Of a stretch of 64,000 bases of DNA, positions 1 to 64,000 are shown piece after piece. Positions within the stretch are counted from its first letter, which is position 1. Every line of letters begins with the position of its first letter. Location: positions 45,479,772-45,543,771 of the forward strand of contig NC_088714.1 in assembly GCF_963576615.1 (NCBI RefSeq), read 5' to 3'. Made by a program: the position numbers and the translations under genes. Source of the stretch: Watersipora subatra. Its lineage: Eukaryota > Bryozoa > Gymnolaemata > Cheilostomatida > Watersiporidae. The notes under the pieces are model-generated. The model had not been told where the DNA came from, searched no databases, and saw only the letters and a program-made list of their open reading frames with translations.

Positions 1-710
1 ATAAAAGCATCCCTCAAGCCTGCCACTTGGTTGGGTATTTGCAGTATTACGTTTTTGTACTCGGTCAAGGTCATGACACATACTTATATTTCTACCATTG
101 TGTACCCGATTGTTGTAAGCTTGCCTTCTTTTTCTGATTGACCATCGGTCGTTAAATACAGGTTCATACATGCAGTCAGATTTAAAATTTACCACTCAAA
201 TACTTTGTGCAATATTGTCTACGGCATTTGACAGATTAAGGAGCTTGTTCTCTACACTTGTGTACACCTGGATAACTTGTGTAAAGGGACTTTAACTGCG
301 ACTCCTTTCACTCATCTGTAGCACTGTCTTCTGATTAGGGTAGCGGATTTGTAATGAGGAAGAGCTTAATTTTTTGTCAGCATGCTTAAGGTGAGCAGCA
401 AAGAAATAAATTGTCGAATGAGGAACCATAGGCCAAAGTAACACTGATTTTTAGTAAGTAGGCCTAACTGGCTAAAAGCTTCACGAGTTTTACATAATTA
501 CATCCACAAAACGGTATTGTACTAAACATTGAATTGATTGCTAGTTGGTTTAATTGGCCATAAAATAAATCAGTCATCATTTGGTCATTACATTGTATCC
601 TCAATATATGCTTGGCTGCCGGCCACAATTCGTTCAGTCTGGGTTAAGAACAAGCAGAGTTATCTCACAGGCTGCTGAATAGTTAATGATTCTTATACTG
701 CACCCAAGAC

Positions 711-723
711 AGGTCAAAGGTCA
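711..723 (+). promoter_or_regulatory. DR1 nuclear-receptor element upstream of sulfotransferase copy 1
   Basis: AGGTCAAAGGTCA is a perfect direct repeat of AGGTCA with 1-base spacing, the classical DR1 site for HNF4, RXR or COUP-TF type receptors. It ends 126 bp before the exon-1 ATG. The same element precedes the other three copies at a similar distance. A GTTAATGATT motif (HNF1-like half site) lies just upstream in all four. Binding is inferred from sequence only. Confidence 0.5.
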
Positions 724-848
724 TAAAGTTAAGATATACGTAAGCTTCACACTGGCTACTTAAAGTCAACATAGAAGATTATTCATTCACCAAGTAAAGT
801 GGCTAGTAGCCGATAAGGTCATTCTGCTCTCTTTAGTACCTAGCAAGC

Positions 849-2526
849 ATGCTGCCTTTATTCCTTTTAGCCTTGCCTAAAGTACTGCTGAAGTATGTTC
901 ACCATCTCTGGGTGAGGATTGTGAAACTCATTTGGGTGCTTACTGATAAGTTTAAATATATTTTGGTGAGTCTAAACAGTTATAACTACTGTACTTAGTG
1001 CCTTTCCAGGTTTTTATAGAAAATGATTGTAAAGTGTGTATGTCATGCAAAAGGTGTGTTGCTGATGTTTTGAAACTGCAACAGATTGAATTTGTTGTTA
1101 TGAAAGCAAATAAACATACCATATAGTCAAAACTTGTTTTGCAAAAATATTATTGCACTCTATAACAATAAAACTTTTCATAGCAAATAGTGTTTCAAAT
1201 GAGGTTTCAAGGTTAAAGCCTTTCTAATCTATGTTTACTCCTAGCACTTAGTCATCAGTTCAGGTACATATTTATGTAGTTTACAAATTTATTTTAGGAA
1301 CTTCTGCAAAGATAGAATCTGCAATGAGTGGTAAAGAAGCTGCAGCTCCGGCTCATGTGCAGAGAGTGGTGTGGATCAATCCCTTTAGTTTTCAAGCAAA
1401 TCCGCAATGTTTTTTCACTGTTCATGAAAGGTTTGCGCCCGCCGATATTGTTTTAAAAAATAGAGTGCATCTTCTGTCAGCCACTTCAAAGAAAGCAACA
1501 TTCACAGAGGTTGATTCTGACATACTTGATTCAAAAAAGCATCCTTTCGTATGGTTGGCTCAAATAAAGCATTGTACCAGATTGATTGTTCTACCAATTC
1601 AATCATTCTATAAATTGGTAGACAAGATCGATGTGGAAGATCGAAAAGTAGTTTGGCTCTTCCATACAACCAGATGCGGCTCCACAGCCTGGGTGCAGGC
1701 ATTTAACTCTATACCGGGATGGGTTGCGTTTTCTGCACCACAAGCTTTGGTTTACAGTGTTGTACATAGTGATCATGGTTTTAGCTGCGCAGAAAGCTTT
1801 TCTAAAACAGAAGAATACAGACGTATATTGATAGCCACAATAACAATGTATCTACGACAAACACCTCCAAGCTGTTCAGTCCTATGGAAAACATTACATC
1901 TCGATGAACACATGATATACCATATTGTAAAGTGCTTTCCTCAGCATAAGTTTGTTTTGGCCTATCAAGATGTTCTCCCTATACTTAGTTCGTTTCAGCA
2001 AGTTTATGGGAATCATGTGGATCTGCGTTATCTCGCTGAACAACTGATGTACCGAGATCCTTCAGATGTTAACTGGTGGTCGCAAATATCCAATTTGGCG
2101 TTAAATACTAATGGTTTCAACCATGACTTCTGTATGAAGGTCATTGCTAGAGTAAGACCAAGGATGATGATTGAATGGGGCTGCTTTAGATGGTGTGCCA
2201 AGTTGACTACTATACAGCAGGCTCAACAGAATGGAATCAATATTAAACCACTCAAGTATGATGGTCTGGCAGAAAACAAACGAGCGACAGTCGTCAAACT
2301 TTTTGAATATTTGGATATTTCATCTGATTATGTAGATTTAGCCTGTGAAGCGTTAAACTATGACAGCCAAGCGGCGACTCCGAATGTCAAATGGAAAACC
2401 GGAAACACAAAAGAGCAATACCAATGGATGAAAGATGGTGAACTTGTCAAGTAGTGCAACATGATATTAGAAGTGTTTAGTTTCCCTTTTCTTGGCAGTT
2501 CATTTGATCTTGCAAATAGCATATAA
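849..2526 (+). pseudogene. Sulfotransferase-like gene copy 1, decayed
   Basis: This is the two-exon sulfotransferase gene of the array, with exon 1 at 849-945 and exon 2 at 1298-2526. The PAPS 5'-phosphosulfate loop (HTTRCGSTAW, second-exon residues 114-123) is intact. Three lesions are visible. The splice donor is ATAAGT at 946, where the other copies have GTAAGT. A TAG at 2452 replaces an Arg codon and removes the last 24 residues, although the frame beyond stays open to the usual TAA at 2524. The Arg of the 3'-phosphate-binding motif (YRDVLPxxS) is Gln (CAA at 1966-1968). Starting at the ATG at 1324 gives a 376-residue open frame without the N-terminal hydrophobic segment. A later alternative GTGAGT donor at 966 would break the frame. 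I call it a pseudogene or a gene under decay; a truncated product from 1324 cannot be excluded. An ATTAAA poly(A) signal lies at about 2584. Confidence 0.75.
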
Positions 2527-3940
2527 CTACTTTAAGTATATTCAATACTGGCAATACTGGTATGTTGCTGTAAGCTTCGTAATATTAAAATAAGGCTATT
2601 TGTTTAACAGAGTGAAGAGATGGAATAGATCTGTGCTAGATATTGCATGCAAAACAGTGACACAACAGTTTTGAATTAGATAACCAGTTTTTGTTTTGCC
2701 TATCTGACCACATTTAGCTAATTCATTAAGTTAATCAGCCACATTTGGCAGTGTAACCAAACACACTGAGCCTAATTATTACTTATGTGTAACTTATGTG
2801 TACTTATGGCAGTTTGAGTATTAAATTTAATACAGAGCTTGCGCATGCCTCTGCTCTTTGGTAATAATACTGATGTAATAATCCGCATCCATTCTGGCAC
2901 AATGTGTTTATTTGAACTTTTGATTAGATTTCAAGAACATAAGTTCTGCTAGCCAAAAAACTAACAGGGCTCTTCAGAACATTGAAAAAAATGCTACCAA
3001 CTGTGCCTGTGAAATTAGAGCATAGCTTTTACTTATCCTTATCAGCGACAAAGTCACTCAGTAATAACTCTACTAGACTATACATCAGTCATGTTATGGT
3101 TAGATAAAAGTAATGTTTACAGACAAAGGATTCAGCTTACTACTGATGATTTAACTATCGTCATTAAACTTATAAAAATAATGCGATCCAAACATTTGGC
3201 AGCAATTGGTAAGACATTAAATCATACTTTGTAAAAGAACATAAATATAAGTATCGGTTCTTGCTTTTTTTCCAATTCTGAGCATCCTCATAACAAAAAT
3301 ATTTATTAGTCTGTTAAAACCATCATTTTTTGAATTACAACAGGTAAATTTATATTGTAATTGTAACATATTTATTCATAGGATAATGTTTTTACTGAAC
3401 AAGGAGTTTAATGTCTTAATCATATAGTTACTCCAAATAAAATGTTAGCATGCTTAAAAAAGCTGTACGCATAATCAGACACATCATAGAGTGTTACCAA
3501 ACTAGACAACAGTTTTCGCATAAAGCTACACCTTGTGTTGTACAAATAATGGAAAATCAGCTTTGTTCTATTTTCATCAAGTGTTAGGTACAGCGATTAA
3601 TGTATCATATGCCAATTTTAAAGATACTGTTTCATCAGCTAATGTGGACTTACTGTTCATTGTGAACTTGAGGTTATGCATGGTAGGGTAGAAAATTACC
3701 TTCTGTTTATGGATGTAATTCTAGGGTTTGCATCACTTGCATTCTGATCTGGTCTTCGAAAAGGCCTTCGACAGTCGTATGAATAGGCTGAATTGTGTAT
3801 AAAGTTTAGGAAATTCTTTTGTATGGTAGCGAATAAAATTTGCCTAGCTCATTTTATCTCTGTAGTCTTTTTTCTCTTACGTCACGGTCAGGCATTTAGG
3901 AAATGAGAGTGTTAGATTAGTTTATTTATTAGCATCGTTG
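2527..3940. other. 3' flank of copy 1, no gene seen
   Basis: AT-rich non-coding DNA with no sustained open frame. Large parts are alignable by eye with the 3' flank of copy 3 (18359-19330), for example around 2710-2760, 3170-3260 and 3370-3440. The flank was therefore part of the ancestral duplicated unit. The matching part is missing in the right segmental copy because of the deletion there. Confidence 0.6.
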
Positions 3941-3941
3941 T

Positions 3942-5009
3942 TAGAGAGTAACCACCATACATCAGCATGATGTCATAGAGTGAACACTGTACATCAGCAT
4001 GTTGTCATAGAGTAACAACTGTATATCAGCTTGTGGTCATAGAGTAACCGTTGTATATCAGCGTGTTGTTATAGAGTAACCGTTGTATATCAGTGTGTTG
4101 TCATAGAGTAACCACTGTTACAGTACATCAGCATGTTTTCATAGAGTAACCACTGTATGTCAGCTTGTTGTCATCAAGCTACCACTGTACATCTGCATGT
4201 TATCATAGAGTAACCGTTGTATATCAGTGTGTTATCATCAAGTAACCGTTGTATATCAGTGTGCTGTCATAGAGTAGCCGCTGTATATCAGCGTGTTGTC
4301 ATAAAGTTACCACTGTACATCAGTGTCTTGTCATAAAGCTACCACTGTACATCCGTGTGTTGTCATAGAGTAACCACTGTACCTTAGCATTTTGTCATAG
4401 AGTAACCGCTGTACATCACTGTGTTATCATAGAGTAACCACTGTACATCAGCGTGTTGTCATAGAGTTACTGCTGTAAATCAGCGTGTTATCATAGAGTA
4501 ACCACTTACATCAGCGTGTGGCAATGGAGTAACCACTGTACATCAGCGTGTTGTCATAGAGTTACCGCTGTAAATCAGCGTGTTATCATAAAGTAACCAC
4601 TGTACATCAGCGTGTTGCAGTAGAGTAACCACTGTACATCAGCATGTTGTCATAGAATAACAACTGTACATCAGCATGTTGTAATAGAGTAACCAGTGCA
4701 TATCAGCGTGCTGTCATAGAGTAACAACTGTATATCAGTGTGTTGTCACAAAACTACCACTGTACATCAGTGTCTTGTCATAAAACTACCACTGTACATC
4801 CGTGTCTTGTCATAGAGTAACTGCTGTACATCAGCGTGTTATCATAGAGTAACCGCTGTATATCAGCGTGTTGTCATAGAGTAACCACTGTACATCAGCG
4901 TGTTGTCATAGACTAACCACTGTGCATCAGTGTGTTCTCATAAAGCTACCACTGTACATCAGAATCTTGTCATAGAGTAACCACTGTAAATCAGGGTGTT
5001 GTCATAGAC
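3942..5009. repeat. 32-bp minisatellite, left array
   Basis: About 33 tandem units of 32 bp, with a core resembling CATAGAGTAACCACTGTAC followed by ATCAGCGTGTTGT. Units differ by point changes (AACCGC/AACCAC, CAGCGTG/CAGCATG/CAGTGTG). Higher-order patterns recur, for example a CAAAACTACCACTG variant next to a TGTCTTGTCAT variant. The same array is present in the right segmental copy at 21931-22870. Confidence 0.9.
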
Positions 5010-8000
5010 AAGTAAACTATTATTGGATCTTCAACTTTCTTGAAGTGACTTTTCATCTTTTGGATGCACTTTTTGGCCTTTCTATCAGCTTCAAGGTATT
5101 ATGGAAAGCAGGCTATGCTACATTGTATTAAAGCAGTATTCTCTAACAAACCTCTTGTAGTCTTGGCTAGCGTAAGAACGCCTATCATTTGACCTGACAG
5201 GTTTTGGTATCGCATGTCTGGTAAGTATGGATTTCAGTAAACTATTGCCAATGTTGCTTATAATGCCTGAGAGGCGACCAGATATATGGAATTTCTGGAG
5301 TAGTAGCCTGTGATAAAAATGTATCTTTGAGTCTTACAGTATAATTTAACTGTAGCAACAACTGCCACTGTATGTTTAAAAGAACTTGTGATTTGAGAAG
5401 CTCATGATTTTCAAGAGGGTGTAGCTCGCCAATTCTGCAGGTTTGATCTCTCGAATACTTTGTGCAATATTGTCGATGCCATTACATAGTGTTCTTTCTT
5501 TACACTTGTATCTGCCTGGATAATTTGTGTAAATGGATTTTATTTGCCACTTCTTTCATTTACCAGTATCACTGCCTTTTGATTATAAATTGTAGATAGA
5601 TAATGAGGACCAGTTCCATCCTTTTTGCAATACGAAAAGGTGGTTTGAGATATGGTTTAAAATTAGGGAGATAGTCACACTATCTACAATAAGCAAAGTA
5701 TATCACCTGTCATAAAGTTGTGTTCGCTTGCTGTTCGGTTTTGAAATTGAATAAGCAGTGCTTAATGGCAGAAAAAGGCATAGTTGTAGATATATTTGAA
5801 GTAGCATTTCTCACAACAGTGTTTGTTGGAAAGGAAAATCAGTCATTTTGTTTCGTTTATTAGTTAAGTGTGTAACAGCAAATGGGTATTTCAGTGTTCA
5901 ATGTTGTTGTCTCTAAAATCTCCTTGTAAGAGTTACAGAGATTTAGCGTTGATTTAAATCATTCCGTCTGTATGTTTGGTAGTGCACATCTCAGACACAG
6001 AGCAGGCCATACTATTCCTTGAGCAAATATTTCTTTATTTTCTACGCATCATATATCTGAGTTAGGGAGCTTTGGAAAGTTCTGTCGACAACTTCCATAG
6101 TTTGGAACACATCGATATCGTATCTATATTATTAACTGAGAAACAATGTTAGTGATTTAGTTAGCTGAGGAACCTTAGGAGAGAAGCTAACTAGTTGTTT
6201 TGTGTGCTCCAGAAATTGCACAGCTTTCTGGTACATATAGAGTCAGACAACTCCAAAATGTATGATATACAACTTGGGCCTGTGGGCAAACCTTGTCTCT
6301 TATGGATGTTTCTTAAGAAACTAGTTTAACACCTTTTATGGTCTGAAATCATATCCAATCAGCAGCTTGTGTATACTGTTGACATGTTTATTTTTAATAA
6401 AAGTAGGCCTACTGTATACTAACAAATTGTCCATGTAAAATACAGCATCATCGAGTACATCTGGAATGTCAACCATGCATTGTTGAAAGTTTATCTTTTC
6501 AATGTGCATCTAGATTAGTTATAAATTTTACTTTTGATATGTTGCTAAAAGTGCTTTTTGTTTATAGAATTGTCAGTTGGCTGTTGGACAATCTCTGGAA
6601 GATTGAATATGATGTCTGTATAGCCTACTGCAACCACAAACTGTGCGTGTTTTCAAAACCATTGTTACACAAACAGTGGCTCTGTGATTTTGGATGAACA
6701 TGCTTGAGTCTGATGGCAAGCAAACCTCAATGACTGGGGAATGCCAAGTTGCGGAAAGCAAATAAAGATTGCATGTCATTTCTTTCAGCCCAAGCACGGA
6801 TGTTTGTAGACTCATTTTTGGTACTTGAACTACACATCAACACAGTAAGAATTGTTACTTTAGTTACTGTACTCTTGCTCACATTTTAAGCCTGGTTCCC
6901 ATACACGCCACAAAAGCGCCGGCGACAGCACCGCAGGCTATTGCGGTGAAATTTGAATTTATACGCCGGATACCGCCAGTTGTTGACGGCGGTCAACGCG
7001 AGAGTTTAGCTCTATTCAACTTTCGCGAAAAGCCGCAGGCAAAATTTTCCCATCATGCACTGTACCGGTGAAGGTCACCATTATCGAAACGGCATGGAGA
7101 GCGAAGATTTTATGTGATTATGTTTAGCGATGCAGCCTGGCGTTGCAAGCGTTATGCTGTGCAAGTTACTGCCGGATTCTTGCAATCGATTTAGGAACCA
7201 TGCTTTATTCAGCCATTTATTTTACTTGCAATATTCCTAATTACATGTAAAACATATTGTACACCAAGTGTAACGTGGCGGGTTTCCCATTGTTTTTTTT
7301 TTCTGGATTTTATATGGCTCAGTAGTTCTAACTTTGCCTAAATATGTGAATGCAACAAAAAAAGTCCTGGAAAATTCTTAACAGATTCCAGTATCAACAC
7401 AGTACAATTATTTGGTGTTATATTGTGTGAGACCTAGTACTAAAAGTGCATTTTTACTATGTTGATAAGCTAATTATCGACTATATAAATTCATAACCTG
7501 ATGTTATATCTTGATCAAACTACTTAGAAGTAATCCTTCCAACCAGAGCTGTACAGTGTTTCTGTTGTCTTCAGTGGTTTCTGATCACTTTGATAATCTG
7601 CTTACCAGGTAACATTACATCTGTACCAAAACTTGAGTACGCAGTTGCACTTCCGCATTGCCTACATTTGGGTTGTTGTCTGTAAATTTTAGACAGTTTG
7701 CAGGAATGACTTTTTGATTTAAGATTACCAAGGTTTGATTTCATTAATTCCACTGTGCCGTTTCTGGTTCAGGCTTATCAAAATAATGGCAAGAAGTTTG
7801 TATTAACAACATTGAATGAATATGTCTGCAGCCTCTACTGAATTATAGCCTTTTTTTCAAGTTTCATACTTTCACTAACTTTTACAGTTGAACTATTAAT
7901 TGCAGAGGTATTATAGACACCTAAAGTCTTTGCAGCATATTAATAAAATAAAAGTTCAGCATGTGATTTTGTTGACTGCCGAACAACCAAAGTGTAGACT

Positions 8001-8777
8001 AACGTTTAAATACTGAGAAGAGAAATGTGTTTTTAGATATTTGCTGTTTAAAATACTCAACTCATACCTCCAAGGCGCCTGACCATTTATTACATTCTTA
8101 CTTCTCCAAAACCACAATACTTCATACTAGACACAAACATCTTGCCAAGTTACACTGCAGAACAGCGTGATACACAAATAGCTTTATCTTTCGATGCCCT
8201 AATTTACTTCACTGTACTATATCTGTTTTTATGTCTCATGGTCTGATTTGCTCTAAGCTGCATTGACCAGTGTAAATACAGTGTATAACTACCTATATCT
8301 AAGATATAGGCCTACTTACTCTAATGATTCAACTGTAATTAAAAGTCTTTATCCCTTTATTTTTAAAGAACGCAAGGGTACAAGACTCAACTCTGGAGTT
8401 GTCAGATAGGCCTACTCATGCCTATGTTGATACCCACCCAAACACCCAAATTATTATCTTTTAGTGATTAGCATGTGCAATACAGACCATTGATGGTATT
8501 GACAGTCATTTCAGCCTGTTTGTGCTTGTATTTGAGTGTTTTTGCCTCACTCATGATATTGGCTGGTTCGGTTTGCGTTTAATAAGGGTTATATTTTGGA
8601 AAACAATAAAAAACAACTAAAATGATTGCATCGCCATGGTGATTATTTTTGTAACCACTTGAGAAATGAGCTTTGAATGAGTCACTTCATCCATCAAAAG
8701 TCACAATAAGTTTATATTAAAAAAAATTGTGAAAAGAAGCATTAAGGCAAAACAACAGCGTTCCATAATCAACTTCT
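5010..8777. other. Duplicated intergenic DNA, no gene supported
   Basis: Collinear with 22871-26643. Short open frames occur on the - strand (6573-6815, 7571-7753) in both copies, but the duplication is too young for their survival to be evidence of coding. A GC-richer patch at 6893-7090 starts with GCCTGGTTCCCATACACGCC and contains small inverted repeats (CCGCAGGCTATTGCGG). It looks like the end of a DNA transposon, but I found no matching opposite end. Confidence 0.4.
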
Positions 8778-8927
8778 CTGGTTAGTAAAACATTGATGCT
8801 GTACCCTATCACTAAACCTTATATCTTAAAGCACAGGCTAGCAGAGTAGCTTCTGGTTAGTAAAACATCAATGCTGTGCCCTATCACTAAACCTCGATAT
8901 CTTAAAGCACAGGCTGGCAGAGTAGCT
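8778..8927. repeat. 75-bp tandem duplication
   Basis: Two adjacent units starting CTGGTTAGTAAAACAT and ending GCAGAGTAGCTT, about 75 and 76 bp, with roughly five differences. The pair is also present in the right segmental copy at about 26641-26795, so it predates the segmental duplication. Confidence 0.8.
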
Positions 8928-10312
8928 TTGGCTGAATGTTACTACAACTAATCCTTTCACGTCTACTCCATATAATACTTCTTCATAATCAACCATTCCT
9001 TCTTTTATCAAATCAGCAACTCCTTTGATGGCAGTTGCTAAGGAAGTTTCTGGTATAATAAACCTACATAAATAAATTAATTCTTCTACCAAGCATGCAT
9101 AACTGCTCAATATTTAATGCTTTGTTATCAGTAAACAATAACTTATACAAACAACAGTGACTGCGCAATCGGTCTTTGTTCAAGTCTGTGGCATAATTTT
9201 TGTTTAATCTATGTTTTAAACAAATACATACAAGTAGACAATCGTAAGATAAGAAATAGAAAGCTGTCATTTGATGTCTGGGCATGAACTCAGCATTACA
9301 TTCAAATGTTAAAAGACATCGAGCAGTGTTGGTGGTGAATTACAAGGTGTTGACGTTACTTTACTCTGCAGTGTTATTGTTATGCTTGCTGCTCTCTGAC
9401 CTCCAAGATTATATTTAAAAATTATTCTGTCCAAGTGGAAATCAATTTTATAACTGCATAAAACTGCTCATAATGAAATCATTTTAAATTTAATAAATTT
9501 ATTATGATTCATTTACTGAACGTTATTTAAAACCCTTGACAAGGTTTATCACAGCAATGAGACCTAAAAAACGACAATGATGAGATAATTACCTTTTTAT
9601 ATAATTTTTTACCTTATTCATTAAATAACTGAACCAACCGATTGTAGAGAACCCACTGCCCAGGTGCCGACCTTTTCCTAGACTTAACTCTTCTAGCATA
9701 AAAACGTTATTTACTAAAAGCGACTGTTGTACATGCGACCTTTGAAGTAATAACTGTAAAGGAAGTAGTAAATTCTGTTGCTGTTTTGTAACATAGAGAG
9801 AGCGATAAGGAAAACAAAAAGAAAATTCTGATCAGGTATCCTGGCTGAGTTAGTGCAACAAACCTATGAAGCGTGAATTGAAAAGTGACTGTGACCCGAA
9901 AGTGAGTCTACTTTAATAAGTTCTGTTTTGAGGAGTACAACGCTAGTTTTGAAAGGATCGATAGAGTACAAATCAGAATCGTTAGAACAGTGGGATGTGA
10001 ATTCATAGGAAGAGGTCAAGTCCGAACCCGTTTGAAGCATAGAAACCCAGTATATGGCTCCTTGCGCCGTGTCTAAATGAACATGTTGAACCTGTTGACA
10101 TGTAAGTAGAAAAAAACTGACACAATTGCTCTCATGACCTTCACCTCACCTAGGCTAATAACAAGTGGTGAGTCTACTTGTAAACTCAATACATATACAT
10201 CATTTAGCAGTGTCTCGGTGCGCAGCCACAGCAGCTCCCTATGCAGTTATAGCTATGCAATTTGCAGATGTATTTATCCAAGGCTACTTTGTGACTTTAC
10301 GTAAATCATAGG

Positions 10313-12118
10313 CTATCGTCTATTGCTAGGTTGCCTGTTAAATGATTCGCAGAGTCCTTTTATTACCTGCTGAAGGTCGACTTCTGTTTTGATGGGCTTT
10401 CTATGACTCTTTTTCCCTTTGCCTGCAAAGGATGAAATTGCATCACAGCCAGAGAAACCATGCAAACCTATGAGATTTTCACATTGGAAGTTTATCTCCG
10501 AGCATAGTAGCCTTAGTAGCTCTATTCTTGCAATAGTTTTTGAGCACAAATTCCACACAAGCAGCCTTGTACGTACTTCTTAGCATGAGCAATAAGCATA
10601 TCAATAATAATAATATCAGCAAGTTGACGGAATGTTAAAGCGAAGGCACTGGCAGGCCGGGCTTGGATAAGCGCCATGGCATCCACAAGGATGGCCCCAC
10701 ATTCTCAATAGCTTGGAGTCACTGCATTTTTGGTAGTTCGATCATGTCTGCCATAGATATGAATTAGTCCTGTGAGAAGGTTTCTAACTCAATTGCCCTC
10801 TGAGAACCTGGGCTGTAATATCCACAAACTGCAGTTAGAGGCACAGCTCTCTGCTTGTTCCCTTACATAAAAAGTTCTAAGATACCATAGGTAAGAAGTG
10901 AACAATTTTAATTGATTATGTTGAGGCAAGATTGATCAACATTTTCACCACTTATGCAGTTGTGTATCGAGCATCACGTATAGATATATTCGTCATAATA
11001 CTTGTTATGAGAGGCCATCTCTAAAGCAACCACATCTTGATCCAAGTTCTATAAAGTACACGTTCTTCCTGTTTGATGGTAGCAGCATTTTTCAATCCAT
11101 CTGCATATGTAGACAGGTGCACCGCTCTTAAAATTTGCAAGTTGTTACGTGAAATGGTGCTTGAAGATGGCAATAGGAATTTAAATCCGTTGTGAGGGCC
11201 ATAGTTGCTTGTAAGGCTATGTGATGCCAATAATTATTGCCATATCAGTACAAGTTGGTCTGCAAAACAATACAGGGCACTGCTTATCAATTACTTATCA
11301 ATTACTTAATCATAGTCAAAACAACTGAAGAAATCATATCTTAGGTTAATTTACAGGATAGATGAACATACCAGCAGACACAGTTTTTGGTCACATGAAG
11401 GACAGCTTTGCGAGTAGTTGATTTGTGTGAGCAGTACCACACTATTTTTTTAAAAATCATGCATATACAGTATGTCTAAATGTAGGTTTTGATGCGTATA
11501 GGTGGACAACATAATATAACTGGATCTTGTGATTTTCTTTGGTGGCTCATCTTCATCTTCACAAGGTGTATCATGAGTAGCAGGTTTCCGACTCTCTTCA
11601 TGTAGCTAAATGAATGCCAGGACAGCATTGACTGGGGAAATCACTATCACTTAGTCAGCTTAAACCAATAAACTAGAGTGAATACATGCATGATTTGTCC
11701 ATTTGTTAAACAAGGGCAAGACTAATAATTAAGGCCTGGCTAGATGGAAATTTAGTTATTTTTAAAACTGAATACAAGCATCTTGATCAGTAGCGACCAC
11801 TACTGGTTTGTACACATTACCATGTCAGCATTCCTTTCATCTTAATAATAATTAATACTTACGTAATTAAATTACATAATTATTTTATAGAACAATTATG
11901 AATCCGGTTATCTCACCTTAAATGTGGGGTAATGTATCACAAGTCTAAAAAATACTCACTCACCTCACTGTGTTTTTTCATAGCAAGCTCAATTTTGCTG
12001 TTGTTAGTCTCTGATAGCATATGTTCTGTCAATCTGGTAGCCCTTGCAGACAATTTGAAGGCATACACCATTGGAAACAGACCTTTCAGGCTCTTTAAAA
12101 AGGGTTTTTCCAGCTTTC
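10313..12118 (-). pseudogene. Decayed LHxFxGCD...GKGK family gene fragments
   Basis: At 10558-10313 a - strand open frame contains LHGFSGCDAISSFAGKGKKS. I recall this motif from dispersed, uncharacterised, often transposon-associated proteins of marine invertebrates. Just upstream in another frame (about 10720-10560) is CGAILVDAMALIQARPASAF, which fits the region before that motif in the family, so a frameshift separates the two. Further upstream, coding-like stretches lie at 11230-11021, near 11620-11520 (acidic, ending in PPKKITR) and at 12118-11965. The last ends at a GTGAGT donor after KKHSE. Stops and frame changes interrupt all of them. Function is unknown to me, and the grouping into one gene is inference. 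The segmental duplication ends within the 3' end of this piece. Confidence 0.4.
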
Positions 12119-12874
12119 TAGACAGTGATTAAGCGTTTGACCTGTGTGCTTAGTCAATGTTTATTAAATTAATTTTTTGAGAGCCATGTATGTGGTCTAC
12201 ACAAGTCACGTCAAAGCTCAAACCATGAATGCACTTATCTTGTATCTTATTATTTTCTATGATTCATCAGTATCAGGTTATAAAACATAATTATAGCGTT
12301 TTGAATTTTTTTTGTAAAATAAAGCTATTAAACCATACAATTATACACCCATGTACATATACGTATGTACATGTATATAGTTTACATGTGGGTGTAACAA
12401 TCGTAAGATATGGAATATTCGAAAATAGATAGAAGATGAATTTTTACTTCACCAATGACATCCTTAATCACAGCAAAATGATTATGATAAAAAGTTTCAA
12501 ATCTGATGCTTCTATGAAGGGAATCTTATTTACAGGGGAGATAAGTCTTAAAATATCATTTTTATCAAATTTCTTATATAAGTCGGAATGGCAGCTGCGG
12601 CAACTCTTCCGTTTTGAATTCTCCATACCAAAATTAGTCTAAATCACTGCAGAAACTGCCACTGAAAGGGGTGCCAACTGAAGATCATTGCTAGAGCTCT
12701 TTTGCCTGCTCGGCCCATAGCCTGTTTAAATAGTTAATGACCATTACACTGCACTCATGATACGCAAAAGGTCACTACCTTAAAATAAGCCTTATACCAG
12801 GTCAAAATATAAGACTATTTATTTACCAACTAAAGCGACTGCTGAATAGTTAATGATTCTTTTGGACTCAAAAT

Positions 12875-12887
12875 GGGTCAAAGGTCA
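12875..12887 (+). promoter_or_regulatory. DR1-like element upstream of sulfotransferase copy 2
   Basis: GGGTCAAAGGTCA, a DR1 nuclear-receptor site with one change in the first half. It ends 144 bp before the exon-1 ATG of copy 2 and is preceded by the same GTTAATGATT motif as in the other copies. Confidence 0.45.
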
Positions 12888-13030
12888 TAAGATTAACATA
12901 CGGGCAAGCTTTAGACTAGCTACTTGTCAACATGGAAGATCATTTGTTGACCAAGTAAAGTGGCTAGTACTGGATATCAAAGTTAGTAGCCGATAAGGTC
13001 ATTCTGCACTCTTCAGTAGCTATAGCAAGC

Positions 13031-15918
13031 ATGCTGCCTTTATTCCTTCTAGCCTTGCCTCAAATACTGCTGAAGTATGTTCACCATCTCTGGGTGAGGA
13101 TTGTGCAACTCATTTGGGTACTTAATGGTAAGTTTAAACATATTTTGGTGAGTCTAAACAGTTATAACTACTGTACGTAGTGCTTTCTTAGGTTTTATAA
13201 AAAAGTAGTTCTAAAGTGTGTATGTCATGCAAAAGGTGTGTTGGTGATGCTCTGAAACTGCAACAGATGGAGTTTGTTGTTATGGCAGCAAACAGCAAAT
13301 AAACACATCATAGAAAATTGTTTTGCTAAATTATCATAGTATTCTGTAACAATCAAACCTCTCATAGCAAATATTGCCTTTAGAAAAAGTTTCAAGATTA
13401 AGAGCCTTACTAATGTATTAATAATATTATAAACATGCTTTTGGAAAAGAGAGCATTTACTGCCAATCTCGTCGAAATGCTGGTTGAACATATATATGCC
13501 TTTGAAAAAGAAAGCACCACACCTCTAAAACAACAAGCTGCAATTAATCACCAACCGGAAAAATCTCGACTTATGGAAACCTAATTATCTGACACCTAAA
13601 GGATCATTCCCATGTCTAGGAAATTACACACTCTGCAACTGTGTTAGAGCCAACACTACCATAACCTGCAATTCCCCTATCTCATATGCGGTAACAAGAC
13701 CCATCCCTTCAAACACCTGAGCTACCAGACCAAGGGTTAGGAGAGACCAAATCCAGTAAATAAAGGATAGCCAGCGAAATACACACCTGAGACAGTGCCC
13801 AGAGACTACCTCTCCTAAACGTCCGAACCAAGACCAAACCAAAAGCAAGAAATGATCAGCCAGAAATGACAATTTAATATCAGACACAGCCACAAAAGTA
13901 CCTATTTTTGAAATTTTAATATTCATAATTTTTCCACAGGATCTTTCACGACATGTTGTAATCTTTTGTACGTCACAATTCTTTTAGTTAATGATACCCT
14001 GACTTATTTTAATCTCCTATAAATAGTAAAAACAGAATAAATACTGCAGCATTTTTCTAAGTTCAGCATTCAGTCACTGGATCTACACAGAGCAAGGAAA
14101 GTTGAGCTATTTTACAATATAATGTAAGGCAGTTGGTGAGTCTTACAATTTGAGAGTTATAAACTTATTTTAAACCTTATTTATTCAAGTCTTGGATCTT
14201 AATTAATCGATTAACTCTTTCTCCTGTTTTAATGATTTTTATTTGATTAATTTTGTTTAAACTACTTAAATAGTATCTTACCTTTAATATTTTGTGACTA
14301 GTTGTTCTTTGACAAATTCTGTCTTTATTAGAAATAGAACATTGTGAACTCTGCTGAAACAGTTTAATTATTGAGCTGGTAGGTTGCCCCACAAGTTTTG
14401 TCTTGGGGGTAGCTCGCAAGGTCAATGAACTTTCATGCAACTATGTCGATGCATCAAAATCATAACTGCATGTCTTGAGTTCAGGTTGTTGGTATTTAAA
14501 ATCCAGACATTATGCAATAGAACTAGGGTTTGTTTTTGAATATTGGTAGAGTAAATGACAATCAGTGCGCACCCTCAAACAACTTCACCGATGTATCAGA
14601 GGCAATATCTTTACAATATTAATATTAAACTCCTAGCACTTAGTTATCAGTTCAGGTACATTTTTATGTGGTTTACGGATTTATTTTAGGAACTTCTGCA
14701 AAGATAGAATCTGCAATGAGTGGTAAAGAATCTGCAGCTTCGGCTCATGTGCAGAGAGTGGTGTGGATCAATCCTACTAGTAGCCATGCAGATCCAGAAA
14801 GTTTTTTCACTGTTCATGAAAGGTTTGCTCCCGCCGATATTGTTTTGGACAGCAGGGTACATCTTCTGTCAGTCACTTCAAAGACAGCAACATTTACAGA
14901 GGTTGACTCTGACATACTCGATTCAAGAAAACATCCTTTTATATGGTCAGCTCAAGTCAAGCGTTGTACCAGATTGATTGTTCTACCAGTTCAATCCTTT
15001 TTTAAGTTGGTAGACAAGATCGATGTGGAAGATCGAAAAGTAGTTTGGCTCTTCCACACAACCAGATGCGGCTCCACAGCCTGGGTGCAGGCATTTAACT
15101 CTATACCGGGATGGGTTGCCTTTTCCGCACCACAAGCTTTGGTTTACAGTGTTGTACATGGTGACCATGGTTATAACAGCGCCGAAAGCTTTTCTAAAAC
15201 AGAAGAGTACAGACGTATATTAATAGCTATAATAACAATGTATCTACGACAAACGCCTCCAGGTTGTTCAGTCCTATGGAAGGCAATTCATCTTGATGAG
15301 CACATGATATACCATCTCGTAAAACGTTTTCCTCAGCATAAGCTTCTTGTAGCATATCGAGATGTTCTCCCGGTAGTTAGTTCTTTTCAGCGAGCTTTTG
15401 GGAAGTTTGTAAATCTGTGTTATCTCGCTGAACAACTGATGTACCGAAATCCTTCAGATGTTAAATGGTGGTCTCAAATATCTAATTTGGCATCATTTAC
15501 TAACGGCTTCAACCATGGCTTTTGTATGAAGGTCATTGCTAGGGTGAGACCAAGGACTCTTATCGAATGGTCCTGCTTTACATGGTGTGCCAAGTTGACT
15601 ACAATACAGCAGGTTCAACAAAATGGAATCAATATTCAGCCACTCAAGTATGATGGTCTGGCAGAAAACAAACGAGCAACAGTTGCCAAACTTTTTGAAT
15701 ATTTGGATATCTCATCTGATTATGTAGATTTAGCCTGCGAAGCATTAAACTATGACAGCCAAGCAGCAGCTCAGAATGACAAATGGAAAACCGGAAACAC
15801 AAAAGAGCAATACCAATGGATGAAGGATAGTGAACTTGTCAAGCGTTGCAAAATGATATTAGAAGAGTTCAGTTTCCCACTTCTTGGCAGTTCATTTGAT
15901 CTTGCAGATAGCATATAA
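13031..15918 (+). CDS. Sulfotransferase-like protein, copy 2 (intact, two exons)
   Basis: Exon 1 (13031-13127) encodes 32 residues starting MLPLFLLALPQIL, a hydrophobic signal-anchor-like segment. It ends at a GTAAGT donor in phase 1. Exon 2 (14690-15918) follows a TTTATTTTAG acceptor and rejoins the frame as G-TSAKIESA-MSGKE. The spliced product is 441 residues. A PAPS 5'-phosphosulfate loop HTTRCGSTAW sits at residues about 155-164. A 3'-phosphate motif YRDVLPVVSS follows, with Arg256 and Ser263 in the R-x6-S spacing. A C-terminal LKYDGLAENK resembles the KYEDL segment of sulfotransferases. The likely activity is sulfate transfer from PAPS in the secretory pathway; the acceptor is unknown. 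An internal start at 14716 would give 400 residues without the anchor. The intron is 1562 bp, against about 350 in sister copies, because of an insertion. The sulfotransferase fold is my recognition of motifs, not a database match. Confidence 0.8.
13415..14627. mobile_element. 1.2-kb insertion in the copy-2 intron
   Basis: Introns of copies 1, 3 and 4 pass directly from a CTTACTAAT/CTTTCTAAT-like sequence to ACTCCTAGCAC. Copy 2 has about 1213 extra bases here. The ends are AT-rich and roughly inverted (TATTAATAATATTATAAACAT against TTAATATTAATATTGTAAAG on the other strand). Inside, TCCTATAAATAG near 14015 is TATA-like and is followed by promoter- or LTR-like sequence. I see no transposase or polymerase frame, so this is a non-autonomous element or a solo repeat of unknown class. 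Confidence 0.5.
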
Positions 15919-16286
15919 CTACTTTCAGTGTCTTTAATACTGTTTATGATGTTTCTGTAGACTTCATAATCTTAAACTAGTTTTTTCTTTAATAACACTT
16001 TTTGGATAATTGAGCGAGGAGGCGAAATAATATAGAGTTGTGCTCCACATTATGTTCAAAACGGTGACACTGCGTGACACTGCAGTTTTGAACTAGATAT
16101 CCATCTTTCATTTATGTATCTAACCACATTTAGCTAATCAGTTACGTTAATCAAACACGGTTGGCACTGAAATTGATCCCACTGAGTTCAATTTTTACTG
16201 ATGTGTTTCTCTGGAACTTTGAATATCAGATTAAATACAAAATTTGCATATGACTCTGCAGTGCTATTTTAATTCACAAATATATA

Positions 16287-16329
16287 TTCACAGTATATAT
16301 ATTTGTTGCACAAATATATATACTGTGAA
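16287..16329. repeat. Perfect 20-bp hairpin between copies 2 and 3
   Basis: TTCACAGTATATATATTTGT, loop TGC, then its exact reverse complement. It lies in the 3' flank of copy 2 before the copy-3 promoter. A partial extra copy of the arm (ATTCACAAATATATATTCACA) precedes it. No homologous palindrome is seen in the 3' flanks of the other copies. Confidence 0.8.
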
Positions 16330-16531
16330 GTTGCAGCTTTATTCAAGACCAAGCAACTGGCATTTAGTTAACAAGCCTTTAAATAGTTAATAAACATTAC
16401 ACTGCCTTCATGATATGTGACAATTCATAACCTTAAAATGAGCCTCATACCAGGTCAAAATATAAGACTTTTTATTGATCAACTAAAGCGACTGCTGAAT
16501 AGTTAATGATTATTTTACTTGCGCTAGAGAT

Positions 16532-16544
16532 GGGTCAAAGGTCA
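16532..16544 (+). promoter_or_regulatory. DR1-like element upstream of sulfotransferase copy 3
   Basis: GGGTCAAAGGTCA, identical to the copy-2 element. It ends 143 bp before the exon-1 ATG of copy 3. Confidence 0.45.
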
Positions 16545-16686
16545 TAAGATTAACATACCGGCAAGCTTCAGACTAGTTACTTGTCAACATAGAAAATCAT
16601 TTGTTGACCAAGTAAAGTGGCTAGTTGTGGATATCAAGGTAGTAGGCAATAAATTCATTCTGCATTCTTCGGTAGCTATAGCAAGC

Positions 16687-18358
16687 ATGCTGCCTTTATT
16701 CCTTCTAGCCTTGCCTCAAATATTGATGACGTATGTTCACCATCTCTGGGTGAGGGCTGTGAAACTCATTTGGGTGCTTAATGGTAAGTTTAAACATATT
16801 TTGGTGCGTATAAGCAGTTATAACTACTGTTCTGAGCGTTTTTTCAGGTTTTATAGAAAATAGTTGTAAAGTGTGTATGTCATGCAAAAGTGTGTTGCTG
16901 ATGTTTTGAAGCTGCAACAGACAGAGTTTGTTGCTATGACAGCAAACAGCAAACAAACATATCATATTATAAAAAATTGTCTTGCTATTTTATCATGGCA
17001 TTTTGTAACAGCCAAACCTCTCATAGCAAGTATTTCATAGCAAATATTGCCTTCAAACAAGGTTTCAAGATTAAAAGCCTTACTAATCTAACTCCTAGCA
17101 CATTTATCTGGTTTACAAATTTATTTTAGGAACTTCTGCAAAGATAGAATCTGCAATGAGTGGTAAAGAATCTGCAGCTCCTGCTCATGTGCAGAGAGTG
17201 GTGTGGATCAATCCCTTTAGTTTTCAAGCAAATCCGCAATGTTTTTTCACAGTTCATGAAAGGTTTGCGCCCGCCGATATTGTTTTGGATAACAGGGTGC
17301 ATCTTCTGTCAATCACTTCAAAGAAAGCAACATTCACAGAAGTTGATTCTGACATACTCGACTCAAGAAAGCATCCTTTCGTATGGTTGGCTCAAATAAA
17401 GCGTTGTACCAGATTGATTGTTTTACCAGTTCAATCCTTTTATAAATTGGTAGACAAGATCGATGTGGAAGATCGAAAAGTAGTTTGGCTTTTCCATACA
17501 ACTAGATGTGGCTCAACAGCCTGGGTGCAAGCTTTTAACTCTATACCGGGATGGGTTGCCTTTTCTGCACCACAAGCTTTGCGGTGTAGTGTTGTTTTTG
17601 GTGACCATGGTTTTAGCTGCGCGGAAAGCTTTTCTAAAACAGAAGAGTACAAACGTATATTGATTGCCACAATAACAATGTATCTACGACAAACGCCTCC
17701 AGGTTGGTCAGTCCTATGGAAAGCATTTCATCTTGATGAACACATGATATACCATCTCGTAAAGCGTTTTCCTCAGCATAAGCTTCTTGTAGCATATCGA
17801 GATGTTCTCCCTATTCTTAGTTCTTCCCAGCGAGCTTTTGGGAATTATACCGAGCTGCGTTATCGCGCCGAAAAACTGATGCTCCGAGATCCTTCAGATG
17901 TTAACTGGTGGTCTCAAATATCCAATTTGGGGTCAAGTACTAATGGTTTCAACCATGACTTTTGTATGAGGGTCATCGCTAGGGTGAGACCAAAGAATGT
18001 TATTGAATGGAACTGCTTTAGATGGTGTGCCAAATTGACTACAATTCAGCAGGCTCAACAGAATGGAATCAATATCAAACCACTCAAGTATGACGGTCTG
18101 GCAGAAAACAAACGAGCGACAGTCATCAAACTTTTTGAATATTTGGACATCTCATCTGATTATGTAGATTTAGCCTGTGAAGCACTAAACTATGACAGCC
18201 AAGCAGCGGCTCGAAATGTCAAATGGAAAACCGGAAACACAAAAGAGCAATACCAATGGATGAAGGACGGTGAACTTGTCAAGCGGTGCAACATGATATT
18301 GGAAGAATTCAGTTTCCCTCCTCTTGGCAGTTCATTTGATTTTGCAAATAGCATATAA
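16687..18358 (+). CDS. Sulfotransferase-like protein, copy 3 (intact, two exons)
   Basis: Exon 1 (16687-16783, MLPLFLLALPQILMTYVHHL...) splices at GTAAGT to exon 2 (17130-18358) in phase 1, giving 441 residues. The intron is 346 bp. The PAPS loop HTTRCGSTAW and the 3'-phosphate motif YRDVLPILSS, with its Arg and Ser, are present, as is the C-terminal KYDGLAENK segment. Copy 3 differs from copy 2 mostly in the mid-protein acceptor-side region: RCSVVFGD for VYSVVHGD near exon-2 residue 143, and a changed NYTELRYRAEKLMLRD stretch. That pattern suggests, but does not prove, different substrates. It lies only about 0.8 kb after copy 2 in the same orientation, with its own conserved upstream block. 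ATTAAA at 18421 is a plausible poly(A) signal. A shorter product from the ATG at 17156 is possible if exon 1 is skipped. Confidence 0.8.
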
Positions 18359-19590
18359 GTACATGTACTTTCAGTGTCTTTAATAATGTTAATGATGTTT
18401 CTGTATATAGACTTCATAATATTAAATTAGTTTTTTTCATTAACATTTTAAGGTAACAGAATGACATAAGAAAATGGCTATGGCACAGCAGTTTGGAAGT
18501 AGATATGTAACTTTTGCTTATGTATATAACCACTTTTAGCCAATCAATTAAATTAATCAACCATGTTTGTTGCTGTAATTGGTCACATTGAGCTCAGTTT
18601 CAACTGGTGTGTTTCTTTGGCAGTTTGGATATTAGATTGAATACAGAACTTGCACGTGTCTTTGCAGTGCTATTTTAATTCAAATATAATATTTTGCATC
18701 TAATTTGAAAAAAAATTCTTCTATTCAAACTGTTGGGTTGTTTTCAAGAAAAAAGGTTTGTGTTAGTCAAAAAAACCAAGGATGTTCCAATTTATAGAAA
18801 TTGCTACTAACTGTGACTGTGAGATGAGACCATAGTTTTTGCTTATCCTTATCAGCGACAGAGTCATTCAGCAGTAACTCTGCCATAATATACTATACAT
18901 CTGTTATGTTATGGGTAGCTAAAAATAGGGTGACTAGAAAAGAGATTCAGCTTACTAGGATGATTGAACTATATATTATATTATATATTTTTATATTATT
19001 ATATATAGGTCCTATTATATCATTAAACTATATATATATCATCATTAAACTTGTTAAGACTAAGCAAACCAAAATTTAGCAGCAATTCGTCAAACATTAA
19101 ATTAAATTTTGTAAAAGGTCATAAATGCAAGTATCTATTCCTGTTTTTTTCTTTCAATATTGTACAAAGTCATCTCAACAGTTTTTGTTGGCTTATCGAA
19201 GCCATTATTTCACTGACTTGTAATAGGTTAATTAGTATTGTAATTATAATGTTATTATTTATAGGGCATTATTTTTACTAAACAAGCAGCTTGACATGTC
19301 TTAACTGAATGGTTGCACTAGACAAAATGTGAGTATACAACAACTTGTATACAAAATAACAATGTCTATCATTGATGTGACAGTTTCCTGTCTCATATGT
19401 CTGGTTATTATGGATTTCAGTGAGCTAATAACACCGTTGCTTATTATACTTGAGAGACAACCAGATATATAGAATATCTGGAGTAGTAGTGCATGATAAG
19501 AATGTATTCTTGAATCTTACAGTTCTATTGAACTGTGGCAACAACTGCCACTGGCTGTCTAAAAGAATTGGTGGTTTGAGTGGCTCACAA
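18359..19590. other. 3' flank of copy 3, no gene seen
   Basis: Non-coding. It aligns with the 3' flank of copy 1 (2530-3440) up to about 19330. After a gap it continues into sequence matching 5195-5400 (19390-19590). The minisatellite and about 700 bp around it are therefore absent here. A TATATTATATATTTTTATATTA-rich stretch occupies 18970-19040. Confidence 0.6.
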
Positions 19591-20264
19591 TCACTATGTT
19601 TCCATGGTGCGCAGTACTGCGAAGCAGCCCCCTCCGAAGTCGAGGAGATTGTACGTTTCCATGCTGCACAGTGGTTTTCAGCAAATTAGTCAGAAAAGAG
19701 AAATTGTATAAATCGAATCGCCGGATGGATACATGGAATCGATCATGCGTACTGAACATCAAAAAAGGTCTTTTTATGCTTTTGTCATCATTATACTTTT
19801 ATTTACAATACACATTCACAATGTTTTACAAACCTTAACACAATTTATACAAATAGTATATTTTTAATAAATATTTATATAAGTAATAGATTATTGAAAT
19901 GCTATTTTAGGGCTTGCCACCTATTTTTCGAAAAGTGTTGGTATCGATAACAAAGTCTAGGAAAGTAATCACTTCATCATCCTCGTAGGAGCAGACCATA
20001 ATTAAATTTAAGTGAAAAAATATCGGAAGAATAGCAAAAACAAAGATAAGCAGGATAACTTTTGTACTAGTCTATGGCGCTCGAAGAATCTGTTTCCACG
20101 GCATGAGAGCTATGCGCAGCCACTGAGCAATTGCTGTTTCCTTGCTGCGAATTTGCACTGGCTTCTCACTGACCAGTACGCAGTGATTTCAGTGCGAAGA
20201 CGTCGTTTCCATGATTCGGAGAGGGCACAACTCCGAAGCACTGTGCATCATGGAAACATAGTGA
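19591..20264. mobile_element. 674-bp terminal-inverted-repeat element
   Basis: The left end TCACTATGTTTCCATGGTGC... and the reverse complement of the right end TCACTATGTTTCCATGATGC... match at 23 of 25 bases (19591-19615 and 20240-20264). Similarity continues further inward (CTCCGAAG on both sides). The element interrupts sequence homologous to about 5393. It holds no long open frame, so it is non-autonomous. Other GTTTCCAT-ended segments in the window (near 28970-29110, 35140 and 38490) may be relatives. Confidence 0.7.
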
Positions 20265-21041
20265 ATGTTCTGGAGGATGTAGCGACAAATTCTGCATATT
20301 TTACCATTTTTTTGTAAATAGTATTATGAAATAAAAGCATCCCTCAAGCCTGCCACTTGGTTGGGTATTTGCAGTATTACGTTTTTGTACTCGGTCAGGG
20401 TCCTGACACATACTTATGTTTTTCCAATTGTGTACCCGATTGCTGTAAGCTTGCCTTCTTTTTCTGAGTGACCTTCGGTCGTTAAATACAGGTTCATACA
20501 TGCAGTCAGATTTAAAATTTACCACTCAAATGCTTTGTGCAATATTGTCTATGGCATTTGACAGATTAAGGAGCTTGTTTTCTACACTTGTGTACACCTG
20601 GATAACTTGTGTAAAGAGACTTTAACTTGCCACTCCTTTCAGTCATCTATAGCACTGTCTTTTGATTAGGGTAGCGGATTTGTAATGAGGATGAGCTTAA
20701 TTTTTTGTCAGCATGCTTAAGGTGAGCAGCAAAAAAATAAATTGTCGAATGAGGAACCATAGGCAAAAGTAACACTGATTTTTAGTAAGTAGGCTTAACT
20801 GGCTAAAAGCTTCACGAGTTTTGCATAATTACATTCACAAAACGGTATTGTACTAAACATTGAATTGATTGCTAGTTGGTTTAATTGGCCATAAAATAAA
20901 TCAGTCATCATTTGGTCATTACATTGTATCCTCAATACATGCTCGGCTGCCGGCCACAATTCGTTCAGTCTGGGTTAAGAACAAGCAGAGTTATCTCACA
21001 GGCTGCTGAATAGTTAATGATTCTTATACTGCACCCAAGAC

Positions 21042-21054
21042 AGGTCAAAGGTCA
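21042..21054 (+). promoter_or_regulatory. DR1 element upstream of sulfotransferase copy 4
   Basis: AGGTCAAAGGTCA, a perfect DR1. It ends 126 bp before the exon-1 ATG, the same position as in copy 1. Confidence 0.5.
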
Positions 21055-21179
21055 TAAAGTTAAGATATACGTAAGCTTCAAACTGGCTACTTAAAGTCAA
21101 CATAGAAGATTATTCATTCACCAAGTAAAGTGGCTAGTAGCCGATAAGGTCATTCTGCACTCTTTAGTACCTAGCAAGC

Positions 21180-21978
21180 ATGCTGCCTTTATTCCTTTTA
21201 GCCTTGCCTAAAGTACTGCTGAAGTATGTTCACCATCTCTGGGTGAGGATTGTGAAATTCATTTGGGTGCTTACTGGTAAGTTTAAACATATTTTGGTGA
21301 GTCTAAACAGTTATAACTACTGTACTTAGTGCCTTTCCAGGTTTTTATAGAAAATGATTGTGAAGTGTGTATGTCATGCAAAAGGTGTGTTGCTGATGTT
21401 TTGAAACTGCAACAGATTGAGTTTGTTGTTATGACAGCAAATAAACATATATAGTCAGAACTTGTTTTGCAAAAATATCATTGCACTTTATAACAATAAA
21501 ACTTTTCATAGCGAATAGTGTTTCAAATGAGGTTTCAAGGTTAAAGCCTTTCTAATCTATGTTTACTCCTAGCACTTAGTCATCAGTTCAGGTACATATT
21601 TATGTTGTTTACAAATTTATTTTAGGAACTTCTGCAAAGATAGAATCTGCAATGAGTAGTAAAGAAGCTCCAGCTCCAGCTCATGTGCAGAGAGTGGTGT
21701 GGATCAATCCCTTTAGTTTTCAAGCAAATCCGCAATGTTTTTTCACTGTTCATGAAAGGTTTGCGCCCGCTGATATTGTTTTAAAAAATAGGGTGCATCT
21801 TCTGTCAGTCACTTCAAAGAAAGCAACATTCACAGAAGTTGATTCTGACATACTTGATTCAAAAAAGCATCCTTTCGTATGGTTGGCTCAAATAAAGCGT
21901 TGTACCAGATTGATTGTTCGATTGATTGAGTGTTGTCATAGAGTTATCGCTGTAAATCAGCGTGTTATCATAGAGTAA
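21180..21978 (+). pseudogene. Sulfotransferase-like copy 4, truncated by deletion into a minisatellite
   Basis: Exon 1 (21180-21276) has an intact GTAAGT donor, and the exon-2 acceptor at 21625 is good. The reading frame matches copy 1 up to second-exon residue 89 (RLIV). It then switches through a short filler into the 32-bp minisatellite and stops at 21976-21978. A spliced product would be about 149 residues: the hydrophobic N-terminus, an N-terminal fragment and about 19 minisatellite-coded residues. The PAPS loop and everything after it are lost, so catalysis is impossible. The promoter block, including DR1, is intact, so transcription may persist. Confidence 0.85.
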
Positions 21979-22365
21979 CCACTGTACATCAGCGTGTTGC
22001 AATAGAGTAACCACTGTACATCAGCATGTTGTCATAGAATAACAACTGTACATCAGCATGTAGTAATAGAGTAACCAGTGCATACCAGCGTGCTGTCATA
22101 GAATAACAACTGTATATCAGTGTGTTGTCACAAAGCTACCACTGTACATCAGTGTCTTGTCATAAAACTACCACTGTACATCCGTGTCTTGTCATAGAGT
22201 TACCGCTGTACATCAGCATGTTATCATAGAGTAATCGCTGTATATCAGCATGTTGTCATAGAGTAATCGCTGTATATCAACATGTTGTTATAAAGCTACC
22301 ACTGTACATCAGCATGTTGTAATAGAGTAACCAGTGCATATCAGCGTGCTGTCATAGAATAACAA

Positions 22366-22408
<43 letters not shown>

Positions 22409-22870
22409 TGTGTTGTCACAAAGCTACCACTGTACATCAGTGTCTTGTCATAAAACTACCACTGTACATTCATGTCTTGTCATAAAGTAACCGTTGCACA
22501 TCAGCGTGTTGTCATAAAGTAACCACTGTACATCAGCATGTTATCATAGAGTAATCGCTGTATATCAGCATGTTGTCATAAAGCTACCACTGTACATCAG
22601 CATGTTGTAATAGAGTAACCAGTGCATACCAGCGTGCTGTCATAGAATAACAACTGTATATCAGTGTGTTGTCACAAAGCTACCATTGTACATCAGTGTG
22701 TTGTCATAAAGCTACCATTGTACATCAGCTTGTTGTCATAGACTAACCACTGTAAATCAGCGTGGTTGTCATAGAGTAACCACTGTACATCAGTGTGTTC
22801 TCATAAAGCTACCACTGTACATCAGGATCTTGTCATAGAGTAACCACTGTAAATCAGGGTGTTGTCATAG
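21931..22870. repeat. 32-bp minisatellite, right array
   Basis: About 29 units of the same 32-bp repeat as the left array. It is longer than the collinear part of the left array (about 940 bp against about 460 bp), showing recent expansion by blocks; the CAAAGCTACCACTG/TGTCTTGTCAT block recurs several times. One unit carries a (TA)n run at 22369-22405. Confidence 0.9.
22369..22405. repeat. (TA)n microsatellite inside the minisatellite
   Basis: About 18 TA dinucleotides replace the single TATA of the unit TGTATATCAG. The left array has no such run, so it arose after the segmental duplication. Confidence 0.95.
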
Positions 22871-25800
22871 AAAAGTAAACTACAGATCTTCAACTTTCTT
22901 AGAGTGACTTTTCATACTTTGAATGCACTTTTTGGCCTTTCTATCAGCTTCAAGGTATTATGGAAAGCAGGCTATGCTACATTGTATTAAAGCAGTATTC
23001 TCTAACAAACCTCTTGTAGTCTTGGCTAGCGTAAGAACGCCTATCATTTGACCTGACAGGTTTTGGTATCGCATGTCTGGTAAGTATGGATTTCAGTAAA
23101 CTATTGCCAATGTTGCTTATAATGCCTGAGAGATGACCAGATATATGGAATTTCTGGAGTAGTAGCCTGTGATAAAAATGTATCTTTGAGTCTTACAGTA
23201 TAATTTAGCTGTAGCAACAACTACAACTGTATGTTTAAAAGAACTTGTGGTTTGAGAAGCTCATGATTTTCAAGAGGGTGTAGCTCGCCAATTCTGCAGG
23301 TTTGATCTCTCGAATACTTTGTGCAATATTGTCGATGCCATTACATAGTGTTCTTTCTTTACACTTGTATCTGCCTGGATAATTTGTGTAAATGGATTTT
23401 ATTTGCCACTTCTTTCATTTACCAGTATCACTGCCTTTTGATTATAAATTGTAGATAGATAATGAAGACCAGCTCCATCTTTTTTGCAATACGAAAAGGA
23501 GGTTTGAGATATGGTTTAAAATTAGGGAGATAGTCACACTATCTACAATAAGCAAAGTATATCACCTGTCATAAAGTTGTGCTTGCTTGCTGTTCGGTTT
23601 TGAAATTGAATAAGCAGCGCTTAATGGCAGAAAAAGGCATTATTGTAGATATATTTGAAGTAGCATTTCTATTTCTCACAACAGTGTTTGTTGGAAAGGA
23701 AAATCAGTCATTTTGTTGCGTTTATTAGTTAAGTGTGTAACAGCAAATGGGTATTTCAGTGTTCAATGTTGTTGTCTCTGAAATCTCCTTGTAAGAGTTA
23801 CAGAGATTTAGCGTTGCTTTAAATCATTGCGTCTGTATGTTTGGTAGTGCACATCTCAGACACAGAGCAGGCCATACTATCCCTTGAGCAAATATTCCTT
23901 TGTTTTCTGCGCATCACATATCTGAGTTAGGGAGCTTTGGAAAGTTCTGTCGACAACTTCCATAGTTTGGAACCCATCGATATCGTATCTATATTATTAG
24001 CTGAGAAACAATGTTAGTGATTTAGTTAGCTCAGGAACCTTAGGAGAGAAGCTAACTAGTTGTTTTGTCTGCTCCAGAAATTGCACAGCTTTCTGGTACA
24101 TAAAGAGTTAGACAACTCCAAAATGTATAATATACAACTTGGGCCTGTGGGCAAACCTTGTCTCTTATGGATTTTTTTTAACAAACTAGTTTAACACCTT
24201 TTATGGTCTGAAATCATATCTAATCAGCAATTTGTGTATAATACTGTTGGCATGTTTACTTTTAATAAAAGTAGGCCTACTGTATACTAACAAATTGTCC
24301 ATGTAAAATACAGCATCATCGAGTACATCTGGAATGTCAACCATGCATTGTTGAAAGTTTATCTTTTCAATGTGCATCTAGATTAGTTATAAATTTTACT
24401 TTTGATATGTTGCTAAAAGTGCTTTTTGTTTATAGAATTGTCAGTTGGCTGTTGGACAATCTCTGGAAGATTGAATATGATGTCTGTATAGCCTACTGCA
24501 ACCACAAACTGTGCGTGTCTTCAAAACCATTGTTACACAAACAGTGGCTCTGTGATTTTGGATGAACATGCTTGAGTCTGATGGCAAGCAAACCTCAATG
24601 ACTGGGGAATGCCAAGTTGTGAAAAGCAAATAAAGATTGCATGTCATTTCTTTCAGCCCAAGCACGGATGTTTGTAGACTCATTTTTGGTACTTGAACTA
24701 CACATCAACACAGTAAGAATTGTTACTTTAGTTACTGTACTCTTGCTCACATTTTAAGCCTGGTTCCCATACACGCCACAAAAGCACCGGCGACAGCACC
24801 GCAGGCTATTGCGGTGAAATTTGAATTTATACGCCGGATACCGCCAGTTGTTGACGGCAGTCAACGCGAGAGTTTAGCTCTATTCAACTTTCGCGAAAAG
24901 CCGCAGGCAAAATTTTCCCATCATGCACTGTACAGGTGAAGGTCACCATTATCGAAACGGCATGGAGAGCGAAGATTTTATGTGATTATGTTTAGCGATG
25001 CAGCCTGGCGTTGCAAGCGTTATGCTGTGCAAGTTACTGCCGGATTCTTGCAATCGATATAGGAACCATGCTTTATTCAGCCATTTAGTTTACTTGCAAT
25101 ACTCCTAATTACATGTAAAACATATTGTACACCAAGTGTAACGTGGTGGGTTTCCCATTGTTTTTTTCTGGATTTTATATGGCTCAGTAGTTCTAACTTT
25201 GCCTAAACATGTGAATGCAACAAAAAAATTCCTGAAAAATTCTTAACAGATTCCAGTATCAACACAGTACAATTATTTGGTGTTCTATTGTGTGAGACCT
25301 AGTACTAAAAGTGCATTTTTACTATGTTGATAAGCTAATTATCGACTATATAAATTCATAACCTGATGTTATATCTTGATCAAACTACTTAGAAGTAATC
25401 CTTCCAACCAGAGCTGTACAGTGTTTCTGTTGTCTTCAGTGGTTTCTGATCACTTTGATAATCTGCTTACCAGGTAACATTACATCTGTACCAGAATTTG
25501 AGTGAGTAGTTGCACTTCCACATTGCCTACATTTGGATTGTTGTCTGTAAATCTTAGACAGTTTGCAGGAATGACTTTTTGATTTAAGATTACCAAGGTT
25601 TGATTTCATTAATTCCACTGTGCCGTTTCTGGTTCAGGCTTATCAAAATAATGGCAAGAAGTTTGTATTACCAACATTGAATGGATATGTCTGCAGCCTC
25701 TACTGAATTATAGCTTTTTTTCAAGTTTCATACTTTCACTAACTTTTACAGTTGAACTATTAATTGTGGAAGTATTATAGACACCTAAAGTTTTTGCAGC

Positions 25801-28203
25801 ATATTAATAAAATAAAAGTTCAGCATGTGATTTTGTTGACTGCCGAACAACCAAAGTGTAGACTAACGTTTAAATACTGAGAAGAGAAATGTGTTTTTAG
25901 ATATTTGCTGTTTGAAATACTCAACTCATACCTCCAAGGCGCCTGACCATTTCTTACATTCTTACTTCTCTAAAAACCACAATATCTTATACTAGTCACA
26001 AACATCTTGCCAAGTTACACTGCAGAACAGCGTGATACACAAATAGCTTTATCTTTCAATGCCCTAATTTACTTCACTGTACTATATCTGTTTTTATGTC
26101 TCATGGTCTGATTTGCTCTAAGCTGCATTGACCGGTGTAAATAGAGTGTATAACTACCTATATCTAAGATATAGGCCTACTTACTCTAATGATTCAACTG
26201 TAATTAAAAGTCTTTATCCCTTTATTTTTAAAGAAAGCAAGGGTACAAAACTCAACTCTGGAATTGTGAGATACTCATGTTTATGTCTGTGTTAATACCC
26301 ACCCAAACACCCAAATTATTAACTTTTAGTGATTAGCATGTGCAATACAGACTATTGATGGTATTGAAAGTCATTTCAGCATTTTTGTGCTTGTATTTGA
26401 GTGTTTTTGCCTCACTCATGATATTGGCTGGTTCGGTTTGCAGTTTAATAAGGGTTATATTTTGGACAACAATAAAAAACAACTAAAACGATTGCATCGC
26501 CATGGTGATTATTTTTGTAACCACTTGAGAAATGAGCTTTGAATGAGTCACTTCATCAATCAAAAGTCACAATAAGAGTATATTAAAAAAAATTGTGAAA
26601 AGAAGCATTAAGGCAAAACAACAGCGTTTCATAATCAACTTCTCTGGTTAGTAAAAGATCAATGCTGTACCCTATCACTAAACCTCGATATCTTAAAGCA
26701 CAGGCTAGCAGAGTAGCTTCTGGTTAGTAAAACATCAATGCTGTACCCTATCACTACACCTTGATATCTTAAAGTGCAAAATAGCAGAGTAGCTTTGGCT
26801 GAATGTTACTACAACTAATCCTTTCACGTCTACTCCATATAATACTTCTTCATAATCAACCATTCCTTCTTTTATCAAATCAGCAACTCCTTTGATGGCA
26901 GTTGCTAAGGAAGTTTCTGGTATAATAAACCTACATAAATAAATTAATTCTTCTACCAAGCATGCATAATTGCTCAATATTTAATGCTTTGTTATCAGTA
27001 AACAATAACTTATACAAACCACAGTGACTGAGCAATCGGTCTTTGTTCAAGTCTGTTGCTTAATGTTTGTTTAATCTATGTTTTAAACAAATACATACAA
27101 GTAGACAATCATAAGATAAGAAAATAGAAAGCTGTCATTTGATGTCTGGGTATGAACTCAGCATTACATTCAAATGTTAAAAGACATCGAGCAAAGTTGA
27201 TGGTGAATTACAAGGTGTTGACATTACTTTACTCTGCAGTGTTATTGTTATGCTTGCTGCTCTCTGACCTCCAAGATTATATTTAGAAATTATTCTGTCC
27301 AAGTGGAAATCAATTTTATAACTGCATAAAACTGTTCATAATGAAATCATTTTAAATTTAATAAATTTATTATGATTCATTTACTGAACGTTATTTAAAA
27401 CCCTTGACAAGGTTTATCACAGCAATGAGACCTAAAAAACGACGATGATGAGATAATTACCTTTTTATATAATTTTTTACCTTATTCATTAAATAACTGA
27501 ACCAACCGATTGTAGAGATTCCCACTGCCCAGGTGCCCTTTTCTAGACTTAACTCTTCTAGAATAAAAAAGTTATTTACTAAAAGCGACTGTCGTACATG
27601 CGACCTTTGAAGTAATAACTGTAAAGGAAGTAGTAAATTCTGTTGCTGTTTTGTAACATAGAGAGAGCGATAAGGAAAACAAAAAGAAAATTCTGATCAG
27701 GTATCCTGGCTGAGTTAGTGCAACAAACCTATGAAGCGTGAATTGAAAAGTGACCGTGACCCGAAAGCGAGTCTACTTTAATAAGTTCTGTTTTGAGGAG
27801 TACAACGCTAGTCTTGAAAGGATCGATAGAGTGCAAATCAGAATCGTTGGAACAGTAGGGTGTGACTTCATAGGCATAAGTAAACTCCGAATCCGTTTGA
27901 AGCATAGAAACCCAGTATATGGCTCCTCGCGTCGTGTCTAAATGTACATGTTGAACCTGTTGACATGTTGGTAGAAAAAAACTGACACAATTGCTCTCAT
28001 GACCTTCACCTCACCTAGGCTAAAAACAAATTGTGAGTCTACTTGTAAACTCGATACATATACATCATTTAGCAGTGTCTCGGTGTGCAGCCACAGCAGC
28101 TCCCTATGCAGTTATAGCTATGCAATTTGCAGGTGTATTTATCCAAGGCTACTTTGTGACTTTACGTAAATCATAAGCTATCGTCTGTTGCTAGGTTGCT
28201 TGT
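22871..28203. other. Duplicated intergenic DNA, no gene supported
   Basis: Collinear with 5010-10338, including the 75-bp tandem pair at about 26641-26795. A short + strand open frame at 27780-27944 (FEEYNASLERIDRVQIRIVG...) is open in both copies and ends RNPVYGSxRRV. It is protein-like but has no recognised family. Confidence 0.4.
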
Positions 28204-31200
28204 AATTTCTCTTGACGGTGTTCCTGGTGTGATTTTGTTTTTAATAGCCAATCCCTTTAAGACTCGTATTGAAATGCTGATTTTCTGAATTAAATTATTT
28301 GTAGACTTTTCCATATCACGAAGTTCTTTTGATATCTCGATGGTAGGAATCTCAGTCTATCGTAAACTACTCAAATAGGCAAAGAATAGGCAATAGAATG
28401 CTCCAGGCAATAGGCCTGGCCTATACCCGCCCTATGATGGGCAAGTCCGCAATATGGTATCCGTGATACAGTAACTCCGAAGTTAACATTGCCTCTCACA
28501 TCGGTGATGATCAACAGTGAACTCAAGGGCTGTAGTTGCGCATAGCAGTTTTTCCTTGTACTTTAGTCATGATTAGCTCACCGATTGTTAGCCAAGTGGT
28601 ATTAATGCAACAATTAAATTATTTAAATAGTTTCAAGCAGTTTACAAACCATTTCTTCAGGTTTGGTAAAGGCTTGCGAGGAGCAGCAGGTAAGTTTTGA
28701 CCAGTGAGTGTCTAGTTATGCATGGCTAGTGATGGTGCTTGTGTTATACAAGTACTAAGTTCTATACACTAATAGTACAGCGAAACTTGGGTGTACCAGT
28801 GCCGAAGAGTTATGGTGGGCTGACTATCAGATCATGTTTTCATAGGGCGCTGTAGTTAAGCGATGGTTACGCGACGCCTTATGTCATGGAGTATGTCTGC
28901 ATAAGAAGCAACAGAAAAGCAAAACTTATTGGCCTTCACAAGTGCGACGCAGTTGGTCGCTGAAGCCGTTTCCATAGAACAAAGATGCTAAATTTGCACG
29001 GGTTCTAAACAGTGACACTTAATCACAACAAAATGAGAGCAGCACCACTGTTTCCATGATGGCAATGTAGTGCTATATTGGGGCGTGTCGCTACACTACC
29101 GCTGTCGCTGTATGGAAACTTTGTGACTGCCTATCAAATTTTCTCTGTCGAGTAATCTGTAGCAAGCTTGTACTAAACAGAGAGATTCACAGGCTTAAAG
29201 ATTGGACATCCTTGACTTTTATTGGAATTTAACTACTCTGAAATTTAATAGAAAGAATGAGAAACAGCATCTGCCTTCAGTTATTTACAAAAACCATTTG
29301 CTGATAAACATTGTGGCTGGTCAACGCTGAAAAGCTCCGTGTGATAGTTAAAGTAAGCAAACAGGCCTTAATTGGCGGCAAGCCAACACTTATGAGTGGT
29401 TAGTACTTTATGTGCAAATAGTGTCCATAATTCTTTGTCCTCTGACATATGTTTGATTGCACAGTTTCAGGTTTCAATCAAAAATACCAAGAAGTTAGTA
29501 GTGTGATTGGATTAAATACTAGCTGGTTGGTCGAAATGTTTGTTTCAGTCAAGATTTATCGGAGTACTGACAGCAGGATAAAACAACCTTTGCAAGTTAA
29601 ACTAACTGGTACTCAGGCAGTCTAGCGTGCCTGGTGGCATCTTAGTGACACACGAGTATAAATATGTGCAAAATTATTTGGAAACACCAGTATGCGATTG
29701 ATTGGGGGAAATGTTTGAGTGTTGGTCTACCATGGTGAATGTTGTGGGGTTACATCATCTACGATTAAGATTACGAATTACAATTACACCATCTGGGGTT
29801 TGAAACCCAGATGATGTAATGGTTTTTCTAACCTCCAACCACGGACTCAGACAAAATGAATAAACTGTTGTTAGAGTAAAGATTACAAGGCAGCTATGCC
29901 TGCAGATATATGTTTAAAATTAAGGAGCTTGCAACACTAGTACAACAGGAAGAACTTGCAAAGAGGAAAGGCCAAACATATCCTTAGTTGAAAAAAGTCA
30001 TCATGTCATACCAATTACGATGGTACCCTTTAAATCAGATTGCAACTATGCCAAAACCATCCTCACAGTAATATGAAGCAGAGCATGTGAGCTGAACCGA
30101 CATCTCCCACTCGATAGCTTTGCGTAAACTCAATTTTTCGCTAGTCAGTTAAGTTTTGTACTGGGAAATAATTAATCATTTGACAAAGGGGTGTACAAGT
30201 TTTCAAAGTTTTTGAATCACAAGGTCTGTTAAAAAGATTTTGAAACTAAACTAATCAGAATAGAGTTTTATATCAGCTGATATAAGAGGTGTGATAAGAA
30301 CTGTAAAAATCTTTTTCGCAAATCGAATCAAACTTTTTTGGTCCCTCTCTTACCACAGTGAGTAACAATCTGAGCATGCTCTACATAGAAAAAGCTATTA
30401 CTATTACTAAGGGCAACAGCATTATTATTATTGTAAGAATTAAAATAAACTAATCTGTGTCACTAGTAATTTTACTAAGTAGAGAGTCATAAGAAGTCTA
30501 TAATTCTACAGTTAGGTAGCCACAATGCGTTTGAGTCTGCTAGTAACTGCAAACAAAAATTGCGTTAAAATTTTAACACTTTTGCCAAGTGAAAATTCTC
30601 TCACCTATATTGGCTCAGTGTAGGCATCAGATTGTTTTATTTTAGTTTACGTATGTACATAATAGCCTGTTTACCTAATCACCAGTTCCAAAAGCTGTCT
30701 ATTAAGCCCACCAATAACTACGTCTCGGTATTCAGTCATGCGCAAAAGTAGCGTCAAGCAGCACTACAAGGCTTGTGGTACATAATCAGTCAATGAAAGT
30801 ATCAATATTCTTATTCCTTATAACATAGTTAGGTTTAAGTAGATATATTTAAAGTTTCACTCAAACTACTTTGTTAAACGATTATTTGTAAAAACCTCCT
30901 CTTTTCGTTTTCTTATAAATAAAAAGTTGTAACCTTAAATCTGATTGCTCAACAGGCACAGCCTAGTGATGACTGACCACCTTTATGGTTCATCTCTGAT
31001 CTTGTCCCTCACCCTTCAAATAATACTTTTATTCAATCTGAAATTTTGACAAAACGCTAAGTGGGCTGCTGAAATCTTGCACATTAAATTGGGTTCATTA
31101 ATTAAAAATTTAGGTTTCCATAGTTTAACAAGCTGCTGTTAATATACTTGAAAAAAGTTATGGAAATTTTAAAAATCAGGTGAAAGTGGGGGGTTCTCTT

Positions 31201-33120
31201 TAAAAAGGTAGGTTTGAACTGACAAAAAACAGCATTTGGCTATAACTCTATTTTTATTGCCTGCAGTATTTATTTGGAAATTTTTCTGAAGTTTTTTTGC
31301 GTTAAAAACGTATTATGTTAGACATTATGTAGTAAAAGTAACTTCAAATATTTTTAGAGATGGTTAAAGTTATTGACTTCCAAGCTGTTGTGCAAGCTAG
31401 TATACAGTGAACTCAGAGTTACAGCATCTCTGTCTGACAGTTTTTTTGTCTTGCGATGTAGAACAAAAAGTTTTCCATCCCCTCGTTATAGCATTTTCCT
31501 CGCCATATGGCATGAACAAAAAATTTTCTCAAAAATTAAGTTTAGCAGTTGGTGTATTACGGCACAAAAATGCTGGTATGCTACTCATCGAAATCTTTTT
31601 CACAATGCCTGAAAAAGATGGGTGCACGCACTCGCTTGTCCTCTTCCTCCCTCTCTCAGCTCAGCATTCTTTGTGTTTTGTAAAACGATTAATTAAGACA
31701 GTAACAAAATTAAGATTTAGTTTAGAAATACATTCTAGAACTTGGCTTTAAGTGTGTGTTTAGCATGCTAAACTCATTTAAGCTAAATTTAAAGTTTATG
31801 TGATGTCCGTCTCGAAGGTGAAAACTCCATATAGTATGTACTGTACAAATGCTACAATTTATTGCAGATCATAACCACTAAATAGGCAAATATAGTTACA
31901 AAGGTTCAGATACTATTTTGTTATTATATTTAATATGCACAGCATGTATATAAAATTTTGAAGTTTTGTATCGCAGAGGGGGTTTTTATTAGATAATTAG
32001 TAAGGGTTCCTATACCCCTCTAGACCACATTTTGACCTATTGATCCCAACAACGGAACAAATTAATGTTGTATGGCAGGGGTTGCTGTAGTTGGAAAGTA
32101 AGGCTTAGGTTGTATGAAACTTACTAGCTAAACAGTTATTTGTTAAAAAATGAAAGCACATACAAGGCATGATCTTGGTATTAGCACTATGCTATTAATA
32201 ATAGGGGCGAGTATTCAACAGTCTACTTTTTTGTACAATTGTATTTCACACATCCTAAGGTGAAATCTTTGGCGAAACTAAAGTTTTTATAGCTATGAAA
32301 CCGGCAATAATTATAATATGTGTGGCTTTTTGCATAGTTGCAATAGAGCTATATTCACAGTCTAAAAGTCAGTTTATCATTAATGCAAAAGATAGTCACT
32401 GCTGGTTGGCATTCAGCCAATGAAATGTAAAACAAAGCTCCACAAAACATGCTTATATTGTTAAATTTGGTAAACTTTACTTGCCTTTTCAGTTGATATT
32501 ACTCCACCGCTGCCATGTAAATATTGCACTCATAATCTCAGCCAATGAATAAAAAACATACTATATTTTTCATACTTATTTTCCAAATTATATATAAGTG
32601 CAATAAAAATATATAAAATAGCAGATTTTTCTATAGAAAAACTAATTAGTTGAAAATTTTGTCAAAAATGTAAAAAAATTGTCTAAAATGGTTGCAGTAC
32701 ATTATATTTGATGCTTCAAGAAACACACTAACTGCTGGACATGCAGGGCTCTTCCTCCCTCATGGAGATCACTGCATTTCTCATCTATGGCAGCCGCCCT
32801 GGAATAGGATTAAATGCTTGTATCATACCAGGCATAGCAAGTTGTTGCATTCCCTCTATGACATATTTCCCAGAATGCCTCAGAGACTTCCGAAAGCTCG
32901 CGCTGCGACTAAGCTGAAATTAAATACTGATGGTAAATTTGTTGACCACAAAGTGGAAGTCATTTATAATGAGAGGACAAACATGAATTTGGTAATGAGA
33001 AGTAGCCTCAATTGGGCAGTTTCGTCTCGCCAAGTTCTAGCAGTTACTGACAAGCTAGCTTAGACTGCCTCTATCGCGATGTTTCTCTTGTGCAGATGAT
33101 ATGAATTTAGAATTGTCAAC
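28204..33120. other. Gene-poor interval
   Basis: I find no supported gene. 28840-29115 may be a MITE: CATAGGGCGCTGTAGTTAAG at its left resembles the reverse complement of its right end (CCATACAGCGACAGCGG), and it contains GTTTCCAT motifs. A 15-bp hairpin with one mismatch is at 29783-29820 (ATTACACCATCTGGG...CCCAGATGATGTAAT). The + strand frame 32692-33063 is GC-richer than its surroundings and open for 370 nt, but has no ATG near its start and no recognisable domain. Confidence 0.4.
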
Positions 33121-34280
33121 CAACCTTCAAGGCTGGTTCACACCAGATCGCCATATAATGGTACAGATGATCACTCAATAATTTAGTGATCATCTGTAAT
33201 ATCAAAGCTGACACTATTACAAACCCATTCGTTTTCACATCAGGAACAGTCGGTAGCATAGCATTCGCATTATACAATTGTATCTGGATGCGTTGTTTGG
33301 TGGTTTAATTCATATGATAGCCTAACCAGACTTCACATTTTTTACCTGTATTACTGAATGTGTGTCAGCATCAAGTTTAATCTCATTGGCCAATACCACA
33401 GTCAGGTTTAATCTCATTGGCCAATACCACAGTCAGCTATTTTTATAACCATATATGGTAGAGAAAATTGTCATAAATTGTATTTGTATAAACTGAAAAG
33501 TGCCCAAAGGAGAGAAGGCAGCTAGCCTCCTAGCAAGCAAGATAAAAGCCTAAATATCAGATAAATAGCTCAACCTTATACATTTTAGTATATTCAATAA
33601 TCTAGTTATTCGTGAGCTATACTAGATGATCTTATTACTTCACACTATATTTAATCTATTACTGGATATCAAAAGAACTGGAAGACACCAGGATTTGTAA
33701 GTTTTAATACATTTTAGTTTTGATTAATTAGGCCTACATGTAATTTTTACATTGTTTTATTAAATCCGTTGTGCAAGGTAGGCTATGTAGTATTACGTTA
33801 TGTTGTATTTTTTATGTATCATGTAATCATGTACTGCATTGCTTATTATGCAATAAAGTACTGCATTTTTTTTTATTCATATGCTTTATTGCTTGTTATG
33901 TAATCAAAGTCATTCAAAGTTAATGTCAGTATTTTAGAATACAGTTCAAGTTTTACATTTCATTCATGTACTTTCACAAAACCAGTTCAAATATGATCCG
34001 GTAACAACAATGCAGTCGCGAAAAAGATTAAATACTAGTCCCGTAGAAACAGTCATAAAAAATAATTATCGAATAACCCGTGATGGCCAATCATCATGTA
34101 CAATGCACAGGATGTTGTAGATGCTTGGCGAACTATAGGAAAATCTTGACAGCTGCAATCTTTCCAGACGTGTCTGCGTTGCCTCGATGATACAATCGCT
34201 TTACGGTCGACGTATTCAACAAGTAATTGCTGAAAGGACAATGCCGACATACAGCGATATAGTGTGAACCAACCTTCAGG
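33121..34280. mobile_element. Harbinger-like inverted-repeat element, copy A (module X)
   Basis: The left end CCTTCAAGGCTGGTTCACAC matches the reverse complement of the right end, CCCTGAAGGTTGGTTCACAC, over about 33 bp with several mismatches. Such GGTTCACAC...TCGC ends resemble PIF/Harbinger termini (family assignment inferred). No transposase is seen. A perfect 14-bp hairpin (TACAGATGATCACT) is at 33162-33198. Copy A has about 740 extra bases (33275-34013) relative to copy B at 37579. Confidence 0.55.
33373..33434. repeat. 31-bp tandem duplication
   Basis: Two units of ARGTTTAATCTCATTGGCCA followed by ATACCACAGTC, differing at one base. They lie inside the extra segment of the Harbinger-like copy A. 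Confidence 0.9.
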
Positions 34281-34365
34281 GAACTAGTCACAAGCAGATG
34301 ACAAGGGAAGACAGAAAACAAAGCCCTACGAAAGTCATTGATAAACCAAAACCTTACAACAGTCA

Positions 34366-34777
34366 TAGTCGAAACGACCAACTGCAAGAGGGACATTCAT
34401 CGATCAAATGTATTATACGCTTAGTTGATGTGTTGTCTAAAAGTACATCGGCTGAGAAAAACTCAAAGGATTTGCTGATTGACAAAAAGAAATTATTCGC
34501 TGGGAGCATCTTGATTACACTTTTCTCGATTTCAGCATAATCTGGTTTCAATGAAAATGTAATTTTGAACTGTGACTGTAGGACATCATACAAACAATTA
34601 CCTATATATGAATAAAGATCTATAGTGAGTATGTGATCACCACTAATATGAATTGTAACTGTCTGTGAAACCTTTAGGATAAATTTCTAACAAACTAAAC
34701 CTATTGTTTCCAGAAGTTTACAGAAGCATTTTTGTAGTTTGTTTCATGTCATGGACCCAAATTGATTCAGTACGTAG
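34366..34777. repeat. Module Y, copy A
   Basis: Matches 38608-39009 at roughly 90-95% by eye. On the - strand both copies keep an open frame (34593-34363 and 38835-38536) reading DVLQSQFKITF...AEIEKSVIKM. Amino-acid differences (about 7 of 76) are high for the nucleotide divergence, so purifying selection is not evident. It is probably part of a repeated element. Confidence 0.75.
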
Positions 34778-34790
34778 TTACTGTAATACA

Positions 34791-35224
34791 GTGCAAGTTG
34801 AGTTACAGTGTTCTACGCGTTTCAATGGACACTGATATGTCGCAAATTAACTTGTGTATGTTTGTTGAAAAGGTGAGGAATTCTACACAAAAAATCGCAG
34901 CGGCGCACTCCTGTCCAGCTCAAACCGAAATAGGAATTACCGAAGTTAGAAAAATGTTTAAAATAGAATAGGTTGTGGGACATTTTCTTGCACAACATTC
35001 GCAAGTGACGTTTCCATCATTCCCAAACATGAAACGTACTATAAAATTTTGCAAGCAACAACACTTATTTAGCTTGTGGATTTTTGACACTTTCATCTTG
35101 CGAATGACCCAAATTCGCGGATTAGCCACATCATGGAAACATTGATTTCTAAGTTTAGGAAAATAATGGCTTATTTTCTATTGTCATAAGACTTGATTGA
35201 TCGTTGCATTCTTTTCACTGTAAA
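34791..35224. mobile_element. Module Z, copy A (MITE-like)
   Basis: Matches 38143-38576. It contains GTTTCAATGGACACTG near its left and, reading the other strand, GTTTCCATGATGTGGCTA near its right, with related CGCAAATT/CGCGAATT sequences further in. This suggests imperfect terminal inverted repeats. No long frame. Confidence 0.55.
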
Positions 35225-35649
35225 AATTTCAAAAATTTTGATGAAAATCATTTAAGCTGCAAAATAAATTTAATTAGAGGCTGTACAAAATGCCGCAAAA
35301 CTAGTGAGTTAATAAAAAGTTTAAAATATTTCCATAAACTTGAATAGGATTGAGAACATGTATCGGCTCCAGATTAGCCTACATTAGCAAATATGGATAG
35401 ACAGGCATATGAAGACATTACAATACAACAAAAAAGTAACTTCAAAGTGACAGTCAAAAAGAATGTGCTTCCTGTGATTGGTGAAATATGGGGTAATCAA
35501 ATAAATATTACCAACCACTTGTCCTAGAAACTGCCGTTTTAGTGACAAATAAAAACTGTGGCACTCTCAAGACTTCAGTTATTCCCCTTAACAGGCGTTT
35601 GATGCTTTACCAATGAGCAAGTTTGCAAACTTCATGGAGCCAACTGCTC

Positions 35650-35960
35650 AAAGGAGTAGGCATACAGAGGAGGAGAGGCGGTATGAGGGATTAAGAGAGG
35701 GGAAGGAATGAGGGGAGGGTGAGGAGGAGGGTGGAACAGAGGGGAAATAGGGAGAAAGAGGGAGAAAAAGAAAGGTGGATAACAAATAAGGAATGGGAAG
35801 GAATAGAAAAGGTAGAGAGGAGAGAAAAGGTAGAGAGAAGAGAGAGGGGAAGGAAGAGGTGGGAAGGAAGAGGTGGGAAGGAAAGCAGGGAAATCAGAGT
35901 CGAGAGGAAGGAAAAGAATAATGAGAATAGGGGGGAGAGAGAGAGGGTGGTTACAGAGTA
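35650..35960 (+). repeat. Polypurine (GA-rich) tract
   Basis: About 310 bp in which nearly every base of the + strand is A or G, built from GGAAGG, GAGAGG and GAAAAG words with some duplicated blocks (GGTAGAGAGRAGAGAAAAGG; GGAAGAGGTGGGAAGGAAGA). Open frames here on both strands are composition artefacts. Mirror-symmetric purine runs of this kind can form triplex (H-DNA). Confidence 0.9.
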
Positions 35961-36045
35961 AGCTAGACTGGCATGAGAACCAGCTTTGCATGCGACAATA
36001 ATTTTGTATCAAGTTCAACTTTAAACCAACAGAACACTTAAACTC

Positions 36046-36938
36046 TTAAAGGTTGACTTGCAACAAAATACACATTACAGTTATTTGGTATGATAAGATT
36101 CACCATGTCTTACTCTGCTGTGTTGTAGGTGTGAAATATGTGGAAATGTGATTACAAGCTCTTAAAAGCTAAAAAAACAAACAGTTAATCGCAGCCACAA
36201 AGACCGCCGTAGTTTGGATTCGCTTTCCAAAACGGCTCAAATATGACGTAGTTGGTACAGGATGGTTTCTGTTTACTTTTTCATGCAACCTCATTCATCG
36301 AAATATTTTCACAAATATACTTCATGCATTCAATAAACCCATGTCTATTGTTTTTACGCGTCTGTTTTATCATCATTGTAATGCTGTCACTTTGAGCACT
36401 AATATCTTATAAGATATAACTTACCGTAAAAAATGGTTAAACTTTTTAACCTTACGTCGAAGGAGTATATATCATTGTCTGATAATCATGACGAGCCTGT
36501 TGGTTACCTGTGATCATCGAAAAGAGCTGCCAAAATTATTTGCGAAGTATTGGGTCACGTTATCAGATTACAACTTGACGATTGAATAATGCCGAAACAA
36601 AATTGTATAGTGGCGAGCATCTATATTTGATACGGGGTCTTCGGTAAAACCCGAAGTGTTTGTCATAAACTAGTGCTACGATAAGTTTTACATTAAGCTT
36701 TTTATTGGCCTTTCAATTCACATGAGAACATATGTGACAAAACGATAACCAAACTGGAATGACTACGTCAGATAAATAAACAGATTCCAATCTACGGCGG
36801 CTTTTCGTTTTTGAGCTTTTAAGAGCTGGTAATCACATTTCCACGTACTTGACACCTACAACACAACAGAGTAAGACATGGTGAATCTTTTGATACCAAA
36901 TAAGTGTAATGTGAATTTTGTTGCGAGTCAACCTTTAA
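36046..36938. mobile_element. Fold-back element with TTAA ends, copy A
   Basis: The ends are long inverted repeats: TTAAAGGTTGACTTGCAACA at the left and its near-complement at the right, with similarity continuing for about 200 bp (CACCATGTCTTACTCTG and CTCTTAAAAGCT on both sides). TTAA sits at both extremities, which fits TTAA target duplication as in piggyBac-type elements. No transposase frame. A second copy is at 59607-60480. Confidence 0.8.
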
Positions 36939-37578
36939 AGGGTCTCCAAATGAAAACAGAAAATTGTGCATGTTACCATTCTTTAGTTGGTAAGTCACAT
37001 TTTTTCAGTGGTGGGAGACATCTTTGTCTCTGATTCCCATCAAAAGAATGAATGACTAGTAGCTGAGAAAAAACAGTAATAATATGTCATCAGGTGTTTA
37101 GGATAGAAAAACAAGAGAGAAGTTTGCTTACTGGGCAATTACTAGTGGCTCACACCTTGCAGCTTGTAAGACTTTTTTAATTATCGGCTCGGCCAGAGAT
37201 CTGTTTGAGTAAAAGTGATAACAGTCAACCACTGTTTATGCATAGTTCTCAATTAAGATTGGATTAGGTACTTGAACACTGTGACTCACCTCTCATGATT
37301 ACATAAAAGACATTTGAGTAACAACGAGGAATGTAAGAACTAGTTCTATAGGTGCTACTATTTCAAATAGCGCCCGTACACTTTTATATTACATTTCAAA
37401 ACATCTTTAAGATTTCGAAAGATAAATATTTTTTCTGAAGGCTATTGACAAAGAAATATCTCGTCAATCTAGATTGGAGTGTGAGTCGTGAGTGAGAGAT
37501 TAGTTGCAAGCGTCAATATGTGGGTAATCTTATGTAAGAGAGCCTGTATTAGTAGCAGAAGTGATTAGGTAGAGTGCA
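36939..37578. other. No gene seen
   Basis: AT-rich unique sequence between the fold-back element and Harbinger-like copy B, without sustained frames or repeats that I recognise. Confidence 0.5.
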
Positions 37579-38060
37579 ACCTTCAAGGCTGGTTCGCACT
37601 AGATCGCCATATATTAGTGTTTCCAATGTGCCATGATATTGTTTAATTCTGTTTCACACTGTATCACAGTATGTCAGTTTTAATCACATAATAATTTAGT
37701 GATAATCTGTAATAAGAAAGTTCACACTATTACAAAACCATCCGCTTTCACACCAGTGAATAGCCGGATGCATAGCATTCGCATTATAAAGTGCAGTCAA
37801 AAAATGATTAAATTCTAGTCCCGCAGCAACAATCATAAAAAAGTAATAATGGAACAACCCATGATGGCCAATCACCATGTACAAAGCACAGGGTGTTGTA
37901 GATGTTTGGGGAACTATTTGAACATCTTGACAGCTGCAATCTTTGCTGATGCATCTGTGTTGCCTCGATGATACGATCGTTTTATGGTGGGCATATTCAA
38001 CGAGTAGTTGCTGAAAGGACAACGCCGACCTATGACGATATAGTTGAACCAACCTTCAGG
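37579..38060. mobile_element. Harbinger-like inverted-repeat element, copy B (module X)
   Basis: Same ends as the copy at 33121 (CCTTCAAGGCTGGTTCGCAC at the left and AACCAACCTTCAGG at the right) but only about 480 bp. The body aligns with copy A on both sides of A's extra segment. Homology with A continues about 80 bp beyond the right end (GAACTAGWCACAAGCAGATG), so the two loci share more than the element itself. Confidence 0.55.
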
Positions 38061-38142
38061 GAACTAGACACAAGCAGATGACAAGGGAAGGCAGAAAACA
38101 AAGCTCTACGAAAGTCATTGATAAAACCGAAACCTTACAACA

Positions 38143-38576
38143 GTGCAAGTTGAGTTACAGTGTTCTACGCGTTTCAATGGACACTGATATGTTGCAAATT
38201 AACTTGTGTACGTTTGTTGAAAAGGTAAGGAATTCTACACAAAAAATCGCAGCGGCGCACTCCTGTCCAGCTCAAATTGAAATAGGAATTACCGAAGTTT
38301 GAAAAATGTTTAAAATAGAATAGGTTGTGCGACAATTTTTTGCACAACATTCGCAAGTGACGTTTCCATCATTCCCAAAAATGAAACACCCCATAAAGAT
38401 TTGCAAGCAACAACACTTATTTAGCTTGTGGATTTTTGACCTTTCCATCTTGCAAATGACCCAAAATTGCGGATCAGCCACATCATGGAAACATTGATTT
38501 CTAAGTTTAGGAAAATTGTGACTTATATTCTATTGTCATAAGACTTGATTGAACGTTGCTTTCTTTTCACCATAAA
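38143..38576. mobile_element. Module Z, copy B (MITE-like)
   Basis: Matches 34791-35224. Here it directly follows module X, whereas in copy A module Y lies between X and Z. Confidence 0.55.
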
Positions 38577-38607
38577 TGTAACTTGTTCGTAGGTTGGGAA
38601 CCGTCTG

Positions 38608-39009
38608 TAGTCGAAACGACCAACTGCAAAAGGGACATTCACCGATCAAATGCATTATACGCTTAGTTGATGTGTTGTCTAAAGGTGCATCAGCTGAGAA
38701 AAACTCAAAGGATTTGCTGATTGACAAAAAGAAATTGTTTGCTGGGAGCATCTTGATTACACTTTTCTCGATTTCAGCATAATCTGGTTTCAATGGAAAG
38801 GTAATTTTGAACTGCGACTGTAGGACATCAAACAAACAATTACCTTTATATGAATAAAGATCTATAGTGAATATGTGATCACCACTAGTATGAATTGAAG
38901 TTGTCCGTGAAACCTTTAGGATAAACTTTTAGCAAACTAAACCTACTATTTCCAGAAGCTTTTTTGTAGTCTGTTTCATCTCATGGACCCAAATTGGTTC
39001 AGTACGCAG
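38608..39009. repeat. Module Y, copy B
   Basis: Matches 34366-34777. It lies after Z here, before Z in copy A. Its - strand frame is 99 residues and extends past the homologous part. Confidence 0.75.
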
Positions 39010-42000
39010 CAGACTTTCTTTGAGCTCTTTGAGCAAAAATATAACGTTGCCAACACCTACACAAATTTGATTGCCTTCACAAATTTTTGATGATCCCTAA
39101 TCAATAATTAATATACTAACGGTACTTCAATAAAGGTAATGAAAAACTCAGTAAATACATCATCTGTTCTACAAATCTGAAGCTAGTTATCATTGGTCGA
39201 CCCATATATTAATTTGACAAGTTGTTGAATATGGTTGGTGGGTTTAGCCCCAGCAAATATTTATGCTCAAAGCCAAGTGTAGCCAAGCCTTTTGTCTTGT
39301 GTATGGATACTTCACAACTGTATAATTTTCGTAGAGCAAAAGCTTAGCTCAATAAAACCCAACAACATTGAAAAAATTCTGTTCGCATTACATCACTTTC
39401 GGATAAACTAGTATTGCTTGCTGAAAGAGCGTTCAGTCACACATATATTTTGCTAAAGGTTATGCCACTTTTTCCAGATAATAGCACGAGAATTAGTAGG
39501 TATGTCAAACAATCCAAATAAAGGAGGGGGTGGCTACACAGCAACAGAACTAAATATTTCAACCAAAGCAATCAAAGATTGTTTGGAGCAGTCATATTTG
39601 TTCCAACCAAACACAGAGAATTGACACCACTCGAGTTATTTTCACTCAGTGTTACTCAATTACACTCACCAAGTTCTGGATCACTATTGAACCAGCTGCT
39701 CAAGGAAATAAATATGGATAATAATAACTGTACGCAGTACAATCCATGGGAGCATCGATTGTGCCTAGCAGAGAGAAACCCAAAATGGCCAATGCCAGTT
39801 GGTTGTAAGCTTTTGGGCTTCAGTTACTTAGGCTTCTGCCAATTAGAGCCTTTGCCTAGATGCTGTTTCACTAAAATTATAAGCTTACACTATAGCTATA
39901 CTGAAAAATAATTTTGAACCTTTGCCGATAAAGGTTTAGCAATCACATTTGTAACGAATGAAATTGTGACCACTGCTGCTCACTAAACGAGTACATCTAA
40001 TTGGCTAACTAACTAGGAAACTAGGGTAATCGTAACAGGTCAACCATGTTGTAGTCAGATATTTTGAAACACAGGATACCTTGGCAAACTGAAGGCATAT
40101 ATTCTTAAGTTTAGGAATCAACTTTTTTGCTCATTGCAGGATGATGACAATGACTAACTTTTGGTGGTCAAGCGAATAGCCCAACAGCACTCAAGGCTTT
40201 GTTAAAAAAAACAACCCTTCAACTCCAGTGCTACAGTAATTGACATTGTTAGTAAGTCAATTACTGTAGCACTTATCATAAACTATTTGGGTCTAGGCTA
40301 ATTTCAGCATGTGTGACCAGGCAAAAGCTTAAGCATACAAGATTTTTTGGTTTTCCAATAATAAAACTCATGAACATTGTTGCTACAACCTTTTTATATT
40401 TTTAGCAAGGCAGCCAGTGCAAACAATAACAAAGTTTGGAAAGTGAAATGGGTTAGTTTTAATGACGAAGATTGAGTCATACCGTAGAAAGAGACAGAGA
40501 GAGAGTAGGACAGAGAGAAAGAGGGGAAGAAAAGCAGAACCCCATTGTAGAACTAGAAATATCTGTTGCCATTGGATCATGTCATCACCAGTGTACTTCT
40601 GATTAGTGATTTGAACTGGAAACTCTTCGTTAAGACATTTTTACTCAACATGTTTTAAGTTCAATTGTCAGCCATCGATACTACACTTCGTTTTTCACTT
40701 TCATTGCTGCCGAAAAGCTAGTTGACCATTTTCATACACGCCTTGCGGTTCTATGTGTTGAAAATTGTCTCTTCCTAATTTTCTTCAGTTCAGTGTATTC
40801 ACATGTGCACAACATGTATTTGCAAGTGCATGTAAATTTGCATGTGTGAGTTAGACGTTACTTTTCAAAGGAGCTTTCCTCATGGTTTTTTTTAAAGAGC
40901 TTGTCCTTTTAAAAATGCTTTGACTGATACAAATGACAATCTTTCAGAAACTAATTGCTGGTAGAGTTATTTGATTATTTGCAATTTTTACAGTGGCTAT
41001 TTGCATTAGCTTGATGTGACGTATTTCATTCAAACTATTGCTAGCTATAAATGAAAACAAAAAAAGTAATTATTACTAAGCATTCAGAAGCCCAAACTTG
41101 CCAAAAATTGCCAGAGTTTGTAAACTGGTAATGATAAACAGCCAAACAAGCTAATAGCCATGTACTCTACAGTTTACTAGTTCATGTGCCTACTTAGACC
41201 TGCATGATCTTCAAGTTTAATTCTATGTGATTTGTTTTGGCTTCATAAAAAAACTCCCAGCATTTCTCCTGCTTTTTACAACGCAAGCTCACAGACACAG
41301 CGAGCCGAGTTTGGACAAGCCACTTTGTAAAAGAATCTTACAGCTCACAAGCTATCAACTTTCTCAGCAAGCCGATGAAAGGAAATAGGGCTATTCTGAC
41401 AGTTTGGCACTGCGAGTTGATACACCTTAGCTTCTTTCTATTGTAATAATAAGCGACCGATAATTTTACTTTCTTTTGGCTAATGGAAATTTGGTTTGCG
41501 ATTGGGAGTATGACAATGACAATCGTTCATTGACAAAACTTAAAAGCACTAGTTCACACCACTTTTTGTTTCTCACATAAAGCTGCCTACAAAGGTTATG
41601 CCTGCTTTGGGCCAAGCAAGAAGCCAGCTCATTCCAGGAGCGCTGCTAAAAGCCGCGCAGTTATACGGCACGCCAGTTATATAGCCTCAGTCAGTTATAT
41701 GGCTTGCCCCAATCCGCTTCAGCCCAAAGCAGGCTTCATAATATCCTTCAAAAGAACAGCATTTCCCCAGAAGGAGGTTTTTGAAAGATATACACACATG
41801 CGTGTGGGCTGAATGGCCGTGGTGGCCATTCCAAGGCAGGCCCATAAAAGAGAAAGAATGGCCACATAATCTCATTGGATAACAAATGTCAAGCTAATCA
41901 CTCAATCAGCAGCAAAAAGGTCAAATATAAGGGGGAATGTCTATGTAACGTAATGTCTATGTCTATGTAACGGAGTATTTGCTAAAAAAGATCGGACATA

Positions 42001-42780
42001 TTATTAGAGTATTAGAATGAACCAATCAACAAAGGCAACTCATGCATGAGTGGATGGAAAGATGAGGGAGAAAAAGGTCTCTTGGAGGAGCGGCTAAAGG
42101 CTCACATCTGACACTGATGTGTTCACTGCATAGTATCCATGGTAACAATCCTAAATCCAGCACAATACCATTTAATATTACACACTTCTCACTGACTTAA
42201 TTACTGTCGTCACAAAAACAGCTTAACATGTTTTGGAAAATTTACTGCATTGGCTAGAATAACTGATTTCATGAGTACTAAAAATAATATTAATGATGTA
42301 ACTTGATTGGCCAATATATTACCAGCACAAACATTTGTAAACAACAGTGAGCTAAGTAAAGGATTATTAAGCAACTGTCAGAAGGCAACGTGTAGTAACT
42401 TAAATACCAGCGTGATATCTGGTGTAAAACAGAGGCGCCCTAACCACTGATCCATATGGCTTCCCTTTTAAGATCATATAGTATGAGTTTGCATTCATGA
42501 ATAACTTATGGCTTGTTCTAAATCGTGATTTGGATCAATTGCTTTCAACATGGTATCTGATTGACAACCATGACTACATAATTCGGGAATGCAAACCTTT
42601 GTCCTTCACACATGCAGGTCCTTATCATCCTTATTACTCTAACAACTGATATCATGTTAAATTCTGACAAACAGTTTGACCATATCTAAGTTAGTCATGA
42701 ATGCCTGTCTTGTTTTACCCTATTGTGGAATCACACACTAGCTAAGATCTACCAGGAAGCGTGGGGTAAGCTTTTACTCA
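39010..42780. other. Gene-poor interval
   Basis: No supported gene. Short frames (for example 39579-39911 +) lack an ATG near the start or any recognisable domain. Noted structures are the hairpin at 40227-40273, a GA-rich run at 40485-40536, and inverted segments CCTGCTTTGGGC (near 41601) and GCCCAAAGCAGG (near 41721), about 130 bp apart, that may bound a small element. Confidence 0.4.
40227..40273. repeat. Perfect 18-bp hairpin
   Basis: AGTGCTACAGTAATTGAC, an 11-base loop (40245-40255), then the exact reverse complement. The stem-loop is about 47 nt, shorter than a typical animal miRNA precursor. Confidence 0.85.
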
Positions 42781-42819
42781 CACATTTAAGAAGGAAAGAG
42801 CGCAGGTAAATAGGCAAGA

Positions 42820-43473
42820 CTATATCTCAATCACCTGCGGCCTCCTTTTCGATCCAGGACTATGATCGTAGTCAACGATTTCTTCATCGACTATGGCTTT
42901 TGACTGTTCGCTTAAGCTGCCATATTTTCGCGAGTGAGTTCGACGTCGTACACTCTCTCTCACATTCCCCAGTTGATGAGCGCTGCGTCGTTTGAATTCT
43001 TTAAAACTGTTCCTTAGTTTACTGCTCCTTTGGAAACTGATCGGATTATATTCTGGTTTACTATTAGTTTTAGATAAGTTTTCAGTGACTTCTGATAGTT
43101 CTTCCGATGATGCCAAAACTTCAATGTCATCAGAAGTGGAATCTGTTATTTCGGTCATATCTAATGCTGGCTCGGATCTATGCTTTGGGTCTAAAACTCC
43201 ATCAGGCGTGATTCCGATTTCAGCGTTGGCTTCATCTATTTTTCGTCTGCTGTAGAAAGCACTTTTCGTTGCCGAGGAACTAGTGTCGGCTGCAGCGACT
43301 TCCGATTCTTCAACCGAGTGAATGTCTATAAACCGCTCTGTATCATTGGAAGACTCCCTGCTGAATGTTCGGAAACGATTGGAGCCAGTTTTATTGGTCA
43401 TTCGATGTTTATGTACCATTCGTTGCACAAACTTCCATCTCATAAATGGTTTTTTCTCAAGCAGCTTGAACAT
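42820..43473 (-). CDS. Uncharacterised basic, serine-rich protein, single exon
   Basis: A 217-residue frame that starts at an ATG preceded 15 nt upstream by an in-frame TAA and ends at a stop, so it stands alone as an intronless coding region. It is clearly less AT-rich than its surroundings. The N-terminus is basic (MFKLLEKKPFMRWKFVQRMV). The middle is acidic and Ser/Thr-rich (DSTSDDIEVLASSEELSEVT). The C-terminal third is strongly basic (EFKRRSAHQLG, ESVRRRTHSRKYGSL) and the end is KRRPQVIEI. There is no signal peptide or membrane segment; I would expect a cytoplasmic or nuclear, probably phosphorylated, disordered protein. I do not recognise the family. It lies about 2 kb downstream of the IRF2BP gene on the same strand, with no sign of splicing between them. 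Confidence 0.6.
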   Translation of the reverse strand: MFKLLEKKPFMRWKFVQRMVHKHRMTNKTGSNRFRTFSRESSNDTERFIDIHSVEESEVAAADTSSSATKSAFYSRRKIDEANAEIGITPDGVLDPKHRSEPALDMTEITDSTSDDIEVLASSEELSEVTENLSKTNSKPEYNPISFQRSSKLRNSFKEFKRRSAHQLGNVRESVRRRTHSRKYGSLSEQSKAIVDEEIVDYDHSPGSKRRPQVIEI

Positions 43474-43640
43474 AGCAAGCCAGTTTTAACTGTCATACAG
43501 AGACGATTGAAGAACAACCTAAAATTATCAGAAAGCACTGAGACACATGCTACGCTAGCTTGGCAAAGTTTCTGTTGTCTCAACACTATCAGCGCTGACA
43601 AATAACTATTCAAGGTCTGAGCTTCAAGATCCCTTCTCAA

Positions 43641-45497
43641 TATACTTACTTTAATTGTTAGAAAATTGGAGAAAGAATTAGTTATTACTTAGACGTCTAT
43701 TCCTTCTACATGAACTTCAATCCTTCGGCTGATCATGGAGTTTCAAGCGACTTCAGTCACACCCCTAGTAGAGTTCACGCCTGACTGACCACCTGTTGAG
43801 CGCTGATCATTGATAGCCATAGAACTTCAGATCAGTTAGACGATTCTGCACGCCTCCGTCAAAGTTTATTCAACAACAATACAACTATGCAGATTAAATA
43901 ATTACAGGTATCGATCACACGATTAGTAGGTTTTGAATGTATAGCTGTCCATTGTGCATTCCATTGATGAATAGCTTTTCATAAGCTCGTAAGACTTATG
44001 AATTACACGGAGTGCTAATAGCTGCAGACTGATCAGCAACAAAGCCTGTGTACCAAATTATGTTTAGACTAAACTACATTGCCACCAGCCTCAATAATTC
44101 ATAACCAAAGCTAGCACTCGCAACTGTATTCATTTAAGTGTCTAGTTTTCTACATCCTCAGGATAAAGTCAACCTATCAATAGACACATATTCTGGACTG
44201 ATTATCATAGTCAAGCACATTTTTTACATCTAGACTGTATGGTACTTAAATTTCTTTAGTTTTACTCAGGTGCAATAAAATTCTTTGTAGCTCTTGAAAC
44301 TAACTTGCAATATACATATTTGTTGCCTTGTTACCGCAGAAGAATCGCTAGTCAAATGATACAAAGAGTGAGTTGCACACTACAGAAAGAAAGTAGGAAA
44401 TTTATCTACTCGAATACTAGATTTAGACTATAATAGGCCAAAATGTGAAATTGAGTTGCATCAATGAACAGCTCAACTCACAAATAAATTCCTTACCATA
44501 ATCTCAGCAGAGCTGACAAACAACATGTTGCAATATTATACCCTGATATATTAGTTATTTTAGTTATAAGACCGCAAGAAGCAAGCAAAGATGCCATTGA
44601 ATAATATATTATTGATAGCATAAGAGGTTGCAATTATGTACAGCAATATACAAACAGGCTATATATAACAAATGTGCACCAATCAAAAATCTATTATTCT
44701 GCGCAGAACTAATGGAGCTATAGCACTGTGACATTAGTTTGTATCTTTCAAGTGTGTAGGTTTTCCCAAAATATGATAATCAACATAGACTAGGAATAAT
44801 GTAAAAAGACAATAATTTTACCAGTGAATTTTGTACAGCTTCTCTTTATACATTAAATAAGAGCAACAACTTATGTGGAGTAGAAAAATATTTTATACAA
44901 AATTCATAGGAGGCTGGGAGAAATTACCCAGTCAGCAATTAGAAAAAATTTGCGAACTTCTAAATGAGAATATCATACCAACAGGTAGTCAGTCGGTTAA
45001 CAAGTGCTCACAATGCCAAACATTGGTAAAACAAGAGGTTACAATGAGAGAAAACACTACCGCAAACTGATGATCTTCAGTTGCTACTCTCCTAATAGAT
45101 AATTTCTGTACCTTGATACTGAAATATCTCACCAAAAAAGTAACAACAAAAAACGCCTTTGGAATTGTAAAAAAACCTAATCATTTGAATGTTTGTTGAT
45201 ACAAACATGCAAGGACAACCCTGAAGGCTAGAGGTTACCACCAAACGGATAGCAAACTCTGCAGAACAAAGCTATTGAAGGAATCTATCAGCTCCTAACA
45301 TCGCTGTAATTTCAAGTATTTGTGTAAATGCTCAAAAAGTTTACAGAGTATATATCTGCCAGCCATCTAGTGTTGACAAAATCTTGTCTGCATTCTCTGT
45401 TCGATCAGTTAAGTTATATTGCAGTGCGACCACCGGCTTAGTGGCATTCGCAAAAATTATGACATTACTAATGGAGGTGATGAATGGCTGGTTAAAT
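43641..45497. other. Interval between the 217-residue gene and the IRF2BP stop
   Basis: AT-rich and without supported frames. It must hold the promoter of the 42820-43473 gene on its left and the 3' UTR of the IRF2BP gene on its right. I did not find a clear - strand AATAAA close to the IRF2BP stop. Confidence 0.4.
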
Positions 45498-45835
45498 TCA
45501 TCCAACGCTTTCCCGCTCCTGTTTGACCTTTACTGCTGCCCTATCACCGGAGTTATCCCCATCTTCGGCACCATTGCTACCGACAGAGTCACCCATTGAC
45601 CTATCTACAGAAGATGACACTACAGGTAGCACTTTCTCAGCTAGTCTCTCCAGAGCGATGGGCTTCTCTACTGCACGCTCTTCTCGATGGGCCAACCTGT
45701 CATGGTTGTATTTCGGTGCAGTATATGTGGAGAGGATGTGCGTTATTTCAGATGGAAGGAAAGCCCATGGCACTGTGCCTCCTTCTAGCGGACACAACTT
45801 TCCACTCGGGCAAAAGACATCCTTCTTCGCCGCAA
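45498..45835 (-). CDS. IRF2BP: IRF2BP exon j, second half of the RING and C-terminus
   Basis: 338 nt including the stop, after CTTCCTGTTTTAG. It encodes [20 protein letters not shown], then [14 protein letters not shown], a charged tail ([11 protein letters not shown]), a Ser/Asp/Gly-rich stretch and [10 protein letters not shown]. The last Cys pair and VPWAF are family signatures. The 2.7-kb intron splits the RING between exons i and j. Confidence 0.92.
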
Positions 45836-48800
45836 CTAAAACAGGAAGCAGATTTTAGGACTGGCAACAGACACAATTATGATGGTAGATACAAAGGCAC
45901 GCTTTGTATACTATTCTGCTGGTGGCCTGTTGCTAGTAGCAGATCAAATTCAGCTACACTTGATATATAACCCCTATAATAGGCGGTGTCATATAGCCAT
46001 ACAGGGAGACTATAGGGAGTGTGTTGCACTGATAACATGTACGTTTGGGTGTGGTAGTAGAGGTCTACTGTTTAGCATAAACTATTGCTACTCCCTCTCA
46101 ATAGCTCACCTGTATTATGTAGAATTTAAAACTTATGAGATGTTTATCAGTTTATCTTGCAACCATGAAACACTCATGAGATGGCGTCTTTCGAACGTTG
46201 TTACCCAAGTTTTTAATATTCTATCGTGCGTTTATGGGAACTTCAATAATATCCATCACTAATTCTGAGAATAGCGTTATCTGCCCTACTGAAGAGAGAA
46301 ACCCATGTTTACCGTGTTAAGCCTGAGCTGTTGGAAGAAAATTTAGGGATCGCATAGCAATTTTAGTAAATGGAAATGAAACAACAAATGTAGATAATAA
46401 CTTAGTTCAAGTGATTGAATAGCTATAATGAAACCTTTAAATACTACCGCCTCCAGAAATCATCCTTCATTTTGCAAAAAGATCTCCTGAAAAGGGTTAA
46501 CATGAGGGCTGATACAGATACCAATCATTCTATCGTTCCGGACAACTAACTTGATCTCGATATTTTCCGTCGCATGGTGGAGTAATTACGCTATCACAGA
46601 AAAGTGATATAAAAATACATGTATCTTTCAGTATTCAAGAAAGAAACAGAAATATGTCAAAGCAAGTTCATATAGCTAGTGAGTAGAAGTGTCACAGCCC
46701 TGGTTTGCATTTCTAGCCAGTAGCCCGTGAATGGTTGACCAGGTCTAACTTCTTACAACACGAAAAGTGTCTTCTAAAAGGTTAAATCTGTGCTTAGTCT
46801 GGCATGTTTACAGGCGTCTTAAAATACTACGAAATACCAACCATCTGTTAACCCAAGTTCTGACCAAGCCGATTCAATCGGCTTTTCGGCCTGATTTTAT
46901 TTTGACCAAGCCAATCAAATAAGCTGTTACAATATTGTTTTATAACTTTTCTAATTAGCTCATATTTGTCAGTTTACCCAACCATTGTAAAGAAAACAAA
47001 ACAAAGAAACGTTTTCAGTTGGAGTCATTGCGATAATTTCCGCTTTACACGTTTTGCAAATAGAAAATATTTTCAAGAAAATGATTGTAACTCTGCTACT
47101 CTCAATATGGACAATGAAGACGTTTTAGGTCATTTAGATTCTGATGGGAGTGATTTCGTGGCCGACCAGACTAATGATGATTACTTCGAAAGCTCTTCTG
47201 ATTCAGATGATGAAAAATGTAAATAAAATTTAAATAATTTTATTTACATTTTTCATCAGCTTTTCATTCGTTGGTGTTGGTAATTCATTAGAGTGTTAGT
47301 CAGTCACACTCGGAATTAGACATCAAACTGAAGTTTCAACATGTAGTCAGTCACATGAAATTTGATCTAGAGTTGATTTTTCCGAGCAGAAAATTTTTCA
47401 TTACTGTGAGAGAGTTAGATTAGATCACGTTTATGTGTTAGTCTGTGAAAAATAAATCAAACAATTCATTATTACATGTATACATGTCATTGTCACGACT
47501 AATAATAATAGAGCTAGTATGCAGTATGAGTGAACAAATATTGAAGCAGTTGGTATGTTGCCTCAATATTTTCTTGTTCTTGTTATTGTTTTATCAAACA
47601 AATTCCTGGTCCAACCGTGGTTGTAATCAATGTTGCAATTCTTGTCTTCTTTTTCTAGCTGTATCCCCGGTTGTTGGTGCTCTACGAAGCGCCAGAGTGA
47701 GAGCTCGAGGCAGACGAGCTGTACGGGCCGTTATTTAGGCTGCTATCAGATCATGAGCTATGCTATGCTCACAGCTATGCTACTCATAAGCTGTGAGTAT
47801 TTTAATTATTCTTAATTGTATTAATATTTTATTAATAGATTATTATATTATATTTTTATATTATAAAATTTTATTATATAGTGTATTATTACATTATCAA
47901 TATTAATTAACAATACTGGTTTACTGTAACTCTCTGTTTGCGTTCATCTAGTGCAGTTTGCACACTCAAATATTATTAATTTGTTTTCTTTCCTTATTTT
48001 TAACTTAATCGGTTTAGAATAAAACTGCAATAAAATGAAAAATAATTAAGATAATTCTTAGAGATTTTGTGCAGATATTCTTCACACTTAGTCTTGCTGG
48101 ATTCTATTAAAAACACCTTCAAAAGAAGGACAATACCTTTGCCTACAACTCCTAACACAATCGAAAATTTTTTACGAAATTGTCTCCCCATAATGTATGG
48201 TCAAATATAGTGTATGTAATGAGCATTTACAACCTAGATTATGGTGCAGTTGGATTCTTTACTTTGTTAGCTTTCAGAAAATGTATGCATTGTTCAGGTT
48301 TGGTTGATAACTTTTTGATTTATTGGGGATTAGCCACTTGCGTCAATTATCTCTGAAATAGACGTCATTTGACAAACTTTTATGGTCGGTACTTCGGTTA
48401 AGGAAATATCTGGATTGAGTGCGATTAAACGAAACATAACCCCAGCATCAAAAAAAATGCCCAAGTATTTTAGTTTATAAATTGTAATAACCTTGTTGGT
48501 GTTTGATGCTGTCTTTGCTGCAGGGGAAGCAGAAACGATGACCCTTGACTGTCGGACATTGGACATAGTGAGCATCCTCGAGCTGCGAACAACAGAGGTA
48601 GCATTTCATTCTCATGTCTATGCTGCTCCTTTCCTCTCCCTTTCCACTACTCGTCGACAGCCTGCAACACACCTCAACTTTGTAAATCACCAGTTACACA
48701 GTTAACACAGTTAACACGCATGTAAAGGTCTGGTTATACTCACAGACAAAAAGCATAGCGTAAACATATGCTGTGGTTGCGCACTACAACACTAAGGAAC

Positions 48801-51800
48801 GACGAGTGGTGTAAACAGATAGATTGACCAATGAGAATGTCATATCATTGTGTACGCATCACGCAGAGTATTAATTAGTTATTGCGGATTCCTGGAAAAT
48901 CTTCTAAAATGTTTCATAGACAGTTACAATTTAAGGTAGGGGCCTTCACATGTTAGAATATCTTTGTTCATATATGTAAATAACTGTTTGGGTCAAATCT
49001 CATCATCGTCATTTGAAAGTGAATAAAACTACCTTGCTCTGAAAATGAAGAAAATAGAATCATGATTATGTTTGTTGGTAATCAACCCTTTCAGCCAATC
49101 ACAAGTGTACCCGATATCTACCGATGTAAACCACCACGCTCAGCAAAGACGCACCGACAGCATTGACAACACTGACAGCATAGCCAACTTGTAAGCTATA
49201 CAAACTTCGTCGTTTGTATAGTCGGCCCCATAAAACAGTAGGGCTTGATACTTGGATCTCAGACTACTTAATATTTAATTAGCTCATTCGCTGGCTTAGT
49301 TCTCAAATCAGCTAACGGCAAAAACTAAAAAAATTGAGATAATTGCATATTTTGGGTGTTTATAGAGTTACAAATATATGGACAAACTTTCTTTGCAAAG
49401 TTGCTGTTTTTCTCTTACGTCTCAGTCATACAAATGAGCTAAATGGGTTTATTCTACAAGCTCGTTAGAGCTCAAACTCTTCAACTGCTTTATCCAATAC
49501 AGACTAGATACAATACCAATAATCCAGTTTATCTAACTACAGTGTATTATACAAACTGCTTCATCGCATATACGCAACTCACAACTCAACGCTGCTCGTT
49601 GCATGAGACTTAAGCAAGCATGGAGGTTGCAAATGGCTGACCATACCAGCACTCAACATATTATTTTATGGTTTGATAGCTGCGTCCCACAGAACAGGAA
49701 CACCATCATGTCTTATGTTTTGCAACATTATTGCGCAAAGTCATGACAAACTCGTGTCTGTAACGCAGAGATATTGCGAGCCTGGACACAACTCAATACA
49801 GGAAATCGATTCTGCTCAGTTTGATCGGAAGAGCTCTACAACCACATGACAAATACAGTCCACTCTCCCTCATTCGCTACATACTCAATATAAAACCCAA
49901 CAAGAAAGGTATGGAAGTCACTCTTAGGTATACAAAGTTGTAGTGAAATAACAAAAACAGGGCATTACAATCTGGTACGCTACATCAAGGTGAAGCAACT
50001 TATATACCATTCACTTAGACCTCAAAATGTTTCACATCTTGATCACTGGAATGAGCCTACTTTAAAAGTGAGTTCTATTATAAGTAGAACCTGATCAAGA
50101 GGATCCTCATCTGGGATCAGATGAGTCAACGCTACAGAAGATAAATGGGCTATAACGTTAGATGAAGCAAAAGTGAAAGATCTCAAGCCAATGCTTCCTT
50201 TTATGGCAGAAACAAAACAAACCATACATGGAATCGCTACTAAAATAGACTTAGTTTACCATCATAACTTTGAGCCTATGTACTGTAATGTCGTAAAATT
50301 ATCTAGTGGTTCATCTAGAGAAAGTGAATACAATATTTGTACACTATAAACCAAAGTAATTCTATGCACTTGTGCATTCTCAGACGCATTGTTATGCATC
50401 AATGATATACCAATTGGCTGCTTTGTGCTCTAACTTCTAAACTGGTTTGTGAATAAACCAGTAAACTAGAATTACGGAAAATAGTTTTAACCACAAAGTA
50501 AACTGATAAAATAAAAAAATATTTTACCCACTCTTTGTTAGGATATTGTTTACTGGATTTTGAAAATTTTAACTAATATTAAAATGGAATTACAGAAGAT
50601 CAAAACTTGTAATCTATTTTGTAAATTAGCCTTTGTGTCCCACATGACTGGTTTGAGAATTAAGCCAGAGCATTGTCAGCAAATGCATAACAAAATATAA
50701 TCAGAAATACACCAAATGAACGAGTTTCGATTGAAATCTAAGTCATTTTAATACAATATAAAGTAGCTTGAAATAAGTTTAATGAGTTTAAACATAAATA
50801 TTGAAAGGCTTATAAATGAAAACTGCAGCTTATTTTATAAGTTGTATAGTGAAAATGATACGGGTAAATGTCAAATACAAAAAAATTTGCTCGCATTGCC
50901 GACCTCCAGCACGCTTTGCAGGGCCACCGAGACAGAGCTCAAGCTTGAAGTACCTTTTGTGTCGCCTACAATTTACTTAGACTTTGAAATGAAGGACACG
51001 AGATGTATGACTGCACAGATCAAAAGATGTGGCCTCTTTCTCTTGGATATCTACACACATATCGAGCAAAAGCTCACACTTATTCCGATAACTACAGGTA
51101 AATGAAAGCGAGTAATGAGTTATTATAGACATGGTTTGCCTCTGATCATAGTAGATATTTCAGCTCTTTGTTCTACATTTGCCATAACAGAAGTAAATGC
51201 TACATAATTCTACACAACTGGGTAGTATAACCCAGTTAACAAGTTTACCTACCAGCAGCATTCATGCCTTTAGCGAGCTTGTAGAACGCCTGTTTGGCAC
51301 TACCACCAGACATTTGCTGATCCAACTGATCTCATTTGCTAGAGGAATATGGTGGTTGACAAACTCACTGACACTAGGGTTTTAAGTACTATTAATTGTC
51401 AGGGGACTACAACAAGGTCAGAACCTTCCATAGAAACTTACGATAGAACTTAAGTTAACCTTGACATGCAAGGCAATACCGCTACAGAACACGTTTTACG
51501 AGCGTGTAAAAGCTTTACCCTACGCTAAGTCGACTGAGCTCATGTTTATGAATAAAAATGTCTGTTAAAACAGCTTTCGCAATGTTGAATGAAAACTCAA
51601 CACTGAATGATGTCACGTGAGAAGAGAGACAAGTCCATAATAATCTTGAACCTAAAGAAAGCACAGGATATTTAGCTTGATGCAGTCCTCCCAAGAAAGA
51701 TCAGCTAGAAGGATATCTAGCTTAGAAGGATGCTAAAGAGAATGTCGGCTGTTTGAACTTCAAGCATGATACGCGGCGTAGGCTTAGTTTTGAACAAAAA

Positions 51801-54031
51801 CATACGAAGATATATATATATCTTCATGTTTTTGTATATAAATATGACAGGAAGGCAACTCTCATTGTCAACAGGAGTTATCTCCCTTGTCGACTCTCTG
51901 ATGAGCCTTAAATAGCTGAAACAGTACTGTCTGTAGCATGAGTATGTATATCTTTATATATATATTTTTATATACCTTTTTAGCTGTTGTTCAAACAGAT
52001 GGTTAGGCTATGAAATGGTGTATCGTTTAAGACTGAGAGGAGTGAGCTGACTCCTTATCCTAGCTCGACTACCGTAAACCAAAATAGCTGAATAGAAAAA
52101 GCTGTCAAAATAAAACATACTGATTAGTGAGGGGAGAGGCCGAGGCTATAGAGGCACCATGTAAAGCATCTGTAGGAGTCAGTTTCTCTACAAGAGCATC
52201 AATTCCAGCTTTCTGCCTGAGCATGAGACCGGCTCCATTTGGCATTGAGGAAGGAGTGCCTACAGGTATCCAAAGCAGCTAGTTGCAATTAACCTCAACT
52301 CTGTCATGTTGCAAATTTACACAATCGTTTAAAACCCACTTTCATTTACAGTCATACCTTGACATATGAGAACAACATATGAGAAATTTGAGATACGACA
52401 ATTCTGAGCAAACCTTTGCCTTGAGATAAAAGACAAACTTAAGATAGAAGCAGTCGAAGCTGCTAGGTGGCAATGCATGTAAGAGGCCACCCAAGAGAAC
52501 AGCATTGCTCAGTCTTTCTCATCAGATCAGTTTGGAATTTTTTTAAAAGGCCGGCTAAAAGTGAAGATGAAAACGAGGCTAAAAGAGTCAAGCCGGAAGA
52601 AGATAACTTTTTCAGAGGGTAGGAGGATATGGAGTTGCATTTAGTTATCCTATGGAGGAAAAATTGATTCTAGATATGAGAGAATTGACATATGAACTCA
52701 GTCCTGGAACGCATTAGGCGCGTATGCCGAGTTATGACTGTATATTATTAAACAAAATACTAAAACATTAAGAAAACCCAAAATAAAAATATAATAGAAA
52801 GTCACAGGTTCATCTGAAAGTCATGAGCAAGAGGTCACCAAGAGGTCAGCCAGAAACATGTAAAACATATACAAGAATGACAGTTGCAAAGCTAACAACC
52901 TGTACCATGCAGTGAAACTTCAAGCAAAATGTGCTGAAGAAATTCATTGTTCTAGGAATTACCCAGTCTCTCTGAGGGCGTGTCATATGACGGAGAAGGT
53001 GTGGTTATGCTCAATGAAAGACTATTTGGTCTCCTTGCAGCTGGACTAGGAAGTGCTGCCGCCTTTTTCGATGGAGGTCCAGCTGCAGTGCTGACGTTAT
53101 CAGACGTCTAAAGAACACACGTAGGAAATAGAATCACAAGGTTACAAAGGGCATGTTTGAAGAATTGATTGTTTTCTGATGAAGAAATAGTTATCGATAT
53201 TTTTTGTATCTTCTTTCCAGTATTTAAAAAGGTAACCACTATGTAATGTACTATTAACGCGGAACGGGTTCAACTAGTACCAACTTTTTAGATCAGCAAC
53301 AAACATTAAATATTTAATGATTCACTGCATCAGTATTGGAAAGAGAATAACAAAAACATAAAATGGATTGCCCAGATGCCCACAGGCCAAATCTATACAA
53401 TACAAATGCAACATATTCACTGACACTAGGGTTTCAAGTACTATTAATTGTCAGGGGACTACAACAAGGTCAGAACCTGCCCTAGAAAGTTATGATTGAA
53501 CTAAAGTTAGCCTTAACATGCAAGACAATACAAGGTGAACTCGTAGTCTCGCATACTTGGAGCTTGATTTTTTTTACCAAATTATTGTTGAAATAGCAAC
53601 TGGCCGATTCCAAAATATTCAACTATTGCCAGTTTATTACAGACTAGCAGAATACCCGGCGTTGCACGGGTATTAAAAATCAGCTTGTACACAATGAGAG
53701 GTAGTGAAGTTGCCGGCCCCTTGCAATCAGCCTGGCACATTGCCAATGGCTAATTTGAGTAAGCTTACTAATAGGAGCTAAGGACTTGCTCTCACAGGAG
53801 AACAAGCATAAAACGATGTTGCGCTGTAATGGAAAGCGGTAGCATATTTTCAGCTGCATAGCGACATATATCAATCACCCAAAGAATTAATCTTGCGCGT
53901 AGGTAAATTGGTAAGGCATTTGCCTGGCAAATGGGATGTTACAAGATCAAACCTACGATACGGACTCTCCATTCCAATAGTTTAATAGCTATAACAGGAC
54001 AAACTGAATTACACACAGATACACAGACTTT

Positions 54032-54078
<47 letters not shown>

Positions 54079-57000
54079 ATGAATGACAAAATATTGTGGA
54101 CACTTACGGACATAAAACCAACCTGTGTACACTTACAGACATACTATAAACCTGTGTACACTTAAGAATGCACAACCTACCTGTATACACTTAGGGACAC
54201 ACAACCAAGCTGTATGAACTTAAGAACACACAACCAACCTGTGTACACTCAAGGACACACAACCAATCTGCGTATACTTAGGGACACACAACCAACCTGT
54301 ATACACTTAACCACACACAATAAACCTGTGTACGGTTAGGGCACAAAACCTACCTGTTTACGTTTAGGAGATCTCCTCTCGCCTGGCTCCAAATTGGATG
54401 AACCATCTGAAGAGTTGATGGTGAATTTAGGTAACACTGGATAGTTGGGGTCTATCCGAGGCACTGCTAGGAACTCCTCTTTAACTGGTTCCTAAAAAAA
54501 TCATTAAAATTCAAACTGAATAAATCTCAACATAATAGGAAGGTCAGACAACTTCTACCTATCTAAACAGAACACTACTTAAGCATACACAGTACGTATA
54601 TGCGCTTACCATGGCTTTCTAAATTAAAATCAGTTTAACTGAAATTAATAAGCGCAAATAAACTTTTGCAAAAATTTTGGCGTTCTTTGGATGAGCTAGC
54701 TTTTTTTATTGAGAATTTAAGTTTTTTAAATCCTATTGTAATGATCTAGATTTGATCGCAAAGATCTTCCATTTGATCATTTTACTTCCTCACACCTGTT
54801 ACAGCATATGTTCAGTTTTCATTGACCAGAACTTGATAGGAAACACCTTCTTTACTTCATACCAACAGCTTGCATCTTTGCACACTATGGCTTGTTATTT
54901 CCCAGCACTTTCAGTGTCACGTGGCTGAAGCATTGCCAATCCAACCCACAACCAATTTTTTACAACAATCAAAACATTTGTTTCTCTTCTCCAAAACATC
55001 TCGTGACAAGCAAGATTAACCGTATGTCACATCTAGAAGAGCTCAGCTCTGTAAACCGACTTTGAGTATGCCTCAGGTTATTCACAACATGTCGAACCTC
55101 ATTAAAATATCACCCTTGTTGTTGCAATATTTAACTGATAAAATGTGTGAGTGTAGAATGGGATAACTCCCCACACACCATGTTCATCTAACAATACATC
55201 GAAGCTTTTTCTTGAGAAAACTTCTGAGATTACTAAAAACAGCAAAAGAACTTTGAACCGGCAAATAATTTCAAGTGCCTAATATAGGATGGAGAAACTC
55301 TTATAAATGGGGTCTGGAAGCGCATGAAATTAAACAGAGAAACCTGTTCCTTTATCTCCGACCAACTCAGATGAATAGACAATTGGTGGTGTAATATAAA
55401 ATCTGGCCATTAGAAATGATGACGAGAGTCCTGTCGAAGACTAGGAGTACAAATGAGCTCTTGTGAGCAAGCATTAAAGAGCTTGAAACATGCACAGTAA
55501 ATCCTCGCTCTTCAAGATTAATCTCAGCCAGCCCCTCCACCATCGCAATAAGCGCAAATCCACAAAATAGAAACTAATGTACTCATATCTAAATATCAAT
55601 CCAATAAAGGCACTTCTTCAGTTATCATTAGCATTTTCATTTATTCAGGTGCAATAGACAATGTTGAGGGTCAAGGGCGTATAAGAGGAGTGATGAAGGG
55701 CTATTTCACAAAATGTAACAAGAAAACAGTGAGCTGTGAAGACGGCTCTTACAATGATACCCCGGAGAGATCTCACTGGCCAAAAGTAAGAAAGAGATTT
55801 ATGTATTTTGTGTATTATATTTGTATTGATTTAATTTTCAACTTTGAACGAATATTTTTACTCCGTAAAGCGATAAAGCCACGAAATATTGAAGAGCTAC
55901 TGTAATAGCAACTCACAGCACACCTGTTTCCCTAATAAATAATAAAAAGTATAAACAGATCCAATAATTTCTACAGCAGTAATTTACCAATTTTCATTTT
56001 ACTAGAACAATGTTAGCGAGTTAAATCGTAAAAACCTCAATGAGCGATTAGGAAGATGACTGACCTTAAACGACCGAACATTCTCAGGCAGGAGATCACC
56101 GAGGAGCCTCCAGTCACCTGTGTCAGGTCTCACCTCATATTCTAGATATTTAAAGCCAGAGGAAAGGGGACGACTCTGCTCTTTTAGCGAGTTGTAACAC
56201 ATCTGTTTAGCCACGCCTGACGCAGATGTATATACCTAAAAAAGTCTTCAAGATATATCTCTGCGGCCATTACAAAGCTTGGAAGAATTCAGGCGAATGG
56301 AAAAATATCCATTAAGGACTTGAGCCTTAGCATCTGAGTCTCCTAAAATGATGACCAATTCTAACCATCTCTCTGTAGCAACTTGGAGAATATACTGAAC
56401 ACAAGGAAGCTTTTGCTAGAAGCGGGCAACTGCAATACCTCCCACCCCCTTATATGGTCTATGTGACAGATATGGGCAGTCCTTAGAATAGTTTAATTGT
56501 TTTAAAAGTTCAGCAGACACCCTTAAAATTTAAATACTCTGTTCCGAAAATGGTTACGGTATACCAAGCTAAAATACATGTAAATAACTTATTCCGTTCC
56601 AAAATCTTTCCAACCTTACCCCTTTGGCCCCCCAAAATGAAACAGCTAAATTTCTCAATTTAATGACTCTACGGTAACTGTGGAATTACTGTTTTGTACT
56701 GACAACTTTTCCCTGTTTTCTTATCACTTTTACTCAGTTTAGATTACAATAATTTTATGTAAAGTTAAAAGGAGCACTTACCTTCAACGTCAATTAAAAT
56801 TGTTTTTTTCCTTTTTTACTCCACAACGAGGTCTATGGTGCAAATCTAAAAGTTTATGGCTAAAGTAGCGGAAAAGTATAAGTTTCTCCTATACATGATT
56901 TTCTCTCCTAAGTGTTGGAAAATAAAAGCCAATACCTATCAAAGCTAGCTATGAAAGGCTGGTTATTCAAATCTAATTTGAGAATTTGCACCGACTTGAC

Positions 57001-60000
57001 GCTTTACGATATATGGAAGTTCTCACATAATCCTTCCTTTTTTCGTGACCTCATTCTTTCGTTGTCTGCCATCTTTATGGACAACTTTTATCGTTAAAAA
57101 CACGAAGCTTCTGCAATTAATATCGCAAACAATGCTTTTGTTTGCAAATTTTTTATTTTAGTGTCAAAACAACAGCGAAAAAACTACTAATCCAGAGAAT
57201 GACAATTTTTTCTACAAAGATAGCGGCTTTTTCGCGGACGAGCGCATGTGCAAACAGGGTTATGACGTCAAAAAAAACAACGATGGATACGAAGCAAAAC
57301 CTTTACATAACCCTTTAGGTTCAGAGAAATTTATGTAAAAGGTTTACGTATATGGCGTCTGCTGTACTCAGAAATGCTATATTACCAACACCTGCCCACT
57401 CGATGTTCAATACACCACAAAATCTAGGGCTAGGTATCAATACCCTTTGGATAGTCTATATGTCATGCATTTCTAACTATCTACAGCTTAAGAATGGTAT
57501 GTGTCAGCAACTTCTAGGTGCTTTGCACGCTGCAGCATCTACATTAGAGCTCGGGAATGGCAAGGGTCAATCAATATCTGTCCGATGGTTTATATGTCAC
57601 AACATCTAGAGCTCGCGAATGCTAAGTGTCCCAATAACTACATCAATGATCGACAGCACCAAATGTCAAGACCTGTACAAAGCACCTGAGTTGTCAATAT
57701 GTAACAATATCTAAATCTCAAAGATGCTATGTCAGTTCCTTATATTTCGCTTCCATTCCGCAATATTTAAATGATCACTGAGTAATGCCAAATGATAGTA
57801 CCTGCCCAGTAATGCCAAATGATAGTACCTGTCCAGTAATGCCAAATGATAGTACCTGCCCAGTAATGCCAAATGACAGTACCTGCCCAGTAATGCCAAA
57901 TGATAGTACCTGCCCAGTGCCTTTGGGGTATTCGATGAAGAGTTTCAGATCGTAATCTGTTCCTGACTTGTGGCTAGCATCAAAAGCAAAGACACGACCC
58001 CTCTCCGAATGAGCTTTTTTGAACCGCACTTCGAATGGAGTAGACTTGGCGAGGACTTGCAAAACTGATATAACATGAGGCGGCTGCAACAAATAGAGAC
58101 ACCAATGTTTTATAACGCAGCTCTGTAAGAACACTTCGAGTCTCAGAAGGCCTCGAATACCGTGGAGTTTTGATTCGAAGATTGACTGACCAAACAGTAC
58201 CAGTAACAAGCCTAGGTCAGTAGTCTCTTGTATATAGAATTGAAAAAATAAAAATCCTTAATAAAAACCTGCAAAGCCAACTCACACTATAAATATTATA
58301 TGATGTATTATGAAGATCATTGAGACCTAAAAGGAAGCTATTACGGGAAAACTTAATAATTACAACTAACTATGGACTTGCTTTCAATACAAACTCAAAC
58401 ATTCTTGAAGAGAGTTGTTCCCACCATGTAATCAAGGAAAGACAACAATGCATACCTTAGTAGTGTAGTCGAGGTTAAGAGGAGCTGTCAATGGTCTACA
58501 CTCTTCGCTGCCTGGTGTGACCGGGGAGGTCAGGCCATCTCCACTTACAACTGGAGTGCCACTCAATCCCGGTATACCTGGTATAACCGGTAACCTGTTC
58601 TTTTGACCCCAATTAGCTGCAGCAATACGGGCGGCAGCCATACCTGAAAGAAACCTGTCCTGATGAGAAGAGGCATCCAATAGGAAGCACTACATGAAAC
58701 TGAACAGCCTGTGGAATTCAGCATTGTAACCAAGTACAAGGTCGGCTGAAGGTGAACGAATATTATTCTCTGCAATTAACCAAAAAGCTATCTTATTAAA
58801 AATAGCAAAAAACCTTGATTTTGGTGTTTAAAAAGATAAATAATATCTGCCAACTGAATAGGCCGTTAGCAGTGGACACACATCAGCCAACTGAAACTTT
58901 CGACATCGGCTGCTTCAGCTGAGAGAAGCAACAAAAGAAAACCGAAAATCTAACAGCAAAACTACATTGGTTATGCATAATTCAATTTAGTAAGACGACA
59001 CAAAAACTCATATTTTACCGAAAACCTGAGCAAACATTTCATTTTACTTGAGCAAATGAGATATTCACTTATTATCCCAAACAGTTAATTCAATTGGATT
59101 TAAGAACGTGATTATTTAAAGAATGTAAGAATAACACTGGAAATGGCCAAAACGACACAGATATAGCTACTAAGCCCAACCAATCGGTTGTAACCAATCT
59201 TACAACCAATCCCGATTGGTTGTAAGAGAATCCAAATTGACATCATATGTAAGTTCCAGAACATTGGCTGCTTCGATCAAGATACAACAACTTCAAAAGC
59301 TTCAGCCCATTTGCCCTATAGCCACCTCTTGAGGAAGTCTCACAACCAGCATTAATAAAATGGATTGGTTGGTTTAACACCGACTGTCAGCACGAAGTCC
59401 TAGCTTTCCACTGATAAAACATGGAGATGCCTTATTAGAGCTAAAGGGCTTTAGCTTTGATGCATTGTCTAGCCATCTTATAACTCTGGTGTTTTACTTC
59501 CAGCCTTTTCTAGTTTGTAACACCTTATGACCTGCGCGAGACAGACACAACTGTAACTAGTTCAGCTTGTAGTAAGTAAAGTGGGCTTCTAGTAGTTTGT
59601 AAATGCTTAAAGGTTGACTTGCAACAAAATTCACATTACAGTTATTTGATATCTACGGATTCACCATGTCTTACTCTGTTGTGTTGTAGATGCCAAATAT
59701 GTGGGAATGTGATTACAAGCTCTTAAAAGCTAAAAAACGAACAGTTAAGCGCAGCCGCACGAGACTGCCGTAGTTTGGATTCTCTTTCCAAAACGGTTCA
59801 AATGTGACGTAGTTGTGAGAGATGGTTTCTGTTTATACTTTCATGCAACCTTATCCGTCGAAAAATTTTTACAAATATACTTGACGCATTCAATAAAACC
59901 ACGTCTATCATTCTTACGCATCTATTTTATCGTCATTGTAATGCTGTCACTTTGAGCACTGATATCTTATAACTTACCATAAAAATTCATTTAATTTTTT

Positions 60001-63000
60001 AACCTTACCTCGAAGGAGTACACATCATTGTCTGATAATCATGACGAGCCTGTTGGTCACCTGTGATAATCGAAAAGTGCTGCAAAAATTATTCGCGAAG
60101 TATTGGGTCACATGATCAGATTACGACTAGACGATTAGACCAAGCCGAAACAAAACTTTAAAGTAGCGAGCATCTATATTTGATACGGGGTCTTCGGTAA
60201 AACCCGAAGTGTTTGTCATAAACTCGTGCTACGATAAGTTTATATTGAGCTTTTTATTGGCCTTTCAGTTCACATGAGAACATCACGTGACAAGACGATA
60301 ACCAAACTGTCATGACTACGTCATCGAAATAAAGAGATTCCAATCTACGGCGGCTTTTCGTTTTTGAGCTTTTAAGAGCTTGTAAACACCTAAGCACCTA
60401 CAACACAACAGAGTAAGACATGGTGAATCTTTTGATACCAAATAACTGTAATATGAATTTTGTTGCAAGTCAACTTTTAAATTTCATAACGGTAGCATTG
60501 TAAAAGATGTGAGCATCCTTAAAGACATGTGCGAACAGCAAAACTTTCGAGCTGCATTTACGCTAGCACAAAAAAAACGCTGAAAGACTTGAGACCCTCC
60601 ATCTTTTGTGAGCAAGCTTCATAAACCCTCAGTATTGACAACAGCAACATTTCCATAAATGGAAACGAAGCAGTGTCTTATTTTGAGCATTTAAACCAAA
60701 CCATGCATTGCCAAATCATTAAGAATGACTCCAATAAAACCTGTTCAGATTATTTCTTTTCAATTCAACAATAATGGTTCAAGTAAAAACATACATGAAG
60801 TTCAAATACTTATTATATAAAGTCTAAAAGACGGAATCGAGAATGCTACACCCATAGATAAGAGGTTGTTGCAAAATGAATGTATTTGAGACCGTAAGCC
60901 CATTTTTCTGATGAGTCATGCCATTCCAAAGCATGAGCCATTGTTGGATAGAAATGAATATAATTGTGACGTTATGTTATAAATGTTACGGGCAGCTAAC
61001 AACTGTCGGACTTTACTACGTCAGTGTCTGCAGCGGAACTGCGCTGAATGTCAACGGCTTTAGTATTGGTTAACTTGATAGCTATTGGTTAATTATAAGC
61101 CCAGCTCGCATATATGCTGACCTATAAAAACAGCCCTGAAATCAGGTAACTTATAAGAACTCACATATAAGCCGACCTATAAATCATAACACGCCGAACA
61201 GACCTATCAAAGAATAAGGTTCCATTTTGCTTGATGGCTTTTGCAAGCTTAGCACCAAATGTTTCTGATGGGTGAGTAATTTTATAATCAGCATATTATG
61301 TCTCCGCTTAATTGAAAGGAAACAATCATGTTTGCTGTGAGCCAATGGGAAACATGTTTGCATTTCACCGTTGCCCTTCGATTCACTTTTCAAAAGCACA
61401 CTTTAATAACTATTTCTTCTTTGCCATGATAAATAGTAAAAGAATAATAAAATCTTCAGTAAAATAGTCAGGCAACCCACTGCAAATCTCATCAAACAGA
61501 AAACAGTATTTCAACATTATTCAGGCTAAAACTATAGCAGTTTGTGCGATTTAAAAAAACATTAACAGTAGTATCATATCCATCGAGCACATGTTCATCA
61601 ACTTTTCATGACCCAAAGTATACTGAAAAATTATAGTTAGTATCATATAATTCTTCATTTGCATCACAATCATTTATGACCTACCAACGAATGAGTCGTA
61701 TTGATTTTTTCGCGATATCGTTATAATAAAATTTGTTATTATAACAAAGGAAGTAGATGGAGATATTTGAAAACTGTTACAAATGCAAGTGAAATTTCTG
61801 GTCTAACATCCTGTGCAAGAATTAATTTGATTGATTTACCCTGGTACTTAGAAACAGCTTTTGTAAACAAAGAAATGTTAATGCCGGTATTTCTGCCGTT
61901 AGGGTTCAACGGGTAAAATTTTAGCCACCCTTCAGCACTTTTCAAGCAAATACAGTTGACGAGTGCACCCCCCCCCCACCGCATGTCCTTCTGAAGCATA
62001 GTGGTCAGACACAAAAACCTTTGTTACAAGATCATTTAAAAGACAAATTATAATTTTTTAGTGAGTAACCCTGCTGAATATCGAATACCATAGTAAATTT
62101 GCTACTAAGGCTCTCGTGCAGATTGCTCAGGATGTTTAGCTAGACAATCCCTAACTGTTTCTAACAAAATGCTGAACACAAGCTAACACCCCTTCAGATG
62201 TACCTCTAGATCTACATATATAGTAAAACGCAGCCAATACGCTCAATGTTATTAAAGAAAGTTCAATGAGGACAACAGTATTGGCAACGGGCAGCCGAGC
62301 TACTAGTAGAGTACTAACCCTGACGGTAAGCGAGACTGGCAGCGGGAGACATGAGTTGAGGTGCTGCCACAGACTGACCGATGTTGGGTACATTCGGCAG
62401 GGCACCGAATCCCTGTCTGGACAAATCAATGATTCCTGGCCGAACTGGACTAGGCAGTGGCTCTGCAGTCGTACTTAGCTCTACAAGTGATAGCACAGCT
62501 GGTATCAGTAAAAATGAGTAAAAATCATGCACGGTGTATGACTGAAATAGATAAACTTGTTCAACAATTTTACCTGCAAATTTGGAGTTGTATTCTCAAT
62601 TGCCTTTCTAAGCTACTAACTGACAACAAACATGACATTTTGATAAACAACAGTACCCAAACAAAGCAAACTCAGTCATTAATTATACAAATGCACTAGT
62701 AGGAATATTTAGTTGGTTTTAAAATGCGAATTACAACCCTTACCACAGACAGCCTCAAAGTTAATCAGTACCACTTGAAATGCTATATATATATATTTCT
62801 CAAAGTTTGTGTGAATGTGTGTATGCGTGTCCAGCTATAGCTATTAAAATCTTGGAATAAAGAATCGGTAAAGAAGAAGATTTGATCTTGGAACCTCCCG
62901 TTTGCCAGACCGACGCCTTATTTACTAAACCACATGAGCTTGATATATTCGCTAGGCAATATATGTCGGTATATGGGAGCAACTAGACTAGACGACTGCT

Positions 63001-63907
63001 TTCGGTCACGACGCAAAGTCATGGCATAACATAGGTAGCTCTTACTAGTAAGCGTACTCAAATTATCCATTGGTAATGTGTCAGGCTAATAACATGTGGC
63101 AGGCAACTCTCATTACCTCTCATTGTTTATAAGCTGGTTTTACTACCCAGATGACAACGCCGAATAACATAGCTAGTATGTGTATAAAACAAACAAAAAT
63201 TTATTTTACTTTTGAACAGAGCTTGTACATTAACATGTAATGTAACAACGTCGATACGGGGTTGAACAACGGAGTATTTTGCAAAAGAATAACCAGTGCT
63301 GCAAAAAGACCAAACCTCATCTGCATAGTATATACAGCTAAAAACTAAGTACACCGATCATAGAACGACGCGATGCTTGATGACGCCAAAATGTGGTGAA
63401 TATTTATTATTGCAGAAATTGTGCTTGCACATTTTATGAGCGTCAAATGAAATGTAAAGACTTGAAAGAAGGAAAAGATAGAACAAAACTGTAGGACAGT
63501 GGAACCAATATATGAGAACGCTGAAAATCTATTCATCCTTGCTGTATAATTCGTATATGCAGAACAACAAATTTTAAGTACACCTGACATTATCAAGCGG
63601 GTCTCAGACATCACAACACTCAACCAGTTCTTCATCCGAATCATAGCGCAACACTGAATATACGGTAAGCTGAGAGTTTGAGTGTAACACACAATCCTAG
63701 GTGAAACTAATGCCAGAAGCAGCCTCGCCCATTCATACCCACTACTGACCCTGAACAGCCAACTTGACCTACCTGCTGGAGCAGAGTGTATTGGGCTAGC
63801 CAAAGGTTCAGGTTTAGCCATAGAATACTGTGATGTGGAAACCGCTGGGTCATTTGAAGGAGGACGACTGTCTTGTGAACCTTTATATGAACTGCTATCA
63901 GTAGCTC
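45498..63907 (-). CDS. IRF2BP: Interferon regulatory factor 2-binding protein family (IRF2BP), 5' end outside window
   Basis: Ten - strand exons join with matching phases, from 63907 down to the stop at 45498, giving at least 585 residues. The last two encode the family's diagnostic C-terminal RING: C-x2-C (KCYLCC), VQCP, H-x2-C-x2-C (GHRFCFPC) and C-x5-C (FCPSGKLCP), then VPWAF. The protein ends [10 protein letters not shown], like the KVKKER ending of vertebrate members. Known IRF2BP proteins are nuclear transcriptional co-regulators that pair a C-terminal RING with an N-terminal zinc finger. That finger is not in this window and must lie to the right. Middle exons encode Pro/Ser-rich linkers, a conserved-looking FEVRFKK...KLFIEYP and [11 protein letters not shown]...WRLLGDLLP region, and a basic SPKRKQ patch that may be a nuclear localisation signal. 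Exon joins rest on splice-site and phase agreement. Family identity rests on the RING. I am very confident in the last two exons and somewhat less in the first. Confidence 0.9.
47209..47257. terminator. Perfect palindrome with poly(A) signals on both strands
   Basis: GATGAAAAATGTAAATAAAA, a 9-base loop, then the exact reverse complement. Both strands therefore carry AAATAAA in the same context. It lies in the IRF2BP intron between exons i and j. On the + strand it overlaps the end of a short acidic frame, [17 protein letters not shown]...[11 protein letters not shown] (47108-47226). That frame resembles, weakly, the acidic N-terminus of piggyBac-type transposases. Confidence 0.6.
48492..48661 (-). 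CDS. IRF2BP: IRF2BP exon i, first half of the RING
   Basis: 170 nt after GTGTTGCAG. It encodes [19 protein letters not shown], then [20 protein letters not shown], then [18 protein letters not shown]. The zinc ligands are C-x2-C, C, H-x2-C-x2-C. Donor CAAG|GTTATT is weak but in phase. Confidence 0.92.
48706..52120. other. IRF2BP intron between exons h and i
   Basis: No gene supported. A + strand frame at 50782-51105 ends at an ACAG|GTAAAT donor-like site but has no recognised family. A short palindrome (CTCATCTG...CAGATGAG) is at 50106-50125. An AT-rich hairpin (GAAGATATATATATATCTTC) lies at about 51810-51829. A dispersed repeat is at 51365-51478. Confidence 0.4.
51365..51478. repeat. Dispersed 114-bp repeat, copy 1
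   Basis: TCACTGACACTAGGGTTTTA through GGGGACTACAACAAGGTCAG to GCAAGGCAATAC. It matches 53416-53530 in the same orientation at roughly 85-90%. Family unknown. Confidence 0.85.
52121..52259 (-). CDS. IRF2BP: IRF2BP exon h
   Basis: 139 nt after ACCTGTAG. It encodes [20 protein letters not shown]...IASASPLTN, and ends AATCA|GTATGT with two bases left over. This matches the next exon's phase. Confidence 0.8.
52349..52740. mobile_element. Mariner-type MITE in an IRF2BP intron
   Basis: The ends are CAGTCATACCTTGACATATG and, on the other strand, CAGTCATAACTCGGCATACG. They are flanked by TA on both sides (52347-52348 and 52741-52742), as expected for Tc1/mariner insertion. It is 392 bp with no transposase frame. 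It sits between exons g and h. Confidence 0.75.
52963..53107 (-). CDS. IRF2BP: IRF2BP exon g
   Basis: 145 nt after GTTCTTTAG. It encodes [20 protein letters not shown]...[18 protein letters not shown], and ends CTGG|GTAATT with one base left over. Ser/Pro-rich linker with a basic PPSKK. Confidence 0.85.
53416..53530. repeat. Dispersed 114-bp repeat, copy 2
   Basis: Second copy of the segment at 51365-51478, about 2 kb away in the intron between exons f and g. Confidence 0.85.
53651..54074 (+). mobile_element. Composite SINE-like element, copy 1
   Basis: It starts with the palindromic AATACCCGGCGTTGCACGGG and continues through a conserved body (ACAATGAGAGGTAGTGAAG, CACATTGCCAATGG). It then enters a tRNA-like part (GCGTAGGTAAATTGGTAAGG, an A-box-like stretch, and ACAAGATCAAACC, B-box-like). 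It ends ACACAGACTTTGAGATATAT in a TA run. An inverted second copy is at 62783-63169. RNA polymerase III origin is inferred. Confidence 0.65.
54096..54367. repeat. 29-bp minisatellite overlapping the exon-f donor
   Basis: About nine units of 29 bp. On the + strand each reads CCTGTGTACACTTAGGGACA followed by CACAACCAA. On the - strand each unit reads CCTAAGTGTACACAG|GTTGGT, parallel to the exon end CCTAAACGTAAACAG|GTAGGT. The true junction is thus one member of the array. Confidence 0.9.
54354..54491 (-). CDS. IRF2BP: IRF2BP exon f
   Basis: 138 nt after TTTTTTTAG. It encodes [20 protein letters not shown]...ERRSPKRKQ, phase 0, donor CAG|GTAGGT. The last bases of the exon form the first, degenerate unit of a 29-bp minisatellite. 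Confidence 0.85.
54500..56000. other. IRF2BP intron between exons e and f
   Basis: No gene or clear repeat recognised. The + strand frame at 55690-55905 has an ATG but no recognisable domain and AT-rich codon use. Confidence 0.4.
56065..56235 (-). CDS. IRF2BP: IRF2BP exon e
   Basis: 171 nt after CTTTTTTAG. It encodes [20 protein letters not shown]...[20 protein letters not shown]...VRSFK, phase 0 at both ends (donor AAG|GTCAGT). I recall similar sequence in insect IRF2BP proteins, unverified. Confidence 0.85.
57782..57916. repeat. 27-bp minisatellite containing the exon-d splice donor
   Basis: Five units of 27 bp. On the - strand each reads CAG|GTACTATCATTTGGCATT and onward to ACTGGG. The first unit spans the exon/intron boundary. 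Unit differences are single bases. No unit contains a stop; the frame closes just past the last unit. Confidence 0.95.
57910..58083 (-). CDS. IRF2BP: IRF2BP exon d, with donor repeated in tandem
   Basis: 174 nt after TTTGTTGCAG. It encodes [20 protein letters not shown]...[16 protein letters not shown] in phase 0 throughout. The CAG|GTACTATC donor is the first of five near-identical copies. Using a later one would add VLSFGITGQ (9 residues) per unit without changing frame. Confidence 0.85.
58456..58643 (-). CDS. IRF2BP: IRF2BP exon c
   Basis: 188 nt after TTTCTTTCAG. It encodes [16 protein letters not shown] then a Gly/Pro/Val-rich linker to LNLDYTTK, and ends at AAG|GTATGC in phase 0. Confidence 0.85.
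59199..59226. repeat. Perfect 13-bp hairpin with 2-base loop
   Basis: CTTACAACCAATC, CC, GATTGGTTGTAAG. A second, overlapping set of the same words (CAACCAATCGGTTGTAACCA) precedes it at 59178-59197, so the unit CAACCAATC occurs repeatedly in both directions. Confidence 0.85.
59607..60480. mobile_element. Fold-back element with TTAA ends, copy B
   Basis: Second copy of the element at 36046-36938, in the same orientation: TTAAAGGTTGACTTGCAACA at the left and TTGCAAGTCAACTTTTAA at the right, 874 bp. It lies in the IRF2BP intron between exons b and c. The internal GGTCTTCGGTAAAACCCGAA segment is identical in both copies. Confidence 0.8.
60481..62318. other. IRF2BP intron between exons b and c, right part
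   Basis: No gene supported. It contains a C9 run at about 61968-61977 and short frames without recognisable domains. Confidence 0.4.
62319..62480 (-). CDS. IRF2BP: IRF2BP exon b
   Basis: 162 nt after a CACTTGTAG acceptor. It encodes a Pro-rich segment ([18 protein letters not shown]...[11 protein letters not shown]) and ends at G|GTTAGT. Phase agrees with exons a and c. Confidence 0.8.
62783..63169 (-). mobile_element. Composite SINE-like element, copy 2 (inverted)
   Basis: On the - strand it aligns with the copy at 53651: TTCGGCGTTGTCATCTGGGT, CAATGAGAGGTAATGAGAG, CACATTACCAATGG, the tRNA-like TGTGGTTTAGTAAATAAGGC and GGTTCCAAGATCAAATC, then ACACAAACTTTGAGAAATAT and an AT run. Its B-box-like GGTTCCAAGATC is better preserved than in copy 1. 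It lies in the intron between exons a and b. Confidence 0.65.
63773..63907 (-). CDS. IRF2BP: IRF2BP exon a (first visible)
   Basis: 135 nt encoding [20 protein letters not shown] and onward to IHSAPA. It ends at a GTAGGT donor with one base left over. The acceptor is taken as ATGGCAG|GA. An in-frame ATG at 63914 could also be an alternative start, but the family's zinc-finger N-terminus argues for more exons to the right. Confidence 0.65.
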
Positions 63908-64000
63908 CTGCCATATAATTGATAACATACATGAAAACTGAGAAAATTCATGACAATTATCCTTGATTTACACATGTGATAAGAAAACTGACACTTTACA

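Follow-up and report, generated by a model that had tools for sequence, protein, structure and literature searches.

The 5' splice site (donor) of one exon of an IRF2BP gene in the bryozoan Watersipora subatra, here called exon d, stands at the head of a 27-bp minisatellite in which it recurs in five near-identical copies. The reading favoured here, with a probability of roughly 0.7, is that of a mirage-type minisatellite in which the first donor would do most of the splicing while donors 2 to 5 would be low-level intronic passengers; a function of the array as a ladder of in-frame isoforms is less likely. The array, its five donors, their common reading frame, a conserved junction without insert and a second donor-headed array in the same gene are observed directly. 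The window, that is, the whole stretch of DNA analysed, comprises 64,000 nucleotides (NC_088714.1, positions 45,479,772 to 45,543,771), and all positions given below refer to it unless otherwise stated.

The IRF2BP Gene and Its Exons

The window has a eukaryotic appearance, and the IRF2BP domains point to an animal. The gene lies on the minus strand and extends from beyond position 64000 to about 45498 (Table 1). Pfam profile scans detected in it the middle domain PF25457 (178.1 bits against a cut-off of 23) and the C-terminal C3HC4 domain PF25454 (102.1 bits against a cut-off of 26), and these two matches bear out the gene name IRF2BP proposed in the original prediction; the N-terminal zinc finger of IRF2BP would fall past the window end at 64000. 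The lengths of exons d and e are multiples of three, and the intron that separates them (intron d) is of phase 0. The end of exon f rests on the reading frame, a stop codon and the donor sequence, its downstream partner exon not having been located. Among solved structures the query found no match up to an E value of 1.

Table 1. Exons, donors and donor-headed minisatellites of the IRF2BP gene (window positions; a slash marks the exon-intron junction).
Feature	Position	Strand	Description
Exon d	57910..58083	-	174 nt, 58 codons, 3' end in phase 0, ends ...EYPKGTGQ; PF25457 match across d-e; 60% identity to the relative L001
27-bp minisatellite	57781..57918	-	5.1 copies, 96% matches (TRF); last 9 nt of exon d, then into intron d
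Donor 1, CAG/GTACTATC	57909..57910	-	Last exonic base 57910, intron from 57909; no gap at the junction in PF25457 or L001
Donor 2, CAG/GTACTGTC	57882..57883	-	Last exonic base 57883; one VLSFGITGQ block added if used
Donor 3, CAG/GTACTATC	57855..57856	-	Last exonic base 57856; two blocks added if used
Donor 4, CAG/GTACTATC after GGACAG	57828..57829	-	Last exonic base 57829; three blocks added if used
Donor 5, CAG/GTACTATC	57801..57802	-	Last exonic base 57802; four blocks added if used
Exon e, acceptor partner of exon d	56065..56235	-	Ends ENVRSFK; 67% identity to L001
Exon f	54354..54491	-	EPVKEEF...RSPKRKQ; donor CAG/GTAGGT
29-bp minisatellite	54095..54361	-	9.2 copies, 75% matches (TRF); last 8 nt of exon f
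3' part of the gene as far as located	45498..48661	-	C3HC4 exon 48661-48492, last exon from 45835; PF25454

The Minisatellite at the Exon d Donor

The exon d donor (CAG/GTACTA) had been predicted to be the first of five 27-bp units with near-identical donors, a description on which TRF, a pattern search and the CAG/GTACT core shared by all five units on the minus strand agree. The pattern search, a 27-mer search allowing up to three mismatches, returned five matches with 0 or 1 mismatch each, and a chance origin of the repeat was rejected on the basis of 100 shuffles that gave no match. The array itself was found where it had been placed (57782-57916), although those ends fall short of the TRF array (57781-57918) by 1 and 2 bases. 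In gene orientation the unit reads ACTGGGCAG/GTACTATCATTTGGCATT, repeated, and is composed of 9 nt of exon-like followed by 18 nt of intron-like sequence. Two transitions separate the units, one that changes GTACTATC to GTACTGTC at donor 2 and one that changes GGGCAG to GGACAG ahead of donor 4. Neither alters the encoded residues in the read-through frame, a pattern that coding use would fit as well; as 10 of the 27 possible transitions in the unit are synonymous, this property is too weak to be used as evidence.

The unit translates as VLSFGITGQ, each further donor adds one such block in frame, and the read-through frame from exon d into the intron stays open for 44 codons, so that the donor ladder, considered as sequence, is in frame and free of stops as predicted. 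An exon d extending beyond the array was rejected because of the stop that follows these 44 codons. The idea that internal units serve as acceptors or as sites of recursive splicing was likewise rejected on their pyrimidine fraction of 0.53, a weak test since this value is below that of six of the eight acceptors of the gene, equal to that of one and above that of another.

Two minor repeats occur nearby in intron d: a 21-nt look-alike of the unit (57659-57679), 76% identical at best, which may be due to chance, and a degenerate 24-nt element that is present three times at intervals of 62-63 bp (57482-57630).

The Junction Without Insert

When donor 1 is joined to exon e (56235), 130 residues fall on 130 positions of PF25457 with no gap, giving the full score of 178.1 bits. 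With one extra block the score drops to 167.5 bits (10.6 bits lost) and the protein has 9 residues more than the profile has positions; with four blocks it is again 167.5 bits and the match is split in two stretches. These values cover three of the five possible isoforms (n = 0, 1, and 4 inserted blocks). The same junction is crossed without a gap by the alignment to L001, the one relative found among 120 candidate stretches in a scan of genome contigs. L001 is an intronless, uninterrupted animal-like IRF2BP reading frame (1056-3182 of its contig, with an in-frame ATG at 1134). The frame from this ATG (1134-3182) sits on a metagenome-assembled genome (MAG) contig binned as a Polyangiaceae bacterium, where its presence is probably due to contamination of the MAG.

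On account of the gap-free fit to PF25457 and the gap-free alignment to L001, the join without insert most likely represents the ancestral protein, as far as can be judged from the sequence. This bears on the ancestral protein and not on the choice of donor in the present animal, which DNA cannot reveal. A relative with the same intron was found neither in the genome contigs nor in the viral contigs, where the protein scan gave no match in 16 and the exact 24-mer of the repeat no occurrence.

A Second Donor-Headed Array in the Same Gene

The donor of exon f (54354, CAG/GTAGGT) also heads a minisatellite, in this case with a unit of 29 bp. The two arrays overlap their exons to a similar extent (9 nt at exon d, 8 nt at exon f), and that of exon f is the more diverged (75% against 96% matches). 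Its GT is kept in six of the eight later copies and lost in two. A donor matrix that had not been adjusted to this animal gives 10.06 for the first donor whereas, of the seven later copies scored (the copy at 54268 was left out), one equals it and six reach 6.04 or less. Read-through from exon f meets a stop after five codons, which each of the eight later copies would bring into the message.

Donor amplification has thus taken place at two sites of the IRF2BP gene, in frame at exon d and out of frame at exon f. Since all of the later exon f copies bring in a stop, donor copying in this gene is independent of whether the resulting frame is usable. The in-frame array of exon d requires no special explanation or selection, because a unit that is in frame and stop-free is expected by chance in about one case in four; this is a rough estimate of our own (one third for the length, multiplied by about 0.75 for the absence of a stop in six intron codons).

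Comparison with Known Systems

The so-called mirage minisatellites of amphioxus, found in Adh3 and in the globin genes BflGb6 and BflGb9, are tandem duplications of exon-intron boundaries (PMC3087553). The exon d array is likewise a head-to-tail array with a unit that spans an exon-intron boundary and with splice signals in its units, and judged by these features it looks like a mirage-type repeat, a class thus already described in amphioxus. The amphioxus arrays show further likenesses: they are minisatellite-like tandem copies of the boundary, AG/GT signals are present in many units, more than one locus is affected, and the Adh3 units (10-72 bp) span a range that takes in the 27-29 bp units described here (PMC3087553). 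In amphioxus the boundary concerned may be a 5' or a 3' one, while the bryozoan gene holds two arrays, both at donors; and, unlike the amphioxus mirages, the 27-bp unit keeps the frame and makes the extra donors compatible with coding. Although many amphioxus units hold AG/GT, the Adh3 data and RT-PCR on the globins suggest no interference with regular splicing, and arrays of six and three units are reported for two haplotypes of one gene (PMC3087553). Copy-number variation of the exon d array between individuals, as raised in the original prediction, is plausible.

Introns gained through tandem duplication have been described in fission yeast (SPOG_01682 and SOCG_00815; PMC3629103) and in the potato RdRp gene (PMC4974935). 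As here, every tandem unit (24 nt in fission yeast) contains a proto-splice site, but in those cases a duplication inside the gene makes a new intron, whereas the bryozoan array is headed by a donor that was already there, and the internal AGs of the array are not indicated as acceptors by the weak pyrimidine test mentioned above. The copies in intron d are on the donor side; the best match within 120 nt upstream of the exon e acceptor is 13/24, although old copies would have decayed.

Units of about 30 bp that alter gene structure are also found in human genes of segmental duplications, where those variable internal tandem repeats that lie at exon-intron boundaries may give rise to new introns; the cases summarized there are recent human paralogues and mostly concern elongations of exons and introns (PMC2812944). 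Within the protein family itself, human IRF2BP2 has two splice isoforms, B being shorter than A by 48 bp of exon 1, or 16 residues (PMC3504151), so in-frame length isoforms do occur among IRF2BP proteins. That change is within exon 1 of the vertebrate gene and no repeat is mentioned in the passages on isoforms A and B (PMC3504151), whereas an insert in the bryozoan protein would be located inside the conserved middle domain.

Origin of the Array and Choice of Donor

Under the preferred reading, slippage or unequal crossing-over would have copied a 27-bp segment made up of the last 9 nt of exon d and the first 18 nt of intron d. The process may have started from a short ACT that is present both at the end of exon d and 27 bp downstream in the intron, and that in the last copy is followed by CAGTGA; slippage between the two ACT copies could have produced the first duplication and unequal crossing-over the remaining ones. 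With the copies downstream of the original donor, the exon would have stayed intact and the first donor would still be able to make the ancestral protein. Donor 1 would be dominant with some leakage to donors 2 to 5, and this leakage would be mild, with rare in-frame inserts tolerated, since the unit by chance consists of nine stop-free codons. The choice of donor, the age of the array, the mechanism and the tolerance of inserts are what we infer in this account.

Published work on competing donors points in two directions. In a designed reporter library the first of two tandem donors was favoured when both were of equal strength and was predominantly used when both were consensus sites, a result that concerns donor pairs in selected native contexts rather than five donors (PMC6783452); elsewhere the intron-proximal donor is stated to be favoured when two comparable ones exist (PMC6002489). 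As amphioxus mirages are reported to leave regular splicing intact while these two sources are at odds, dominance of donor 1 is expected at the probability given at the outset.

The alternative that survives best, though we hold it to be unlikely, is a functional ladder in which several donors are used at sizeable rates, zero to four VLSFGITGQ blocks are added to the middle domain and the copy number sets the range of isoforms. The equivalence of the donors is consistent with it, since the matrix gives 3.60 for four of them and 4.02 for donor 2 and the U1 pairing energy is identical across all five, as are the stop-free unit with its synonymous differences and the precedent of the two IRF2BP2 isoforms in human. 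It is opposed by the second array, which the gene could not use in this way, by the rate at which an in-frame, stop-free unit is expected by chance and by the site of the insert, a conserved and otherwise gap-free stretch in both PF25457 and L001.

Somewhat less credence is given to the view that the array offsets a weak donor (GTACTA) without producing isoforms, five weak sites recruiting U1 better than one and the first or the last of them being used. Upstream donors acting as enhancers of an authentic donor are mentioned, with reference to Hicks 2010, in PMC6002489, and donor d has the lowest score among the seven donors of the gene (3.60 against 4.36-10.06), so that donor 1 need not dominate. 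However, these scores come from the same unadjusted matrix; with a U1 duplex energy of -7.1 kcal/mol, donor d pairs more stably than three of the six other donors, and the exon f donor, one of the two strongest in the gene, is yet also array-headed. Being lowest by the matrix and not weakest by U1 energy, donor d leaves room for either leakage or a role in U1 recruitment.

It is improbable that most splicing goes through the last, intron-proximal donor and that the usual protein carries four extra blocks: the preference stated in PMC6002489 and a frame that is open to the end of the array would allow it, but the 36 added residues split the PF25457 match and the reporter work favours the first donor (PMC6783452). 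Tandem repeats are easily mis-assembled, but an assembly artefact, in which the true number of units differs, is highly improbable for an array of only 138 bp with two distinguishing unit differences.

Do Donors Seed Minisatellites?

The association of tandem copies with donors was examined at 422 AGGT sites scored on both strands, the extreme window ends being skipped: 6 are donors of the gene (donor b, which lacks AGGT, is not among them), 12 more fall within the two arrays and were excluded, and the remaining sites number 404. A tandem copy with 16 or more matches in 21 bases, located 15-80 nt downstream, is present at 2 of the 6 donors and at 3 of the 404 other sites (Fisher p = 0.0018); at 15/21 the figures are 2/6 and 5/404 (p = 0.0036). 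When the six arrays with a period of at least 20 were placed at random in 200,000 trials, only 0.036% of the placements put two of them with an edge within 10 bp of one of the seven donors. No comparable copy was found 15-120 nt upstream of any of the eight acceptors, the best match being 14/24. Against a looser background, in which 646 of 18,200 sampled window positions (about 3.5%) have a copy at 16/21 or better owing to large 32-bp arrays in the window, two of seven donors are far less striking.

Donor-linked tandem copies are therefore a lead, and one more interesting than the ladder; they are only a lead because the tests were framed after the arrays had been seen and concern one gene whose donors alone are annotated. 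A wider proposal is unlikely: that donors in this genome seed minisatellites, exon-intron boundaries being preferred starting points of tandem copying (two of seven donors, none of eight acceptors in this gene), and that units with a length that is a multiple of three provide a conserved transcriptional regulator with a ladder of in-frame isoforms that depends on the allele, the number of blocks varying among individuals. With one array in frame and the other not, the gene offers a natural test piece for the choice of the spliceosome among several donors with one core. If donor-seeded minisatellites were common in this animal they would constitute a mutational route to new introns and isoforms, as has been proposed for the amphioxus globins (PMC3087553).

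Other Features of the Window

The large arrays that raise the background are at 3937-5008 and 21930-22871 and have a similar 32-bp unit in 33.3 and 29.4 copies (TRF), respectively. Four similar open reading frames occur on the plus strand (1252-2454, 14644-15918, 17099-18358, and 21580-21978) encoding 400, 424, 419, and 132 amino acids, the last of which is a fragment that runs into a 32-bp satellite array; the frame at 17099-18358, scanned from its Met, had no Pfam match at an E value of 0.1.

Within intron d a full consensus donor, AAG/GTAAGT, is located at 56782 on the minus strand, where it is at the top of the 98 GT sites scored in the intron with the same matrix and could mark a hidden or alternative exon. 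Between 57280 and 57040 on the same strand, GACGTCA and GCACATGCGC accompany a short ATG-initiated reading frame in the intron, a combination that, on our reading of the motifs, might represent an internal promoter or a first exon.
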